From Rhodocyclaceae bacterium (GTDB lineage: Bacteria; Pseudomonadota; Gammaproteobacteria; Burkholderiales; Rhodocyclaceae): DNA of 64,000 bases. A program made the position numbers and the translations under genes. The notes under the pieces were generated by a model. The model saw only the letters and a list, made by a program, of their open reading frames with translations, was not told where the DNA came from and did not search any database. Positions 1-64,000 of the stretch are shown here, piece by piece (positions within the stretch are counted from its first letter, which is position 1; each line of letters begins with the position of its first letter). Location of the stretch: NCBI GenBank assembly GCA_016791115.1, contig JAEUNL010000062.1, positions 1 to 64,000 on the forward strand, written 5' to 3'.

Positions 1-931
1 AGCCGAGGTGGTCCAGCATCATCGCCCCGCACCAGATCTGGCCGATGGGGTTGGCGATGCCCTTGCCGTAGATGTCGGGCGCCGAACCGTGCACCGGTTC
101 GAAGAGCGAGGGGAACGTGCGCTCCGGATTCAGGTTGGCCGAGGGTGCAATGCCGATGGTGCCGGTACAAGCCGGCCCCAGGTCGGAAAGGATGTCGCCG
201 AACAGGTTGGACGCAACCACCACGTCGAACCAGTCCGGGTTGCGAACGAAGTGCGCAGTCAGAATGTCGATGTGGTATTTGTCGGTTCGCACATCGGGAT
301 AGTGCGTCGCCATCTCGGCGAAGCGTTCGTCCCAGTAGGGCATCGAGATCGAGATGCCGTTGGACTTGGTGGCGGAGGTCACGTGTTTCTTCGGACGGCG
401 TCGCGCCAGTTCGAAGGCGAAGCGCATGATGCGATCGACGCCGCGACGGGTGAAGATGCTCTCCTGCACCACGGTCTCGCTGTCGGTGCCTTCGAAGATT
501 CGCCCGCCGACGCTGGAGTACTCCCCTTCGGTGTTCTCCCGCACCACCCAGAAGTCGATGTCGCCGACCTTTCGCCCGGCCAGCGGCGTCGGCACGCCGG
601 GCATCAGCCGCACCGGGCGCAGGTTCACATACTGGTCGAACTCGCGCCGGAACTTGAGCAGCGAACCCCACAGCGAAACGTGGTCCGGCACCGTGGCTGG
701 CCAGCCGGCGGCGCCGAAGAAGATCGCATCGTGGCCGCCGATGCGCTGCTTCCAGTCCTCCGGCATCATCGCGCCGTGCTTCAGGTAGTACTCGCAGCTC
801 CAGTCGAATTCGTCGAATTGCAGCGTGAATCCGAACTTGCGGGCCGCTGCCTCGAGTACGCGCAACCCCTCCGGAACCACCTCGCGTCCGATTCCGTCGC
901 CGGGGATGACGGCAATGCGCCGGGTTTCCAT
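1..931 (-). CDS. Tartrate dehydrogenase/decarboxylase-like (isopropylmalate dehydrogenase family), C-terminus cut by window edge
   Basis: About 310 residues are visible; the last 45 or so lie beyond the left edge. The protein opens METRRIAVIPGDGIG, the nucleotide-side signature of NAD-dependent beta-decarboxylating dehydrogenases. It also has VVRENTEGEYS, a catalytic Lys in the SATKSNGIS stretch, an NLFGDILSDL metal/substrate Asp motif and a PVHGSAPDIYGKG loop. The WSCEYYLKHG stretch after the N-terminus and FGAAGWP are typical of the tartrate/D-malate branch rather than LeuB or Icd. An AGGAGG Shine-Dalgarno lies four to five bases before the ATG. Known family reaction: oxidation (and decarboxylation) of tartrate or D-malate with NAD. 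The exact substrate cannot be assigned by reading. Confidence 0.85.
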   Translation of the reverse strand, partial: METRRIAVIPGDGIGREVVPEGLRVLEAAARKFGFTLQFDEFDWSCEYYLKHGAMMPEDWKQRIGGHDAIFFGAAGWPATVPDHVSLWGSLLKFRREFDQYVNLRPVRLMPGVPTPLAGRKVGDIDFWVVRENTEGEYSSVGGRIFEGTDSETVVQESIFTRRGVDRIMRFAFELARRRPKKHVTSATKSNGISISMPYWDERFAEMATHYPDVRTDKYHIDILTAHFVRNPDWFDVVVASNLFGDILSDLGPACTGTIGIAPSANLNPERTFPSLFEPVHGSAPDIYGKGIANPIGQIWCGAMMLDHLG

Positions 932-1222
932 CCTGCCTCCTGAAAGCTGCCGGGTAATCGTCGATGGCGTCGCCACCGAAGCGTGCCACCTCCCGCCGCG
1001 GTGCGACGCGGAAACAATCGCAATCGCGGCCGCCGCTTGCCGGATCGTAGCGCGAACCCCGCAGGCAGTGTTCAAAGCACGGGCGGTCGAGCCGAGTTTC
1101 TGCCAGGCACCGCACGCACGTGCCGCCTTCCGGCATCGACTCCGGTAAGCTTCGCGCCGGCGCCAAGCGCGTCCGCGTCCACTCGCATCCTGACTGCCCC
1201 TCATCCCCGCCCCGGAGAAGCC

Positions 1223-1660
1223 ATGAACGACCAGAACGGCTACGACATCGAAGATCTCGCGACCGGCATGAGCGCAACCTTCGCCAAGACCATCACCGAG
1301 GCGGACATCGTGCTGTTCGCCGCCGCGTCGGGCGACAACAACGCCATGCACATCAACGAGGAGTTCGCGCAGACCACGCAGTTCAAGGGCCGCATCGCGC
1401 ACGGCATGCTGACTGCCAGCGTGATCTCCGCGGCGATCGCCGGCCGATTGCCGGGACCGGGCACCGTTTACCTCGGACAGAACCTGCGCTTCAGGGCGCC
1501 AGTGCGTCCGGGCGACACCGTGCACGCCACGGTAACCGTAAGGGACGTGCTGGCCGACAAGGGGCGCGTGACGCTCGATACCGTGTGCACCGTCGGCGGC
1601 AAAGTGGTGATCGACGGCGACGCAATCGTGATGCCGACGTCGCGTACGCGACGAAGCTGA
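1223..1660 (+). CDS. MaoC-like (R)-specific enoyl-CoA hydratase
   Basis: This is a 145-residue single hot-dog domain. The hydratase-2 motif runs from Ala34 through GDNNAMH, with catalytic Asp38 and His43, and continues to FKGRIAHGM, as in PhaJ-type hydratases. The length matches single-domain MaoC proteins. The start chosen at 1223 (GGAGAAGCC before ATG) gives a compact protein; reading further upstream adds only low-complexity Arg/Ala sequence. Family role: hydration of trans-2-enoyl-CoA to (R)-3-hydroxyacyl-CoA, either for polyhydroxyalkanoate precursors or fatty-acid oxidation. No neighbouring gene narrows the substrate. The gene is divergent from the dehydrogenase at 1-931. Confidence 0.85.
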   Translation: MNDQNGYDIEDLATGMSATFAKTITEADIVLFAAASGDNNAMHINEEFAQTTQFKGRIAHGMLTASVISAAIAGRLPGPGTVYLGQNLRFRAPVRPGDTVHATVTVRDVLADKGRVTLDTVCTVGGKVVIDGDAIVMPTSRTRRS

Positions 1661-2159
1661 GCGCGAACGCATCCGGTGACGCGCGGTTTGTGGCGCGGAT
1701 TCGCGGCCAGCGACGATTGCAGCGGTCAGTGCAACAAAATTTCACCGACCGCCTTCTTCGACACCGAGGCACGCTCCTGGAACCACTGGAACTCGACACG
1801 TGCCTTCCGCCGCGCGCACGCCCGACCGGAGCCCGGAGACCCCCGAATCGTCGATCTGTGCGCAATTGCCCCCAAAGGACAATGACCTACGCCACTTCTC
1901 CATTCGCAAGGCTTTTCCATCGAACGCAGTAACCGGTATCGGCGACCATGGCACCAGTTCCGATCACGACCGTGACATCGCTCACGATCGAGGCGACGAG
2001 AAGCAGGATTCGCGGCTTTCCCTCTTGACCGGGAAAATGCTTAAAGATAATTTAAGTCACGGGAAATGAAATCGCCGCGATGGTCGAAGCAGGCATTCCC
2101 CGGACGTGCAAGCGCTGTCGCGAACGCGTCCATACAAACAAAACAAACGAGGTCATCCG
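1661..2159. other. 499-bp non-coding leader region before the VPEID-CTERM gene
   Basis: No convincing gene is seen here. The last 140 bases are AT-richer than the surroundings and carry the candidate promoter and palindrome annotated at 2025-2056. The first 300 bases show nothing recognisable. Confidence 0.5.
2025..2056 (+). promoter_or_regulatory. Candidate promoter with palindrome before the VPEID-CTERM gene
   Basis: TTGACC at 2025-2030 resembles a -35 box. GATAAT at 2046-2051 (15-base spacer) or TAATTT at 2048-2053 (17-base spacer) could be the -10. The -10 lies inside the perfect inverted repeat CTTAAA-gataa-TTTAAG (2040-2056), which could be an operator. Transcription would begin about 100 bases before the start codon at 2160. 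This is inferred from sequence pattern only. Confidence 0.4.
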
Positions 2160-2417
2160 ATGAAGAAATTCTTACTGGTTTGCTCTGCATTGTTCCTGTT
2201 CGGTTCCGCAAGTGGTGCGCATGCGGCGGGGGGATCGTGGGGCGGTTTGTGCAACTGGATCCCTTTTCTTTGCAGCACGCCACCGAAGCCGCCCCAACCT
2301 TCCAACCCGCCGGTTGCGAGCGTGCCCGAGATTGATGCGTCGTCCGGCGCGAAGGCGATCGCCCTGCTTGCAGGTGCTCTGTTGCTCGCCTGGGAAGTAC
2401 GTCGCCGCCGCGCCTGA
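2160..2417 (+). CDS. VPEID-CTERM sorting-domain protein (exosortase E substrate)
   Basis: This is an 85-residue secreted protein. Residues 1-22 are a Sec signal (MKKFLLVCSALFLF...AHA). Only about 32 residues of mature sequence follow, Gly/Trp-rich then Pro-rich, with Cys31 and Cys38. The tail is VPEID (55-59), a hydrophobic helix (about 64-79) and RRRRA. This motif-helix-basic tripartite tail is the VPEID-CTERM variant of PEP-CTERM sorting signals, recognised by exosortase E. The next gene, 93 bases downstream, is exactly that enzyme. GAGG eight bases before the ATG supports the start. The mature function is unknown; the two cysteines could form a disulfide or link to another partner after sorting. 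Confidence 0.9.
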   Translation: MKKFLLVCSALFLFGSASGAHAAGGSWGGLCNWIPFLCSTPPKPPQPSNPPVASVPEIDASSGAKAIALLAGALLLAWEVRRRRA

Positions 2418-2510
2418 TCGTCGGTCCGCGTTGCACTGTCGCGTGGAAGCCGAACATCCCGTAGCCGGCAGCGCGACTTGAACAGCCCGCTCTTTCAGAC
2501 GATTTCAGCC

Positions 2511-4121
2511 ATGCAACACAGGTCGGGGTTCTCCCCGCCTGTGTTGCGATGGCTGCTGGTCGCAGCAGTTCTCCTGGTGGAACTGCTGGCAATGACGATT
2601 GCCTTCGAGACACCGGAAGGCCGCGGCGGTGGCGGGTTTGCCGATCTGCTTGTCGGTAACCTCGCGTTGATCGCCAAGACGCTGGTTGCGTTTTCGGCCT
2701 GCGTTTTCATCCTGGCGTTTCGGATGAACAGCGAAGTGAGGGCGGCGTTCCTGGTTCCGGGTGACAGGCTCTGGTCCGGGTGGCTTGCCCTGCATCTGGT
2801 CCTGATGTCCGTCTTCTGGTTCCTCACGGGGAATGTGCTGGGACCGACCCGCGAGGCATCCGTATCGCTGGTTGGCCTTTGGTTCCTGTCCGGGGGCCTC
2901 GCTGTCGCGCCCCTGCTTCTCATCGCAGCGCCGCTCGAATCATGGCGGTCAATCGCCAGGGCTTGGTCGCGCCCGATTCTTCTTTGCGGATGTGTCGCCA
3001 TCCTGATCGTGGCCTGCAGCACGATGGCACAACTGCTCTGGCCGCTGCTCGCCGAGATCACGCTCCAGTCGGTCAAGTGGATCCTGTCGGCCTTCTATCC
3101 GCTCGCCGACCACGGTTCGAAACACATCGTCGGAACCCTGTCTTTCGCGGTCGATGTTGCCCCGCAGTGTTCCGGCATCGAGGGGATCGGAATGATCCTC
3201 GTGTTTCTCGGCCTCTACGTCTGGATGTTTCGCGCGCAGTTGCGATTCCCGGCCGTCTTTTGGCTTTTCCCGATTGGCGTGATCGCAATCTGGACCGCAA
3301 ACGTTCTGCGCATCGTCACATTGATCGCGATCGGGTCGTCATTCTCGAGCGAGATTGCGCTTGGCGGCTTCCATTCCCAGGCGGGTTGGATCGGCTTCTG
3401 CGGCGTGTCGCTTGCGCTGATCCTGGTCGCGGATCGGGTTTCGCGCCCCCTAGGCCACGCAGTCGCCACCACGACGCGGGACACATCGGCTGCCAGCGTG
3501 CGCGCATTGCTCGTTCCGCTGATGGTGTCGCTCGGCGCCTCGATGCTGGTGGACGCTGCCTCGTCAGGCACGTTCCGGCATGGCTACCCGTTGATTGCAG
3601 TGGCCACATTGGCCGCTATCTGGTTCTACCGCGACCACTACCGCCGCCACCTTGGGCTACCGGACGCTGCAACGGTCGGCATCGCACTCGCCGTGTTCGT
3701 CGCCTGGCTGCTTCTCGTGCCGCCCGCCCCGGAACGCGGTGCGTTGCTGGCTGCCGACCTTCGCGAGTTGCCCCCGGGACTGCAGATCCTGTGGCTCGCC
3801 TTTCGCGTCGCAGGCTCGGTCATCGCGGTACCGATTGTCGAGGAGCTGGCATTTCGCGGGTACCTCCTGCCCCGTCTGGCCGGCCATCCGGCGGGAAATC
3901 TCGGCTTCGAGCGCACGCCCTGGCTGGCAGTCGTCGTATCGTCGGGCCTGTTCGGTCTGATGCACGCCAACTGGCTCGCGGGTTTCGTTGCGGGCGCGGG
4001 ATTCGCGTTCGCCCTGATTCGACGGAACCGGATGAGTGACGCAATATGGGCTCATGCGATTTGCAACGGCATGGTTGCGATTGCGGCGATCGCGTTCGGA
4101 CGATGGGATCTCTGGGGCTGA
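2511..4121 (+). CDS. xrtE: Exosortase E / CPBP-family intramembrane protease fusion (VPEID-CTERM system)
   Basis: This is a 536-residue polytopic membrane protein with two enzyme halves. The N-terminal half has the exosortase triad: Cys220 in APQCSGIEG, Arg267 in NVLRIVTL and His288 in GGFHSQAGW. The C-terminal half is a CPBP (CAAX-like) protease with the Glu pair 444-445 in EELAFRGY, His485 in LMHANW and His515 in AHAICNG. This fused architecture defines exosortase E/protease, which processes and sorts VPEID-CTERM proteins at the inner membrane; its substrate is encoded immediately upstream. The start is uncertain: ATG 2511 is preferred, but an in-frame TTG at 2478 adds 11 residues, and neither has a clear Shine-Dalgarno. 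Confidence 0.92.
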   Translation: MQHRSGFSPPVLRWLLVAAVLLVELLAMTIAFETPEGRGGGGFADLLVGNLALIAKTLVAFSACVFILAFRMNSEVRAAFLVPGDRLWSGWLALHLVLMSVFWFLTGNVLGPTREASVSLVGLWFLSGGLAVAPLLLIAAPLESWRSIARAWSRPILLCGCVAILIVACSTMAQLLWPLLAEITLQSVKWILSAFYPLADHGSKHIVGTLSFAVDVAPQCSGIEGIGMILVFLGLYVWMFRAQLRFPAVFWLFPIGVIAIWTANVLRIVTLIAIGSSFSSEIALGGFHSQAGWIGFCGVSLALILVADRVSRPLGHAVATTTRDTSAASVRALLVPLMVSLGASMLVDAASSGTFRHGYPLIAVATLAAIWFYRDHYRRHLGLPDAATVGIALAVFVAWLLLVPPAPERGALLAADLRELPPGLQILWLAFRVAGSVIAVPIVEELAFRGYLLPRLAGHPAGNLGFERTPWLAVVVSSGLFGLMHANWLAGFVAGAGFAFALIRRNRMSDAIWAHAICNGMVAIAAIAFGRWDLWG

Positions 4122-4137
4122 TCGACCGCACACCCGC

Positions 4138-4830
4138 TCAGCCGGCCTCGAACCCGAAGCATCGTCCGACGAGCCGGATCATCGCACCGCATGCCAGATA
4201 GGCGGCAATGACCGCCGGAACGATCAGGTAGCGCGACGCGACACGCCTTGTGTCAGCCGGCAGGTATTCGCGCACCGAGAGCAGGGGCAGTACGTTGATG
4301 GCGTGGTAGTTGCTCATCGGATAGGGCAGGAAGAGCAGCATGCCCGGCGCGTTCCAGAAGTAGAACAGGCCGCCATCGCCGATCGCCTGGGCGAAACCGG
4401 CCGTGACGATGTAATCCCATAATCCATAGCGGTAGCGGTTGACGAAGAACCAGATGGTCGAAAAGATCGCGAGGTAGGCTGGCAGCGTGAAGGCGAGATC
4501 CAGCGCGTAGTTGCGCAGGCCACCCGCAATGCCGGTTTCCTGGCCGATGCGCAGCGAACCGAACACCGGCATCGAGATCATGTGAAAACCCTCGACGACC
4601 GCCGCGAGGAGCATGCCGATCAGCACGAAGCGCCATTTCGGCGTGCACCACGGCAACGCGCGGACGAGCATGGGGTGCGCCGCCAGTTGTAGCAACAACA
4701 GGCCGACGACCAGCAGCCGCGTGACGGATTCGGCCGTGAGTCCTGCCCGGGCAATCGACACGCCAATGGCGAGCACGGCCCACAGGCAGTAGAGTCGTGC
4801 AGCCGGTCCGAATCGATCTTCCACTGGCAT
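4138..4830 (-). CDS. Polytopic membrane protein of unknown function
   Basis: I do not recognise this 230-residue protein. It has roughly five or six hydrophobic segments, for example around residues 12-30, 37-55, 70-90, 105-130 and 205-220. Between the last segments lies an aromatic loop containing FYFWNAPGM and PMSNYHAINVLP, which may face the lipid or periplasm. It is convergent with xrtE, with stop codons about 17 bases apart. It may be part of the same accessory island, but nothing in its sequence links it to protein sorting. Confidence 0.65.
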   Translation of the reverse strand: MPVEDRFGPAARLYCLWAVLAIGVSIARAGLTAESVTRLLVVGLLLLQLAAHPMLVRALPWCTPKWRFVLIGMLLAAVVEGFHMISMPVFGSLRIGQETGIAGGLRNYALDLAFTLPAYLAIFSTIWFFVNRYRYGLWDYIVTAGFAQAIGDGGLFYFWNAPGMLLFLPYPMSNYHAINVLPLLSVREYLPADTRRVASRYLIVPAVIAAYLACGAMIRLVGRCFGFEAG

Positions 4831-5040
4831 GGGCCGTTTGTCGCAGCAGGCCTCAGCTTACCTGCAGCAGTCGGTAGGCGCGACGCCCGCCGTCTTGATG
4901 TCCGGCAAGGCTGGCGTCGCATCCGACGCTAGAATGCGCCAAAGTCGATACCGTTCGTTCATGACCCCAATGCTGCCGCCGCGCCTTGCGCGCGCCCGCT
5001 TCATCCAGCCAGTCGGTGTGGCAGGCAGCGGGCCGCACGG

Positions 5041-5961
5041 ATGATTCCTTCCGAACCTCGCCTGGCCGAGATCGCCACCCGGCCTTCGCGACTGCACCTG
5101 TGGTGGACCGCGGCGCGACCGCGCACGCTTTCGATCGCCCTGACACCGGTGGTGGTCGGCTGCGCAATCGCGTGGAGCGAAGGCGCAGCGCTGAATTTCC
5201 CGGTCTTTCTCGCCACCCTCGCCTGTGCGCTGCTGATCCAGATCGGCACCAACCTGCTCAACGATGTCGCCGATTTCGAGCGCGGCAACGATCGCCCGGA
5301 GCGGGTTGGCCCCCTGCGCGTCACTGCGGCCGGCTGGGCGACGCCGCGCCAGGTTCGGCGCGCCGGTGTGCTTGCTTTCGCGGCGGCTGCACTGTGCGGG
5401 CTCGGGTTGGTGATCCATGGCGGTGCAGCGATTCTCGCGCTGGGCTTCGCCTCGATCGCGGCCGGCTGGGCCTACTCGGGCGGCGTGAGGCCGGTTTCGC
5501 ATTCGCCCCTTGGCGAGTTGTTCGTTCTGGCGTTCTTCGGCATCGTCGCGGTGTGCGGCAGCCACTACCTGCAATCGGGCCGGCTGTCGGCAGTCGCGAT
5601 CGCAACGGGATTCGCACTTGGTGCGATGGCCGCAGCCGTGCTGCTGGTCAACAACCACCGCGACGTCGACGGTGACCGCAAGGCCGGGCGCCGCACGCTG
5701 GCGGCGGTGCTTGGCCCGGCACGTTCGCGTTCGCTGCATGCGGCGCTGATGCTGTTGCCGTTCGCGTTGCCGCTGTGGCTCGCCTTCGGTGTCCGATCCC
5801 ACGCGGCCACGCTGCTCGCTCTGCTCGCCTTGCCGCTTGCGCTGATCGCGATCCGCAACATGCGCAGCAAGCAGGGCGTCGCGCTCAATCCCGTGCTGGG
5901 CCAGACGGCGCTGGCCCAACTGGCGTTCGGCACGCTGCTCGCGATCGGAATGCTGCTGTGA
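5041..5961 (+). CDS. menA: 1,4-dihydroxy-2-naphthoate polyprenyltransferase (MenA, UbiA superfamily)
   Basis: This 306-residue integral membrane prenyltransferase has an N-terminal WWTAARPRTLSIALTP signature typical of MenA. The first Asp motif is NDVADFERG (Asn74, Asp75, Asp78) and the second is NNHRDVDGDRKAG near residue 205; both bind Mg and polyprenyl diphosphate. It attaches the isoprenoid tail to DHNA to make demethylmenaquinone. The methylation partner UbiE/MenG is encoded at 8827-9576. The presence of MenA indicates menaquinone use, which fits the quinol-linked N2O reductase cluster nearby. The ATG at 5041 overlaps the stop of a short upstream reading frame (4961-5044) that may be fortuitous. 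Confidence 0.9.
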   Translation: MIPSEPRLAEIATRPSRLHLWWTAARPRTLSIALTPVVVGCAIAWSEGAALNFPVFLATLACALLIQIGTNLLNDVADFERGNDRPERVGPLRVTAAGWATPRQVRRAGVLAFAAAALCGLGLVIHGGAAILALGFASIAAGWAYSGGVRPVSHSPLGELFVLAFFGIVAVCGSHYLQSGRLSAVAIATGFALGAMAAAVLLVNNHRDVDGDRKAGRRTLAAVLGPARSRSLHAALMLLPFALPLWLAFGVRSHAATLLALLALPLALIAIRNMRSKQGVALNPVLGQTALAQLAFGTLLAIGMLL

Positions 5962-6836
5962 CGCCGACGATCATCGACGTGCTGCTGCCGGCGGCGCTGG
6001 CCTGCATCATGTTCGCGCTCGGCATCACGCTGGTACCGGCAGATTTCACGCGGCTGCTGGAGCGTCCGCGCGCCGTTCTGGGCGGATTGTTCGGACAATT
6101 GATCGTGCTGCCGGCGGCCGCCTGGGCGCTGGCACTGGCGTTTCGCCTGCCGCCGGAGATGGCGGTCGGCTTGGTGATTCTCGGCGCCTGCCCTGGCGGT
6201 GCGAGTTCCGGGTTGATCACCTACCTCGCGCGCGGGGAAACCGCACTGTCGATCACGCTGACGGCAATCACCAGCCTCGTCGCGCTGGCCTCGGTGCCGC
6301 TGGTGGTCAATCTCGCACTGCAGACGTTTCTCGGCGCCGGCGGCGCGGTCGACCTGCCGGTGGGCCGGCTGGTACGCGGCGTGTTCTTCATCACCACGGT
6401 GCCGGTGGCTGCCGGCATGCTGCTCCGCGCCTGGCGCCCGGCCCTTGCGGCACGCATCGAACGGCCGGCAGGACGCATCGCGACGCTGCTGTTCCTGCTG
6501 ATCGTGATCGCAACCTTCGTGAGCCAGCGCGAGGCGCTGTTCGCCAACATGGGCAGCGTCGGTCCGGCGACCGCCACACTCAATGCGCTGGTAATGGGCG
6601 CTGGCGTCGCGATCGCTGCCCTGCTGCGCCTGTCGCGGCGCGACGCGATCGCGATTGCCGCGGAGTGCGGCCTGCAAAACGCGGCGCTCGGCATTTTCAT
6701 TGCTGCGACGGTGCTCGGCTCGCCGATGCTGGCGGTGCCGAGCGTGGTCTATGCGTTGCTGATGAACGTCGGTGCACTGGGGCTTATCGTCGTCGCGCGA
6801 CGCCTGGTTTCCCGCGCGAATCCGGTCAGAGCCTGA
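5958..6836 (+). CDS. Bile acid:sodium symporter (BASS)-family transporter
   Basis: This 292-residue protein has about nine or ten hydrophobic helices. The BASS signature GACPGGASSGLITYLARG lies near residues 75-92 and AAECGLQNAALG near residue 235, matching the two cross-over substrate/sodium-binding regions. The start is a GTG at 5958 whose bases overlap the menA stop (GTGA), so the two genes are translationally coupled. The substrate is unknown; family members carry organic anions such as pantoate, pyruvate or bile acids. It converges on, and overlaps by 11 bases, the 3' end of the outer-membrane gene at 6826-7830. Confidence 0.85.
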   Translation: MTPTIIDVLLPAALACIMFALGITLVPADFTRLLERPRAVLGGLFGQLIVLPAAAWALALAFRLPPEMAVGLVILGACPGGASSGLITYLARGETALSITLTAITSLVALASVPLVVNLALQTFLGAGGAVDLPVGRLVRGVFFITTVPVAAGMLLRAWRPALAARIERPAGRIATLLFLLIVIATFVSQREALFANMGSVGPATATLNALVMGAGVAIAALLRLSRRDAIAIAAECGLQNAALGIFIAATVLGSPMLAVPSVVYALLMNVGALGLIVVARRLVSRANPVRA

Positions 6837-7830
6837 AGAACAACTGCAACCAGAGCTTGTCGCCTTCCGCCTTGTTGCGGGCGCTCGTCTCGTGTTGCAG
6901 CTTGGCGCTGACACCCCAACCGTCGCCGCGATAGGTCAGTTGCGGCCCGTAGGCGAACACGTGCGCGCGCCGGCCGGTGCCGGCCACGGCGCTACCGTCG
7001 ATCTCGTCGTCGGTGAGTTGATGCTGCAGGTAGCCATTGACGCCGACGAACAGCCGCGGCACGAGGCGCAGATTGAGCGAGTAGTCGAGGCCCGACTCGA
7101 TGCCCGATTCGTAATCGGTATCGGGGTTGCGGCCATTGACCGTGAGCATCGCGCGCAGGTTGGCATCGACGCGCTCGCCGACCTGCGTCGTGACGGCGAC
7201 ATAAGGCGTCGCGGCGTACTGGTTGCGCCCCGGGTTGAACAGGCGGGTGCGCGAGTACTCGCCGGTGGGCAGGGTGAAGTCGACGCCGGTCAGCGCGTGC
7301 CAGCCGGCGCCGTGCCAGCCGATCATCACGCCGGCCGTGAGGTCGCCGAAGGCCGAGGCATCCCCTTCCGCGCGCCCGAGATCGATGCGCCCCTCGATCC
7401 ACGGCTGGGCGAGCAGCCAGGCGAACTCGCCGCCGAGCGGCCGAACCGAATCGGCAACCTGCAGCAGGCGCAGCGTGTGGGCGTGCACCGACGCACGGAA
7501 GTGCGGCAGCGCGGATTCGCCGCGGTCATCGCGCGTGGTGTCGGCGCTGTACCAGGCGTTGTAGTTGTAGAGGTAGGTTCCGGCCTTTGGCAGCACGCCG
7601 CTGGCGACGGTGTTGAGGCCATAGGGATAGACGCTGCCACCGCCTTCGGTGGCGCACGCCGGGGTGGCAGCCATCGAAATCGCTGCCGCAAGAATCGACG
7701 CGATACCAGCCTGCAGGGCGCATGGAATGGCGATCCTGGGCCAGCCATGCCGCAGACGCCCACCGGACGGACGTCTCACGGCATGATGGCCTGCAGCCCA
7801 GCATCCACGCGCCTTCCAGGCAGGCTTCAT
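6826..7830 (-). CDS. Outer-membrane beta-barrel protein, MetA-pathway/phenol-degradation transporter type
   Basis: This is a 334-residue product with signal-like residues 40-62 (LQAGIASILAAAISM...ACA) followed by a beta-rich barrel. Alternating strands include GVMIGWHGAGWHALTGVDF, LFVGVNGYLQHQL and AKLQHETS, and the C-terminal residue after LQLFF is Leu. This resembles the transporter family named for meta-pathway phenol degradation. The ATG overlaps the stop of the 114-residue gene upstream (ATGA), which supports translation from 7830. That start leaves an abnormally long Arg-rich n-region of about 35 residues, all encoded by a repeat element (7709-7821). The true start or exported form is therefore uncertain. 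It is the last gene of the ubiE-cytochrome-114 aa-barrel string. Confidence 0.7.
   Translation of the reverse strand: MKPAWKARGCWAAGHHAVRRPSGGRLRHGWPRIAIPCALQAGIASILAAAISMAATPACATEGGGSVYPYGLNTVASGVLPKAGTYLYNYNAWYSADTTRDDRGESALPHFRASVHAHTLRLLQVADSVRPLGGEFAWLLAQPWIEGRIDLGRAEGDASAFGDLTAGVMIGWHGAGWHALTGVDFTLPTGEYSRTRLFNPGRNQYAATPYVAVTTQVGERVDANLRAMLTVNGRNPDTDYESGIESGLDYSLNLRLVPRLFVGVNGYLQHQLTDDEIDGSAVAGTGRRAHVFAYGPQLTYRGDGWGVSAKLQHETSARNKAEGDKLWLQLFFRL
7709..7821. repeat. Dispersed inverted-repeat element, copy A
   Basis: This 113-bp element has terminal arms GCCTGCAGGGCGCATGGA (7709-7726) and TCCACGCGCCTTCCAGGC (7804-7821), complementary at 15 of 18 positions. An inner pair GCCATGCCG / CGGCATGATGGC is also inverted. 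The copy lies inside the 5' end of the outer-membrane barrel gene. Related copies are at 26322, 37545, 42855, 55154 and 56387. Confidence 0.65.
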
Positions 7831-8171
7831 TCCGGCGACGTGGCATGCATCAATTCGTTGCAGGTACCGCGCGCAAAGGCGTCGGCCTTCTTCGGGCTCG
7901 AAATCTGCGGTTCGTCGTAGATGCGCTTGATGATGTGGTTGATGACGCGCGGGCCGTCGCTGCCGTCCTCTTCGAACAGCTTCATCGGCTTGCCCTTCTC
8001 GCGGTCGTTGAAGGCCTGCATGGCAAAGTCGCGCACGCGGTTGCAGAAGCGGATCTTCTGCGCGTCGGGCATGTCGTCGCCGACCTGGCCCGGATGGCCG
8101 TGCGCCCGTGCGGACTGCGCCGCGCACAGCACGGCGGCGGATGCGGCCATGACGAGCAATGTGCGCCTCAT
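7827..8171 (-). CDS. Small periplasmic two-cysteine protein of unknown function
   Basis: I do not recognise this 114-residue protein. Residues 1-23 form a Sec signal (MRRTLLVMAASAAVL...ARA), so it is probably periplasmic. The mature part is predicted mostly helical and contains exactly two cysteines, Cys43 and Cys104, in no CXXCH pattern, so haem attachment is not indicated. It overlaps the di-haem cytochrome upstream and the barrel gene downstream by four bases each (ATGA). This tight coupling suggests joint function with the cytochrome. A similar-sized two-Cys protein lies at 10241-10588 in the same gene string. Confidence 0.7.
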   Translation of the reverse strand: MRRTLLVMAASAAVLCAAQSARAHGHPGQVGDDMPDAQKIRFCNRVRDFAMQAFNDREKGKPMKLFEEDGSDGPRVINHIIKRIYDEPQISSPKKADAFARGTCNELMHATSPE

Positions 8172-8830
8172 TCCGTCGGCTCCTGCAGCGTGGTGAGGTA
8201 GGCGAGGATGTCGTGCAGATCCTTTTCCTGCAGCGTGTTGAGGATGCCGGTCTTGCCTTCCTCGTCGTGCGGGCGGTCGCCCTTGATGTAGAGATCCATC
8301 TGCCGCTTGAGGTAGTTGGTGTACTGGCCCACCAGCATCGGAAACTTGCCGCGCCCGCGGCCGTTCTTCGCGTGGCACGTATGGCACTGCTTCTGGAAGA
8401 TCGCCTTGCCGTTCTCGACGTCGCCTTCGGCGCGCGGGATGATCATCACCTTGTCGGCCATCAGCAGCTTGGTCAGCGCATCTTCGTTGCCGGTGAAGGT
8501 CGGCATCTTGGTCGGCAGCTCGACGCTGGCGAGATAGGCGGCGACGGCCTTGATGTCCTCGTCGGGCAGCTCGCGCTCCTGCGTGTAGGGGAACATCGGG
8601 ATGTTGATGCGCGTGCGCGAACGGAAACTGCGCAACTGGTCCTCGATGTAGCCGGCGCGCTGGCCGCCGATGCGCGGGTACTCGCCCTTCTTGCCGCCCT
8701 GCCCGAATTCGCCATGACAGGCAGCACAGGTGCCGTTGATCTCCTTGCCCTTCTCGAGATCGTCTGCCAGAACTGGCGCGGCGGCGCACAGCAGCGCAGC
8801 AACGAGCGCCCGACAGGATTTCTTGTTCAT
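8168..8830 (-). CDS. Di-haem cytochrome c (c4/class I type), periplasmic
   Basis: This 220-residue protein has a Sec signal cleaved near residue 22 (VLADD). Haem sites are CAACH (35-39) and CHTCH (149-153). Downstream Met residues (for example in NIPMFPYTQ and KFPMLVGQ) could be axial ligands. The two-domain layout matches cytochrome c4-like electron carriers of the periplasm. It is coupled by ATGA overlaps to ubiE upstream and to the 114-residue gene downstream. The context suggests electron transfer between the quinol pool or bc1 complex and NosZ or a terminal oxidase; the partner is inferred. Confidence 0.88.
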   Translation of the reverse strand: MNKKSCRALVAALLCAAAPVLADDLEKGKEINGTCAACHGEFGQGGKKGEYPRIGGQRAGYIEDQLRSFRSRTRINIPMFPYTQERELPDEDIKAVAAYLASVELPTKMPTFTGNEDALTKLLMADKVMIIPRAEGDVENGKAIFQKQCHTCHAKNGRGRGKFPMLVGQYTNYLKRQMDLYIKGDRPHDEEGKTGILNTLQEKDLHDILAYLTTLQEPTE

Positions 8831-9576
8831 GCGGAAACCTCGCTGGAAGTGGCGCGCGTGCCGAAATGCAGGCAGGCGATGCCGAATGAAAGATTGCGCC
8901 AGCGCACGTCACCGAATCCGGCATCGCGCATCAGCGCGGCGAATTCGCGCTGGTCGGGAAAGCGGCGGATCGATTCGATCAGGTAGTGGTAGGCGGCCGG
9001 CTGGCGCGCCACCCAGGCGCCGAGGCGCGGAATGACGAGAAACGAGTACAGGTCGTAGAACGGCTTGAGCCAGAAGTGCGGGCGCGAGAACTCGAGGCAG
9101 ACGAAGCGGCCGCCCGGTTTGAGCACGCGGCGAATCTCGCGCAGCGCGTCGCGCGGACTCGTTGCGTTGCGCAGGCCGAAGGAAATCGTCACCAGGTCGA
9201 CCGAAGCATCGGCCAGCGGCAGCGACTCGGCCTCGCCGGCGATCCAGCCAATGCGCTCGCCCGCGGCATCGCGCGCGCGGCCCGCCTGCATCATCGCCAG
9301 GCTCGGATCGCACACCCAGACGCTGCGTTCGCCCTCGCGCGCGAGCAGGCGCGCAACGTCGCCGGTGCCGCCGGCGAGATCGACCGCCACGCCACGCTTC
9401 ACGCCCGCCACGTCGCGCGCCAGCCGGCGCTTCCACAGGCGGTGGATGCCGAAGCTCATGAGGTCGTTCATCAGGTCGTAGCGCGGCGCAACGCCCTCGA
9501 ACACCGCGCGTATGCGGCTTTGCCGCTCCTGCGGCGTGACGTCGCGATAGCCGAAGCTGTTCTCCAGCAGCGCCAT
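8827..9576 (-). CDS. ubiE: Demethylmenaquinone / ubiquinone C-methyltransferase (UbiE/MenG)
   Basis: This 249-residue class I SAM methyltransferase has FGYRDVTPQERQ at the N-terminus, SAM motif VDLAGGTGDVA, SFGLRNATS after strand 5 and LKPGGRFVCLEFS, all hallmarks of UbiE. In quinone synthesis it methylates demethylmenaquinone, and 2-polyprenyl-6-methoxy-benzoquinol in the ubiquinone branch. MenA at 5041 makes the menaquinone substrate. It is unusual to find ubiE placed between a SCO/TlpA copper module and a cytochrome c gene; it overlaps the latter by four bases (ATGA). The usual ubiE-ubiJ-ubiB context is absent here. Confidence 0.92.
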   Translation of the reverse strand: MALLENSFGYRDVTPQERQSRIRAVFEGVAPRYDLMNDLMSFGIHRLWKRRLARDVAGVKRGVAVDLAGGTGDVARLLAREGERSVWVCDPSLAMMQAGRARDAAGERIGWIAGEAESLPLADASVDLVTISFGLRNATSPRDALREIRRVLKPGGRFVCLEFSRPHFWLKPFYDLYSFLVIPRLGAWVARQPAAYHYLIESIRRFPDQREFAALMRDAGFGDVRWRNLSFGIACLHFGTRATSSEVSA

Positions 9577-9582
9577 GGGCGA

Positions 9583-10227
9583 TCAGGGCCGGCCGCGCTG
9601 CGCGCGGCGCACCAGCGGATCGTTCTCGTAGGCCGCGATGCGCTCCTGAAGGCGTCCGGCAATGTCCTCCGGCGGCGCGGCATGCGGGTAGCGCGTGAGG
9701 AAACGCCCGTCGGGCCCGACCAGATACATGCCGACGGAATGATCCATGGTGTAGTCGCCGGGTGCCGCACCGGGCTCGACGTACTTGCGGTAGGTGACCC
9801 TGAAGTTGTCGGCCGCGCGACGGATCAGTGCCGGCGACCCGGTGAGGCCGACGATGCGCTCGTCGAAGTTGCGCACGTAGGCTTCGAGCACCTGCGGCGT
9901 GTCACGCTCGGGATCGATGGTGACGAACAGAGGCTGCACCAGCTCCGCCTTGTCGCCGAGTTGCCGCAGCACCAGCGACATCGCCGCGAGCGTGCTCGGG
10001 CAGATCGCCGGACACGAGGTGAAACCGAAGGCAATCAACTGAAAGCGCCCGATGAAATCCTCGTTGCTGATTGCGCGCCCGTGCGCGTCCATCAGCAGGT
10101 AGCGCGCACTGATCTGCGCCTCGCCCGGCGCATCGTCCGTTGCCTCGGCCACAGGCGCTTGCGCAAAGGCTGGCGCCGCGGGGAACGGCACAAGCATGGC
10201 GAGCAGGCAGATCAGCGCGCGCTTCAT
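9583..10227 (-). CDS. SCO1/SenC-family copper chaperone
   Basis: This 214-residue protein has an N-terminal signal or anchor (residues 1-23) and a thioredoxin-like fold. The copper motif is FTSCPAICP, with Cys72 and Cys76, and the conserved distal ligand His163 sits in MDHSVGMYLV. The start at MKRALIC is preferred over an in-frame ATG six bases upstream because AGGA sits at the right spacing. Family members insert copper into CuA centres of oxidases; in nos clusters the plausible target is the CuA of NosZ. It sits six bases before ubiE and just after the gene for the two-Cys 115-residue protein. Confidence 0.88.
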   Translation of the reverse strand: MKRALICLLAMLVPFPAAPAFAQAPVAEATDDAPGEAQISARYLLMDAHGRAISNEDFIGRFQLIAFGFTSCPAICPSTLAAMSLVLRQLGDKAELVQPLFVTIDPERDTPQVLEAYVRNFDERIVGLTGSPALIRRAADNFRVTYRKYVEPGAAPGDYTMDHSVGMYLVGPDGRFLTRYPHAAPPEDIAGRLQERIAAYENDPLVRRAQRGRP

Positions 10228-10240
10228 CCGCATCCTGGCG

Positions 10241-10588
10241 CTAGCGCGCCACCGGCAGCGTCGCGTTGAGGCGCTGGGCCAGCGCATCGAGCGTGGCGGA
10301 CAGGGACTTGGCATCGGCGCAGCCGTCCTTCGCCTGCGTCTGGTTCATGTAGGCCTGCTGCGTGGCGTTCTGGTAGGCATCGCCGTAGGCCTGCGTCTTG
10401 GGCGCGTGGGCCAGCATCAGCTTCTTGGCACGGGAGGCGACGTCGGTCTCGGCGCAGGCAAGCGCCTGGCCGTTGAGCGTGCCGAGGTCGCGAATCGCAT
10501 TCAGCGCGGCTTCGGCAGCGGCATCCTGTGCGAGGACCGGGGCCGACAGCGCGATCAGGCAGGCGCCGAGCAGGAATCGGTGTTTCAT
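10241..10588 (-). CDS. Small periplasmic two-cysteine protein of unknown function
   Basis: I do not recognise this 115-residue protein. It has a Sec signal (MKHRFLLGACLIALS...LAQ), then an Ala/Gln-rich, probably helical mature region with Cys45 and Cys90. There is no CXXCH or CXXC. The gene lies between a TlpA-like thioredoxin and a SCO chaperone, 17 and 13 bases from them. The cysteines could be substrates of that thiol pair or hold a helical hairpin together. It is similar in size and cysteine layout, but not obviously in sequence, to the protein at 7827-8171. Confidence 0.65.
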   Translation of the reverse strand: MKHRFLLGACLIALSAPVLAQDAAAEAALNAIRDLGTLNGQALACAETDVASRAKKLMLAHAPKTQAYGDAYQNATQQAYMNQTQAKDGCADAKSLSATLDALAQRLNATLPVAR

Positions 10589-10605
10589 GGCTACTCCACG
10601 ATGGT

Positions 10606-11091
10606 TCAGGGTTGCAGGGCCAGCTGATAGGCGGCATCCATCTCCGCCTTGCTCATCACGCCGAGCTTGCGCGCGACGACCTTGCCGGCGCGATTGATGA
10701 CCAGCGTGTAGGGCAGGCCGGCCGTGGCGTTGCCGACGGAACGCAGCAGCTTGAGTCCCTGGTCGCCGGCAAGCAGAACGGTGTAATCCATCTCGTAGGC
10801 CTTGGCGAACTCGCGCACGCTGTCGACGCGCTCCTCGATGCCGATGCCGACCGTCATGACGCCCCTGGACTTGTACTTGCCATTCGCCTCGATCAGGTCG
10901 GGAATCTCCTGCTTGCACGGCCCGCACCAGCGTGCCCAGAAGTTCACCACCAGCGGCTTGCCGCGCAGCGCCTCGCCCGAATAGGGCTTGCCGTCGAGGT
11001 CGATGAGGTTCGCACCGTAGAGGCCCGCCGTATCATCGGCGGATGCAAGGCTCGCAAAGCAGGCCAGCAGCAGGGCGAACAGGGCTTTCAT
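10606..11091 (-). CDS. TlpA-like periplasmic thiol:disulfide oxidoreductase
   Basis: This 161-residue protein has a Sec signal (residues 1-18) and a thioredoxin domain. The active site is WCGPC, with Cys56 and Cys59, and the cis-Pro loop is TAGLPYTLVI. The start is set at MKALFALL because that gives a clean signal peptide; an upstream in-frame ATG adds eleven unlikely residues. TlpA-type proteins keep SCO proteins and CuA cysteines reduced in the periplasm. Placement between nosY and a SCO gene suggests the same role for the CuA site of NosZ; this is inference from context. Confidence 0.87.
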   Translation of the reverse strand: MKALFALLLACFASLASADDTAGLYGANLIDLDGKPYSGEALRGKPLVVNFWARWCGPCKQEIPDLIEANGKYKSRGVMTVGIGIEERVDSVREFAKAYEMDYTVLLAGDQGLKLLRSVGNATAGLPYTLVINRAGKVVARKLGVMSKAEMDAAYQLALQP

Positions 11092-11107
11092 GGAACCGGC
11101 TCGGTGA

Positions 11108-11935
11108 TCAGGGCAGATCGCCACGCTTGAACACCACGTAGCCTGCCACCGCGCACAGCAGCCCGATCACTGCCGGATAGGCCAGCGCGTACAGCCGGAA
11201 GCCGGCCGCACCGAAGGTGTCGAGGATCACGTAGGCGGACGGGCCGAGCACGATCAGTTGCGGGTCGAACAACGCGAGCGCGGCGGTGCGGAACACCTGC
11301 AGCGGGTTTGCCAGTGCAATGCCGACCGCCACTTCCGGCGCAACCTTGCCCTGGATCATCACGCCGAGCAGGATCAGGTCGAGGAACATCAAAAGCACCA
11401 GCCACACCAGAAATGCCGCACCCTGCGCCATGTCGGTGCCACGCGCAAGCGACGAGATCAGCATGCCGATGCCGAGGAAACAGGCGCACATCGACGCGAG
11501 CAGCGCGGTGTAGTAAGTGAAGATCTCCCACGGCACTTCGATCTGGCGCGCCAGCGCCCAAAGCACCGCCCCGAGCATGGCGACGAACACCGGTGCGAAG
11601 ATCACGACATAACGGCCGAGGATCTTGCCCCAGAACCAGGCGCCGAGGGACACCGGCAGCGACAGCAGATACTCGAACACGCCGGCCTCGCGGTCGCCGG
11701 CGACCGAGCGCACGGTGGTCACCAGCACGAAGATCGGCAGGATCGCCATGGTGAGCTGGATGTAGGTGACGAGCAGGCGCGACAGGCCGACGAAGCCGAG
11801 GACTCGCGATTCGGTAAGGCCGAACAGGAACAGCAGCGCGACGATGCCGCCGAATACCAGGGTGTAGATCTGGAACCAGCGCGCGCGCAGCGATTCGACG
11901 ATGTCGAGCCTGGCAGTGAGCCACAGGTGCTTCAT
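11108..11935 (-). CDS. nosY: ABC transporter permease NosY
   Basis: This 275-residue integral membrane protein has about six helices. The stretch VRSVAGDREAGVFEYLLSLPVS is typical of ABC-2/NosY permeases. It follows nosL by seven bases and works with the ATPase NosF (12410-13267). NosDFY is required for maturation of the CuZ cluster of N2O reductase, probably by moving a sulfur species or acting on the copper chaperone NosL through the periplasmic NosD. The order nosF-nosL-nosY differs from the nosF-nosY-nosL order known from Wolinella. Confidence 0.9.
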   Translation of the reverse strand: MKHLWLTARLDIVESLRARWFQIYTLVFGGIVALLFLFGLTESRVLGFVGLSRLLVTYIQLTMAILPIFVLVTTVRSVAGDREAGVFEYLLSLPVSLGAWFWGKILGRYVVIFAPVFVAMLGAVLWALARQIEVPWEIFTYYTALLASMCACFLGIGMLISSLARGTDMAQGAAFLVWLVLLMFLDLILLGVMIQGKVAPEVAVGIALANPLQVFRTAALALFDPQLIVLGPSAYVILDTFGAAGFRLYALAYPAVIGLLCAVAGYVVFKRGDLP

Positions 11936-11942
11936 CGGAGGG

Positions 11943-12410
11943 CTATCTTTCCTTCGCCAGTATGTGCTGCTTCATGGTGTCGAAGTCGAACGACCCGGCC
12001 TGCGGTTGCGCGACGGCGGCATAGTTGTAGGCCATCGGCGATGTCGCGGTGACGTAATGCGCCTTGCGAGCGTCGAACCAGCGCACCTCGTTGCCCTTGC
12101 TGGCGCTGTCGGCCACCCAGAACTTCGTCGCCGCATCGGACAGCCAGGCGTGCTCGGCCGCCTTTTCGCGCGAATAGTGGAGGGCACAGCCGATGTCGTC
12201 GAACTTGAGCGTCATGTCCTTCGGCCCGCCGCGCATCTCGACCGCAAAGCGGCGGTCGGAAATCACCATGCTGCAGCGTGCGCAGGAATCGCGGTCCCAG
12301 ACGATCGGCGCCATGCCTTCCGGCCAGTCCCCCTTCTTGCCGCAGGCCGCGAGCATGGCGGCAAGCGGCGTGAGGGCCAGCCCGGCGATGACGAAGCGGC
12401 GTCGGTCCAT
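11943..12410 (-). CDS. nosL: NosL copper-binding lipoprotein
   Basis: This 155-residue protein opens MDRRRFVIAG and has a lipobox LAAC (Cys23), so it is an outer- or inner-membrane lipoprotein facing the periplasm. The NosL core follows: a CARCSM motif near residue 43, then MTLKFDDIGC and the C-terminal Tyr/Ala-rich YVTATSPMAYNYAAV stretch. NosL binds Cu(I) and hands it to the NosDFY/NosZ assembly route. Its ATG overlaps the nosF stop by one base (TAATG), so the two are translationally coupled. Confidence 0.92.
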   Translation of the reverse strand: MDRRRFVIAGLALTPLAAMLAACGKKGDWPEGMAPIVWDRDSCARCSMVISDRRFAVEMRGGPKDMTLKFDDIGCALHYSREKAAEHAWLSDAATKFWVADSASKGNEVRWFDARKAHYVTATSPMAYNYAAVAQPQAGSFDFDTMKQHILAKER

Positions 12411-13267
12411 TATTTGTTCACCTCGGTAATCGAAAGATTGCTTATGAGTGCCACGTAACGCGACGTCATGCCGAGGAAGCGCAGCCGGTCGGGTCCGGCG
12501 ACCAGCCCCTGCCATTCGAGCCCGCCACCGAGATCCTCGAAATTCCAGGTGCCGAGCGCCTTGACGAAGGCCGGCTCGACGCGCTTGGCCGAGATGCGGC
12601 ATGCCAGCATGCCGCTAAGCGACACGTCGTCGGCCACGCGGTCATCGAGAATGACACGCCCGAGATCGAGTTCGATCACGCGATTGACCAGCGACGCAAC
12701 CTCGTTGAGACGGTGGCTGGATATCAGCATGGTGGCACTCGCGGTGCGCTCGGCAAGCAGTTCGAAGAAGATCTTGCGCGCCTCGGGATCGAGGTTGGCG
12801 GCCGGTTCGTCCATGACGAGCACGTTCGCCTCCCGGCCCAATGCAATCGCGATCAGCAGCTTCTGCTTCATGCCACCGGACAGGCGCACGAACTGCCTGT
12901 CCATGATCGGCGTGGTGTCGAGGCCCAGCGAGCCGGCGACTTCGAGTATGCGCTTCGGATCGGTGCCGCAGAGCCCGGCGGCGAAAGCGATCAGTTGCCC
13001 GACCGGCATCTTGAGCGGCGGCGGCAACTGGGGCACGAATCCGATCTTCCCGAGCACCGCGGTACGTTCCCGGCGCGGCGAATGGCCGTCGATTGTCACA
13101 CTGCCGTCGTGGGTGTACTCGCCGAGCAGGCAGCGGATCAGCGTGGTCTTGCCGGCGCCGTTCGACCCGATCAAGGCAATGCGCTCTCCCGTGCCGATCT
13201 CGAGGCTGATGCCGTCGAGCACCCGGGCACGACGGAAAGTCTTGGCAACGGATTCGAACTTGATCAT
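12410..13267 (-). CDS. nosF: ABC transporter ATPase NosF
   Basis: This 285-residue ATPase has Walker A GSNGAGKTT (residues 34-42), signature LSGGMKQK, Walker B VLVMDEPAANLD and a switch His in ISSHRLNE. A C-terminal beta-rich segment of about 70 residues follows the nucleotide-binding domain, as in NosF and related maturation ATPases. It pairs with NosY and the periplasmic NosD. Upstream is a 109-bp gap to nosH containing a strong hairpin (13345-13368), so nosFLY may be partly uncoupled from nosBDGH. Confidence 0.92.
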   Translation of the reverse strand: MIKFESVAKTFRRARVLDGISLEIGTGERIALIGSNGAGKTTLIRCLLGEYTHDGSVTIDGHSPRRERTAVLGKIGFVPQLPPPLKMPVGQLIAFAAGLCGTDPKRILEVAGSLGLDTTPIMDRQFVRLSGGMKQKLLIAIALGREANVLVMDEPAANLDPEARKIFFELLAERTASATMLISSHRLNEVASLVNRVIELDLGRVILDDRVADDVSLSGMLACRISAKRVEPAFVKALGTWNFEDLGGGLEWQGLVAGPDRLRFLGMTSRYVALISNLSITEVNK

Positions 13268-13344
13268 GTTGCGACGGATTCTAAACTGCCCGCCGTAGTC
13301 GGAAATTGATTCAACGCAGATTGTTGAGATGTGAAGGAGCGGGT

Positions 13345-13368
13345 ACCGCCGGCCGCGTGGCCGGCGGT
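13345..13368. other. GC-rich hairpin between nosH and nosF
   Basis: A near-perfect 10-bp stem (ACCGCCGGCC / GGCCGGCGGT) with a four-base loop sits nine bases after the nosH stop on the minus strand. No T-run follows, so it is not a classical terminator. It could stabilise the nosH mRNA end or attenuate nosFLY. Confidence 0.5.
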
Positions 13369-13376
13369 CCGGCGTT

Positions 13377-14354
13377 TCACATCAGCTTCGACAGCCCCTT
13401 GACGTCGAACTTGAGCGACCCGGTCGGGCAGGTATCCACGCACAGGCCGCAACGTGTGCAGTCGGGACCGATCGGCACCTCGGTTTCTACCGCGCGTCCC
13501 TTGATGACCGTGTCGAGCACGTGGGGCACCAGGCAGACCTTGCGGCAGTCGCCCTCGTGGAAGCAGTCCTTGAGCGTGTACTTGATGCGTAGCGGCGACA
13601 CGATGCCGACCACACCATAGGTCAGACCGATCGGGCACACGTAGCGGCACCATGCGCGGCGCGAGAAGAAAACCTCGAACACCAGCAGCGCGAACACCCA
13701 GAGCAGTGCCAGACCGGGGCCGTAGATCAGCGCACGCGACAGGATGCCGGTCGGCGAGATCGCCTCGAACACCGTATAGCCGGTCACAACGGCAAGCACG
13801 GCGAACAGCACCCAGAACACCGTGCGAAGTTCTCGCCGGATGCTCTGATCGGTCACGAGCTTCTTCTTCGCCAGATACAGGTGCAGCTTTTCCGCCCATT
13901 CGGCCAGCAGATGGTAGGGACAGACCCATGAGCAGAAGGTGCGCCCGCCGAGCAGCGCCCAGAGTATCGCAACGGTCAGCGTTCCGATCAGCAGGTTCCG
14001 GATCACGTGCTTGTGCGCAAGCATGACCTGCAGCGCCGAATTGAGATCGATCAGATGAAAACCGACGAAACGCGATGCGGTAAGCGCCCCTTCGAGCAGT
14101 TGGACGTCGAAGGAGAACGAGACCACGAACAGCAGGTTGACCAGGATCAGCGTCGCCCAGCGCCGGTTGCGCCATTTGTGCTTGTGTTCGGCATGTGCGC
14201 GGGCATGAAGCTTCTCTGCGATCAGGTCACGATTGCCGCGCTTGTAGAAATGGATCTCCTGCGCCTTCGGGGAAATTGCCGCCGGCTTGCTCGGTTCGCG
14301 CCCGAACAGCACCTTGATCTGGTCGCGAAAGCGGCGTTTCAGTAGCTCGCTCAT
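13377..14354 (-). CDS. nosH: NosH/NapH-type membrane quinol dehydrogenase iron-sulfur protein
   Basis: This 325-residue protein has four or five membrane helices. Two cytoplasm-side Cys motifs of the NapH/NosR type are present, CSWVCP and CRYVCP. They are followed by two [4Fe-4S] motifs, the atypical CFHEGDCRKVC and the classical CTRCGLCVDTCP near the C-terminus. The start at 14354 overlaps the nosG stop by four bases (ATGA); the upstream extension is poor. In clade II nos systems NosG and NosH are proposed to oxidise menaquinol and pass electrons to periplasmic cytochromes and NosZ. The NosC1/NosC2 cytochromes found between nosG and nosH in Wolinella are absent here. Confidence 0.9.
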   Translation of the reverse strand: MSELLKRRFRDQIKVLFGREPSKPAAISPKAQEIHFYKRGNRDLIAEKLHARAHAEHKHKWRNRRWATLILVNLLFVVSFSFDVQLLEGALTASRFVGFHLIDLNSALQVMLAHKHVIRNLLIGTLTVAILWALLGGRTFCSWVCPYHLLAEWAEKLHLYLAKKKLVTDQSIRRELRTVFWVLFAVLAVVTGYTVFEAISPTGILSRALIYGPGLALLWVFALLVFEVFFSRRAWCRYVCPIGLTYGVVGIVSPLRIKYTLKDCFHEGDCRKVCLVPHVLDTVIKGRAVETEVPIGPDCTRCGLCVDTCPTGSLKFDVKGLSKLM

Positions 14355-15208
14355 GCCTTCCACACCTCGCGCGGCTCCACCACGATGCAGGCCGGCTCGA
14401 CCGGGCAGATCATTTCGCACACCCCGCAGCCGACGCAGGGTTCATGCACCACCGGCGTCTTGCGCTTGCTGCCATCAGGCGCGAATACGGTTTCGATCGA
14501 TATGGCGTTCTTCACGGGACACTCGCGTACGCAGAGATCGCATTCCGCGATGTCGTACGGGTGGTCGGCCACCGGAATCGGCTTCCATCGATCGACATCC
14601 ATGTAACGCAGGTGGCCGTCGAAATCCGCGCCGCGCGCCTGCCCCTTGAATCCCTTGCCCTTGGCCGCGAGACAGCTCTCCGGCCGCACCAGTCGGGCAA
14701 CGCCGATGCGCTCCTTCAGGTTCAGCGTCGGTTCGGGATCCTTTTCCTTGGCCTTGAGTATCGGCGCGGCTGCGAGGCTCGCGCCGTCGCGCACCTTGAG
14801 GAACTCCGGCTTATGATACGTGAGCGATCCGGTCGGGCAGGCGAGGATGCACTGCACGGCGTCGCACGAGAAATCGCATGCCTGCGCGCGCGCATCGATA
14901 TGGGGCGTGCCGACACCGATGCCGTCGATCAGGTCGGCCAGCTTGATCGCCTGCACCGGGCAGACCTGGACGCATTGCCCGCACTTGATGCACGAGGCCA
15001 GGAAGTCCTTTTCGTCCAGTGCGCCAGGCGGGCGCAGGCGCGGCTTCTGGGCGTAAACCAGCGGGAGGAACCCCGATGCAGCCGCACCGACCACGCCGCC
15101 CGTCAACAGGATGGTGCGCAGGATGCGGCGGCGCGCCTGCTGCCTGCGGTCCTTGGAAAGCGGCGGCTTGGCAGGTGTCGCGGACGATGTCGGCTTGTCT
15201 TCACTCAT
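14351..15208 (-). CDS. nosG: NosG/NapG-type periplasmic ferredoxin
   Basis: This 285-residue protein has an Arg-rich N-terminus (RRQQARRRILR) followed by a hydrophobic segment, consistent with a Tat-type or anchored export signal of NapG proteins. Four [4Fe-4S] motifs follow in order: CIKCGQCVQVCP, CDFSCDAVQCILACP, a motif ending CDLCVRECP and CVGCGVCEMICP. It is translationally coupled with nosH (ATGA) and overlaps the nosD stop region by four bases. Role: electron transfer from the membrane quinol-oxidising NosH toward periplasmic cytochromes. Confidence 0.92.
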   Translation of the reverse strand: MSEDKPTSSATPAKPPLSKDRRQQARRRILRTILLTGGVVGAAASGFLPLVYAQKPRLRPPGALDEKDFLASCIKCGQCVQVCPVQAIKLADLIDGIGVGTPHIDARAQACDFSCDAVQCILACPTGSLTYHKPEFLKVRDGASLAAAPILKAKEKDPEPTLNLKERIGVARLVRPESCLAAKGKGFKGQARGADFDGHLRYMDVDRWKPIPVADHPYDIAECDLCVRECPVKNAISIETVFAPDGSKRKTPVVHEPCVGCGVCEMICPVEPACIVVEPREVWKA

Positions 15209-16578
15209 GAACTGACGCGCTCCCTGCTGAAACGAGGCTTGTCGTCCTGCAAGACTTTGGCGGGCGTGGAAAAAGGTGCCAGCCGCTCGAGGAAGTCGAG
15301 CAGTTCCATCACGGGTGAATTGCGGAAGAAGCGCGCCACGGGCATCTCCATCCAGATCTGGTCGGCGTAGGACAGCAGTTCGTGCGGCCGATCACCGATG
15401 CCGTCGCCGTCCCGGTCGAATCCCTGATAGTCGTCCCAGTAGTTGCCCTGCCAGAAATTCTTTGCTGCGGCCTCGCTGTGCGCGCCATAGCCGACCTGAG
15501 TCAGGTTGCCTTCGAAGACATTGCCGACGATCCGGTTGCCGCCGGTCTCGCTGTTGAAGGACATGGCCATGCCATTGTACGCAAACCGGTTGTTGCGGAA
15601 TTCGATGGCGGCGTTCGGCTCGAAAGGCGACAGATCCGAACCCACGCCGATCGCACAATAGATGATCTCGTTGTTCTCGATCAGCACGTTCGACGATTCC
15701 TTGAACCCGAACGCCATACCCGCCGCGCCAGTGGCATGCGAAACGACGTTGTTGCGCGCCACACCGCCGTTTGTGTACATGAAATACACGCCCACCGAAT
15801 TGTCGTAGAACCGGTTGCCCTCGACCACGTTGCCGTCGGCGAACATGAAGTGGATCGAATAGCGGCTGCGCCGTCCTACATTGCCGCGAAATGTATTGCG
15901 GTTCGAATACCAGGCCACCATGTCGCGCGAATCGGTGACCTGGTTGCCCTCGATCAGATTGTCGTTGCTGTACCAGATGCGCAGGCCATCCCCGCGCACG
16001 CCGAGGTCGCGTGGCTTGGACGTGATGCGATTGCCCCGCAGCGCATTACGGTTCGACTGCTTGAGATCGATGCCGAACAGGCAATTGTCGATCACCAGAT
16101 TCTCGAATACGTTGCGGCTGCCGCGGACGTCGAGGCACGAATCGTCGGTATCGTGGGAATCGCCCGATCCGGTCAGATGCAGTCCGCGCAGGGTCACGCC
16201 CTCGGCATGGACCAGCATCACCGTGCCGCGGTCGCCGGCATCGATGGTGACACCGTCACCCTCGATCGTCAGCGGCTTGTCGATCGTGACCGGGCCGGCA
16301 TAGGTACCCGGCGCCGGACGCAACGTCGCGCCGGGCGCGGCCGCGTCGACCAGTACCTGAAACGGTTTGAGGCCATGTACGCGCTTGTCGCGTTCGGACA
16401 GCATGAATGTCGGCTTGGGTCGATCGACGCCGACAGGTGCCGCCTTCATGTCACTTGCAACTGCCTTTTCGCGCGGACCATCGTCATCGCCGACAACAAG
16501 TTGCGCCAACGCCGCACCCGCAAACACCGTCAGCGAAGCCGCAAGCGGCAAAGCGGCACGTCGGCTGAATGTCGCCAT
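15205..16578 (-). CDS. nosD: NosD periplasmic copper-site maturation protein
   Basis: This 457-residue protein has an N-terminal signal (residues 1-25, ending GAALAQ). It then forms a right-handed parallel beta-helix built from repeated N-rich turns such as RNVFENLVIDNCLFGI, NLIEGNQVTDS, NVVEGNRFYDNSVG and NVLIENNEIIYCAIGV, the CASH/pectate-lyase-like repeats of NosD. NosD works with NosF and NosY in assembling the CuZ cluster. It overlaps nosG by four bases and follows nosB by 14 bases, as in the Wolinella-type order nosZ-B-D-G. Confidence 0.93.
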   Translation of the reverse strand: MATFSRRAALPLAASLTVFAGAALAQLVVGDDDGPREKAVASDMKAAPVGVDRPKPTFMLSERDKRVHGLKPFQVLVDAAAPGATLRPAPGTYAGPVTIDKPLTIEGDGVTIDAGDRGTVMLVHAEGVTLRGLHLTGSGDSHDTDDSCLDVRGSRNVFENLVIDNCLFGIDLKQSNRNALRGNRITSKPRDLGVRGDGLRIWYSNDNLIEGNQVTDSRDMVAWYSNRNTFRGNVGRRSRYSIHFMFADGNVVEGNRFYDNSVGVYFMYTNGGVARNNVVSHATGAAGMAFGFKESSNVLIENNEIIYCAIGVGSDLSPFEPNAAIEFRNNRFAYNGMAMSFNSETGGNRIVGNVFEGNLTQVGYGAHSEAAAKNFWQGNYWDDYQGFDRDGDGIGDRPHELLSYADQIWMEMPVARFFRNSPVMELLDFLERLAPFSTPAKVLQDDKPRFSRERVSS

Positions 16579-16592
16579 GGAAACGCAGCGCC

Positions 16593-17576
16593 TCAGGCGG
16601 CCGCGGACTCGCGCAACTGCTTGCGGCGCAGGAGCAGCGCCAGCATCAGGCAGACGAACACCACCACCAGGAGCGCATAGCCCCAGTACGGATAGGAGTA
16701 CGTAGAGAACTGCGCGACCTTGCCTTCACCCAGGACGGTGGGCATGAACGGCTTGACCGTGAATGCGCCCCACGGATGCAGGTTGTGGCCGAAGAACCAC
16801 AGCCACGCCGAATACTCGATGACGAAGAAGATCGGAAGCAGGCCCGGCACCAAGGCCAGCAGCAATTCGAACTGGCGGATCTTCCACACGCCGAGCACGA
16901 CCACGATCATGGCGACGATCAGCCCGACGATGACGATGTTGCTGATCAGCGTGACGTTGTCGCCCCACACCTTGATCTTGTCGGGTTCCTTGAAGAACGT
17001 GCCGGCCTCATTGACGTAAGCCGTCACGTGCGAGGCGAGATGGCCCAGCACGTACTGGTCGACGATGGTCCACGCCGCCACTGCCGCGAATCCGGCCGAC
17101 AGGACGACCAGACGCAACTTGCGGTTGGTGACCATGAACGCGAGCATCATCACGGCGAAGAAGCCGAAGAAGAATTTCGCCAGCGGCTTCTCTACCGGCG
17201 CGCCAGTCGCAATCGGGAACATGCCGACGTAGTGATTGATCGTGTTCATCTCGTGAACGCAATCCAGCCCCTCTGCGCCCTTGTCGATGTCCTTCTTGGC
17301 GTCAGTGATCGGGTTGTAGCGCTCGTCCTCGTGCGAAAGATCCTTCTGGATGATCTCGCTTGCCATGCGGCTGCCCTTGCCCGCGGCCTTGCAACCGTTG
17401 TAGACGCCGTCGAAGTGGAAATGGATGCGGATGCCGTCAGGGAACGCATCCTTGGGATAGTTGGGTGCAGTCAGCGACACCCACCAGATCGGCGCGAAAT
17501 AGGCGGCGATCATTGCCACGAGCGCGATCAGCGTGAGGCCGCCGATCAGCAGATTGGGGTTCTTGCCGGTAGTCAT
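16593..17576 (-). CDS. nosB: NosB-type integral membrane protein of clade II nos clusters
   Basis: This 327-residue protein has about six membrane helices. A large periplasmic domain follows the first helix and has notable motifs IWWVSLTAPNYPKDAFPDGI, HFHFDGVYNG and HEMNTINHYVGM. Position immediately before nosD in a clade II cluster, and the size, identify it with NosB, a protein found with Sec-type NosZ and essential for N2O respiration in Wolinella. Its molecular role is unknown. The conserved His-rich periplasmic segment could bind copper (inference). The start is at 17576; upstream in-frame residues are low-complexity. Confidence 0.8.
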   Translation of the reverse strand: MTTGKNPNLLIGGLTLIALVAMIAAYFAPIWWVSLTAPNYPKDAFPDGIRIHFHFDGVYNGCKAAGKGSRMASEIIQKDLSHEDERYNPITDAKKDIDKGAEGLDCVHEMNTINHYVGMFPIATGAPVEKPLAKFFFGFFAVMMLAFMVTNRKLRLVVLSAGFAAVAAWTIVDQYVLGHLASHVTAYVNEAGTFFKEPDKIKVWGDNVTLISNIVIVGLIVAMIVVVLGVWKIRQFELLLALVPGLLPIFFVIEYSAWLWFFGHNLHPWGAFTVKPFMPTVLGEGKVAQFSTYSYPYWGYALLVVVFVCLMLALLLRRKQLRESAAA

Positions 17577-17694
17577 TCTGTTCTCGCTTCGGGGCGTTCC
17601 GGATTCCGGTTCAGGCCACCCCCGCCTGCCTCGAGCACTACGGTCGCGCCGGCCACCGTGAGGACGGTGCCCGGCGCGCATTGCCGAATCTACA

Positions 17695-18420
17695 TCATTT
17701 CTTCTTGGTGGCAGCCGTCTTGCACATCGATCCCGGCATCACAAGACTGGACTGATAGGCGGAAATCGCCACGAGCTGCTCGTTGGTGTAAGGCTTGATC
17801 ACCTTGACCATGTCCGGATTGGCGTTGCGGCGCTTGCCGTCGCGGATCTCGGTCATCTGGCGCAGCAGATACTTGTAATGCTGGCCGGCGATCACCGGGA
17901 AGAACTTCTCCTTGTTGCCCTCGCCATTGGCGCCATGGCATTCCTTGCACTGCTTTTCGTAGAGCTCCTTGCCTTGAGATACCTGCAGCGCCGCATCTTT
18001 GCCTTCGTATTTGCCATGGTCGGCCGGAATGCAAAGACTCTGGATATAGGCAGCCGCGTCCGCGAGTTCCTGTGCGTCGGTCAATGTGCTGGCGAACGGA
18101 TACATTGTCGGGTTGTCGCGCAGGCCGGCACGAATGTCCGCCATCTGCTTGATCAGCACTGTCGTATGCTGGCCGGCGAGTTGCGGGAACGTACCATCGG
18201 GGCGGCCGGCGCCGGAGGGCAGGTGGCATGCCCCGCACACCTCGTAGACGTCCTTGCCGTTCTTGGGATCGCCCTTCTTGGTCAGCGCCTCGATCTTCTC
18301 GCCTTCCTGGGCATTCCACTTGTAGTCCTTGCCTTCGATACCTTCCTTGTGCGGCGCAGGCGGGCCGGCGAATGCGATGGCCGGCGCAAGAAACAAGGCA
18401 AATAGCAGTTTCGACTTCAT
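17695..18420 (-). CDS. Di-haem c-type cytochrome of the nos cluster
   Basis: This 241-residue protein has a Sec signal ending AIAFAG and then a charged linker. Haem motifs are CGACH (62-66) and CKECH (158-162), with Met-containing segments near 98-107 (DNPTMYPF) as possible ligands. GAGGAAG precedes the ATG, and its promoter carries a perfect FNR-type box (18482-18495). It likely shuttles electrons from NosG/NosH or the bc1 complex to NosZ, replacing the fused or separate cytochromes of other clade II systems. It lies 118 bases before nosB, with no terminator seen between them. Confidence 0.9.
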   Translation of the reverse strand: MKSKLLFALFLAPAIAFAGPPAPHKEGIEGKDYKWNAQEGEKIEALTKKGDPKNGKDVYEVCGACHLPSGAGRPDGTFPQLAGQHTTVLIKQMADIRAGLRDNPTMYPFASTLTDAQELADAAAYIQSLCIPADHGKYEGKDAALQVSQGKELYEKQCKECHGANGEGNKEKFFPVIAGQHYKYLLRQMTEIRDGKRRNANPDMVKVIKPYTNEQLVAISAYQSSLVMPGSMCKTAATKKK

Positions 18421-18453
18421 GACATGCTTCCTCGTATGGGGTGTGACGATTGC

Positions 18454-18495
18454 ATTGTGCCGCACGCCCGACTCGCACTCATTGATGCGAGTCAA
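18454..18495 (-). promoter_or_regulatory. FNR-type activator box and -10 for the di-haem cytochrome-nosB operon
   Basis: On the minus strand, TTGAC-TCGC-ATCAA (18495-18482) matches the FNR/ANR/DNR consensus at all ten conserved positions. A -10-like CACAAT lies at 18459-18454. The expected start site near 18447 puts the box centre at about -41, the class II activator position. The gene start is at 18420. This indicates anaerobic activation of the operon. Confidence 0.75.
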
Positions 18496-18517
18496 GCGCA
18501 AAACAGCAAATGCTGAT

Positions 18518-18829
18518 TCAGGGTTTCAGCGTCGCAATGTACTCGGAGAGCGCCTTGATCTCTGCGTCCGAGACCAGGTGCATCACGCCCTTCATGGCAG
18601 CGGTATTGCCGTTCGAGCGCGCACCGCTCTTGATGTCGAGCATCTGGCGCTCGGTGTACTTGGCGTTCTGTCCGGCGATCTTCGGGTAGTCCGGCATCAG
18701 CGGCTTGTTGCCCTGCGGGCCATGGCAGGCGTTGCAGGTCTTCTCCGCATACAGCTTGGCGCCATCGGCGGCGATTGCCGAGCCCGAGGCCGCGATGGCC
18801 GCAGCTGCCAGTAACACTGTTTTCTTCAT
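18518..18829 (-). CDS. Mono-haem c-type cytochrome of the nos cluster
   Basis: This 103-residue protein has a Sec signal (residues 1-20) and one haem site CNACH (32-36). A likely Met ligand lies in the C-terminal half (for example GVMHLV or NTAAMKG), as in class I c551/c552 cytochromes. The start at 18829 is set by AAGGAA seven bases upstream; an in-frame ATG 15 bases earlier is less likely. It follows nosZ directly, separated by a terminator hairpin. It is probably a direct electron donor to the CuA site of NosZ. Confidence 0.9.
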   Translation of the reverse strand: MKKTVLLAAAAIAASGSAIAADGAKLYAEKTCNACHGPQGNKPLMPDYPKIAGQNAKYTERQMLDIKSGARSNGNTAAMKGVMHLVSDAEIKALSEYIATLKP

Positions 18830-18844
18830 GGTCATTCCTTTCAA

Positions 18845-18884
18845 GAAAAAAGCAACGGGGAGCAGCCTAGCGGCCGCTCCCCGT
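18845..18884 (-). terminator. Rho-independent terminator/attenuator after nosZ
   Basis: On the minus strand, ACGGGGAGC (18884-18876) and GCTCCCCGT (18863-18855) form a perfect 9-bp stem with a GC-rich 12-base loop. TTGCTTTTTTC follows. It lies 24 bases past the nosZ stop and would let nosZ be made in excess over the downstream cytochrome. Confidence 0.8.
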
Positions 18885-18907
18885 CAATCGCCTTGCCTCA
18901 AGTCAAG

Positions 18908-21199
18908 TTACTTGACTTTCTTGGCGCCGTTCTGCTCTAGGTAGGTCTTTGCGCGTAGCCCGATGTCCGCCGCCTTGACCTGATACTGCCAGACCTGCTC
19001 GGCCCAGAGGTTCGCCTGCTCCCAATCCTTCTTGGCAGCAGCCGCCTCGTGCTTGGCCTTGGCGTCCTTCATCTTATTGAGCTGATCGGTCGCGTCCTCG
19101 ACCAACGCCACCACGTCCGGGAAGTCCTTGTAGTTCACCGAGGTGATGTACCCAACGACCGAGTCGATCACCGCCTGGGTATCGGCGATCTTCTTCACCT
19201 GCTTCTTGTAGTCGTCTTCGGTGTAGGACTGCGCAGCGAGCGCGGTCTTGGTCGGCTTCCAGCCCTTCGGCTTGACCAGCAGGTAACCCTGCATCTCGAG
19301 GTGCAGCGCCGAACAGAATTCCGTGCAGTAGTACGGATAGACGCCTTCCTTGTCAGCCTTGAACTTGACCGTGACCGTCTTGCCCGGCTCGATCGACGCA
19401 TGCTTGTTGTAGGTCGACACGGTGAAGCCGTGGGTCTCGTCCTGCGCACGCTCGAGGTTGGTCAGGTGGATGGTGACTTCGTCGCCAACATCGACTTCGA
19501 TCGTCTCAGGCGTGATGTGCGAGCGGATCAGCGTGCCGAACACCTCGACCTTGTTGCCCTTCTTGACGGTCTTTTCCTCGCCCGCACGAACCAAGCCCGG
19601 ATGCGGCTTGTCGGTGCGCGAGTCGGTGCCGACCTTGTAGCGCACGCCCGGCTTGAGCTTGGTCGCATCGATGCCGACCGCGTAGTGCGGCTCGCCCAGC
19701 GGCAGCGGCATGTCATAGAGCAACTGCATCTTGTCGTTGCTGATGTCGATCAGCTGGTGGTTCTGCGGATGCAGCGGACCCACCGGCACGAAACGGTCGA
19801 TCGCCAGCTTGTTCAGCGCCACCAGGTAGCGGCCCTTCGGATCCATGGAATCGCCTTCCATGGCCATCAGGTGGCCGATGTTGTAGTGCACGCTGATCTT
19901 GTCCAGCACCTTGCCTTCGCAGTAGTTCCACTTCGCGACCTGCGAATCGACGTAGAGCGAGGTGTAGGCGACACAGGGCTTCGAGTCGTACTGCGTGTGC
20001 AGCGGGCCGAGGCCGAGTTCGACCTGGGTGTGCAACGCATCCTTCAGGCCGATCACCGGAATGCCGTACGGATCCTTCGATTCGAACTTGCCTGCCTTGA
20101 TAGCGGCCTGGATCTTCTCGAAGGAATACACGGACACGTGGGTGTCGAGCTTGCCGGCGACGGTGAGCAGCTTGCCGTCAGGCGTGACGTCGACGCCGTG
20201 CGGGCTCTTCGGCTCCGGGATCAGGAACAGGATGCCTTCCTTGATCGCCGTTTCCATCATCAGCACGTTGTGGCCGTTGATCTTCTTGGCCTTGCCGGCT
20301 GCGACGAGCTCTGCGGCCTTCTTCCAGTTGATCACGTGCAGGTAGTCGGTGTCCTTCGCGGAGCAGCCGGCTTCATAAGGTGGGCGGCCCTTTTCGATGC
20401 CGCCAACGTAGCGCTCGGAACAGAACGAGTTGGTGAACGACCAGCCGTCAGACGGGCCCTTGCCGGCGTCCGAAAGATCCTGGCTGTAGGGCGGCAGTTC
20501 GAGCGAGAACGACTGCGCCGGGTTGATGCGGCCTTCCTTGCGGTCGAACTTCCAGTAGGTGATGCCGCCGCGGTACTTTTCGTTGAACTCCTCGAGCGGT
20601 ACGAACTTCTTGTTCTCGAGCGGCGAGGCGTACTGCGCGGCCTCGATGATGTATTCAGTGTTCGGCGTGACGAAGGCACCGCCGTGCTCCGACTTGAAGA
20701 TCGGATTGACGACGATCTGCTTGGTTTCGAAGTCGCGCAGATCGATCACGGCGAGGCGGGGATTGGCCTTGTCGTTGATGAAAAGGAACTGACCGTCGTA
20801 CTTGCCCTCGGTTTCCGAGATCGCCGGGTGGTGCGTATCACCCCAGGTGATGTCCTTTCCGTCGATCTTGCCCTGGTCCAGCACGGCCTTCGAGTTTTCG
20901 TCGAAGCCGTAGCCCTGCCACGGTTCCGGCGTGAAGACGCCGATGTACTTGAGGATGCGCATCGACGGCACGCCGTAGACGATGACCTGCCCCGACTGGC
21001 CGCCCGAACTGAACACAACGAACTCGTCGCGCTTGCCGGTCGGCACGTAGGTCTTGGCGGCAGCCAGAAGATCCTGCTGCGAAAGATTGCGGCGTTTCAG
21101 TACGTCCTGCAGCGACTCGGCGGACCACGCCGTCGCCGCAGCAAGCCCCGCACCGGCTGCAATCAGCAGCGGGAGGACTCGCATTCCCCATTTTTTCAT
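18908..21199 (-). CDS. nosZ: Nitrous-oxide reductase NosZ, clade II (Sec-exported)
   Basis: This 763-residue protein reduces N2O to N2 in the periplasm. The signal (MKKWGMRVLPLLIAAG...WSA) lacks a twin-arginine motif, placing it in the Sec-dependent clade II. The N-terminal beta-propeller carries the CuZ ligand pair His123-His124 in GDTHHPAISE. The CuA domain has CTEFCSALHLEM, with Cys625, Cys629, His633 and Met636. A Lys/Ala-rich helical tail of about 115 residues follows CuA; epsilonproteobacterial NosZ carries a fused cytochrome there, but no CXXCH is present here. Start at 21199. It is transcribed from an FNR-type promoter and ends in a strong terminator. Confidence 0.96.
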   Translation of the reverse strand: MKKWGMRVLPLLIAAGAGLAAATAWSAESLQDVLKRRNLSQQDLLAAAKTYVPTGKRDEFVVFSSGGQSGQVIVYGVPSMRILKYIGVFTPEPWQGYGFDENSKAVLDQGKIDGKDITWGDTHHPAISETEGKYDGQFLFINDKANPRLAVIDLRDFETKQIVVNPIFKSEHGGAFVTPNTEYIIEAAQYASPLENKKFVPLEEFNEKYRGGITYWKFDRKEGRINPAQSFSLELPPYSQDLSDAGKGPSDGWSFTNSFCSERYVGGIEKGRPPYEAGCSAKDTDYLHVINWKKAAELVAAGKAKKINGHNVLMMETAIKEGILFLIPEPKSPHGVDVTPDGKLLTVAGKLDTHVSVYSFEKIQAAIKAGKFESKDPYGIPVIGLKDALHTQVELGLGPLHTQYDSKPCVAYTSLYVDSQVAKWNYCEGKVLDKISVHYNIGHLMAMEGDSMDPKGRYLVALNKLAIDRFVPVGPLHPQNHQLIDISNDKMQLLYDMPLPLGEPHYAVGIDATKLKPGVRYKVGTDSRTDKPHPGLVRAGEEKTVKKGNKVEVFGTLIRSHITPETIEVDVGDEVTIHLTNLERAQDETHGFTVSTYNKHASIEPGKTVTVKFKADKEGVYPYYCTEFCSALHLEMQGYLLVKPKGWKPTKTALAAQSYTEDDYKKQVKKIADTQAVIDSVVGYITSVNYKDFPDVVALVEDATDQLNKMKDAKAKHEAAAAKKDWEQANLWAEQVWQYQVKAADIGLRAKTYLEQNGAKKVK

Positions 21200-21283
21200 G
21201 ATGTGACTCCGCTTGAGTGAAGGCGATCGATCGGAACGGCGCCAGAACGTGTGCCGGCACCCCTGCGACAATCGGTCGCACCC

Positions 21284-21326
21284 AATGTACATTTCGCGGC
21301 AGCGCAAAAAAAATGACGTGGATCAA
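21284..21326 (-). promoter_or_regulatory. FNR-type activator box and -10 for nosZ
   Basis: On the minus strand, TTGAT-CCAC-GTCAT (21326-21313) matches the FNR/ANR/DNR consensus at nine of ten positions. A -10-like TACATT lies at 21289-21284. The implied start near 21278 puts the box centre at about -41.5. The geometry matches the second box at 18482-18495. The leader to the nosZ ATG is about 80 bases. Confidence 0.7.
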
Positions 21327-21461
21327 TTTGTCAGCAGGGCAGAGCAACCGGCCGGCCGGAAACGCGGCGATGGGCGCCAAATTGATCTGCGCCATGTTTC
21401 CGCGACATCCACGCGCTAGACTTGCGGTTGAGAACGTTTCTCGAACAATCCGGATCAAAAA

Positions 21462-21965
21462 ATGAATCGCCCCCACCCACTCAAACTTGCCAGACGTCTC
21501 GCCGCGGCCCTTGCGGGCCTGATGATCGCCGGCTCGGTCCTTGCCCAGACCTTCGGCGCCAACGACCAGCCGATCCACGATGCAGCGCGCATGGGCAGCG
21601 CTGTAGAGATTCAGGCCATCCTCAAGGCGACACCCGATGCGCGAGACGCGCGCACAGGCCGCGGCTCGACGCCGCTCCACCTTGCCGCAACCAACCCGGA
21701 TGCCGGCCCGCTCAAGGCCCTTCTCGCCGCCGGCGCGGACGTGAACGCACGCGATGGCGAGGGCGCAACACCGCTCCACATGGCGGCCTACACGCAGCGC
21801 ACCGAGAATGCCAGACTGCTGCTCGAGGCCGGCGCCGACACAACGGCCAAGACCCACAGCGGCCGCGATCCATTGTCGATGGCGCGCAAGAACATGGCCA
21901 ACGAAGTGGCCGGCGTGATCTCGCTATGGATCCTCAAGGGCTGCAAGCCGGGCAAGGCATGTTGA
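21462..21965 (+). CDS. Periplasmic ankyrin-repeat protein
   Basis: This 167-residue protein has a signal ending SVLAQ (about residue 29). Three to four ankyrin repeats follow, with clear cores GSTPLHLAATNPDAGPLKAL, GATPLHMAAYTQ and SGRDPLSMAR. Ankyrin repeats mediate protein contacts; exported examples often sit beside redox enzymes. It is divergent from nosZ with 262 bases between start codons. The next gene (DUF411) starts before this one ends, so the two form a unit. An AGAACGTTTCT inverted repeat lies 20-32 bases before the start and could be an operator. Confidence 0.85.
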   Translation: MNRPHPLKLARRLAAALAGLMIAGSVLAQTFGANDQPIHDAARMGSAVEIQAILKATPDARDARTGRGSTPLHLAATNPDAGPLKALLAAGADVNARDGEGATPLHMAAYTQRTENARLLLEAGADTTAKTHSGRDPLSMARKNMANEVAGVISLWILKGCKPGKAC

Positions 21966-22468
21966 CGCGGGGCTGCCTGCTGCTCGTGGCGTGCTGGCTC
22001 GCGTCACAGGGCGCGTTCGCCGCGGACAAGGGTTCCACGCCCCCTCACGTCGACATCTACGGGCCCAAGGTCTGCCTCGCCTGCATCGACTGGGCCGACC
22101 ACCTGCGGGACAACGGGTTTTCGGCAACCTTCCACGGCACCGAGGACATGGCGGCCGTCAAGCGCCGCCTCAAGGTTCCGCCGGATGTCGAATCGGTGCT
22201 AACAGCAACCGTCGCCGGCTACTTCATCGAGGGCCACGTGCCGGCCGACGACATCAAGCAGTTGCTCAAGGAAAAGCCCAAGGCACGCGGGCTCGCGGTG
22301 CCGGGACAGCCGCGCGGCGCGCCCGGCTTCGAGAAATCGGCGCCGTTCTGCGAACGCGGCTGCACGATCCTCGACACGGTCAATACCGAGGAGGTCGTGC
22401 GGCGCGAACTCTACGACACACTGCTCGTTGCCCCCAACGGCAAGACGAGCATCTGGGCGCGCCACTGA
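21959..22468 (+). CDS. DUF411-type periplasmic metal-binding-like protein
   Basis: This 169-residue protein has a Sec signal (MLTRGCLLLVACWLASQGAFA). The core IYGPKVCLACIDWADHL is the DUF411 motif region, which in relatives reads close to CGCC and is linked to copper resistance; here it is CLAC. VAGYFIEGHVPADDIKQLL and a C-terminal Cys pair in FCERGC follow. The ATG overlaps the ankyrin gene by seven bases. A copper-related role would fit the adjacent NosZ cluster, but the motif change leaves metal binding unproven. Confidence 0.75.
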   Translation: MLTRGCLLLVACWLASQGAFAADKGSTPPHVDIYGPKVCLACIDWADHLRDNGFSATFHGTEDMAAVKRRLKVPPDVESVLTATVAGYFIEGHVPADDIKQLLKEKPKARGLAVPGQPRGAPGFEKSAPFCERGCTILDTVNTEEVVRRELYDTLLVAPNGKTSIWARH

Positions 22469-22495
22469 GGGCAGTTACGCCCCCCGCGGAACCGA

Positions 22496-23809
22496 TCACG
22501 CGGCGCCGAGAAAATCCGCAAACATCGCTTTCGCCCAGTCGACATCCTCGTTGCGCGGATTCGGATCGGCGACCTGCTTGACCGTCTGCTGGATCAGCCC
22601 GTCGCCGCGAAAGCGATAGCCGGAATCGATTCGCACCATCTCCTGCGGCTCGAAGTCGCTGAAAACGAAGCACACGCTGTCCGGCAGCAGCTTCGGCGGT
22701 TCCGCGCCGCGCACGCGGGCAACGATCTCCTGCGCGGCAATGCGCCCCTGGCGGCTGGCGAGGTGCCCGCTCTTCGGATAGTGGCCGAACAGCGGCGATA
22801 CCGGCCCCAGTGCGTCGCCCACGAGAAACACGCGCTCGTCGCCCAAGGCATGCAGATGAACGGGATCCTGTGCTGCCCAGCCGGTCGGGCTGCCGCTGCT
22901 GTCGCGCCCGATCAGGTCCATTCTCCACAACAGGTCGCCCGCCTGTTGCGGCGGCATCAGGATCGCGTCGTCGAAGGGGTAATCGTCGAACTCGGTGGAC
23001 ACGGTGTGCTTAACCGGATCGACGCGCTTGACCGTGGCGCCGTCGACATAGTGGATCTGGTCGCGATAGCGCTCGGTGTAGATGCGCCGAAACACCGGTG
23101 AGATCGGGTTCGGGTCGAGGATGATCAGCCGACCCTTGATCTTCCGCGTCTTGAGCATCCAGCCGATCATGGCTGCGCGCTCGTAGGGCGACGGCGGACA
23201 GCGATAGGGCATCGGCGGCAGGTTCATGACGAGATCGCCACCGGCGAAGCGCTCGAGCTTGCGCTTCAGGCGCGCCGTTTCATCCCCGGGCAGATAGGCA
23301 CACGGGAACTGTTCGCGCGTCTGTTCGATCGTCCGCCGGTCGTCGCCAAACCAGGACGCGTAGTCGTAGCGTATGCCCACGCCGAGTACCAGCCAGTCGT
23401 AGTCGAGCGTGCCGGCAGCGGTGACGATGCGGCGTGCGGCACGATCGACGTCGAGCACGTCGGCCCGGATGAATCGGTAGCCGAAGCGCGCTGCGGCGGC
23501 CGCGTAGTCATGCACGATCAGGCGCGTGTCGACCTGCCCCGCCAGCCACTTGTTGCTCAGCGCACCGGACCAGAACGCGGCATTGCGCTCGAGCAGCACC
23601 ACCTCGAGATCCGGCGCCCGGGCACGCAACTCGCGCGCCGCCGTGAGCCCCCCCCATCCGCCGCCCACGATCACGACCCGATTGCCGCGCGATCGCGGCA
23701 TCAGCGCCTCCGCGGCAACACCGACCAACGGCGCGGCTTGCGCGCAGGCGCTCGCCCCGAGCACGAGCAGGGTAGCCAGAAAACTGCGGCGGTCCTGTTT
23801 CGCCTTCAC
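22496..23809 (-). CDS. FAD-dependent oxidoreductase, flavocytochrome c sulfide dehydrogenase (FccB)-like
   Basis: About 437 residues. The N-terminus DRRSFLATLLVLGASA is a Tat-type signal, giving periplasmic export. An FAD Rossmann motif VVIVGGGWGGLTAARELRA follows, then a second nucleotide region, VHALGD/VFLVGDALGPV near the C-terminal third and a C-terminal domain with SGYRFRGDG. This matches the flavoprotein subunit of flavocytochrome c or related sulfide:quinone-type enzymes. No adjacent FccA cytochrome is present. The start is uncertain: GTG 23809 is used; an upstream TTG at 23863 extends it by 18 residues without a good ribosome site. Confidence 0.75.
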   Translation of the reverse strand: MKAKQDRRSFLATLLVLGASACAQAAPLVGVAAEALMPRSRGNRVVIVGGGWGGLTAARELRARAPDLEVVLLERNAAFWSGALSNKWLAGQVDTRLIVHDYAAAAARFGYRFIRADVLDVDRAARRIVTAAGTLDYDWLVLGVGIRYDYASWFGDDRRTIEQTREQFPCAYLPGDETARLKRKLERFAGGDLVMNLPPMPYRCPPSPYERAAMIGWMLKTRKIKGRLIILDPNPISPVFRRIYTERYRDQIHYVDGATVKRVDPVKHTVSTEFDDYPFDDAILMPPQQAGDLLWRMDLIGRDSSGSPTGWAAQDPVHLHALGDERVFLVGDALGPVSPLFGHYPKSGHLASRQGRIAAQEIVARVRGAEPPKLLPDSVCFVFSDFEPQEMVRIDSGYRFRGDGLIQQTVKQVADPNPRNEDVDWAKAMFADFLGAA

Positions 23810-24000
23810 CGGAAAGGCCGGCCGCCGAGATCCGGAGCAATTCGGGTGCGCTGCAAAGCGCAACCCTTGGAGAAAAGCACAACAGATTGTTTGAAAAGCA
23901 TTTTCATTGGCTGCCCCGCCTCCCTGAAACTACGGATGTTGCACCGCATCGTGGTGGACTATGATGAAAAGCGGACTCATTGGCCAACGAGGGAGGGCAC

Positions 24001-24816
24001 ATGGAACTGATAGACAAGGTCGCTGTGATCACGGGCGCAGCAAGTGGCATCGGTCGGGCAGTCGCGCTGCAGCTCGCCCGGCGCAGGGTACGCGCCATCG
24101 GACTGGTCGACATGGGCGATGCGGTCGAAGGCGTCGCGGCGGAAGTGAACGCGGATGCCGGCCGCAAGGTCGCGTTCGCCTATCGCGGCAACGTCACCGA
24201 CGAAGCCTTCCGTGCGTCGGTGTTCGATTCGCTGGGCCGCGAACACGGGCGCGTTGGCCTGTGCGTGCCGGCTGCCGGCATCACGCGGGACGACCTCGCA
24301 ATCCGTGTCGACAAGGCAACCGGCAAGGCGAACATCTATCCGACCGAAACCTTCAAGCTGGTGCTCGACGTCAATCTGATCGCACCGATCTACTGGGCGC
24401 TGGAAATGATTGCGCGCATCGCCGAGGATCGGGCTGCGCGCGGCCTGAAGAAATGGGTGCCCGCCGAAGGCATGCAGGGCGCGGTGGTGTTCATCGGCTC
24501 GATCTCCTCGCAGGGCAACAAGGGGCAGATTTCCTACGCCAGCACCAAGGCCGGCCTCGAAGGCGCCGCGGCGACGATCATGAAGGAAGCAATGTTCTAC
24601 GGCGTGCGCTGCGGGGTGATCCACCCCGGTTTCACCGACACGCCGATGGTGCGCGCCTTGGGCGAGGATTACATCAACAAGCACGTGCTGCCCTACACGC
24701 AGCTCGGGCGCCTGATCCGCCCGGACGAAATCGCCGACGCGATCTGCTTCATGCTCAACAATTCTGCGGTCAGCGGCGAGCTGTGGGCCGACGCAGGCTG
24801 GCATCCGCCCGCCTGA
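24001..24816 (+). CDS. Short-chain dehydrogenase/reductase (SDR)
   Basis: This 271-residue classical SDR has cofactor motif TGAASGIGRAVAL near residues 12-24. The NNAG equivalent is changed to PAAGITRDD; the catalytic Ser is in FIGSISSQ, and the YxxxK pair is YASTK followed by HPGFTDTPM. AGGGAGGG just before the ATG fixes the start. SDRs of this type oxidise or reduce hydroxy/keto groups with NAD(P)H; the substrate is unknown. The gene is monocistronic, convergent with the ferredoxin downstream. Confidence 0.87.
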   Translation: MELIDKVAVITGAASGIGRAVALQLARRRVRAIGLVDMGDAVEGVAAEVNADAGRKVAFAYRGNVTDEAFRASVFDSLGREHGRVGLCVPAAGITRDDLAIRVDKATGKANIYPTETFKLVLDVNLIAPIYWALEMIARIAEDRAARGLKKWVPAEGMQGAVVFIGSISSQGNKGQISYASTKAGLEGAAATIMKEAMFYGVRCGVIHPGFTDTPMVRALGEDYINKHVLPYTQLGRLIRPDEIADAICFMLNNSAVSGELWADAGWHPPA

Positions 24817-24831
24817 GCATCCGGGCGATAC

Positions 24832-24862
24832 GGGCCGCGCGCGGTATGCGCCGTGCGCGGCC
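24832..24862. other. GC-rich hairpin between the SDR and ferredoxin genes
   Basis: GGCCGCGCGC and GTGCGCGGCC can pair at nine of ten positions around a ten-base loop, between two convergent genes. There is no T-run, so a terminator role is only possible. Confidence 0.35.
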
Positions 24863-24950
24863 TCGATTGCGGCAACTGGGACGGGGTCGATGAACACCGC
24901 GACCGACCCGTTCGGCTGCGCAGCGCTCACGCGATGCGCCGGAGGACTGG

Positions 24951-25759
<809 letters not shown>

Positions 25760-26311
25760 TCACAAACCGTCGGGTTCCAGCAACTGATAGTACACCTGCC
25801 CTGCACGCCCGTTGCGGATCACGCGGCGCGAGTCTAGCCGTTCGACGGGGAACTCGGCTTCGACATAGATCAAGGCTTTGGCATCCAGCACCGTATCGAG
25901 CAGCGGTTCGACGCGCGCCAGCCAGTCCTGCCGGTACGGCGGATCGAGGAACAGCAGGTCGTAGTGCCGCGCATGCGAACTTGCGGCATCACGCAGGAAC
26001 TGCAGCGCATCGGCGCGCCGCAGTTGGACGTTGCGCGCATCGAGTTTCGCCGCATTCGCCTTGAGTTGGGCCAGCGCCTTCGGATCGCGCTCGACCAGCG
26101 TCACCTGCGCCGCGCCGCGCGACGCGGCCTCGAAGCCGAGGGCGCCGGTACCGGCAAAGAGGTCCAGGCAACGCATGCCGGCGAGGTCCTGGCCGAGCCA
26201 GTTGAACAGCGTTTCGCGCACCCGGTCCGGCGTCGGCCGCAGGCCGGGCACATCGGCCACGTCGAGCAGACGGCTGCGCCAGGTGCCGCCGACGATGCGC
26301 ACGCGGCTCAA
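25760..26311 (-). CDS. rsmD: 16S rRNA (guanine966-N2)-methyltransferase RsmD
   Basis: This 183-residue SAM methyltransferase has an N-terminal RIVGGTWRSR and RPTPDRVRETLFNWL, both RsmD signatures. SAM motif LDLFAGTGALGFEA follows, with the catalytic DPPY in FLDPPYRQ. It modifies G966 of 16S rRNA during 30S assembly. It lies upstream of coaD with 36 bases between them. Confidence 0.95.
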   Translation of the reverse strand: MSRVRIVGGTWRSRLLDVADVPGLRPTPDRVRETLFNWLGQDLAGMRCLDLFAGTGALGFEAASRGAAQVTLVERDPKALAQLKANAAKLDARNVQLRRADALQFLRDAASSHARHYDLLFLDPPYRQDWLARVEPLLDTVLDAKALIYVEAEFPVERLDSRRVIRNGRAGQVYYQLLEPDGL

Positions 26312-26321
26312 CTCTCACCCT

Positions 26322-26432
26322 CCTGCGAGGCGCATGGATGCTTGCTCTTCAGGCATGCAGCCCCAAACGGCGCATGAACAGGACAAATGCAGCACGGCAT
26401 GCCTCAGATCAAACATCCATGCGCCTTCCGGG
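26322..26432. repeat. Dispersed inverted-repeat element, copy B
   Basis: This 111-bp element between an M16 gene and rsmD has arms CCTGCGAGGCGCATGGATG (26322-26340) and CATCCATGCGCCTTCCGGG (26414-26432), complementary at 16 of 19 positions. An inner GCGCATGAACAGG stretch is shared almost exactly with copy C. Confidence 0.7.
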
Positions 26433-26449
26433 CCGACGACCGGCGCCGG

Positions 26450-27742
26450 TCAGGCACCGCCGCCGACAACCACGGTCACCATGCCGTCCGGCCTGACGCG
26501 CCGCGCGAACGCGTCGCGCACCTGTTGCGCGGTCACCTTCTCGATCTGCTTCGGGTATTGGTCGAGGTAATCGAGCGGCAACCGGTAGAAGCCGATCACC
26601 GCGACCTGGTCGAGGATCTTGCGGTTGCTGTCGAGCCGAAGCACGAAGCCATCGGTGATGTTCTGCTTGGCGCCCTTGAGCTCGTCCTCGGTCGGTCCCT
26701 GCTTCAGGAAGGTTTCCAGCGTCTCGCGCACCACCTTGAGCGCGTCGTCCGCCTGCTCGTTCTTGGTCTGCAGGCCGATCTGGAACGGCCCTTCGACCTG
26801 CTGCGGCTGGAAGTAGCTATACACGCTGTAGGCGTAACCACGCTTTTCGCGCACCTCCTTCATCAGGCGCGAGACGAAGCCGCCGCCACCGAGCACGTAA
26901 TTGCCGACCACCAGCGGATAGAAATCCGCGTCACCCCGCTTGAGCACCGGCAGGCCGATCTGGATGTGGCTCTGCTGCGACGGATGGCTGACGCGGATCA
27001 CTTCCGCTTTCGGCGCCTCGGGCGCGGCGATCTTCGCCGCGTTGTCCGACTTCGGCAGCGCCTCGGTCAGTTGCTGCGCGATGCGCTCGGCATCTGCACG
27101 CGACAGGTCGCCGACGATGGACACCACCGCACGCGACGCGGTGAAGAAGCTGCGATGAAAGCTTGCCACGTCCTCGCGTGTGATGCGGCCAACCGATTCG
27201 ACCGTCGCCGTCATGCCATAGGGATGCGACGGATAGAGCCCTTTCGAGAACTTCTTGGCCGCGATCGATGCCGGCTGTGTCTCCGACTCCTTGATCGCCG
27301 CGATGGTGCGGCCCTTTTCGCGCTCGAACACGGCTTGCGGGAAGGTCGGCTGCGCGAGCAGCAGGCGCAGCAGGTCGAGCGAGGCATCGCGTTCCTTCGC
27401 GCTTGACAGGGTGCGCAACGAGACGCCGGAACGATCGAGGTCGGTGTGGCCGCCGAGCTGGGCACCCGTATCGACCTGCTTCTCGGCGATCGCGTCCTCG
27501 TCAAGACTGCCGGCACCGGCGTCGAACAGGCCGCGCGTGAACCCGGCGAGACCCGCCTTGTCGGCCGGGTCGTAAGCCGAGCCGGCCGCGAAATCGATCG
27601 ACAGGTCGACGATCGGCAAGTCGTGGCTTTCGACGAAGTAGACGCGTGCGCCGGAAGGCGCAGTCCAGGTCTGGATGTTCACGCCGGCGTGGGCGAAACC
27701 GGCCGCGGCGAACGCGAGCAAGAGAATCAGAAAGCGCTTCAT
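26450..27742 (-). CDS. M16-family peptidase subunit lacking the zinc motif
   Basis: This 430-residue protein has a Sec signal (MKRFLILLLAFAAAGFAHA) and the pitrilysin two-domain fold. At the usual HxxEH site it reads LAGFTRGLFDAG, so the zinc ligands are missing. The C-terminal domain keeps the Arg/Tyr region (KRGYAYSVYSYFQP). This is the pattern of the non-catalytic partner of a heterodimeric M16B protease; the active subunit is the gene just upstream (27753-29123). Periplasmic peptide degradation is the likely role. Confidence 0.88.
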   Translation of the reverse strand: MKRFLILLLAFAAAGFAHAGVNIQTWTAPSGARVYFVESHDLPIVDLSIDFAAGSAYDPADKAGLAGFTRGLFDAGAGSLDEDAIAEKQVDTGAQLGGHTDLDRSGVSLRTLSSAKERDASLDLLRLLLAQPTFPQAVFEREKGRTIAAIKESETQPASIAAKKFSKGLYPSHPYGMTATVESVGRITREDVASFHRSFFTASRAVVSIVGDLSRADAERIAQQLTEALPKSDNAAKIAAPEAPKAEVIRVSHPSQQSHIQIGLPVLKRGDADFYPLVVGNYVLGGGGFVSRLMKEVREKRGYAYSVYSYFQPQQVEGPFQIGLQTKNEQADDALKVVRETLETFLKQGPTEDELKGAKQNITDGFVLRLDSNRKILDQVAVIGFYRLPLDYLDQYPKQIEKVTAQQVRDAFARRVRPDGMVTVVVGGGA

Positions 27743-27752
27743 GTCGGGGTGC

Positions 27753-29123
27753 TCAGTTGGTGTGGCGCATGCCGGGGACGGCGCTGCGCGGCTTCTTGTC
27801 GGCGACCGGCTGCGGGTCGAGCGTGGCAACGGTGAGCGAGTCGTCCTTTAGGTATTTCTTCGCGACCTCCTGCACCTCGGCCGGGGTCACGCTGCGCAAT
27901 TGCTCGATCGTGCGGTCGATCGAGCGCCACCCCAGGCCCACCACCTCGCTCTGCCCGATTTCCATCGCCTGCGCGAACAGCGAATCGCGCTTATAGGTCT
28001 GCGAGGCCACGAGCTGCGTCTTGACGCGCTCGAGCTCCTGCTGCGAAACCCCCTCGTTCTGGATGCGCGCGATCTCGGCCCGCAACGCCTGTTCCAGATC
28101 CGCCATGCTCTTGCCGGGCGCAGGCGTGCCGTCGAGCAGGAAGGTGGCCTCGCCGCGCACCGTGCCGTCATAGCCGGCGCCGGCCTGCTGCGCCACCTGC
28201 GAGCCTCGCACCAGATTCTTCGAGAACCGCGCCGCCGCGTGGCCGTCGAGCACACCGGCGAGTATCTCGAGCGCGTACGGCTCCCGGTCCTTTTCGACGT
28301 CGTCGAGCTTGGGCGCCTTCCACGCCATCACCATATAGGGCAGTTCGGCCGGCGCCTTGACGGTCACGCGCTTGATGCCGGTCTGCTCCGGCTCGAGCTG
28401 CGGCTTGCGCACCGGCAGGGGCTCGTGCTTCCTGTTCTTGCCGTAGGTCTCGGCGGCAAGCTTGAACACGTCCTGGTGCGACACGTCGCCCACGACCACC
28501 AGCGTCGCATTGTTCGGCGCGTACCAGCGGTGGTACCAGTCGCGCGCATCCGCAGCCGTCATGTTCTCCAGGTCGTTCATCCAGCCGACGATCGGGCGGC
28601 GGTAGGGATGCGCCTGGAACGAGGTCGACATCAGCGATTCATAGACCAGGGCCTGCGGCTTGTCGTCGGTGCGCAGCCGGCGCTCTTCCATGACGACCTT
28701 GATCTCCTTGGAGAATTCCTCGTCGGAGACGATCAGGTTCTCCATCCGGTCGGCCTCGAGCTTCATCATCTCGGGCAGGGCGCGCTGGGGCACCTGCTGG
28801 AAATAGGCCGTGTAGTCGTGACTGGTGAAGGCATTGTCGCGCCCGCCGGCACGCGCCACGCGCTGGTTGAACTCGCCCGGCTTCAGGTTCTTCGTGCCCT
28901 TGAACATCATGTGCTCGAGCACGTGCGCCACACCCGAGGTGCCATCCACCTCGTCGATCGCACCGACTTTGTACCAGACCATATGCACCACGGATGGCGC
29001 GCGGCGATCTTCCTTGACGATCACGCGCATGCCGTTGGGCAGCATCGTCTCGAACGGATTGGCGTGCGCGGGCAGCGCGAACGCGGTCGCGAGGGCCAGG
29101 CCCGCCATCAGCTTTGGTTTCAT
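27753..29123 (-). CDS. M16-family zinc metalloprotease, catalytic subunit
   Basis: This 456-residue protein has a Sec signal (residues 1-21) and an inverted zinc motif HVLEH in SGVAHVLEHMMFKGT, plus the distal Glu in EEIKVVMEERR-type sequence. YRRPIVGWMNDLENM and the C-terminal half-domain are typical of M16B. It pairs with the motif-less subunit ten bases downstream. The partners probably form a clamp that degrades short peptides in the periplasm. It is divergent from ftsY. Confidence 0.9.
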   Translation of the reverse strand: MKPKLMAGLALATAFALPAHANPFETMLPNGMRVIVKEDRRAPSVVHMVWYKVGAIDEVDGTSGVAHVLEHMMFKGTKNLKPGEFNQRVARAGGRDNAFTSHDYTAYFQQVPQRALPEMMKLEADRMENLIVSDEEFSKEIKVVMEERRLRTDDKPQALVYESLMSTSFQAHPYRRPIVGWMNDLENMTAADARDWYHRWYAPNNATLVVVGDVSHQDVFKLAAETYGKNRKHEPLPVRKPQLEPEQTGIKRVTVKAPAELPYMVMAWKAPKLDDVEKDREPYALEILAGVLDGHAAARFSKNLVRGSQVAQQAGAGYDGTVRGEATFLLDGTPAPGKSMADLEQALRAEIARIQNEGVSQQELERVKTQLVASQTYKRDSLFAQAMEIGQSEVVGLGWRSIDRTIEQLRSVTPAEVQEVAKKYLKDDSLTVATLDPQPVADKKPRSAVPGMRHTN

Positions 29124-29191
29124 GGTGCTCCGTGAAAATGAACGTCGGTTCTCGTCTTGGGCGAAATTCTCGAACGGGAAACCCCGTCTGG

Positions 29192-29197
29192 TAAAAT
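29192..29197 (+). promoter_or_regulatory. Candidate -10 box for ftsY
   Basis: TAAAAT lies 92 bases before the ftsY GTG, in a locally AT-rich patch of an otherwise GC-rich gap. No strong -35 is seen at 17 bases; TTCTCG lies 19 bases upstream. Confidence 0.35.
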
Positions 29198-29288
29198 TCG
29201 CCCCCGTGGATGTCCGGCGGCGGGCATCTTAAGCCGGAATCATGGTTCCGTGTCGCATCCTCCCCCCTCCGAAGCATTCTGACCACCC

Positions 29289-30341
29289 GTGAGCATTTTT
29301 GGTTTCCTGAAGAAATCCGGCGGCAAGGACAACGAGGCACCGGCAGCCGAAACCGGCACGCCGGCCGAGGCGCCCGTCGACGCACCCGCGCCTTCCGCAC
29401 CGGAAGAAAAGCGCAGTTCGTGGAAGGACCGACTCAAGGCCGGTCTCGCGCGCACCCGCGCCGCATTGAATACGCCGGTCGGCGACCTGTTCCGCCGCAC
29501 GAAAATCGACGAGGCCCTGTTCGAGGAACTCGAATCGACGCTTCTGATGGCCGATTGCGGCGTCGACGCCACGCAGTTCCTGATCGCCGAGTTGCGTGCG
29601 CGCGTCAAGCGCGACAAGCTCGAAACCGGCGAGCAGTTGCGCCGCGCCCTGGCCGAAGTCCTCACCACGCTGCTCGCGCCGCTCGAAAAGCCGCTCGATT
29701 TGGACAGCGCGAAGCCCTTCATCATCATGATCGCGGGCGTCAATGGCTCGGGCAAGACCACCTCGATCGGCAAGCTGGCGCACCACTTCCAGAAACAGGG
29801 CAAGAGCGTGCTGCTGGCGGCCGGCGACACCTTCCGTGCCGCGGCACGCGAACAGCTCGTCGAATGGGGCCGGCGCAACGACGTCACGGTGATTGCGCAG
29901 GACGGCGGCGACCCGGCTGCGGTGATCTTCGACGCCATCCAGGCCGCCAAGGCACGCGACATCGACGTGGTGCTGGCCGACACCGCGGGCCGGTTGCCGA
30001 CGCAGCTGCACCTGATGGACGAAATTGCCAAGGTGCGCCGGGTGATCGCCAAGGCCGAACCGAGCGGCCCGCACGAGGTGGTGCTGGTGCTCGACGCCAA
30101 CATCGGCCAGAACGCGCTGGCCCAGGTCAAGGCCTTCGACGCCGCGGCAGGCGTATCCGGACTCATCGTCACCAAGCTCGATGGCACCGCCAAGGGCGGC
30201 GTGCTCGCCGCCATCGCAAGGCAGCAGCCCAAGGCACTGCGCTACATCGGCGTCGGCGAAGGCATCGACGACCTGCAGCCGTTCAAGGCCGCCGAGTTCG
30301 TTGCCGCGCTGCTCGACCTCGACGACAACGCCGTATCTTGA
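29289..30341 (+). CDS. ftsY: Signal recognition particle receptor FtsY
   Basis: This 350-residue protein starts with GTG. A short acidic Pro/Ala-rich A-domain (residues 10-45) precedes the NG domain with G1 GVNGSGKTTSIGKLA, DTFRAAAREQL, DTAGRLPTQ, TKLDGTAKGG and a C-terminal GEGIDDLQPF. It is the GTPase receptor that docks SRP-ribosome complexes at the membrane. It is followed closely by ftsEX, a common arrangement. Confidence 0.97.
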   Translation: MSIFGFLKKSGGKDNEAPAAETGTPAEAPVDAPAPSAPEEKRSSWKDRLKAGLARTRAALNTPVGDLFRRTKIDEALFEELESTLLMADCGVDATQFLIAELRARVKRDKLETGEQLRRALAEVLTTLLAPLEKPLDLDSAKPFIIMIAGVNGSGKTTSIGKLAHHFQKQGKSVLLAAGDTFRAAAREQLVEWGRRNDVTVIAQDGGDPAAVIFDAIQAAKARDIDVVLADTAGRLPTQLHLMDEIAKVRRVIAKAEPSGPHEVVLVLDANIGQNALAQVKAFDAAAGVSGLIVTKLDGTAKGGVLAAIARQQPKALRYIGVGEGIDDLQPFKAAEFVAALLDLDDNAVS

Positions 30342-30390
30342 CCGTCAACGCATTCGACGGCGCGCAGCCCGGCGCGCCCATGACCTCCGC

Positions 30391-31044
30391 ATGATCCGTT
30401 TCGAGCAGGTCGCCAAGCGCTATCCCGGCGGTCACGACGCCCTCGCCGGCGTGTCGCTGACCATCGCACGGGGCGAATTCGCCATCCTCGTCGGCCATTC
30501 CGGCGCCGGCAAGAGCACCTTGATCCGCATGGTGCCGGTGCTGGAGCGGCCGAGCGCCGGCCGCGTGACCGTAAACGACGTCGATGTCGGCACGCTCAAG
30601 CGCGCCGCCATTCCCTACTTCCGCCGCACGCTCGGGCTGGTGTTGCAGGAGCAGTCCCTGCTCGTCGACCGCAACGCCTTCGACAACGTCATGCTGCCGC
30701 TGGCGATCGCCGGCCATCCGGCCCGGGATGCGGCAAAGCGTGTCCATGCGGCGCTAGAGCGCGTCGGCCTTGCCGGGCGCGGCAAGGAAATGCCGCCCGG
30801 CCTTTCGGGCGGCGAACAGCAGCGCCTCTGCATCGCGCGCGCCATCGTGAACAAGCCCTCGATCCTGATCGCCGACGAGCCGACGGCGTTTCTCGACCTC
30901 GACTATGCACGCGACATCGCCGAGCTGTTCCGTTCGTTCAACGAGGTCGGCGTCACGGTAATCATCGCCACCCACGACACCGGCGTGTTCGCGGCCTACC
31001 AGCCGCGGCGTATCGAACTGGCCGGCGGAAAGCTCGTGCAATGA
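30391..31044 (+). CDS. ftsE: Cell-division ATPase FtsE
   Basis: This 217-residue ABC ATPase has Walker A GHSGAGKST, signature LSGGEQQR and Walker B ILIADEPTAFLD, with FtsE-type MIRFEQVAKRYPGG at the start. It partners FtsX in activating cell-wall hydrolases at the septum. The ATPase signature and partner are canonical; D-loop residue Phe in TAFLD differs from the usual Gly-Asn. It overlaps ftsX by four bases (ATGA). Confidence 0.95.
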   Translation: MIRFEQVAKRYPGGHDALAGVSLTIARGEFAILVGHSGAGKSTLIRMVPVLERPSAGRVTVNDVDVGTLKRAAIPYFRRTLGLVLQEQSLLVDRNAFDNVMLPLAIAGHPARDAAKRVHAALERVGLAGRGKEMPPGLSGGEQQRLCIARAIVNKPSILIADEPTAFLDLDYARDIAELFRSFNEVGVTVIIATHDTGVFAAYQPRRIELAGGKLVQ

Positions 31045-31937
31045 GCTGGATCGCGCAGCAGGGCCAGGCGATTTCACGTGCGGTACGCCGCCTGGCCGGT
31101 TCGCCGGTAAGCACGCTGCTGTCCGCGCTGGTGATCGGCATCGCACTCGCGCTGCCGGCGGGCGGGCAGGTGCTGCTGGGCAGCTTCCTCGGACTCGCAC
31201 GCGATGTGTCGGGCACGCCGCAGATCAGCCTGTTCATGACGCTCGACGCCACGCGCGCCGAGGCCGGCGAGATCGAGGCGCGCCTCAAGGCGCATGCCGA
31301 CATCGCCAAGTTGATCTTCGTCTCGCGCGAATCGGCGGCCGCGCGGCTGCGCGGTTCCGAAGGCCTCGCCGAGGTACTCGATTCGCTGCCGCGCAATCCC
31401 TTCCCAGACGCCTTCATCGCCACGCCGAAAGGCGACGATCCGCAGTTGTTCGAACGCCTGCAGGCTGAATTCCAGAAGCTGCCCAAGGTCGAGCACGTGC
31501 AGCTCGACTCGGCCTGGGTCAAGCGCCTCGCCGCGCTGGCCAACATCGGCCGCACCGCGATCGGGCTGCTCGCCGCCTTGCTCGGCACGGCGCTGGTCGT
31601 CGTCACCTTCAACACCATCCGCCTGCAGATCCTGATGCAGAAGGACGAGATCGGCGTATCCCGCCTGCTCGGTGCGACCGACCGCTACATCCGGCGCCCC
31701 TTCTACTGGTTCGGCGCCTTGCAGGGCGCGCTCGGCGGCCTGCTCGCCTGGGGTATCGTCGCCGCCAGCGTGGCGCTGCTGCGTCAGCCCGCGCTCGAAC
31801 TGGCCGGCGCCTACGGGCTGGACTTCGCGCTGCGCGGCCCGCAGCCCGACGAGGTTGCCATGCTCGTCGGCTTCGCCGCGTTGCTCGGTTGGCTCGGCGC
31901 CGCGCTCTCGGTCAGCCGCCACCTCGCGGAAAAGTAA
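31041..31937 (+). CDS. ftsX: Cell-division permease-like protein FtsX
   Basis: This 298-residue protein has one helix near the N-terminus and a periplasmic domain (about 60-165; ISLFMTLDATRAEAGEIEARL, KLIFVSRESAAARL). Three C-terminal helices carry the FtsX signature EIGVSRLLGATDRYIRRPF. It forms the FtsEX complex that couples ATP hydrolysis to periplasmic amidase activation. Confidence 0.95.
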   Translation: MSWIAQQGQAISRAVRRLAGSPVSTLLSALVIGIALALPAGGQVLLGSFLGLARDVSGTPQISLFMTLDATRAEAGEIEARLKAHADIAKLIFVSRESAAARLRGSEGLAEVLDSLPRNPFPDAFIATPKGDDPQLFERLQAEFQKLPKVEHVQLDSAWVKRLAALANIGRTAIGLLAALLGTALVVVTFNTIRLQILMQKDEIGVSRLLGATDRYIRRPFYWFGALQGALGGLLAWGIVAASVALLRQPALELAGAYGLDFALRGPQPDEVAMLVGFAALLGWLGAALSVSRHLAEK

Positions 31938-31953
31938 CGAATTGTTTCCCGCG

Positions 31954-31994
31954 TGTAGGACAAACTCCTACAGCGCGACATAGAATTCGTTCTA
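31954..31994. promoter_or_regulatory. Tandem palindromic operator upstream of the Calx-beta protein gene
   Basis: TGTAGGA-caaac-TCCTACA (31954-31972) is a perfect inverted repeat with 7-bp arms. Nine bases later TAGAA-ttcg-TTCTA (31981-31994) repeats the same half-site idea. Both halves share the theme TGTAGRA/TYCTACA. The pair lies 60-100 bases before the GTG at 32056 in an AT-richer patch, the layout expected for a dimeric activator or repressor such as a NarL/FixJ-type protein. The regulator is not identified. Confidence 0.55.
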
Positions 31995-32055
31995 CATAAA
32001 GTGGCCGGCCTGCTCCTGCCATGGTCCCCGAACAGAAATCCGCCCGGAGGTCACG

Positions 32056-33513
32056 GTGTTCTCCTTCTTTTCCTATTCCTCGTACTGGTCGAAATCCTCG
32101 TCGTACAACCGGAACCGGTACGACGAGTCCCGCGACGACGATCGCCATGATCGCGACGACGACCGCCGTTGCTGCGGCAGCTACGACTGGTACGGCTGCA
32201 AGCCGCCAGTGGAACCCAAGTTGGTTTCGGTCGGCGACAGCCGCGCAGTCGAAGGCCAAAAGGAAGTTTTTGCAGTCACGCTGTCCGGCAAGGTCGTGTC
32301 GAGCCTGACCGTGAGCCTCGCGCTGTCCGACGTCAGCGCGAAGGCGGGCCACGACTACCGCACCACCATGGAAGTGTCGTTCGACGGCGGTTGCACCTGG
32401 AAAAGCGTGGAATGCGGCTCGGTCAAGCTGGGTGTCGGCGTCGACGATTTCCTGGTCCGTGTCGGCACCATCGACGACACCAAGGTCGAGACGGAAGAGA
32501 CCTTCACGCTCAAGGCCTCGGCCAACGGCGGCACCGACTGCGGCACCGGCGTGATCGTGGACAACGACTGCCCTGCCGTTACGCCGAAGGTGCTGTCGGT
32601 CAGCAATGCAAGCGCCGAGGAAGGCGTCCACGCCGTTTTCACGGTGAGGCTGTCGGAAGCCGGAAGCGCCGCCACGGCGGTCGCGGTCGCGCTCGCCGCG
32701 GGCAGCGCGAGTGCGGGCGCCGACTATCCCGGCGGCTTGGAAGCCTCGTTCGACGGCGGTGCAAGCTGGGTCGCCGTGTCGGGCGGCAGCGTTTCGGTGC
32801 CGGCAGGCAAGGCGGAGTTCCTCGTGCGTGCCGCCACCACAGACGACCTGCTCCTTGAGTCGACCGAAACCTTCACCCTCCGAGCTGCCACCACTGACAG
32901 CAGTGCATCCGGTGCCGGCACCATTCTCGAAAACGACGTGGCACTGCCGGCCTACACGATTTCGAACGACACGCGCTTCGAGGGCGAGACGCTGCTGTTC
33001 GATCTTGCCTTCGCGAGCACACCGCTCACGGCCGGCGTGATCCGCCTCTCGCTCGCCGACGATACGGCGACAGCAGGCCAGGACTACGCGAACGGCATCG
33101 AGGTCTCGCGCGACGGCGGCGGCACCTGGACCACGGTCGAAGGCGGGCTGCTCGACGTGGCTGCCGGCGACAGCGCGTTGCAACTTCGCGTGCAGGCGCT
33201 CGACGACTTCGAGCTCGAGCCGCTGGAAGCGCTGACGATCAGTGCGCAACAACTGTCCACCGGGGTGGTGGTGACCGGCATCGGCGAAATCATCGACAAC
33301 GACACAGCCGTAGCGCGCATGCCGCCCGCCGGTTCGGCGAGCACGCTTCAGGCAGCGGACGTGCTGCAGGACGACAGAGCGCTGATTCCCGATGCCGGCG
33401 GCGCGTCGTCTCCGGCGCCGGCAGGCGCCGCCGAGGCCACGGCGGAACTCCTGCTGGGCGCCGATGAACTGGCGCGGCAGATCGCCGCCGCCAAGCCGGT
33501 CGAATACGCCTGA
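32056..33513 (+). CDS. Calx-beta repeat protein without obvious signal peptide
   Basis: This 485-residue protein has a GTG start behind GGAGG. Residues 1-48 are an odd Ser/Tyr then Asp/Arg-rich segment with a Cys pair (CCGSYDWYGC). Three Calx-beta domains follow at about 54-172, 178-294 and 299-416. Each has the pattern DYRTT/ADYPGG/DYANG-x-SFDGG and ends in an E/D-rich strand plus IxDND or LENDV, the calcium-binding hallmark. A Pro/Ala-rich tail of about 70 residues follows. Such repeats usually occur in surface adhesins, yet no Sec signal is visible. Export could be by an uncleaved or type I route (inference). A bidirectional terminator follows. Confidence 0.75.
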   Translation: MFSFFSYSSYWSKSSSYNRNRYDESRDDDRHDRDDDRRCCGSYDWYGCKPPVEPKLVSVGDSRAVEGQKEVFAVTLSGKVVSSLTVSLALSDVSAKAGHDYRTTMEVSFDGGCTWKSVECGSVKLGVGVDDFLVRVGTIDDTKVETEETFTLKASANGGTDCGTGVIVDNDCPAVTPKVLSVSNASAEEGVHAVFTVRLSEAGSAATAVAVALAAGSASAGADYPGGLEASFDGGASWVAVSGGSVSVPAGKAEFLVRAATTDDLLLESTETFTLRAATTDSSASGAGTILENDVALPAYTISNDTRFEGETLLFDLAFASTPLTAGVIRLSLADDTATAGQDYANGIEVSRDGGGTWTTVEGGLLDVAAGDSALQLRVQALDDFELEPLEALTISAQQLSTGVVVTGIGEIIDNDTAVARMPPAGSASTLQAADVLQDDRALIPDAGGASSPAPAGAAEATAELLLGADELARQIAAAKPVEYA

Positions 33514-33527
33514 CGGAACCGCAGGGC

Positions 33528-33568
33528 AAAAACGGGGGCGCATCCGCGAGGGTGCGCCCCTTTCTATT
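33528..33568. terminator. Bidirectional Rho-independent terminator
   Basis: GGGGCGCA and TGCGCCCC form an 8-bp stem (33535-33560). A T-rich run TTTCTATT follows on the plus strand, and an A5 run precedes the stem, giving T5 on the minus strand. It ends the Calx-beta gene and the convergent gene at 33571-34494. Confidence 0.85.
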
Positions 33569-33570
33569 GA

Positions 33571-34494
33571 TCAGCCCTGGCGCACCAGGTTGAGCAATTG
33601 CGCGGTATCGAGCGTGCGCGCCTTCGCCTGCATGTCGGGCAGGTAGCGGCTCTGCAGCCCCTTGGCTTCGCCGAGCATCGAACCAAACGCATCCTGCAGC
33701 ATCTGCGTCGACAGCGTGCGCCCACCGGCGTAGTAGCGCCGCGCGACATGCCCCAGCGCGTAGGTGCTGGCGAAGCTCATGCCGGAGCTGATGGCCTGCT
33801 TGCCGATGCCGCCGAGCAGCCCCCCGCCGACTTTGCCAAGCAGCCCGCCGAGCAGCTTGCGACCGGCCTGTTCGAGATATTGCGAGGTGAGGCCGACGCC
33901 CACCGTGGCGAGAAAATCCTTGATGTGCCCCCGGTCGAGTTCGAAACCGTATGACTTGCCGATGCGATACACCAGCTTCATCTGCAGCGGAATGATCGCC
34001 ATCGTCGCCAGCGATTCCGGCAGCAACTCCAGCGCACCATTGAGGATGGCGGCGTCGAGAATGGTCTTGTCGAGTTCCGCGCCGGTCATGGTGGACGCAT
34101 AGGCCGCCGGCGCAGCACCTGCGGCGGCGATCGATTCGGCCTGTTCGCTGTAGGCCTGCGCCCGGCCCGCGTCTAGGCCCAGCGTAGCGCGCAGTTCGCC
34201 GAGGAAGCTGCGCTCCGCATCCGATTGCGTGCCGTCCGCATCGCAGACGCAAACCGCCATCTCGTAGGCGAGCAGCTTCGCGTCGGCGGATTCGAGTCGG
34301 CGCACCGCATCCACAAGGCTGACGCGCTTGAGAAGCACGTCCTGATAGAGCGCCGCAACGTTCGAACCGCCATCGCCGGTCAGGGAATCGGCGATGCGCT
34401 TGATCTCCGCACGCTCGCGCTCGTCCTTGCCGCCATCGGCAAAGGCCGCCATCAGGCAAAGTGTCAAAACCGCTTGCTGTTCCGTGGCGTTCAT
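33571..34494 (-). CDS. TerB-like plus DUF697 (YcjF-type) protein
   Basis: This 307-residue protein has an N-terminal helical TerB-like domain (about 1-115; LTLCLMAAFADGGKDERERAEI, VCDADGTQSDAERSFL, both with Asp/Glu-rich loops). A region of about 130 residues with hydrophobic stretches follows (ATMAIIPLQMKLVYRIGKSYG, LGGLLGKVGGGLLGGIGKQAI). This resembles the DUF697 membrane-associated domain. Metal or stress response is suggested only by the TerB fold. It is monocistronic and convergent with the Calx-beta gene. Confidence 0.75.
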   Translation of the reverse strand: MNATEQQAVLTLCLMAAFADGGKDERERAEIKRIADSLTGDGGSNVAALYQDVLLKRVSLVDAVRRLESADAKLLAYEMAVCVCDADGTQSDAERSFLGELRATLGLDAGRAQAYSEQAESIAAAGAAPAAYASTMTGAELDKTILDAAILNGALELLPESLATMAIIPLQMKLVYRIGKSYGFELDRGHIKDFLATVGVGLTSQYLEQAGRKLLGGLLGKVGGGLLGGIGKQAISSGMSFASTYALGHVARRYYAGGRTLSTQMLQDAFGSMLGEAKGLQSRYLPDMQAKARTLDTAQLLNLVRQG

Positions 34495-34622
34495 GGCTTT
34501 CCCTTTGGTTGATCCGTGCGTTTGGCGCGCGTCGCGCTCACAAGTTCCCGTCCCGGCGCATCCGGCATGCTAATTTCGCAGTTCCAGCATTTCTCAGACC
34601 GGCCATGCAACACATTCACGCA

Positions 34623-35510
34623 ATGAAACGAATCCTCGCGCCTTTCGTCGCGAGCATGTGCCTGTTGCTCGCCACGTCGCCCTCATTCGCGGCGAACGAG
34701 GCACGCAATCCCGAACAGGGTCTGCTCTGGCGCGTCGAGAAGAAAGGCGTGCCTGCCTGCCATCTGTTCGGCACCATGCACCACGACGACGAACGCGTGA
34801 CGCAGGTTGCGCCCGCGGTGCAGCGCGCGTTCGACGCGGCCAGAACCTTTGCCGTCGAAATGATCAACGATGGCGAGGCCACCCGCACCTATCAGCGCGC
34901 GATGGTGCGCAAGGCACCGCTGCTGTCCGAGCTGGTCGGCGACGCCGACTGGCCGCGCTACGAAACGCTGCTCGCGCACCACGGCCTGCCGCCCAATGCG
35001 CGCGCCCATCTCAAACCGTGGGCGGCGCTGCTGATCCTGGTGCGCCCCGCAGAACCGCCGGGCATCATCCTCGACCACCTGCTGCTCAACGACGCACGCA
35101 ATCGCGGCAAGAACGTGGTCGCGCTGGAGTCGATCGACGAGCAGATCGCCGCGATGAACGACCTGCCCGACGACACCCAGCTCGCACTGCTGCGCCACGC
35201 CGAGGCCAACTACGACCGCATCCAGGAATCGTTCAAGCCGCTGGTGCAGACCTACCTCGCGCGCGACCTGCGCGGCATGTGGCAGATCAACGAGTCCGTC
35301 ATGACCGGCGACGATGCCCTTGCCGAGCACAACCGCCGCTTTCTCGACAGCCTGCTGTTCCAGCGCAACAAACGCTTCGCCGAGCGGTTGGCGCCGCTGA
35401 TCGATCGCGGCAACTGCTTCGCCGCGTTCGGCGCGCTGCACCTGTACGGCAAGCGCGGCGTGCCGGCGCTGCTCGCGGCGCGCGGCTACAAGGTCACGCG
35501 ACTCTACTGA
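34623..35510 (+). CDS. TraB/GumN-family protein
   Basis: This 295-residue protein has a Sec signal (MKRILAPFVASMCLLLATSPSFA). The two GxxH motifs of the TraB/GumN family are GTMHH near residue 50 and GALHL near the C-terminus, with a central LKPWAALL. The Tiki/TraB fold is predicted to be a metal-dependent peptidase-like domain; the bacterial role is unknown. The start at 34623 gives the signal peptide; an ATG 18 bases earlier is in frame. Its 3' end overlaps the convergent ABC gene by seven bases. Confidence 0.87.
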   Translation: MKRILAPFVASMCLLLATSPSFAANEARNPEQGLLWRVEKKGVPACHLFGTMHHDDERVTQVAPAVQRAFDAARTFAVEMINDGEATRTYQRAMVRKAPLLSELVGDADWPRYETLLAHHGLPPNARAHLKPWAALLILVRPAEPPGIILDHLLLNDARNRGKNVVALESIDEQIAAMNDLPDDTQLALLRHAEANYDRIQESFKPLVQTYLARDLRGMWQINESVMTGDDALAEHNRRFLDSLLFQRNKRFAERLAPLIDRGNCFAAFGALHLYGKRGVPALLAARGYKVTRLY

Positions 35511-37264
35511 GCGGACGCGGCCGGCTGCGTGCCGAACTGCAAGCTGGCCAACCGCGCATAGAGCGGACTCGAGGCCATCAGCGCCTCGTGGTTGCCGATC
35601 GCCTCGATGCGCCCGCCATCGAGCACGATGATCCGGTCGGCCTTGCGCACCGTCGACAGCCGGTGCGCAATCACCAGCACCGTGCGGTTCTTCGCCGCAT
35701 TGTCGATCGCCGCCTGCACCTTGCGTTCCGATTCGGAATCGAGCGCACTGGTGGCTTCGTCGAGCAGCAGCAGCGGCGGGTTCTTGAGCAGGGCGCGCGC
35801 GATCGCGATGCGCTGGCGCTGCCCGCCCGACAGGCGCACGCCGCGCTCGCCGAGAAAGGTTTCGTAGCCCTGCGGCAGCGCGCGGATGAACTCGTCCGCG
35901 TAGGCCTGACGCGCCGCCTCGACCACTTCCGCTTCGCTCGCCTCCGGATTGCCGTAGCGGATGTTGTCGCGCGCATCGGCCGAGAAGATCACCGGGTCCT
36001 GCGCGACGATGCCGATGTGGCGGCGCAGGTCGTCCAGGCGCAGCGTGCGGATGTCGCGCCCGTCGAGCAAGATCGCGCCCGACTGCGGGTCGTAGAAGCG
36101 CAGCAGCAACTGGAACACGGTGGTCTTGCCGGCGCCGGAAGGGCCGACCAGCGCCACCGTCTCGCCCGGCCGCACCTCGAAGCCGACGCCATCGAGCGCC
36201 GCCGTGCCGGGCCGCGACGGATAGTGGAAGGCCACGCGCTCGAAGCGCACATGGCCGTGCGCCTGCGCCAGCGGCGCGGCATCCGGCGCCGACTGCACCA
36301 CCGGACGCGCGCGATACAGTTCGAGCAGCCGCTCCATCGCCCCCGCCGCGCGCGACAGGTCGCCCCACACCTCGGCCAGCGCACCCAGCGCGCCGGCCGC
36401 CATCACCGCGTAGAGCACGAAGGCGCCGAGCGCGCCGCCGCTCATGCGCCCGGCCACCACCTCGCGCGCACCCAGCCACAGCACCAGCACGACGGCGCCG
36501 AACACCAGCGCGATGATCGCCACGGTGAGCAGGCTGCGCGCGCGGATGCGCTTCAAGGACACGCCGAACGCGCGTTCCACCCGGTCGCGATAGCGCGACG
36601 ACTCGATGCCTTCGTGTGTGTACGCCTGCACGGTGGCAATGCCGCCGAGCATTTCGCCGGCCAGCGCGGAGGTGTCGGCGAGGCTGTCCTGGCTGGCGCG
36701 CGAGAGCTTGCGCACGCGCCGGCCGAAGATCACCAGCGGCGCGACCACCGCCACCAGCAGCCCGGCGATGTAGGCGGTGAGCTGCGGGCTGGTGATGGTC
36801 AGCATGATCAGCCCGCCGATCAGCAGGAACAGGTTGCGCAGCCCCATCGAGAACGAGGTGCCGACCACCGTTTCGACCAGCGTGGTGTCGCCGGTCAGGC
36901 GCGAGAGCACTTCGCCGGTCTTCGTCACCTCGAAGAACTCGGGCGACATGCGGATCACGTTGTCGTACACCGCCGCGCGCAGATCGGCGGTGACGCGCTC
37001 GCCGAGCCAGCTCACGCTGTAGAAGCGCGCCGCGGTGGCGAAGGCGAGCACCAGCGCGACGCCGAACAGGGCCAGGAAATAGGCGTCGATATGGCCGCGG
37101 CTGGCAGTCGAGAAACCAAGGTCGATCAGGTTGCGAAAGGCGATCGGCAGCGTCAGCGTGGCGCAGGCGGCAACCACCAGCGCCAGCAGGGCGCCAACGA
37201 TGCGCAGCCGGTACGGCCGCAGGAACGGGCCGAGCGCGGCCAGCGGGGAAAGTCGTTCGATCAT
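35504..37264 (-). CDS. ABC exporter, fused permease and ATPase (MsbA type)
   Basis: This 586-residue half-transporter has six membrane helices in residues 1-310 and then a nucleotide-binding domain. Walker A is GPSGAGKTT, Q-loop VAQDPVIF, signature LSGGQRQR, Walker B LLLLDEATSALD and H-loop IAHRLST. It acts as a homodimer exporting lipids, peptides or drugs; the close MsbA-like motif set suggests lipid or drug export, but the substrate is not determinable. The start at 37264 is the ATG nearest the first helix. Confidence 0.9.
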   Translation of the reverse strand: MIERLSPLAALGPFLRPYRLRIVGALLALVVAACATLTLPIAFRNLIDLGFSTASRGHIDAYFLALFGVALVLAFATAARFYSVSWLGERVTADLRAAVYDNVIRMSPEFFEVTKTGEVLSRLTGDTTLVETVVGTSFSMGLRNLFLLIGGLIMLTITSPQLTAYIAGLLVAVVAPLVIFGRRVRKLSRASQDSLADTSALAGEMLGGIATVQAYTHEGIESSRYRDRVERAFGVSLKRIRARSLLTVAIIALVFGAVVLVLWLGAREVVAGRMSGGALGAFVLYAVMAAGALGALAEVWGDLSRAAGAMERLLELYRARPVVQSAPDAAPLAQAHGHVRFERVAFHYPSRPGTAALDGVGFEVRPGETVALVGPSGAGKTTVFQLLLRFYDPQSGAILLDGRDIRTLRLDDLRRHIGIVAQDPVIFSADARDNIRYGNPEASEAEVVEAARQAYADEFIRALPQGYETFLGERGVRLSGGQRQRIAIARALLKNPPLLLLDEATSALDSESERKVQAAIDNAAKNRTVLVIAHRLSTVRKADRIIVLDGGRIEAIGNHEALMASSPLYARLASLQFGTQPAASAQ

Positions 37265-37499
37265 CGAATCATCGGTCGGCGTCGGGAATGCAGCGATTGA
37301 ACCACACTCGGCCTGCGCCACCATGACGGGACGAAACGAAAGCCGCAGGCTATCGCCAACATAGCCGGATTCAATTGGCGTTGGCGGCGGTGCGGCGCGA
37401 TGATGCTCGCACGAGCCTGTCGCTCATGCACCGGCCGCGATGCAGCCCGCGGCCGACGTGCTCTCCAACGCCGCGGGGTTTCCCCTTCCCGCGGCCTGT

Positions 37500-37539
37500 C
37501 GCCGCGAAAGCGCCATGCGCCTTCGCGGCGTTTTCTTCC
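37500..37539 (+). terminator. Rho-independent terminator of an unannotated plus-strand transcript
   Basis: CGCCGCGAAAGCGC and GCGCCTTCGCGGCG pair at 13 of 14 positions around a three-base loop, followed by TTTTCTT. The terminator is on the plus strand, opposite to both neighbours, so a small RNA starting somewhere in 37270-37450 is possible. No clear promoter was found. Confidence 0.6.
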
Positions 37540-37544
37540 GTGCC

Positions 37545-37659
37545 GGCCCGAAAAGCGCATGAACAGGCACATTCGAGCCATGCCATGCCAGGATCCGCAC
37601 ACCACCTGCATCACAAACCGGCACGCCCTGAGAGCGCCTGTCCACGCGCCTTTCAGGCC
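37545..37659. repeat. Dispersed inverted-repeat element, copy C
   Basis: This 115-bp element has 24-base terminal arms at 37545-37568 and 37636-37659 that are complementary at 20 of 24 positions (core GAAAAGCGCATGAACAGGC against GCCTGTCCACGCGCCTTTC). It ends six bases after the stop of the 92-residue gene on the minus strand. Confidence 0.75.
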
Positions 37660-37665
37660 AGCGGG

Positions 37666-37944
37666 TCAGGGCGCGTTGTCGTCGGCCGGATCGGGCTTGC
37701 GCGGCGGCATGCCCATTACGTAGAGCACCACGCCGCAGCTGGCGAGGAACAGCGTGATGGCGATCATGCTGGCGCTGGCGACGTGGCCGATGCCGAGCGT
37801 CGCCAGCGACCATACGAGGATGCCCGCTGCGACCAGCGACAGCACGAAGCTGCCGATCGCCAGTCCATGCACGAGCTTGCGCACCCGGTTGCGCGCCAGC
37901 GGCGCGGAGGATGTCGTCGAACTGCTGCCAGGTTGGGTTGTCAC
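37666..37944 (-). CDS. Small two-helix membrane protein downstream of terC
   Basis: This 92-residue protein starts with a GTG that overlaps the terC stop (GTGA). Two hydrophobic segments (about residues 27-50 and 56-76) end in PPRKPDPADDNAP. I do not recognise the family. Translational coupling suggests an accessory role for the TerC protein. Confidence 0.6.
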   Translation of the reverse strand: MTTQPGSSSTTSSAPLARNRVRKLVHGLAIGSFVLSLVAAGILVWSLATLGIGHVASASMIAITLFLASCGVVLYVMGMPPRKPDPADDNAP

Positions 37945-38687
37945 GATGCGGCTTTCTGCAGGCGCTTGCTGCGCGCGCGGATGTTGAGAAACTCGACGGC
38001 AAGCGAGAATACCATCGCGGAGTAGATGTAGCCCTTGGGCATGTGCACGTCGAAGGCCTCGGCGATCAGCGCGAGGCCGACCATGTTGAGGAAGGCAAGC
38101 GCCAGCACCTTGACCGAGGGATGGCGCTGCACGAACTCGCCGATCGGGCGCGCGGCGAACATCATCACGCCGACCGAGGCCACCACTGCGGCGATCATGA
38201 TCGACAGTTCGTCGACCATGCCGACCGCGGTGATTACCGAATCGAGCGAGAACACGATGTCGATCACCGCGATCTGCGCGATGATGCTCCAGAACAGCGC
38301 GGCGCCGGTGCGCCCGCTCGTGCCCGAATCCATCTGCGGCCCCTGCTCCTCCTTCGCCTCGACCTCGATGAAGATCTCGTGCGACGCCTTGTAGAGCAGG
38401 AACAGGCCGCCGCCGAACAGGATCAGGTCGCGTCCGCTGATGTCCTGCCCGAAGACGGCGAACAACGCGTCCTTCAGGCCCATCACCCAGCTCAGCGAGG
38501 CCAGCAGCGCCAGGCGCGACACCATCGCGAAGCCGAGGCCGAGCCGGCGCGCGCGGTCGCGCACGTCCGCAGGCAGGCGCGAGACGAGGATGCTGATGAA
38601 GATGATGTTGTCCACGCCGAGCACGATTTCGAGCGCGGTGAGCATGGCGAAGGCCATCCAGACATTGGGGTCGAGCAGGAATTCCAT
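37941..38687 (-). CDS. TerC-family integral membrane protein
   Basis: This 248-residue protein has about seven helices. Signature stretches are NVWMAFAMLTALEIVLGVDNIIFISIL and FSLDSVITAVGMV, with the paired acidic residues in membrane segments typical of TerC/YkoY/YoaE proteins. Family members have been tied to metal (Mn) efflux and metallation of exported proteins. Which metal is involved here is not shown by sequence. The gene is coupled to the small downstream membrane protein. Confidence 0.9.
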   Translation of the reverse strand: MEFLLDPNVWMAFAMLTALEIVLGVDNIIFISILVSRLPADVRDRARRLGLGFAMVSRLALLASLSWVMGLKDALFAVFGQDISGRDLILFGGGLFLLYKASHEIFIEVEAKEEQGPQMDSGTSGRTGAALFWSIIAQIAVIDIVFSLDSVITAVGMVDELSIMIAAVVASVGVMMFAARPIGEFVQRHPSVKVLALAFLNMVGLALIAEAFDVHMPKGYIYSAMVFSLAVEFLNIRARSKRLQKAAS

Positions 38688-38759
38688 GGTTATGCTTGTC
38701 CTTGGCAGATCGGAACGACGCGACGATGCACCGCGGCGCGCTGCCGCGGCACGCCTGAA

Positions 38760-39929
38760 CTACAGCGGCGGATTCGCCGCAATGCGCTCCCAGAAGCGCG
38801 AGAACGAGGTGCAGTACTGCGGCGGATCGTCGAAGAAGCGCGGCAGCGCCTCGCACGACGGCACGCGCCGTGCCAGCCATTCGGCATAGCCGGGGTTGCG
38901 CGTCTCGAGTGCCACGCATTGCGCGGCGGCCAGCACCGCATCGAGTTCGGCCGGTTCGCCGAACAGCACGGCGTCGCATGCCTCGCGCATGCGCGCCAGC
39001 ACGAAGTGCCAGCGCGTCGCCGACCACGGAAAGCGGCGGTGGAACGGCGCCAACAGCACGCCGATGCGCAGGTCGGCATCGCCGGGCGCCGCCAGCGACC
39101 ACGGATGCACCAGCCGCACGCGCCGCCCGGCGAGCGACGGCAGATCCGCCTGCGGCAGCAGCCCGGCGGGCGGCGCCGCGAACAGCCCTGGCGGCGTCAC
39201 GCCGGGATGCGTGCCCGGTTCCGCCGGCAACACCTCGCATGAGCGCGCGATGCGCTCGATCTCGTCGTAGCCGCAGTCGATGGCGGTACCGGGGCTGCGC
39301 CAGCCCGGCACCTGGCCGGCGTTGCGCGACACGTTGTCGGCATTGAACAGGTAGGGCCGCCCGGTCAGCGTACCGGCCACCCACTGCCATGACAGATGGT
39401 TCGGCGCGAGATCGCCATCGAGCAGGTAGCCGTAGCTCCACACGGCACCGGCGCGCCAGTCGACCTTGCGCAGATGGACCACGTAGGAGGCCAGCCACAG
39501 CCGCGCGTGGTTGTGCAGGTAGCCGGTTTCGTAGAGCGCGCGCACCGCGGCGTCGATCACCGGCACGCCGGTCGCGCCGCGCAGGATGTCGTCGGGCATC
39601 GTGTCGGCGTAAGCCGCATCCGAGATCGGCGGGCGCCGGCTCTCGAAGATGCCGTCGCCGAGGTGGCGCCACACGTGGTGGAAATACTCGCGCCAGCCCA
39701 GCTCGGCGACGATGCGGTCCTGCAGGCGCAGGATGTGGCGGCGGCCGAGTTGCGCGACCACCTCGGGCACGTGCACGTAACCGTGGGTGACGTAGGGCGA
39801 CAGGCGCGTCACCTGGCCGTCGAGCGCGTTGCGCGTGCGCGCATAGGCGCGCGGGTCGATCGCGGCAATGCGCGCCGCAGCGGCCTCGGGCGCCGGCGGA
39901 AACAGTTCGAGCGGGTCGGCAGTTTGCAT
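38760..39929 (-). CDS. Photolyase/cryptochrome FAD-binding domain protein without antenna domain
   Basis: This 389-residue protein has FAD-binding motifs of the photolyase superfamily, including RLSPYVTHGY, LGWREYFHHVWRHLGDG and HNHARLWLASYVVHLRKVDW followed by a DLAPNHLSWQW segment. The protein begins only about 30 residues before these motifs, so the usual N-terminal Rossmann antenna domain is absent. About 170 C-terminal residues after NADNVSRNAGQVPGW are of unknown fold. It could be a light-sensing or repair enzyme relying on FAD alone, or a distinct oxidoreductase. Possible DNA repair is inference. Confidence 0.8.
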   Translation of the reverse strand: MQTADPLELFPPAPEAAAARIAAIDPRAYARTRNALDGQVTRLSPYVTHGYVHVPEVVAQLGRRHILRLQDRIVAELGWREYFHHVWRHLGDGIFESRRPPISDAAYADTMPDDILRGATGVPVIDAAVRALYETGYLHNHARLWLASYVVHLRKVDWRAGAVWSYGYLLDGDLAPNHLSWQWVAGTLTGRPYLFNADNVSRNAGQVPGWRSPGTAIDCGYDEIERIARSCEVLPAEPGTHPGVTPPGLFAAPPAGLLPQADLPSLAGRRVRLVHPWSLAAPGDADLRIGVLLAPFHRRFPWSATRWHFVLARMREACDAVLFGEPAELDAVLAAAQCVALETRNPGYAEWLARRVPSCEALPRFFDDPPQYCTSFSRFWERIAANPPL

Positions 39930-40044
39930 GGGTGGTCTGTCAGGCGGCGCCGCAAAAGGTTCCGTTCGGGAAGCCGCATGTGCGCCGCTGTCGCCGGTCG
40001 GTATACTGTGGCAAACCCGAATGATACGTAGGAAGGAGACGCGG

Positions 40045-41328
40045 ATGAAATTCGAAAGCCTCGCGGTACACGCCGGCTACACACCGGAACCGACCACGCA
40101 TGCGGTGGCCGTGCCGCTCTACCAGACGGTGGCCTACGCATTCGACGACACCCAGCATGGCGCCGACCTGTTCGACCTCAAGGTGCAGGGCAACATCTAC
40201 ACCCGCATCATGAACCCGACGCAGGACGTGCTGGAAAAGCGCCTCGCCGCGCTCGAAGGCGGCATCGCGGCGCTGGCGCTGGCCTCCGGGCAGGCGGCGA
40301 TCACCTACGCGATCCAGACAATCTGCGAGGCGGGCGACAACTTCATCTCGGCCTCGACGCTCTACGGCGGCACCTACAACCTGTTCGCGCACACCTTCCC
40401 GCAGTACGGCATCAACGTGCGCTTTGCCGACTACCGCGATCCGGATGCCTTCGAGAAACTGATCGACGAGCGCACCAAGGCGATCTACTGCGAATCGATC
40501 GGCAACCCGCTCGGCAACATCACCGATTTCGCGAAGCTGGCCGAGGTCGCGCACCGCCACGGCGTGCCGCTGATCGTGGACAACACGGTGCCCACGCCCT
40601 ACCTGTGCCGCCCGATCGAGCATGGCGCCGACATCGTCGTGCAGTCGCTCACCAAGTACCTCGGCGGCCACGGCAACTCGCTCGGCGGCGCGATCATCGA
40701 CTCGGGCAAGTTCCCGTGGAACAACTATCCGAAGAAATTCCGCCGCCTCAACGAGCCGGATGTGTCGTACCACGGCGTGGTCTACACCGAGGCGCTCGGC
40801 GCCGCGGCCTACATCGGCCGCGCGCGCGTGGTGCCCCTGCGCAACATGGGCGCGGCGATCAGCCCGTTCAACGCCTTCATGATCCTGCAGGGCATCGAAA
40901 CCGTCGCGCTGCGCATGGACCGCATCTGCGACAACACGCTTGCGGTGGCGAAATACCTCAAGGCACACGTCAAGGTCGGCTGGGTCAAGTACGCCGGCCT
41001 GCCGGACCACGCGGATTTTCCGCTCGCGCAAAAATACATGGGCGGCCGCGCCAGCGGCATCCTCACCTTCGGCGTCAATGGCGGCGCGGGTGACGCAAAA
41101 GCGGCCGGCGCACGCTTCCAGGACGCGCTGAAGATGGTCACGCGCCTCGTCAACATCGGCGACTGCAAGTCGCTCGCCTGCCACCCCGCCACCACCACGC
41201 ACCGCCAGCTCGGCCCCGACGAGCTGGCCAAGGCCGGCGTCAGCGCGGACATGGTGCGCCTCTCGATCGGCATCGAGCACATCGACGACATCATCGCCGA
41301 CCTCGACCAGGCACTCGCGGCGGCCTGA
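40045..41328 (+). CDS. metY: O-acetylhomoserine sulfhydrylase (MetY type)
   Basis: This 427-residue PLP enzyme of the Cys/Met metabolism family has N-terminal [23 protein letters not shown]. The PLP lysine is in [15 protein letters not shown], and [10 protein letters not shown] plus ATTTHRQL at the C-terminus are typical of OAH/OAS sulfhydrylases. It makes homocysteine from O-acetylhomoserine and sulfide. GGAAGGAG before the ATG fixes the start. A TATACT -10-like box lies about 40 bases upstream. No SAM riboswitch hallmarks were recognised. Confidence 0.93.
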
Positions 41329-41330
41329 CC

Positions 41331-42014
<684 letters not shown>

Positions 42015-42099
42015 CACAGCGCAGCGCGTCGATGATTCCGGGCTGGCGAAACCGCACTGCAGAGTCATCGCCCGGCGCAATGGCACCCGAATAGCGCCA

Positions 42100-42759
42100 A
42101 TGTGCAATCGCTACGTCGCCCCGGATCAGGCCGACATCGAGCGGTTCTGGCATATCGGCCGGCACAACCCGTGGCGCGGCGAGGTCGAAGTTTTTCCGCG
42201 CAGCCTCGGCCCCTTCGTCCGGCCCGTGGTCGGCGAGAGCGGCGTCAGCGAACTCATCGTGGGCCAATGGGGCCTGATTCCCTGGTTTGCCAAGACGGCC
42301 AAGCTCACCTACGCCACGAACAACGCGCGCTGCGAGGAAATCGCTGCGAAAGCGTCGTACAAGCTGGCCTGGCAACGCGGACAGCGCTGCATCATCCCCG
42401 CCGCGTCGTTCGACGAACCGTGCTGGGAGAGCGGCCGAAACGTGTGGTGGCGCTTTCGTCGCCGGGATGGCGCACCCTGGGGACTGGCCGGGCTGTGGAA
42501 CGCCTGGACGGACAAGGAGACCGGCGAGATCGTCGAGAGCTACACGATGCTGACGATCAATGCCGACGCGCACCCGGTCATGTCGCGCATGCACAAGCCC
42601 GATCCGAAGCTTCCGCCTGACCGGCAGGACAAGCGCAGCGTCGTTGCGATCGAAACAGCGCACGTGGAAACCTGGCTGCGCGGGACGCGCGAAGAGGCAT
42701 CGAAACTGATGGCGCCGCCCGCGGTCGAGGTGCTCGACGGCAAGCCTGCGGTTGCGTAG
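42100..42759 (+). CDS. SRAP-domain (YedK/HMCES) DNA-protein crosslink protein
   Basis: This 219-residue protein starts MCNRYV, so Cys2 is the catalytic residue that links to abasic sites after Met removal. The family usually reads CGRF at this position. Other SRAP marks are GLIPWFAK, NARCEEI, RCIIPAASFDEP and the DAHPVMSRMHKPD segment with the active-site His. It shields abasic sites in single-stranded DNA. A start at 42100 is chosen because Cys must follow the initiator Met. Confidence 0.92.
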   Translation: MCNRYVAPDQADIERFWHIGRHNPWRGEVEVFPRSLGPFVRPVVGESGVSELIVGQWGLIPWFAKTAKLTYATNNARCEEIAAKASYKLAWQRGQRCIIPAASFDEPCWESGRNVWWRFRRRDGAPWGLAGLWNAWTDKETGEIVESYTMLTINADAHPVMSRMHKPDPKLPPDRQDKRSVVAIETAHVETWLRGTREEASKLMAPPAVEVLDGKPAVA

Positions 42760-43125
42760 CGCAGCCGCAGGTTCCTGCCTGTCCAATGCCGTGCAAATAG
42801 CCGCATCGCTGCGCCGCCCCGCGCCATTCGCGGCCTTGGATCGCCGCGCACCCGCGCCACGACCCGCATGGAATAGCGCTCTCCAGCCTGCCAGCGCCAG
42901 CATCGCCGCCCCATGCGGCCCGCAGGGCGGGCAGTCTGGAGAGGGGCGAGCCATGCGCCTTTCAGGCTGACATGGCCGGATCGGCCATCCTTGCCCGGCT
43001 AAACGGTCGCGCGACCCGGATCGGAAAATTCGCAGCCACGACACCCGCAAACACGCGCCCGGGGATGGAGGTGGCCGTTTTCCCGACGAACGGTCGGGCG
43101 CGGCCGGGAATCCTTCCGAAAGGGT
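42760..43125. other. 366-bp gap between convergent genes with repeat copy D
   Basis: No protein gene is seen. It contains repeat copy D (42855-42967) and short hairpins near the 3' end of ribD, such as CCCGAC/GTCGGG around 43083-43100. Nothing else was recognised. Confidence 0.45.
42855..42967. repeat. Dispersed inverted-repeat element, copy D
   Basis: The right arm GCGAGCCATGCGCCTTTCAGGC (stem core CCATGCGCC) matches copies A-C. An inner pair CTCTCCAGCCTGCC / GGGCAGTCTGGAGAG is inverted. The left outer arm is degraded apart from CCCGCATGG. The length of about 113 bp agrees with the other copies. Confidence 0.55.
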
Positions 43126-44235
43126 TCAGGCGAGCCGCGCGCGTATACGGATGTCGTCGCCGATGCGGCGCAGGTCGAGAATGTCGAGCCTGCGCCTTTG
43201 GTCCAGCGATTCGAGCGCGGGCAGGTTGAACAGGCCCTGCGCGGCGTCGCCGATCAGGCAGGGGGCGAGGTAGAGCAGCAGTTCGTCGACGCAGTCTTCG
43301 CGCAGCAGCGAGCCGTTGAGCTTGAGGCCGGCTTCGGCGTGCACTTCGTTGATGCCGCGGCGCGCGAGTTCGCCGAACAGCGCCGGGAGTTCGACCTTGC
43401 CGGCGGCGTTGGGCAGCACGAGGAGTTCGGCGCCGCGTGCGCGCAGCGCGGCGGCACGTGCGGCATCTTCGCTTGCACAGGCGATCAGCACCGGGGCGCC
43501 ATTCCGAGCGCCATCGAGGATGCGCGCAGACGGCGGCGTTTCGAGGCGCGAATCGACGACCACGCGCAGCGGCTGGCGCGGGGTGTCCACGTCGCGCACC
43601 GTGAGCTGCGGATCGTCGTCGCGCACGGTGCCGATGCCGGTGAGGATCGCGCAGGCGCGTGCGCGCCAGGCATGGCCGTCGCGCCGCGCATCCGGCCCGG
43701 TAATCCACTGGCTGGTGCCGTTGTCGAGCGCCGTCTTGCCGTCGAGGCTGGCGGCGGCCTTGAGCCGCAACCAGGGGCGGCCGCGCGTCATGCGCGAGAC
43801 GAAACCGATGTTGAGTTCGCGCGCTTCGTGTTCGAGCACGCCGCAGGCCGTTTCGATGCCGACGCCGCGCAGCATGTCGAGCCCGCGGCCGGCGACCAGC
43901 GGATTCGGGTCCCGCATGGCGGCCACCACGCGCGCGATGCCGGCAGCGATGACCGCCTCGGCGCAGGGCGGCGTGCGGCCGTGGTGCGCACAGGGTTCGA
44001 GCGTGACGTAGGCGGTGGCGCCGCGCGCCCGTGCGCCGGCTGCGTGCAGCGCAAGCACTTCGGCATGGGCTTCGCCGGCACGCGCATGCCAGCCTTCGCC
44101 GACCACCTCGCCGTCGCGCACGATGAGGCAGCCGACGCGCGGATTCGGTGTCGTGGTGTAAAGGCCGCGCTGCGCAAGTTGCAGCGCCCGTGCCATGAAG
44201 GCGTGATCGGCTGCGGTGAAGTCGGCGTTGGACAT
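43126..44235 (-). CDS. ribD: Bifunctional riboflavin biosynthesis deaminase/reductase RibD
   Basis: This 369-residue protein has an N-terminal CMP/dCMP-type deaminase domain with zinc ligands in HAEVLAL and PCAHHGRTPPC. The C-terminal reductase domain has LKAAASLDGKTAL, SQWITGPDAR and a GGxxL-like AGLKLNGSLL. It converts the GTP cyclohydrolase II product to 5-amino-6-ribitylamino-uracil phosphate. Its place downstream of nrdR-glyA is the common betaproteobacterial order. Confidence 0.95.
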   Translation of the reverse strand: MSNADFTAADHAFMARALQLAQRGLYTTTPNPRVGCLIVRDGEVVGEGWHARAGEAHAEVLALHAAGARARGATAYVTLEPCAHHGRTPPCAEAVIAAGIARVVAAMRDPNPLVAGRGLDMLRGVGIETACGVLEHEARELNIGFVSRMTRGRPWLRLKAAASLDGKTALDNGTSQWITGPDARRDGHAWRARACAILTGIGTVRDDDPQLTVRDVDTPRQPLRVVVDSRLETPPSARILDGARNGAPVLIACASEDAARAAALRARGAELLVLPNAAGKVELPALFGELARRGINEVHAEAGLKLNGSLLREDCVDELLLYLAPCLIGDAAQGLFNLPALESLDQRRRLDILDLRRIGDDIRIRARLA

Positions 44236-44294
44236 GTCGGCCGGTGAAATCCCGCGCGAGTCGTTGTGGCCTGGAGGCCCGGCCGCAGCCTGCC

Positions 44295-44774
44295 TCAGGA
44301 TGACGTGCGCGTGCGCGGCACGCGCGGCTTGGTCACTTCGCGCACCGCGTCGCGGAATTCGTCGACATCCTCGAAGTTGCGATAGACGGAGGCGAAGCGC
44401 ACGTAGCCGATCTTGTCGAGGCGCTTCAACTCGCGCATGACGAGTTCGCCGACCTTCTCGCTCGGCACTTCGCGCTCGCCCAGGGTGATCAGGCGTTCCT
44501 CGATGCGGTCGATCGCCGCATCGATGCTCTCCATGGTCACCGGACGCTTGCGCAGCGCGAGCTGCATCGAGGCCATCAGCTTCTCGCGGTCATAGTCGGC
44601 GCGCGAGCCGTTCTTCTTCACCACGCTGGGCATCTTGAGCTCGACGCGCTCGTAGGTGGTGAAGCGCTTGTCGCAGGCAAGGCAGCGCCGGCGGCGGCGA
44701 ACGGTGTCGCCCTCCTCGTTTTCGCGGGTGTCGATGACCTGCGTGTTCGGATCAGCGCAGTAAGGGCACTTCAT
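44295..44774 (-). CDS. nrdR: Transcriptional repressor NrdR
   Basis: This 159-residue protein has an N-terminal zinc ribbon [17 protein letters not shown]...[15 protein letters not shown] and then an ATP-cone domain ([16 protein letters not shown]...[10 protein letters not shown]). It represses ribonucleotide reductase genes in response to bound ATP/dATP. It lies 54 bases downstream of glyA. Confidence 0.97.
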
Positions 44775-44828
44775 GTTCGTGTGCGCGGTGCAAAGCGCGC
44801 CTGCGAACCGCCCTGCGCGCCCCCGGCC

Positions 44829-46079
44829 TTACGCGCCATACACCGGAAACCGCTTGCACAGATCGGCGACCTTGCCGCGCACGCGTTCGATGTTGGCCTC
44901 GTCGTCGGGCGCATCGAGCACGTCGGCAAGCAGGTGTGCGACCTGTTCCGCCTCGATCTCGGTGAAGCCGCGCGTGGTCATCGCCGGCGCGCCGATGCGG
45001 ATGCCGGAGGTCACGAAGGGCTTCTGCGGATCGTTGGGAATCGCGTTCTTGTTGACCGTGATGTGGGCACGGCCGAGCGCCGCCTCGGCATCCTTGCCGG
45101 TGATGTTCTTCGCACGCAGGTCGAGCAGGAAGACGTGGCTTTCGGTACGCCCGGAGACGATGCGCATGCCGCGCTGCTCCGACAGCACGCGTGCCATGAC
45201 GCGCGCGTTGCCGATTACTTGCTCCTGGTAGTTGCGGAACTCGGGACTCATCGCCTCCTTGAGCGCCGCAGCCTTGGCGGCGATCACGTGCATCAGCGGG
45301 CCGCCCTGCAAGCCGGGGAAGATCGCCGAGTTGAGCGCCTTTTCATGCTCGGCCTTCATCAGGATCAGGCCGCCGCGCGGGCCGCGCAGCGTCTTGTGCG
45401 TGGTGGTGGTGACGACGTCCGCATGGGGCACCGGGTTCGGATAGAAACCCGCGGCGATGAGGCCGGCGTAGTGCGCCATGTCCACCATGAAGATCGCGCC
45501 GACATCCCTGGCCACCTTGGCGAAACGCTCGAAGTCGATGCGCAGCGCATAGGCCGACGCACCCGCGATGATCAGCTTCGGCTTGTGCTCGTGGGCCAGC
45601 CGCTCCATCGCGCCGTAGTCGATTTCCTCACGCTCGTCGAGGCCGTAGGCGACGACGTTGAACCACTTGCCGGACATGTTCACCGGAGAGCCGTGCGTGA
45701 GGTGGCCGCCATGGGCGAGGCTCATGCCGAGGATGGTGTCGCCCGGCTTGAGGAAGGCCATCAGCACCGCCTGGTTGGCCTGCGATCCCGAATTCGGCTG
45801 CACGTTGGCGGCCTCGGCGCCGAACAGTTTCTTGGCGCGATCGATCGCCAGTTGCTCGGCGACGTCAACGAACTCGCAGCCGCCGTAATAGCGCTTGCCG
45901 GGGTAGCCTTCAGCGTACTTGTTGGTGAGCTGCGAGCCCTGGGCTTCCATCACCGCGGCACTGACGTAGTTCTCCGAGGCGATCAGCTCGATGTGATCTT
46001 CCTGTCGCGTGTTCTCGGCCGAGATCGCCGCCCACAACTCGGGGTCGGTCCTGGCAAGGGTGTTCTGTCGTGAAAACAT
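44829..46079 (-). CDS. glyA: Serine hydroxymethyltransferase GlyA
   Basis: This 416-residue PLP enzyme has [12 protein letters not shown] near the start, [14 protein letters not shown], the PLP lysine in [16 protein letters not shown] and [17 protein letters not shown]. It interconverts serine and glycine with tetrahydrofolate. A TAGAAT -10-like box lies at 46132-46127 on the minus strand. Confidence 0.97.
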
Positions 46080-46393
46080 GGCAAGGCCTTGAGAGAAAAG
46101 AAGTAATTCGAGGCTGAGGGATATTCATTCTAGCACGCGCCTTGCGCGCCACCGACGCGCGCCCGGCGACGCGCCGCCGTACAGCGGATCCGTCCGGCAA
46201 GGAGCGGCGAGTCCGGATCGACGCCGCGCACTGTGCGGGCATTCAAAAACAATGCCGATGATGGGTATCGCCCCGCCATTCGCACTGGCATCGGGCCGAA
46301 CCATCTTCCGTTCGGCAACAAGGCCCTTTGCGGGGGGCCGTGGTCGACGACGATGGCGGTGCCGTAGCGCCTGTCGCGCTCCGATTCACCGGA
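46080..46393. other. 314-bp gap upstream of glyA
   Basis: It contains the glyA leader with a -10-like TAGAAT (minus strand, 46132-46127). No other gene, hairpin or repeat was recognised between it and the PhnD-type gene. Confidence 0.4.
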
Positions 46394-47206
46394 TCAGATG
46401 CCGAGCCAGGCGGTGAGTTCGGCCATCTGCGCGTCGTCGCCGCGCTGGAAGCCCTTGAATCCGATCTTCTGCAGGATCGCCGCCCCGCCGGGCGCCTTTT
46501 CCAGGCCGATGAACAGTTCGCGCACGCGCTCGGCATCCGCTGCCGGCAGGTTGGGCGAGGCGATCAACTGTTTGATCGGCACCGGGCGCGAGGCAAACAG
46601 CACGCGCCCACCCTTGGCTTCCCATTCCTTGATGACGGCGCCGGAGGCGGAAATGCCTATCTGGGCGAATCCGTTGTCGACCATGAAGGGCACGGCATCC
46701 TGGTAGCGCGTGGTCTGGATGTTCTCCTTTTTCGCATCGATGCCGAGATCGCGCATCGATGCGCGGGCAATCCACGCAGTGATCGAATCGGGATCGGGCA
46801 TCGCCATCGGCTTGCCCTTGATCTCCTTCGATTCCTTGAGGGTCGAACCCTTGGCGACAAAGAACCGCGCCTTGTACTCCGTGTATCCCGAAGTGAGCAC
46901 CAGCAGATGGTACTTCTGGTCGCGTATCGCACGCAGGCTGTGGTGCGCCGGGTGGATGAACGCCAGGTCGTAGCGCTTCGCCTCGAGCCCCTGGCGCAAT
47001 TCGACATAGTCGTCGACCGGATCGATGCGCACCGGCCGCTTGAGCGTCTTGCCGATCAGGTCCGCCAGCTCGCGAAAACGCTCCCGCGTCTCGATCGGCG
47101 TCACATGGTAAGTCGCACCCTCATTGACTGCGAAAACCAGCGGCTCCTGCGCCATCACTTTGAACGAAAACAGGAAAACAAGAAGCGCGATCGACAATTG
47201 CCGCAT
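46394..47206 (-). CDS. Phosphate/phosphonate-type (PhnD-like) periplasmic binding protein
   Basis: This 270-residue protein has a Sec signal (MRQLSIALLVFLFSFKVMAQ). The PhnD-like fold shows FAVNEGATYHVTPIETRERF, YDLAFIHPAHHSLRAI, and a hinge region TTRYQDAVPFMVDNGFAQIGISASGAV. No permease or ATPase of a phosphonate importer is adjacent. It may therefore be a lone sensor or scavenging component for a distant transporter, or have another ligand. Confidence 0.82.
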   Translation of the reverse strand: MRQLSIALLVFLFSFKVMAQEPLVFAVNEGATYHVTPIETRERFRELADLIGKTLKRPVRIDPVDDYVELRQGLEAKRYDLAFIHPAHHSLRAIRDQKYHLLVLTSGYTEYKARFFVAKGSTLKESKEIKGKPMAMPDPDSITAWIARASMRDLGIDAKKENIQTTRYQDAVPFMVDNGFAQIGISASGAVIKEWEAKGGRVLFASRPVPIKQLIASPNLPAADAERVRELFIGLEKAPGGAAILQKIGFKGFQRGDDAQMAELTAWLGI

Positions 47207-47255
47207 ACCGACCCCTACAGGATGGATGGAATTTGCAAACAATTGTAAAACGGAC

Positions 47256-50086
<2,831 letters not shown>

Positions 50087-50090
<4 letters not shown>

Positions 50091-50728
50091 CCCGGCAGTT
50101 CGTCCAGCGTTTCATCGAGATGCACGGATTCGCCCCACGTGCGCAGCACGAAACGGCCCGCCGCGCCCTCGCCATGCCAGTCGACCCAGTTGTAGGTGGC
50201 ATTGCCAATCAGGAAGTCGCGGGGCATTGCGAGGGGACGACCCGTTGCAAGGCGGTAGGCGATGTCGAGGACGCCGCCGTGCGTGACCACTAGCACCGTC
50301 TGTCCGGGATGCTGCTGCACGATGCGCCCGAGCGTCGCCTCGACGCGTGCCGCAAGCTCGAGCAGGCTCTCGCCGCCCGGCACGGCAAAGGCGGTATCGC
50401 GGGTCTCGAAACGTGCATACAGCGCCGCGTGTTCGCGCCGCGCGTCGTCGTAAGTCAGTCCTTCGAAAATGCCGAAACGGCGCTCGCGCAGTTGCGCATC
50501 GCAGCGCACGTCGAGTCCGAGTTCTTGCGCGATCGCGGCCGCCGTCTGGCGTGCGCGCGTCAGGTCGCTGCTGTAGATCGCCTGGATGCCGCGCCCGGCC
50601 AATCCGCGCGCGGCCGCAGCCGCCTGTTCGATGCCGCCCGGATTGAGCGGGATGTCGATGTGCCCCTGGATGCGCCGCTGCGCGTTCCAGTCGGTTTCGC
50701 CATGCCTTACAAGACAGAGTCGCGTCAT
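50087..50728 (-). CDS. Histidine phosphatase (phosphoglycerate mutase-like, CobC/GpmB type)
   Basis: This 213-residue protein has catalytic LVRHGETDWN near residues 5-14 (His8 in the RHG motif), SDLTRARQTA, and the second His in VVTHGGVLD. It hydrolyses phosphate esters; possible substrates range from phosphoglycerate to alpha-ribazole phosphate. It is translationally coupled (ATGA) to the ACP-ligase-acyltransferase gene, so a phospholipid- or glycolipid-related phosphatase is conceivable. Confidence 0.87.
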
Positions 50729-50856
50729 TTTTCGAGGTTCGGATAGAAGCTCACCGGCGAACCCGGCGCGCAGGAGAATAGTCGCGAGAAGGTTATCATA
50801 GCGCCGACATTCGACACAGGCGTCGCGCGGCGGCCCGCCATACAGGGAGAGTTCCG

Positions 50857-51453
50857 ATGGACCTTGCGCTCAGGCTGTCTCGCGCCATCGACGCGCTGAA
50901 CGAACGCATCGGCCGCGGCGTGCTCTGGCTGGTGCTGGTCGCGGTGCTGATCAGCGCCGGCAACGCCGTGATGCGCAAGACGTTCAACCTCAGTTCGAAT
51001 GCCTTTCTCGAAGTGCAGTGGTACCTGTTCTCCGCGGTGTTCCTGCTCTGTGCCGGTTACACGCTGTTGCGCGACGAACATGTGCGCATCGACCTGATCA
51101 GTGCGCGCTGCTCGCCGCGTGCGCGCGCCTGGATCGATATCGCCGGCACGCTGCTGTTCCTGCTGCCGATGACGCTGATATTGCTGCGCCTTTCGTGGCC
51201 GGTATTCGTCGACGCCTGGGCGAGCAGCGAAGTGTCGGGCAATGCCGGCGGCCTGCTGCGCTGGCCAGCCAAGCTGCTGATGCCGGCTGGCTTCGCGCTG
51301 CTTGCGCTGCAGGGCATCTCCGAACTGGTGAAGCGCATCGCCTTCCTTGCCGGGCGCGCCCCCGATCCGCTGGCGGCCCGGCACGGCCGGCGCAGCGAGC
51401 TGGACCTGGCGGACGAGATCGCACGCCAGCGCAGCGGCATCACGCATGATTGA
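50857..51453 (+). CDS. TRAP transporter small permease (DctQ type)
   Basis: This 198-residue membrane protein has four helices. WLVLVAVLISAGNAVMRKTFNLSSNAFLEVQWYLFSAVFLLCAGY is the DctQ signature region. It overlaps the DctM gene by eight bases. With DctM it forms the membrane part of a tripartite ATP-independent carrier for an organic acid. A DctP-type binding protein is encoded 4.5 kb away at 57566-58669. Confidence 0.9.
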   Translation: MDLALRLSRAIDALNERIGRGVLWLVLVAVLISAGNAVMRKTFNLSSNAFLEVQWYLFSAVFLLCAGYTLLRDEHVRIDLISARCSPRARAWIDIAGTLLFLLPMTLILLRLSWPVFVDAWASSEVSGNAGGLLRWPAKLLMPAGFALLALQGISELVKRIAFLAGRAPDPLAARHGRRSELDLADEIARQRSGITHD

Positions 51454-53014
51454 GTTTCTGGTCGCCAACATGGCGCCGGTGATGTTCGCGGCGCTCGTGG
51501 TGTTCCTAATGTTCGGCTATCCGGTGGCATTCGCGCTGGGCGCCAACGGCCTGTTGTTCGCCTTCGTCGGCATCGAACTCGGCCTGCTCGAACCCGCACT
51601 GTTGCAGGCATTGCCGGAGCGCGTGTTCGGCATCATGTCGAACGACACGCTGCTGGCGATTCCCTTCTTCACCTTCATGGGACTGATTCTCGAGCGTTCC
51701 GGCATGGCGGAGGACCTGCTCGACACCATCGGCCAGTTGTTCGGCCCGCTGCGCGGCGGACTGGCCTTCGCGGTGATCTTCGTCGGCGCGCTTCTCGCCG
51801 CCACGACCGGCGTCGTCGCCGCATCGGTGATCTCGATGGGCCTGATTTCGCTGCCGATCATGATGCGCTACGGCTACGACAAGCGCCTTGCCAGCGGCGT
51901 GATTGCCGCTTCCGGCACGCTGGCCCAGATCATTCCGCCCTCGCTGGTACTGATCGTCCTCGCCGACCAGCTCGGCCGGCCGGTGGGCGAGATGTATTCC
52001 GGCGCGCTGATCCCCGGCCTCGTGCTGACCGCCTGCTACGCCCTGTTCGTTCTCGCCGTCGCGGTGATCCGGCCCGCGGCAGCGCCGGCCCTGCCGCCGG
52101 AAGCACGCACGCTGCGCGGCAGCGCATTGTTGTTGCGCGTGGCAACGACGCTGCTGCCGCCGCTCGCGCTGATCTTTCTCGTGCTCGGCACCATCCTGCT
52201 CGGCATCGCCACCCCGACCGAGGGCGGCGCAATGGGCGCCAGCGGCGCGCTGGCCATGGCGATGCTGCGCAGGCGCCTGTCTTGGCCGCTGCTGCGCCAG
52301 GCGATGGACACCACCGCGCGGCTGTCGACGTTCGTGCTGTTCATCCTGGTCGGCTCGACGGTGTTCGGGCTCGTGTTCCGCGCGGTCAGCGGCGATCTGT
52401 GGGTGGAACACCTGCTGACGTCGTTGCCGGGCGGCGAACTCGGGTTCCTGATCGCCGTGAATGTGCTGGTGTTCCTGCTCGCGTTCTTTCTCGATTTCTT
52501 CGAACTGTCGTTCATCGTCGTGCCGCTGCTCGCGCCGGTGGCGGAAAAGCTCGGCATCGATCTCACGTGGTTCGGCGTGCTGCTCGCGATCAACATGCAG
52601 ACCAGCTTCATGCATCCGCCCTTCGGTTTTGCGCTGTTCTACCTGCGCAGCGTGGCACCGCCGTCGATCCGCTCGACCGACATCTATTGGGGCGCGGTGC
52701 CCTTCGTGCTGATCCAGATCGCGATGGTGGCACTGGTGATCGCCTTTCCGCAGCTCGTCACCGCCGGGCTCGACCGCAAGGCGCAGGTCGATGTCGACAG
52801 TGTCGAGATCGTGCTGCCGCGCGAGGCATCGTCCACCGGCACGGCCAGCGGCGATCCGCTGACGCGTGAGATCGAGGAAGACGCGCGTGCCCTGCGTCGC
52901 GCGTTCGGCATCGCGGCGCCGGCCAGCGAATTCCGCGACGACTCGGAAGCCGAGATCGAGGAAGCTCGCCGCGCGCTGGAAAAGGTGTTCGGGCAGTCGG
53001 GTCGCAAGCCATGA
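51446..53014 (+). CDS. TRAP transporter large permease (DctM type)
   Basis: This 522-residue protein has about 12 membrane helices. ALGANGLLFAFVGIE, IMSNDTLLAIPFFTFMGLILERS, GVVAASVISMGLISLP and ATPTEGGAMGASG are DctM signatures. A hydrophilic, acidic tail of about 75 residues follows the last helix, which is longer than usual for DctM. Start 51446 overlaps dctQ by eight bases; lysE starts four bases before its end. The substrate is likely a carboxylate; it is not determinable here. Confidence 0.9.
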   Translation: MIEFLVANMAPVMFAALVVFLMFGYPVAFALGANGLLFAFVGIELGLLEPALLQALPERVFGIMSNDTLLAIPFFTFMGLILERSGMAEDLLDTIGQLFGPLRGGLAFAVIFVGALLAATTGVVAASVISMGLISLPIMMRYGYDKRLASGVIAASGTLAQIIPPSLVLIVLADQLGRPVGEMYSGALIPGLVLTACYALFVLAVAVIRPAAAPALPPEARTLRGSALLLRVATTLLPPLALIFLVLGTILLGIATPTEGGAMGASGALAMAMLRRRLSWPLLRQAMDTTARLSTFVLFILVGSTVFGLVFRAVSGDLWVEHLLTSLPGGELGFLIAVNVLVFLLAFFLDFFELSFIVVPLLAPVAEKLGIDLTWFGVLLAINMQTSFMHPPFGFALFYLRSVAPPSIRSTDIYWGAVPFVLIQIAMVALVIAFPQLVTAGLDRKAQVDVDSVEIVLPREASSTGTASGDPLTREIEEDARALRRAFGIAAPASEFRDDSEAEIEEARRALEKVFGQSGRKP

Positions 53015-53643
53015 TGCCGCCCGACATGCTCGCTGCGTTCTTCGTTGCCTCGGTTGCACTCGGCATCGCACCGGGCCCGGACAACCTGTTCGTGCTCACG
53101 CAATCCACGTTGCACGGCGCACGTGCCGGCGTGATGGTGGTGCTCGGACTGTGCACCGGCCTGCTGGTTCACACCGCCGCAGTCGCGGCCGGCCTCGCCG
53201 CACTGATCCAGGCATCGGCAATTGCCTTCACGATACTCAAGGCGATGGGTGCCGCCTATCTGCTGTGGCTGGCATGGCAGGCCTGGCGTGCGGCCGGCAC
53301 CTCGGCTGCAGGCACGATCCGGGCGTCCGGCGCCCTGAGTGCGCGGCAGTACTTCCTGCGCGGCATCGCGATGAACCTGAGCAACCCGAAGGTGTCGCTG
53401 TTCTTTCTCGCCTTCCTGCCGCAGTTCGCGGACCCGGCGCGCGGGGCGCTCGTGCCGCAGCTCCTGCTGCTCGGCAGCGTGTTCATCGTCGCCACGCTGC
53501 TGGTGTTCGGCGCCATCGCACTCGCGGCCGCGCGGCTCGGCAAATGGCTCGGCAGCGCGCCCGGCGCGCACACCTGGCTCAATAGAGTGGCGGCGCTGAT
53601 CTTCGTTGCACTGGCAGCGCGGCTCGCCCTGCCCGGGCGTTGA
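53011..53643 (+). CDS. LysE-family amino-acid exporter
   Basis: This 210-residue protein has six helices. FVASVALGIAPGPDNLFVLTQS is the LysE/RhtB N-terminal signature, and NPKVSLFFLAFLPQFADP is the central conserved loop. It exports amino acids or related metabolites. It overlaps the DctM stop by four bases (ATGA), so it is expressed with the TRAP permeases. Confidence 0.88.
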   Translation: MMPPDMLAAFFVASVALGIAPGPDNLFVLTQSTLHGARAGVMVVLGLCTGLLVHTAAVAAGLAALIQASAIAFTILKAMGAAYLLWLAWQAWRAAGTSAAGTIRASGALSARQYFLRGIAMNLSNPKVSLFFLAFLPQFADPARGALVPQLLLLGSVFIVATLLVFGAIALAAARLGKWLGSAPGAHTWLNRVAALIFVALAARLALPGR

Positions 53644-53792
53644 TTGGCGCAATGCGTCTGCGGCTGCGCAGTGGGCGCGCGAACCCATGATCCAGGTCAA
53701 GTCGATCGAATCGATCCTTGCCGAGAATTGCGCGGCCCGCCGCGCCGCATATCGGCGACGCCAATGCGGGCACGACAGGTTGAGAGGCAGGC

Positions 53793-55154
53793 ATGCAAGG
53801 CAGGTTGTTCGACAGGTGGCTGTTCACAGGCGGGATGGCACTTGCTGTGGCGGATGGCGTGTTCCTGTTCCTCGGCGTGATCCTGTCGATGCTGTGGCGG
53901 CACTGGCTGGTGCCACGGGATCTGGTGGCCGACATCCCGTCCGCGATCGCCTTCGCCACGATAATGGTCGGATTCAGCGCCGTGCTCGGCATCTATTCGA
54001 CGAGACGGGACCGCACAGCGCTCGATTCGGTCATTCGCAACGTTCTCTCGCTTGCCGCCGCCGTGCCGCTGGCCTACTTCCTCTTCGAGTTCCGACACAC
54101 AACGGTGTCGACGATCGTGGCAATCGCGGTACTCGCGATCCTGCGCGCCCTCGTGGTGCATGCCGACGCACGGCACCTGCTTGCGCGGCGCGTCCTGATC
54201 GCGGGAACGGGACCCGAGGCCCTTGCCGTCCAGCAATCGCTCAAGCGCTTCGGCCCGGGCGTGGAACTGGTCGGGTTCTACGCCGGCAGCCACGCGCCGG
54301 CGTCGCCGAGCGTCCCGCCGGAGCAGATTCTGGGCGCCGACACATCGCTGCTTGCTTTGTCGCGACTCCACGGCGTTGACGAGATCGTGGTCGCCCTCGG
54401 CGACCGACGCGACGGCGCACTGCCGATGAACGATCTGCTCGACTGCCGGCTTGCCGGGGTACGCGTGCTGGACCTGTCGAGCTACTTCGAAACCGCACTC
54501 GGGCAGGTGCGTCTCGACTACCTGCGGGCCAGCTGGCTGATATTCGGCGAAGGCTTCCGCCACGGCATGCTGCGCTCGACCGCCAAGCGCGCGACAGACA
54601 TCTGCGCATCGGTGCTATTGCTCGTGCTGTGCGCGCCGCTGATGCTGGTTGCGGCATTGCTGATCGTGCTGGAGAGCGGCTTTCCGGTCCTCTACCGCCA
54701 GGAGCGGGTCGGCCAGGCGGGCAAGGTGTTCCGGATCATCAAGTTCCGCAGCATGCGCGTCGATGCGGAAGGCGACGGCACGCCGCGCTGGGCGGCATCG
54801 GACGACGCGCGGGTAACGCGGGTCGGCAAGATCATCCGCAAGCTGCGCATCGACGAATTGCCGCAACTGGTCAATGTGTTGAAGGGCGAGATGAGCCTGG
54901 TCGGACCGCGCCCGGAACGCCCCTACTTCGTCGAGCAGTTGCAGCGGGCGATTCCGTTCTACGCCGCACGCCACGGGGTGAAGCCGGGCATCACCGGCTG
55001 GGCACAGGTGCGATTCCGATATGGCGCGTCGATCGACGACGCCGGCAAGAAACTCCAGTACGACCTTTACTACGTGAAGAACCATTCGCTGCTACTCGAC
55101 TTCATCGTCCTGGTGGAGACGATCGGCATCGTGCTGCTGGGCAAGGGCCGTTAG
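53793..55154 (+). CDS. Exopolysaccharide sugar transferase of the PEP-CTERM-associated (EpsB/WbaP-like) type
   Basis: This 453-residue protein has four N-terminal helices and a central nucleotide-sugar-binding-like region (RVLIAGTGPEALAVQQSL). The C-terminal polyisoprenyl-phosphate sugar transferase domain has YRQERVGQAGKVFRIIKFRSM, VGKIIRKLRIDELPQL and SLVGPRPERP. This is the architecture annotated as PEP-CTERM-associated sugar transferase. It is monocistronic, starting at MQGRLFDRW. It starts polysaccharide synthesis on undecaprenyl phosphate, and would match the VPEID-CTERM sorting system at 2160-4121. Confidence 0.87.
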   Translation: MQGRLFDRWLFTGGMALAVADGVFLFLGVILSMLWRHWLVPRDLVADIPSAIAFATIMVGFSAVLGIYSTRRDRTALDSVIRNVLSLAAAVPLAYFLFEFRHTTVSTIVAIAVLAILRALVVHADARHLLARRVLIAGTGPEALAVQQSLKRFGPGVELVGFYAGSHAPASPSVPPEQILGADTSLLALSRLHGVDEIVVALGDRRDGALPMNDLLDCRLAGVRVLDLSSYFETALGQVRLDYLRASWLIFGEGFRHGMLRSTAKRATDICASVLLLVLCAPLMLVAALLIVLESGFPVLYRQERVGQAGKVFRIIKFRSMRVDAEGDGTPRWAASDDARVTRVGKIIRKLRIDELPQLVNVLKGEMSLVGPRPERPYFVEQLQRAIPFYAARHGVKPGITGWAQVRFRYGASIDDAGKKLQYDLYYVKNHSLLLDFIVLVETIGIVLLGKGR

Positions 55155-55267
55155 CCCGGAAGGCGCATACAGCGGACATCCTGGCGCGGCCCGCCCTGCG
55201 AGTGCCGAACCATGCGGGCCACCGGGCAGGCATGCTGCACAGCGCCTGTCCATGCGGGTTTCAGCCC
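55154..55267. repeat. Dispersed inverted-repeat element, copy E
   Basis: This 114-bp element follows the sugar transferase stop directly. The left arm GCCCGGAAGGCGCATACAG matches copies A-C. The right arm CCATGCGGGTTTCAGCCC belongs to a variant shared with copy F (GCGGGTTT). Arm complementarity is about 10 of 15. Confidence 0.5.
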
Positions 55268-55330
55268 ATCCTACTGCGAGGTAACGGGAGCGGGTGCCGT
55301 TGCGACTGCGGCGCCGCAACGGCCTCGGGT

Positions 55331-56347
55331 TCAGTGCCCGACCCGCGCCACCAGCTTGCCGAAATGCGTTGCGCTACGCATGCATTCGATGGCGGCTGGT
55401 ACCTCGTCGAACGCGTATTCGCGGTCGATGACCGGCTTGATGCCGTGGCAGCGGATGGCGTCGAGCATGGCCGCGAACATCGCGCGGCTGCCGACGAAAA
55501 TGCCGTGGATGCTCGCCACCTTGGGAATCAGCATGACCGGATTGGCCTGTGCCGCCATGCCGGTGAGCACGCCGATGTAGGCGATACGCCCGCCGACACG
55601 CACGCAGCGCAGCGAGCGCTCGAGCGTGCCCGGCCCGCCGACTTCGAGGATCACGTCGGCGCCGCGCCCTTCGGTAATGCGCATCACCTCCTGTTCCCAG
55701 TCGACATGGCGACGGTAGTTGATGCCGTGGTCGGCGCCGAGCTGGCGTGCGCGCTCAAGCTTCGCATCGCTGCTCGAGGTGATGATGACGCGCGCACCGG
55801 CCGCCTTGGCAAACTGGAGCCCGGCGATCGACACGCCCCCGGTGCCGAGCAACAGCACCGTCTGGCCGGGTTTGAGCGAACCGGCCTCGTGCAGCGCATT
55901 CCACGCGGTGACGCCGGCGCAGGGCAGCGTCGCCGCTTCGGCGAAGCTCAACGTATCGGGTATGCCGATGAGCTCGCTCTGGTCGGCGACAAAACGTTCG
56001 GTCAGCGCGCCGTCGATCTCGGCGCCGAGCGCACGCGACAGGCTCGCGGCATCCGCCGGGCCGGATTTCCAGTCGGGAAAGAAGGTCGTGGCAACACGAT
56101 CGCCCGGCTTGAACGCACTGACCCCGCTGCCGACCGCAACAACTTCGCCGGCACCATCGGAACACGGCACGCGCCCCGGCGCTATCGGTACGAAGTAGGT
56201 GTTGTCCGATGCCAGCAGATCCCGATAGTTGAAAGACACGGCCTTGATCGCCACCGCGACCTGATGTTCGCCAAGTTCACCCGGCACGAATTCGCGGCAT
56301 TGCATCGAGGATTGGCCGGGCTGCAGATGGATTTCGTAGCGCTTCAA
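55331..56347 (-). CDS. MDR-family oxidoreductase (zinc-less alcohol/quinone reductase type)
   Basis: This 338-residue protein starts with TTG behind AAGGAG (six-base spacer), which excludes the long Arg-rich upstream extension. CSDGAGEVVAVGSGV and LLLGTGGVSIAGLQFAKAAGARV (NAD(P) site) are MDR motifs. The zinc-binding GHExxG is replaced by DGAGEV, so it is a zinc-independent member. The substrate is unknown; it reduces or oxidises alcohols/quinones/enones. It is divergent from the gene at 56608. Confidence 0.87.
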   Translation of the reverse strand: MKRYEIHLQPGQSSMQCREFVPGELGEHQVAVAIKAVSFNYRDLLASDNTYFVPIAPGRVPCSDGAGEVVAVGSGVSAFKPGDRVATTFFPDWKSGPADAASLSRALGAEIDGALTERFVADQSELIGIPDTLSFAEAATLPCAGVTAWNALHEAGSLKPGQTVLLLGTGGVSIAGLQFAKAAGARVIITSSSDAKLERARQLGADHGINYRRHVDWEQEVMRITEGRGADVILEVGGPGTLERSLRCVRVGGRIAYIGVLTGMAAQANPVMLIPKVASIHGIFVGSRAMFAAMLDAIRCHGIKPVIDREYAFDEVPAAIECMRSATHFGKLVARVGH

Positions 56348-56386
56348 TTGGGGCTCCTTGATTTTGATTGTCGAAGCGACATTCTC

Positions 56387-56505
56387 GCAGAAACCCCAAG
56401 CCGGTCCGCAACGCGCGCGCAGGCCGACATCGGCGCCAGCGCGCATGCTGCGGGCGTCACCCGGCATGCCAGCCTGAGAGCGAGTATCCGCGCGGGTTTG
56501 CGGCC
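56387..56505. repeat. Possible repeat copy F (degenerate)
   Basis: CGCGCGGGTTTGCGGCC (about 56489-56505) resembles the right arm of copy E. A left counterpart CGCAGAAACCCC lies at 56387. The 119-bp spacing agrees with the family, but the arms match poorly. Confidence 0.3.
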
Positions 56506-56607
56506 ACCCGACTCGAACCACCCTATGTGATTTATTGCCGTGCACAAGCGCGAGCAGGTTTGGATAGAATGCGAGTCCCTCCTCACCCCGGTCAGACCAT
56601 CGGCCAC

Positions 56608-57531
56608 ATGGAAGCAGAAATAGCGCTCGGCACGCGCAGCGTCATCGACGGCGTGCTCCGAGGTTACTACTACGGTTACTGGATCAAGATCTACGAGGTC
56701 CCGGCCGACACGCTGCAGGCCAAGAAGCGCCTGATCGAGGCGCTTACGCGCCGCCTGTTCAATCATGTCGAGCATGGCCTGAACGTGCCCGGCCGGCGCC
56801 TCGACGAGGCACGCCGCGCCTACGACAGCGAGCCCGATGCCGCGCGCCGCCGCGTCAAGGGCGCAATGCTGGCCGGCGCGCTGTTCAATCGCGCGACCGA
56901 CATTTTCACCAAGCTGGTGGAGATGCAGGCCCTGGGCATCGACATTGCACACGACAACGCCCTGATGCGCGAATGCGGCAGCCATCTCCAGGAGGCCCTG
57001 TCGCTTGGCCGCCTGGTTCTGCACCGCAGCGGCGAGGAGGGCATCGACGAACTGTGGGGTGAGCCGTTCAAGGCGTTCACCGTGCCGCTCGAGGACTTCT
57101 ACGAAAGCCGCTACGTCAAGATCGCGCTGACCATGCGCGACATCGACCGCATCGCCGACACGTTGGTGGCGGTGTTCGAACCGCTGCCGACGTTCCGCGG
57201 CATCGAACGCGTCGCGCGCGAGTTCGCCGAAGCCGCGAAAGTGAAGTGCGAAACGCTGCGCACCGACGGCGGTATTTTCGACGTATGGAGCGATTTCGTG
57301 GTGGCGTCCGAGCTGTTGATTGCCATCGCGCCGGGGCCGTCGCCGCTGTGGACCGCGCCGCAGTTGCAGGGCTACGACGACGCGCTGGTGCTGATCGCCC
57401 AGGGCAGCGAACTGGTCGGGCACATCACGCGTGCGCGCACGCCGATGCCCAAGAGCACGCGCGAGTGGATCGATCGCTGCGAGAAATTCCGCGACAGTTA
57501 CGGCGAATTGCTGAGGACGGCCTTGCCCTGA
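56608..57531 (+). CDS. Helical protein of unknown function
   Basis: I do not recognise this 307-residue protein. It is predicted alpha-helical, rich in Arg, Glu and Ala, with a Tyr cluster near residues 18-27 (GYYYGYWIKIYE) and no signal or membrane segment. A conserved-looking stretch is EDFYESRYVKIALTMRDIDRIADTL. The start 56608 is preferred over an in-frame ATG at 56569 because a TAGAAT -10-like sequence covers the latter. It lies between the MDR oxidoreductase and a TRAP binding protein. Confidence 0.6.
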   Translation: MEAEIALGTRSVIDGVLRGYYYGYWIKIYEVPADTLQAKKRLIEALTRRLFNHVEHGLNVPGRRLDEARRAYDSEPDAARRRVKGAMLAGALFNRATDIFTKLVEMQALGIDIAHDNALMRECGSHLQEALSLGRLVLHRSGEEGIDELWGEPFKAFTVPLEDFYESRYVKIALTMRDIDRIADTLVAVFEPLPTFRGIERVAREFAEAAKVKCETLRTDGGIFDVWSDFVVASELLIAIAPGPSPLWTAPQLQGYDDALVLIAQGSELVGHITRARTPMPKSTREWIDRCEKFRDSYGELLRTALP

Positions 57532-57565
57532 GCCCGAGCGCGGCAGCGACGTGGTCTGCGGCCAG

Positions 57566-58669
57566 CTACTTCTTCTGCCCGAACGTGCGCGTAGCCTGCA
57601 TGAAGTTGTCGTAGCGGTTCTCGGCCACGGCGAACCACTGCAACTGCTCGTCGCGGAACTTGCGCCAGGCTTCGTAAACCTTCTTGAAGCGCGGATTCTT
57701 CGCCGCTGTCTCGTCGTAGATCTCCAGCGTGGCCTTGTAGCAGGCGGCCATCACCTCGGCGGGGAACGGTTTGAGCACCGTGCCGCTGCCGACGAGTTCC
57801 TTCAACGCCTTCGGATTCTTGGCGTCGTAGCGCGTCTGCATGTCGATGTGGCCGACCATGCAGGCATCCTCGAGGACGGTCTGGTATTCCTTTGGCAAAC
57901 CGTTCCATTGCTTGAGGTTCACGTACGCAGTGAGCTGCGGCCCGCCTTCCCACCAGCCGGGGTAGTAGTAGTACTTCGCGACCTTGTTGAAACCGAGCTT
58001 GAGGTCGTCGTAGGGCCCCACCCACTCCGCAGCATCGATGGTGCCTTTCTCCAGCGCGGGATAGACGTCGCCGCCGGGAATCTGCTGCGGCACGGCGCCG
58101 AGGCGCGCGATCACCTGCCCGGCGAAACCGCCGATGCGCATCTTGAGGCCCTTGAGGTCATCGACAGTGCGGATCTCGTTGCGGTACCAGCCGCCCATCT
58201 GCACCCCGGTGTTTCCGAGCGGAATGTTGTAGATGTTGTAGCCGCGGAACAGCTCGCGCATCAGTTCGAGGCCACCGCCATTGAAGATCCATGCGCTTTG
58301 CTGCCGGCTGTTGAGACCGAACGGCATCGCGGTATCGAAGGCGAAAGTCGGATCCTTGCCGACGTAGTAGTAGCTCGCGCTGTGGCCGATCTCGACCGTG
58401 CCGTCCTTAACCGCATCGAGTACCTGCGGGCCGGGGACAATCTCGCCGGCCGGAAAGACGCGGATCTGGAAACGGTTGCCCGTGGCGGCAGCGACGCGCT
58501 GCGCCATGGTTTCGGCGGCGATGAAGATTGTGTCGAGGCTCTTCGGAAAACTCGACGCCAGCCGCCACTTGATTTCCGGCAGACGGCCATCGAGCGACTG
58601 TGCACGCACGACGGCCGGCCCGGCAAGCGATCCCGCTGCGGCGGACTTCAGGAACGAGCGTCGTTGCAT
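57566..58669 (-). CDS. TRAP transporter substrate-binding protein (DctP type), Tat-exported
   Basis: This 367-residue protein opens MQRRSFLKSAAAGSLAGPA, a twin-arginine signal. The DctP fold shows IKWRLASSFPKSLDTIFIAAETMAQRV, MRIGGFAGQVIARLG and AAEWVGPYDDLKLGFNKVAKYYYYPG. It would bind a carboxylate or alpha-keto acid in the periplasm for a TRAP permease. The partner permeases may be those at 50857-53014, but it is transcribed separately. GGAGGTGGGC precedes the ATG. Confidence 0.9.
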   Translation of the reverse strand: MQRRSFLKSAAAGSLAGPAVVRAQSLDGRLPEIKWRLASSFPKSLDTIFIAAETMAQRVAAATGNRFQIRVFPAGEIVPGPQVLDAVKDGTVEIGHSASYYYVGKDPTFAFDTAMPFGLNSRQQSAWIFNGGGLELMRELFRGYNIYNIPLGNTGVQMGGWYRNEIRTVDDLKGLKMRIGGFAGQVIARLGAVPQQIPGGDVYPALEKGTIDAAEWVGPYDDLKLGFNKVAKYYYYPGWWEGGPQLTAYVNLKQWNGLPKEYQTVLEDACMVGHIDMQTRYDAKNPKALKELVGSGTVLKPFPAEVMAACYKATLEIYDETAAKNPRFKKVYEAWRKFRDEQLQWFAVAENRYDNFMQATRTFGQKK

Positions 58670-58701
58670 GCCCACCTCCGGGTGCGAGCGGTTCGCGCCA
58701 G

Positions 58702-60042
58702 TCAGTCGCCGGCCACCGTCATGCGGCCGATCAGGATCGAGCCGACCTGCTTCGAGCCACGCGCCAGCGCGTCGTCGCCGATGTCGACCACGTCGAGGAA
58801 CATGTCTTTCAGGTTGCCGGCGATGGTGATTTCCTGCACCGGATAGCGCACCTGCCCCTTGTCCACCCAGTAGCCGGCCGCACCGCGCGAATAGTCGCCG
58901 GTGACGTAGTTCACGCCGTGGCCGAGCAGCTCGGTGACCAGCAGGCCACGCCCCATCTCCTTGATCAACCCGGCCAGATCTCGCTTGCCCGGTTTGACGA
59001 TGAGGTTGTGCGCGCCGCCCGCGTTGCCGGTGGTCTGCATGCCGAGCTTGCGCGCCGAATAGGTGCCGAGAAAATAACCCTGGACGACGCCGTCCTGCAC
59101 CGCCTCGCGGTCGTGCGTGGCCACGCCGTCGTCGTCGAACCAGCTGCTCGCCATGCCCTTGCGCAGGTGCGGCCGCTCGCTGATCTGCACGTTCTTCGAG
59201 AACACCTGCTTGCCGAGGCTGCCTTCGAGAAAACTGCTCTTGCGATACAGGGCACCGCCGCTGACCGCGTGCACATAGTTGCCGATCAGCGTGGCGGCGA
59301 TCGGCGCCTCGAACAGCACCGGCACCTCGCAGGTCTTGATCTTGCGCGACTTGAGGCGCGACAGCGCGCGCCGTGCGGCGTAGTCGCCGACTTCTTCGGG
59401 CGCGCAAAGATCGGCCGCGTCGCGCTTGGACACGTACCAGTCGTCGCGCTGCATGCCGTCGCCCTCACCGGCGATCACCGAGCACGAGTAATAATGGCGC
59501 GACCCGGCGAAGCCGCCCATGAAACCCAGGCTGTTGGCCGAGACGAAATGCGACTGCTGCGTCGAGACGCTCGCACCCTCGGAGTTGCGGACCATGGGGC
59601 TGACGGCGAAGGCCGCATCCTCGCAGCGGCGCGCCAGATCGATTGCCTGCTCGACCGGCAGGTTCCACGGATGGAACAGGTCGAGATCGCCGAACTCGCG
59701 CGCCAGCAGCTTTTCCTCGGGCAATCCGGCGCACGGGTCGGGCGCGGTGAAGCGCGCAATCGACAGCGCCGCATCGACGGTGGCGCGCAGCGCATCGCGC
59801 GAGAAATCGGAGGAACTCGCATAGCCGCGCTGCTGGCCGAGATAGACGGTCACGCCGATGCCCTTGTCGCGGTTGTATTCGATGGTTTCGACCTCGCCGC
59901 ATCGCACCGAGACCGACTGGCCGTAGCCTTCGGACACGTCGGCTTCGCAGGCGCTTGCCCCGCGGCCTTTCGCGTATTCGAGGATTTCGGCTGCGATGTC
60001 GCGCAGTTTCTGGTCGGAAAAACTGAATCCCTGGTCGGACAT
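58702..60042 (-). CDS. pmbA: Metalloprotease PmbA (TldE)
   Basis: This 446-residue protein of the TldD/PmbA family has the N-terminal ASACEADVSEGYGQSVSVRCGEVETIEYNRDKGIGV, a central beta-rich core and FDDDGVATHDRE, HNLIVKPGKRD near the C-terminal third. TldE lacks the zinc site of TldD and acts with it in processing peptides. TldD itself is not in this window. It is divergent from darP. Confidence 0.93.
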   Translation of the reverse strand: MSDQGFSFSDQKLRDIAAEILEYAKGRGASACEADVSEGYGQSVSVRCGEVETIEYNRDKGIGVTVYLGQQRGYASSSDFSRDALRATVDAALSIARFTAPDPCAGLPEEKLLAREFGDLDLFHPWNLPVEQAIDLARRCEDAAFAVSPMVRNSEGASVSTQQSHFVSANSLGFMGGFAGSRHYYSCSVIAGEGDGMQRDDWYVSKRDAADLCAPEEVGDYAARRALSRLKSRKIKTCEVPVLFEAPIAATLIGNYVHAVSGGALYRKSSFLEGSLGKQVFSKNVQISERPHLRKGMASSWFDDDGVATHDREAVQDGVVQGYFLGTYSARKLGMQTTGNAGGAHNLIVKPGKRDLAGLIKEMGRGLLVTELLGHGVNYVTGDYSRGAAGYWVDKGQVRYPVQEITIAGNLKDMFLDVVDIGDDALARGSKQVGSILIGRMTVAGD

Positions 60043-60120
60043 GGAGGATCGGCGGGCGGAAGTCGGTGAAGGCTATAATCTTATCGTTCTTTCGCGCCCT
60101 GCCCCGCTTTTTCCGCTGCG

Positions 60121-60696
60121 ATGTCATCCACACACCATCCCGAAACCGACGACGCCGATCAACTCGACATCGACACTCGCCCGAGCAAATCGCAGAAGAA
60201 GCGCGAATCGCATGCGCTGCAGGATCTCGGTGGCCAACTGGTCGGGTTGTCGGCGGCTCAGCTTGCGCGAATCGAGATGTCGGATTCGCTGCGCAGCGCG
60301 ATCCGCGAGGCGCAACGGATCACCAGCAACGGCGCCAAGCGGCGCCAGATGCAGTACATCGGCCGCCTGATGCGCGATGCCGACGTCGAACCGATCCAGG
60401 CCGCGCTCGACGCAATCCGGGGCGTATCGGCGCAGGCCAAGGCACGCGAACACCGGCTCGAACGGCTGCGCGCGCGCATGCTCGAGCACGAGCAGGGCAT
60501 CGACGACATCGCGCGGGCCTACCCCGCGGCGGACCTGCAGCAACTGCGGCAATTGCGCCGCAACGCGCTCAAGGAACAGGAACTCGGCAAGCCGCCGCGC
60601 GCCTTCCGCGAGATCTTCCGCATCCTGCGCGCGCTCGACGATGACGCCTCGGCCACGCCGAGTGACAACCCGGAAAACCTCGATGACGACGAATGA
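60121..60696 (+). CDS. darP: Ribosome biogenesis protein DarP (YjgA, DUF615)
   Basis: This 191-residue highly charged helical protein has N-terminal SKSQKKRESHALQDLGGQLV and central NGAKRRQMQYIGRLMRD, typical of YjgA/DarP. It associates with the 50S subunit late in assembly. It overlaps mogA by 14 bases; the pmbA-darP-mogA order is common in betaproteobacteria. Confidence 0.95.
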   Translation: MSSTHHPETDDADQLDIDTRPSKSQKKRESHALQDLGGQLVGLSAAQLARIEMSDSLRSAIREAQRITSNGAKRRQMQYIGRLMRDADVEPIQAALDAIRGVSAQAKAREHRLERLRARMLEHEQGIDDIARAYPAADLQQLRQLRRNALKEQELGKPPRAFREIFRILRALDDDASATPSDNPENLDDDE

Positions 60697-61288
60697 CGAA
60701 ACCCTGCTGATCGGCCTCGTGTCGATCAGCGACCGCGCCTCGAGCGGCGTGTATCAGGACCAGGGCATACCGGCGCTGCAGGAATGGTTCGGCAACGCGC
60801 TCGCCTCGCCCTGGCGCATGGAGGCGCGCCTGATTCCCGACGAGCAGGCAGTGATCGAGAGAACGCTGATCGAACTGTGCGACGAAGTCGGCTGCCACCT
60901 CGTGCTGACCACCGGCGGCACCGGTCCGGCGCCGCGCGATGTCACCCCCGAGGCGACCATGGCGGTGGCGCACAAGCTGATGCCGGGCTTCGGCGAGCAG
61001 ATGCGCCAGATCAGCCTGCACTACGTGCCGACTGCCATCCTCTCGCGCCAGGTCGGCGCCATCCGCGGCAAGTCGCTGATCCTGAACCTGCCCGGCCAGC
61101 CGAAATCGATCCGCGAGACGCTGGAAGGCGTGAAGGACGCCGACGGCAGGCAGGCGGTGCACGGCATCTTTTCAGCGGTGCCCTACTGCATCGACCTGAT
61201 CGGCGGACCCTACATCGAAACCAACGACGCCGTGGTGAAGGCCTTCCGGCCGAAATCCGCTATCCGTGCGAAGCCGGGCGCGGCCTGA
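60683..61288 (+). CDS. mogA: Molybdopterin adenylyltransferase MogA
   Basis: This 201-residue protein has IGLVSISDRASSGVYQDQG at the N-terminus, TTGGTGPAPRDVTPEAT and LPGQPKSIRETLEGV, the canonical MogA motifs. It adenylates molybdopterin before molybdenum insertion. It overlaps darP (14 bases) and the convergent sulfatase gene (29 bases). Confidence 0.95.
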   Translation: MTTNDETLLIGLVSISDRASSGVYQDQGIPALQEWFGNALASPWRMEARLIPDEQAVIERTLIELCDEVGCHLVLTTGGTGPAPRDVTPEATMAVAHKLMPGFGEQMRQISLHYVPTAILSRQVGAIRGKSLILNLPGQPKSIRETLEGVKDADGRQAVHGIFSAVPYCIDLIGGPYIETNDAVVKAFRPKSAIRAKPGAA

Positions 61289-63224
61289 GCGCGTGGTGCA
61301 GGCGGGGCTGGTCGTCGTCGCGATACAGCCCGTCGCGGAAAACCTGTGACGCCACCTGGTAGTAGCTGATCGCCTCCCGGCGCAACGCGTCTTCCTGCGC
61401 GGCATCGAGCGCCGGCGCACTCGCATCGATGCGACGCAATCGCACCTCGCGCCGCGGCGACAAGGTGACCAGCCAACCGTCGCGCAAGTAGCCGAGCGTC
61501 TGGTAGGTCGCGAGGAAGGCGCGCTCCGTTCCGTGTTGTGCGCTCAGGATGTCGCGGCCGAAGAATTTCGTTTCGTGATCGACACCCAGCAGCCCGAGCA
61601 TCGTCGGCCCGATGTCGATCTGCGAAGCCAGGCTATCCACGCGCCCCGGCGCAACGTGTTTGGGGGAATAGATCCACAGCGGTATGCGGTAGCGGTCGAC
61701 CGGAATGTCGGTCGTGCCACGCGCCGAGGCGCCATGGTCGGCGGTGATCACGAAGATCGTGTCGTCGAACCAGGGCTTGCCGCGCGCCTCGCGCAGAAAT
61801 TTGCCGATCGCATAATCTGAATACTTCACTGCGCCGTTGCGACCCGTACCGGACGGGATGTCGATGCGTCCTTCCGGGTAGGTGTAGGGCCGGTGATTGC
61901 TCGTCGTCATGACGTGGAGGAAGAACGGCTCGCCGCCCGCTGCCGAACGGTCGGCCTCGCGCAGCGCCAGCGTGAAGAGATCCTCGTCGGCGACACCCCA
62001 GATGTTTTCGTAGTGGATCTCGTCACGACCGAGCGCGCTGCGGTCGACCACTTCGTATTCGTTGTGGGCAAAGAAGTAGCCCATGTTGTCGAAATAACCG
62101 TAGCCGCCATAGACGAACTTGGCGTCGTAGCCCTCGTCCTCGAGCAGCGCACCGAGCGAGAACAGACCCTCGTTCTTCGGTCGCTTCACGATCGACTGGC
62201 CCGGCGTCGGCGGTATCGACAGCGAAAGCGCCTCGAGACCACGCACCGTGCGGTTGCCGGTGGCATAGATCTGGGTGAAGAACAGGCTCGCCGGGGTCAG
62301 GCGGTCGAGTTCCGGCGTGATGCCTTCGCGATTGCCCAGCGCGCCGATGAACTCGGACCCCAAGCTTTCCACACTGACGAGGACGATGTTGAGGCGGCTT
62401 GGCCGGGTCGCCCCATGTACGTGGCGCGTCAACCGATAGGGGGAGGCAAGCGGCCCCTCGCTGGCACCGAGCAGTCCGCGTACGCGCTCGAACGCATCGT
62501 CGCGCGGCAGCGTGGCGTAGAACTTCTCGTAGTCGAGCGTGTTGTTGCGGTTCGCCGCGAAGAACTGATAGATCCCGTTGCCCGCGAGCTCGTTGGCCTG
62601 GGTGTTGTCCGACCAGTCCTTCTGATCGGTCGTGACCGTCGCGAACACCGCAAGCGGGACCAGCAGGTAGGCGCCGGCCACGGCGAGACGCCCCGTCCAC
62701 GGCGCAGGCATCGACCATCCGCGATCGATCAAACGCCTCAACGACCAGGTCGCCAGTGCAGCCGGCGCGCACAGCAGCACGAGCAGCTTGCCGACCGGAT
62801 ACGACTCCCAGATGTTGCCGAGCACCTCGTGCGTGTAAACGAGGTAGTCGACCGCGATGAAGTTGAAACGCGTGCCGAACTCGTCCCAGAACACCCATTC
62901 CGACAGCGCAACCAGCGCAAGGACGTAGACGGCGGTCGCGAACAGCGCACGAAAGGCATGGCGATGCAGGCGGGATCGCGCAATACGATCCGGCATCAGC
63001 GCCAGGTAAAGCACCATCGGCAGCAGCAGATAACTCGCCGCGGCCAGATCGAAACCCAGCCCGACCAGAAATACCTGAGCCAGATGCGCGGCAGAAACCG
63101 GCACGTCGGCGCCCGCATGAATCCACAGGGCAATGCGCGTGACAAGCGACAGGACGACCGAGAGAGCGAGAAGGGCTGCTGCCGGCAGGAACCGGAGCAG
63201 GGCGGCGAATCGTGCGGTTTGCAT
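61260..63224 (-). CDS. LTA-synthase-like membrane sulfatase/phosphotransferase
   Basis: This 654-residue protein has five N-terminal membrane helices (about residues 8-225) and a large periplasmic alkaline-phosphatase-superfamily domain. The nucleophile region is ATGNRTVRGLEAL with the catalytic Thr, and metal-site stretches are LVSVESLGSE and ITADHGASARG. Similar proteins transfer phosphoglycerol or phosphoethanolamine head groups to lipid or glycan acceptors. The start at 63224 gives the first helix directly; a long upstream extension has no such features. The gene is divergent from the esterase at 63343, with a palindrome between. Confidence 0.87.
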   Translation of the reverse strand: MQTARFAALLRFLPAAALLALSVVLSLVTRIALWIHAGADVPVSAAHLAQVFLVGLGFDLAAASYLLLPMVLYLALMPDRIARSRLHRHAFRALFATAVYVLALVALSEWVFWDEFGTRFNFIAVDYLVYTHEVLGNIWESYPVGKLLVLLCAPAALATWSLRRLIDRGWSMPAPWTGRLAVAGAYLLVPLAVFATVTTDQKDWSDNTQANELAGNGIYQFFAANRNNTLDYEKFYATLPRDDAFERVRGLLGASEGPLASPYRLTRHVHGATRPSRLNIVLVSVESLGSEFIGALGNREGITPELDRLTPASLFFTQIYATGNRTVRGLEALSLSIPPTPGQSIVKRPKNEGLFSLGALLEDEGYDAKFVYGGYGYFDNMGYFFAHNEYEVVDRSALGRDEIHYENIWGVADEDLFTLALREADRSAAGGEPFFLHVMTTSNHRPYTYPEGRIDIPSGTGRNGAVKYSDYAIGKFLREARGKPWFDDTIFVITADHGASARGTTDIPVDRYRIPLWIYSPKHVAPGRVDSLASQIDIGPTMLGLLGVDHETKFFGRDILSAQHGTERAFLATYQTLGYLRDGWLVTLSPRREVRLRRIDASAPALDAAQEDALRREAISYYQVASQVFRDGLYRDDDQPRLHHALRPRPASHG

Positions 63225-63249
63225 GCGGGCAGTGTCGCGAATGAAACTT

Positions 63250-63271
63250 TGCGCCGAGTTAACTCGGCGCA
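63250..63271. promoter_or_regulatory. Perfect 22-bp palindrome in a divergent intergenic region
   Basis: TGCGCCGAGTT followed by AACTCGGCGCA is a perfect dyad with no central spacer, 26 bases before the sulfatase start and 72 before the esterase start. A further TTAAAC occurs 30 bases on. It may be the operator of a regulator controlling both genes, or a hairpin. The regulator is unknown. Confidence 0.5.
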
Positions 63272-63342
63272 GCGCGAAACCGGGCGCACTGCCTCCCGGG
63301 TTAAACTGCGCTCGACCTGGAAACAATCCCCGGAGCGCGAAT

Positions 63343-64000
63343 TTGGAACCCTCGGATTCACTGCAAACGCTCGACGCCCTCGAAGTCGAGACCGACCGCA
63401 ACCCCGTGCGCGCCGTGATCTGGCTGCACGGCCTCGGGGCCGACGGCAGCGACTTCCTGCCGATCGTCGACGAGCTGGATCTCGACGGCCTGCCGCCGGT
63501 CCGCTTCGTGTTCCCGAATGCGCCGACGATGCCGGTAACGATCAACGGCGGCTATGTGATGCCGGCCTGGTACGACATCCTTTCCGCAGATTTCACCTCG
63601 CGCCGCGAGGATCCGCAGGGCGTGCGCAGCTCGGCGGCGGAACTGACGAAGCTGATCTCGCGCGAGAACGCGCGTGGCATCGCTGACCAACACATCGTGC
63701 TGGCGGGGTTTTCGCAGGGCGGCGCGATCGCCCTGCACACCGGCCTGCGCCACCCTGCGCGACTCGCCGGCATCATGGCACTATCGACCTACCTGCCGCT
63801 GGCCGACACCCTCGGCGCCGAAGCGTGCGACGCCAACCTGGGTACGTCGATCTTCATGGCGCACGGTTACGACGACGGCGTGATCGGCTTCGATTTTTCG
63901 AAGCGCTCATGCGACCTGCTGCTCGCCGCCGGCTATGCGGTGGACTGGCGCGCCTACGCGATGGACCACTCGGTGTGCATGGAAGAAGTGCGCGACATCG
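63343..64000 (+). CDS. Carboxylesterase/acyl-protein thioesterase-like hydrolase, C-terminus cut by window edge
   Basis: 219 residues are visible, from a TTG behind GGAG. The alpha/beta-hydrolase fold has VIWLHGLGADGSDFLP (oxyanion side), nucleophile Ser in GFSQGGAIAL, catalytic Asp in GYDDGVIGFD and the approach to catalytic His in MDHSVCMEEV. Only the last few residues are missing. The family hydrolyses short acyl esters or thioesters. It is divergent from the sulfatase gene. Confidence 0.88.
   Translation, partial: MEPSDSLQTLDALEVETDRNPVRAVIWLHGLGADGSDFLPIVDELDLDGLPPVRFVFPNAPTMPVTINGGYVMPAWYDILSADFTSRREDPQGVRSSAAELTKLISRENARGIADQHIVLAGFSQGGAIALHTGLRHPARLAGIMALSTYLPLADTLGAEACDANLGTSIFMAHGYDDGVIGFDFSKRSCDLLLAAGYAVDWRAYAMDHSVCMEEVRDI

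Follow-up and report, generated by a model that had tools for sequence, protein, structure and literature searches.

Two described sorting systems stand closest to the locus analyzed here. The VPEID-CTERM/exosortase E (XrtE) system is defined by the profile models TIGR04161 and TIGR04162, and the PEP-CTERM/exosortase A system (PF07589, XrtA) resembles it in the three-part build of its C-terminal tag and in having a homologous exosortase half. A third system, that of myxosortase MrtX, relies on a CPBP sorting enzyme that has no exosortase part. According to the accessible sections of PMC11980579, the CPBP family cuts and sorts C-terminal tags in Myxococcus; MrtX is a CPBP-family protease acting in surface anchoring on a tag made up of a motif, a helix and an Arg-rich end, and the motif contains a Cys required for cleavage. 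XrtE differs from MrtX in that its CPBP half is fused to an exosortase half and in that the VPEID motif has no Cys. Rhombosortase and its single GlyGly-CTERM protein offer a further parallel, being one enzyme with one target, often encoded side by side (PMC3237569, in excerpt), although this enzyme family is unrelated to XrtE.

The literature searched, which did not include the 2012 archaeosortase/exosortase paper, yielded no description of the function of a VPEID-CTERM product. The terms "VPEID-CTERM" and "exosortase E" do not occur in it, and none of the matches listed contained "VPEID" or "XrtE," or "thioester domain" together with "exosortase." The interest of the locus lies in its comparative pattern: tiny or nearly empty substrates are usual, their cysteines are paired, and in one clade their genes are linked to thioester adhesins.

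The VPEID-CTERM/XrtE pair

The window is the whole stretch of DNA that was analyzed, 64 kb of a Rhodocyclaceae contig. The pair and its parts are located as follows.

2160..2417, + strand: VPEID-CTERM mini-protein gene, 85 aa (TIGR04161, 61.9 bits, cut-off 33)
2160..2225, + strand: predicted signal peptide, residues 1-22, cut between AHA and AGG (by eye)
2226..2321, + strand: predicted mature part, residues 23-54, with Cys31, Cys38 and a Pro-rich stretch (boundaries inferred)
2322..2414, + strand: VPEID-CTERM tag, consisting of motif, membrane helix and RRRR tail (TIGR04161 match coordinates)
2511..4121, + strand: xrtE, exosortase E/CPBP protease fusion, 536 aa (TIGR04162, 211.6 bits, cut-off 150)
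2700..3431, + strand: exosortase half, residues 64-307, with Cys220, Arg267 and His288 (PF09721 match; residues invariant)
3792..4073, + strand: CPBP (Rce1-like) half, residues 428-521, with Glu444, Glu445, His485 and His515 (PF02517 match; residues invariant)

The mini-protein reading frame runs from the ATG at 2160 to the stop ending at 2417, and the TIGR04161 match, above the curated cut-off, spans residues 55-85 of 85. Its signal peptide is clear by eye and holds a third cysteine, Cys8, leaving a predicted mature part of 32 residues. The ATG of xrtE at 2511 lies 93 bases past the mini gene; an alternative TTG start at 2478 would give a protein of 547 aa. The TIGR04162 match covers profile positions 56-515 of 516, and XrtE also scores above the cut-offs of TIGR04178 (59.8 bits, cut-off 23), PF02517 (56.9, cut-off 22.4) and PF09721 (34, cut-off 25.7). 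The four CPBP residues and the three of the exosortase half, which we take to be catalytic, are invariant in 28 of 28 and 37 of 37 aligned XrtE proteins (overlapping sets). No significant fold match was found in the PDB for the model of the whole XrtE protein (mean pLDDT 88.4; best E 4.3).

The sequence-only reading had described an 85-residue VPEID-CTERM protein, with a mature part of about 32 residues and two cysteines, encoded 93 bases before a fused exosortase E/CPBP protease that has all predicted catalytic residues, both families being known. Profile scores, translation and coordinates agree with this description, the mature boundary being set by eye, and all seven predicted catalytic residues are kept in aligned relatives. 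With both models over their cut-offs, the genes adjacent and these residues conserved, the pair almost certainly belongs to the VPEID-CTERM/XrtE system. Nothing essential sets it apart; the mature sequence alone is specific to this locus, which is a regular member of the named family, with a tiny substrate that is usual rather than special.

TIGR04161 finds one match in the window's own assembly (3.97 Mb, 73 contigs, 92.5% complete), and a broad tag model likewise finds one clear match (2.5e-13). The next broad-tag match (0.014, contig C54) covers model positions 8-30 only and not the motif, and two more are weaker (0.48 and 0.52); no tagged protein was seen in the open frames around these weak matches, the frame of each match being unsettled. 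The single VPEID tag contrasts with PEP-CTERM species, which often have twenty or more PEP-CTERM proteins according to the excerpted text of PMC3237569. The genome also holds another exosortase match and, on the same contig, a lone CPBP protein (G000:C60:111764-119888, contig 60), as well as eight PF07589 PEP-CTERM matches over the cut-off. The second exosortase and the PEP-CTERM matches are most simply read as a separate system of exosortase A type. The locus had been called self-contained, which is apt for the enzyme and substrate pair but not for the genome, given these further sorting genes.

Substrate size across XrtE loci

We examined 113 stretches, the window included, of which 108 contain XrtE; they were collected through XrtE or tag searches, and the frequencies given here are not those of nature. 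A tag-like gene lies within 2.5 kb of XrtE at 88 of the 108 loci, and none was recognized at the other 20. Three matches that fell by chance in an unrelated gene (L175-L177) were removed, and 100 tagged ORFs were kept. Ninety-one small ones, from 85 loci and with 88 distinct mature parts, were counted, and nine large ones from L098, L104 and L109 were set aside. Mature boundaries were set by a simple rule, with 37 placed by hand and two special cases (L118 and L147).

The tagged neighbor is tiny at 85 of the 88 loci. Counted from predicted signal peptide to tag, the 88 distinct peptides have a median of 20 residues and range from 0 to 49. The emphasis on a very small substrate was thus right about the mature part, but this size is not peculiar to the locus. 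Substrates of this kind turn up in every major part of the XrtE tree. The NCBIfam tag model misses them: all six that were tested score under its cut-off, and two others carry a hypothetical-protein annotation.

The large substrates of L098, L104 and L109 have 250-378 residues as counted, and no mini gene was recognized at these loci. L098 comes from G452, a Rhodocyclaceae MAG that provides the nearest XrtE relative, and there (5449-8896) three large tandem proteins of 283, 302 and 362 aa carry PEIDPASG tags ahead of xrtE. XrtE is therefore not limited to mini-peptides, as its nearest relative adjoins three large tagged proteins. These proteins have no Pfam match, and the idea that a large G452 substrate might be a cysteine protease of known type was rejected for that reason.

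At the other extreme, five of the 91 small ORFs keep only 0-4 mature residues. In Methylomicrobium (L124, 8537-8701) three residues separate the predicted signal peptide from the APEMD motif, and similarly empty forms are found at L105 (1195-1383), L111 (1401-1670) and L118 (991-1523).

Ten ORFs at eight loci have no signal peptide by eye (L071 at 7288-8258, L135, L140, L152, L173, L175, L176 and L177); their N-termini are mostly aromatic. PEP-CTERM proteins always have a signal peptide according to the portion of PMC3237569 consulted, and several XrtE substrates seem to depart from the rule as given there.

Distribution and XrtE tree

The tag was found in 3 of 398 genomes of a phylum sample. 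XrtE is rare in the window's order, where 2 of 250 genomes have it over the cut-off. It is rare in the window's family as well: 9 of 297 genomes match the XrtE protein at 1e-10, three of them over most of its length: the window's own genome, G452 (44%) and G865 (33%). No recognizable tag was seen in G865.

In a sample of 248 genomes from one alpha-proteobacterial family, the tag (E 0.001) is present in 31, in 22 of them over the cut-off, and XrtE over the cut-off in 32. Both occur together in 29 genomes, XrtE only in three, the tag only in two and neither in 214, such that 29 of the 31 tag-bearing genomes also have XrtE. The three XrtE-only genomes have variant tags (VPEV, APEIN) near XrtE; at L182 (8838-12588), from a genome with XrtE, VPEV-type tags are carried by larger proteins near xrtE.

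A scan of named genomes with the XrtE alignment gave 202 confirmed XrtE loci, the best 80 of which include Rhodocyclaceae, Methylococcaceae, other Gammaproteobacteria, Myxococcales, Planctomycetota, Acidobacteria and many Rhodobacteraceae. In an XrtE tree of 106 rows, built by a quick method (LG+G4 without a mixture model, with long-branch warnings), the window groups with beta-, gamma- and unclassified proteobacterial sequences in a set of 12 rows (SH-aLRT 98).

Cysteines and composition of the mini-peptides

The 88 distinct peptides (91 ORFs) share no conserved mature sequence, and their composition is very different. Their cysteines follow a simpler pattern: 64 peptides have none, 23 have exactly two and one has a single cysteine. 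Shuffling residues at the same lengths would give 7.5 peptides with two cysteines and 26.9 with an odd count, for which the minimum in 5000 shuffles was 13; this procedure does not remove the relatedness among the peptides. Two-cysteine peptides make up 11 of 21 in the clade with adhesins described below and 12 of 67 outside it, with odd counts of 0 and 1. Judged by eye, two-cysteine peptides are found in distinct regions of the tree, and 2-30 residues lie between the two cysteines. Because the cysteines are paired, the mature parts appear to be under selection.

Conservation of Cys31, Cys38 and the tag motif had been proposed as a check on the sequence-only reading. The motif is kept in the form PE-I/V/L/M. 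The two cysteines are not conserved as positions; what recurs is the presence of two cysteines or none, a comparison drawn from distant relatives, as G452 has large substrates and G865 has no recognizable tag. The pattern of cysteine pairs nevertheless suggests that Cys31 and Cys38 probably form a disulfide. By eye, the mature part of the window most closely resembles the Cys-loop heads of L116, L071, L084, L065 and L168, which belong to the group that has no adjoining adhesin.

Thioester adhesins in one clade

Thioester-domain proteins contain a Cys motif and a Cys-Gln thioester, and most Gram-positive thioester domains lie near the N-terminus, after the secretion signal (PMC8092201, in excerpt). 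At 24 alpha loci, the mini gene is immediately preceded on its strand by a gene for a large protein with a common C-terminal region; this upstream gene ends 279-360 bases before the mini gene end. Two of these loci, L083 and L158, encode identical mature peptides. A thioester-region model is matched at full length at all 24. An invariant Cys and Gln-x-Ala-Ile-Trp are present in each of the 23 aligned adhesin ends, 17 of which also match Pfam TED (E 0.01). AlphaFold modeled the region with moderate confidence (mean pLDDT 68.8); the eight best PDB fold matches to this model are streptococcal thioester domains, six with E values of 0.001 or lower. The three adhesins scanned whole (L079, L083 and L198) contain SdrD_B and Ig-like domains. 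The adhesins of these relatives, though not the window, thus share the Cys and Gln features and the best fold matches of Gram-positive thioester adhesins. They differ in the C-terminal position of the domain and in showing no signal peptide by eye.

The proteins, placed directly upstream of a mini VPEIS/VPEID gene, were seen at L079, L081-L083, L085-L093, L119, L133, L146, L149 and L151, and further at L153, L154, L156, L158-L160, L166, L174, L196 and L198; those of most loci end in DCLC or similar.

One set in the XrtE tree (SH-aLRT 100) contains 30 rows, and 23 of these are adhesin loci. Of the seven other rows, L147 and L163 lack the adhesin but have a mini gene, and the remaining five show neither gene in the stretch examined. 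In these data, the thioester adhesin is limited to this one XrtE clade. Full-length copies are present in 15 of the 248 alpha genomes, and in 13 of the 15 they are accompanied by XrtE over the cut-off or by the tag, with the adhesin adjoining the tag gene; the co-occurrence is partly circular, the adhesin model having been built from XrtE-adjacent genes. Genome G624 has no XrtE match, yet its adhesin gene (L179, 3016-7580) is followed by one for a 183-residue VPLPA-CTERM protein (tag score 26.7, cut-off 25.35), with a Wzz chain-length gene adjoining. Here the tag type has changed while the pairing persists, which is, as a single case, the strongest indication that the adhesin requires a partner with a C-terminal tag. 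In genome G683, the adhesin (L178, 1393-6783; 1796 residues) has no tagged neighbor in view, and the genome contains no XrtE or tag match.

On a Rhodobacter plasmid the gene order is type I secretion ATPase, HlyD, an SdrD B-like protein, a 64-residue tagged "hypothetical protein" and xrtE. An HlyD-like gene occurs at 1 of the 24 adhesin loci, and type I secretion of the adhesins is a guess. The adhesin model has no match in the window's 64 kb, and in the window's genome it gives partial matches only (model positions 2-54 and 19-51 of 262); Pfam TED finds none in that genome, in a search that had no control match.

Proposed role

As a whole, we propose that the locus encodes a one-enzyme, one-substrate pair whose peptide is exported, cut and probably transferred, and then serves as a docking or retention point for an exported macromolecule; we give this reading a probability of about 45%. 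From the identities of the two proteins we infer the steps of export, cleavage, transfer, disulfide formation and docking. The signal peptide would export the 85-residue precursor, which the tag helix would hold in the membrane with the RRRR tail in the cytoplasm. The Cys/Arg/His site of XrtE would then cut at the VPEID tag, and the exosortase half would probably pass the new C-terminus to an acceptor in the membrane or envelope. Transfer is proposed because processing by archaeosortase A is accompanied by lipid anchoring of the processed proteins (PMC7157517, in the portion consulted). The CPBP half would probably make a second cut or clear the tag remnant. The product would be an envelope peptide of 30 to 40 residues in which a proline-rich stalk carries a small aromatic loop that the Cys31-Cys38 disulfide probably closes. 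It would most likely serve in docking or retaining another exported macromolecule, and not as an enzyme, coat or diffusible signal.

The adhesin neighbors are the one positive functional clue and hint at surface anchoring. Because they adjoin the tiny gene in one clade, a surface docking peptide is favored over a diffusible signal or cofactor; for the window, this role is carried over by analogy, as the adhesin is absent from the window and its genome. The mature part of 0-4 residues in some relatives leaves little to dock with and therefore argues against docking. Other points against it are the restriction of the adhesin to one XrtE clade, the large tagged substrates of the nearest XrtE relative, the 20 XrtE loci with no recognized tagged gene, the adhesin of L178 with no tagged neighbor in view and the moderate quality of the thioester-region model. 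A more sweeping version, which we consider doubtful, takes the mini-substrates to be nearly empty, envelope-fixed sorting proteins whose sole job would be to hold a separately exported giant protein. The client in the alpha clade would be the thioester adhesin, and the window pair would be of the same kind, with its client unlinked. If true, anchoring in these Gram-negative bacteria would be split between two gene products, one the anchor and the other the protein that it holds. The comparison makes the role of the VPEID product testable, the question being whether the mini-peptide holds the thioester adhesin.

Other roles can be weighed against docking. Cleavage of the tag by XrtE and its CPBP half might let a short peptide out of the cell or lead to its further modification, which would make the mini-protein the precursor of a released signal or of a cofactor, roles suggested in the sequence-only reading. 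The tiny product, the mostly single substrate per genome and an intramembrane-protease half that could release a peptide are all consistent with this. We nonetheless regard it as unlikely, as the lack of a conserved mature sequence is unlike the needs of a cofactor precursor or a shared receptor, and exosortase-type tags are otherwise tied to surface attachment. Slightly less likely still is a surface-active or coating peptide, of which many short, aromatic, Gly/Ser/Pro-rich copies would alter the hydrophobicity, polysaccharide binding or membrane activity of the surface. Peptides whose gene is convergent with xrtE do fit such a role, since they are rich in Trp (10.3% of residues; 32 of 40 distinct peptides), as does a Leisingera plasmid on which xrtE and a VPEID-CTERM gene lie inside a polysaccharide cluster without an adhesin. 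Trp is absent, however, from the adhesin-clade peptides (0 of 21), the window peptide has only two, and some forms are very short.

Those nearly empty forms, amounting to little but signal peptide and tag, could also be read as companions of XrtE that assemble, activate or regulate the enzyme, with a mature part that matters little, and the usual adjacency of the mini gene to xrtE agrees with this. The idea is improbable in view of the large-substrate loci (L098, L104 and L109) that have no recognized mini gene, the 20 of 108 XrtE loci that have no recognized tagged gene nearby, and the selection on mature parts implied by cysteine pairing. We consider even less probable that the mini-protein is a vestige, the non-functional remnant of a formerly larger substrate. 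The very short, fast-changing mature parts would suit a remnant, whereas the spread of mini forms over all major parts of the XrtE tree and the paired cysteines speak against one; the tag, too, is always intact, although this follows from how the genes were found. The docking reading remains the one we prefer.

Transporter genes accompany part of the convergent group. RND-type genes lie on the far side of the mini gene at L064, L065, L069-L071, L074, L136, L140, L152 and L173, and at some loci of this group an ABC exporter is encoded upstream of xrtE.
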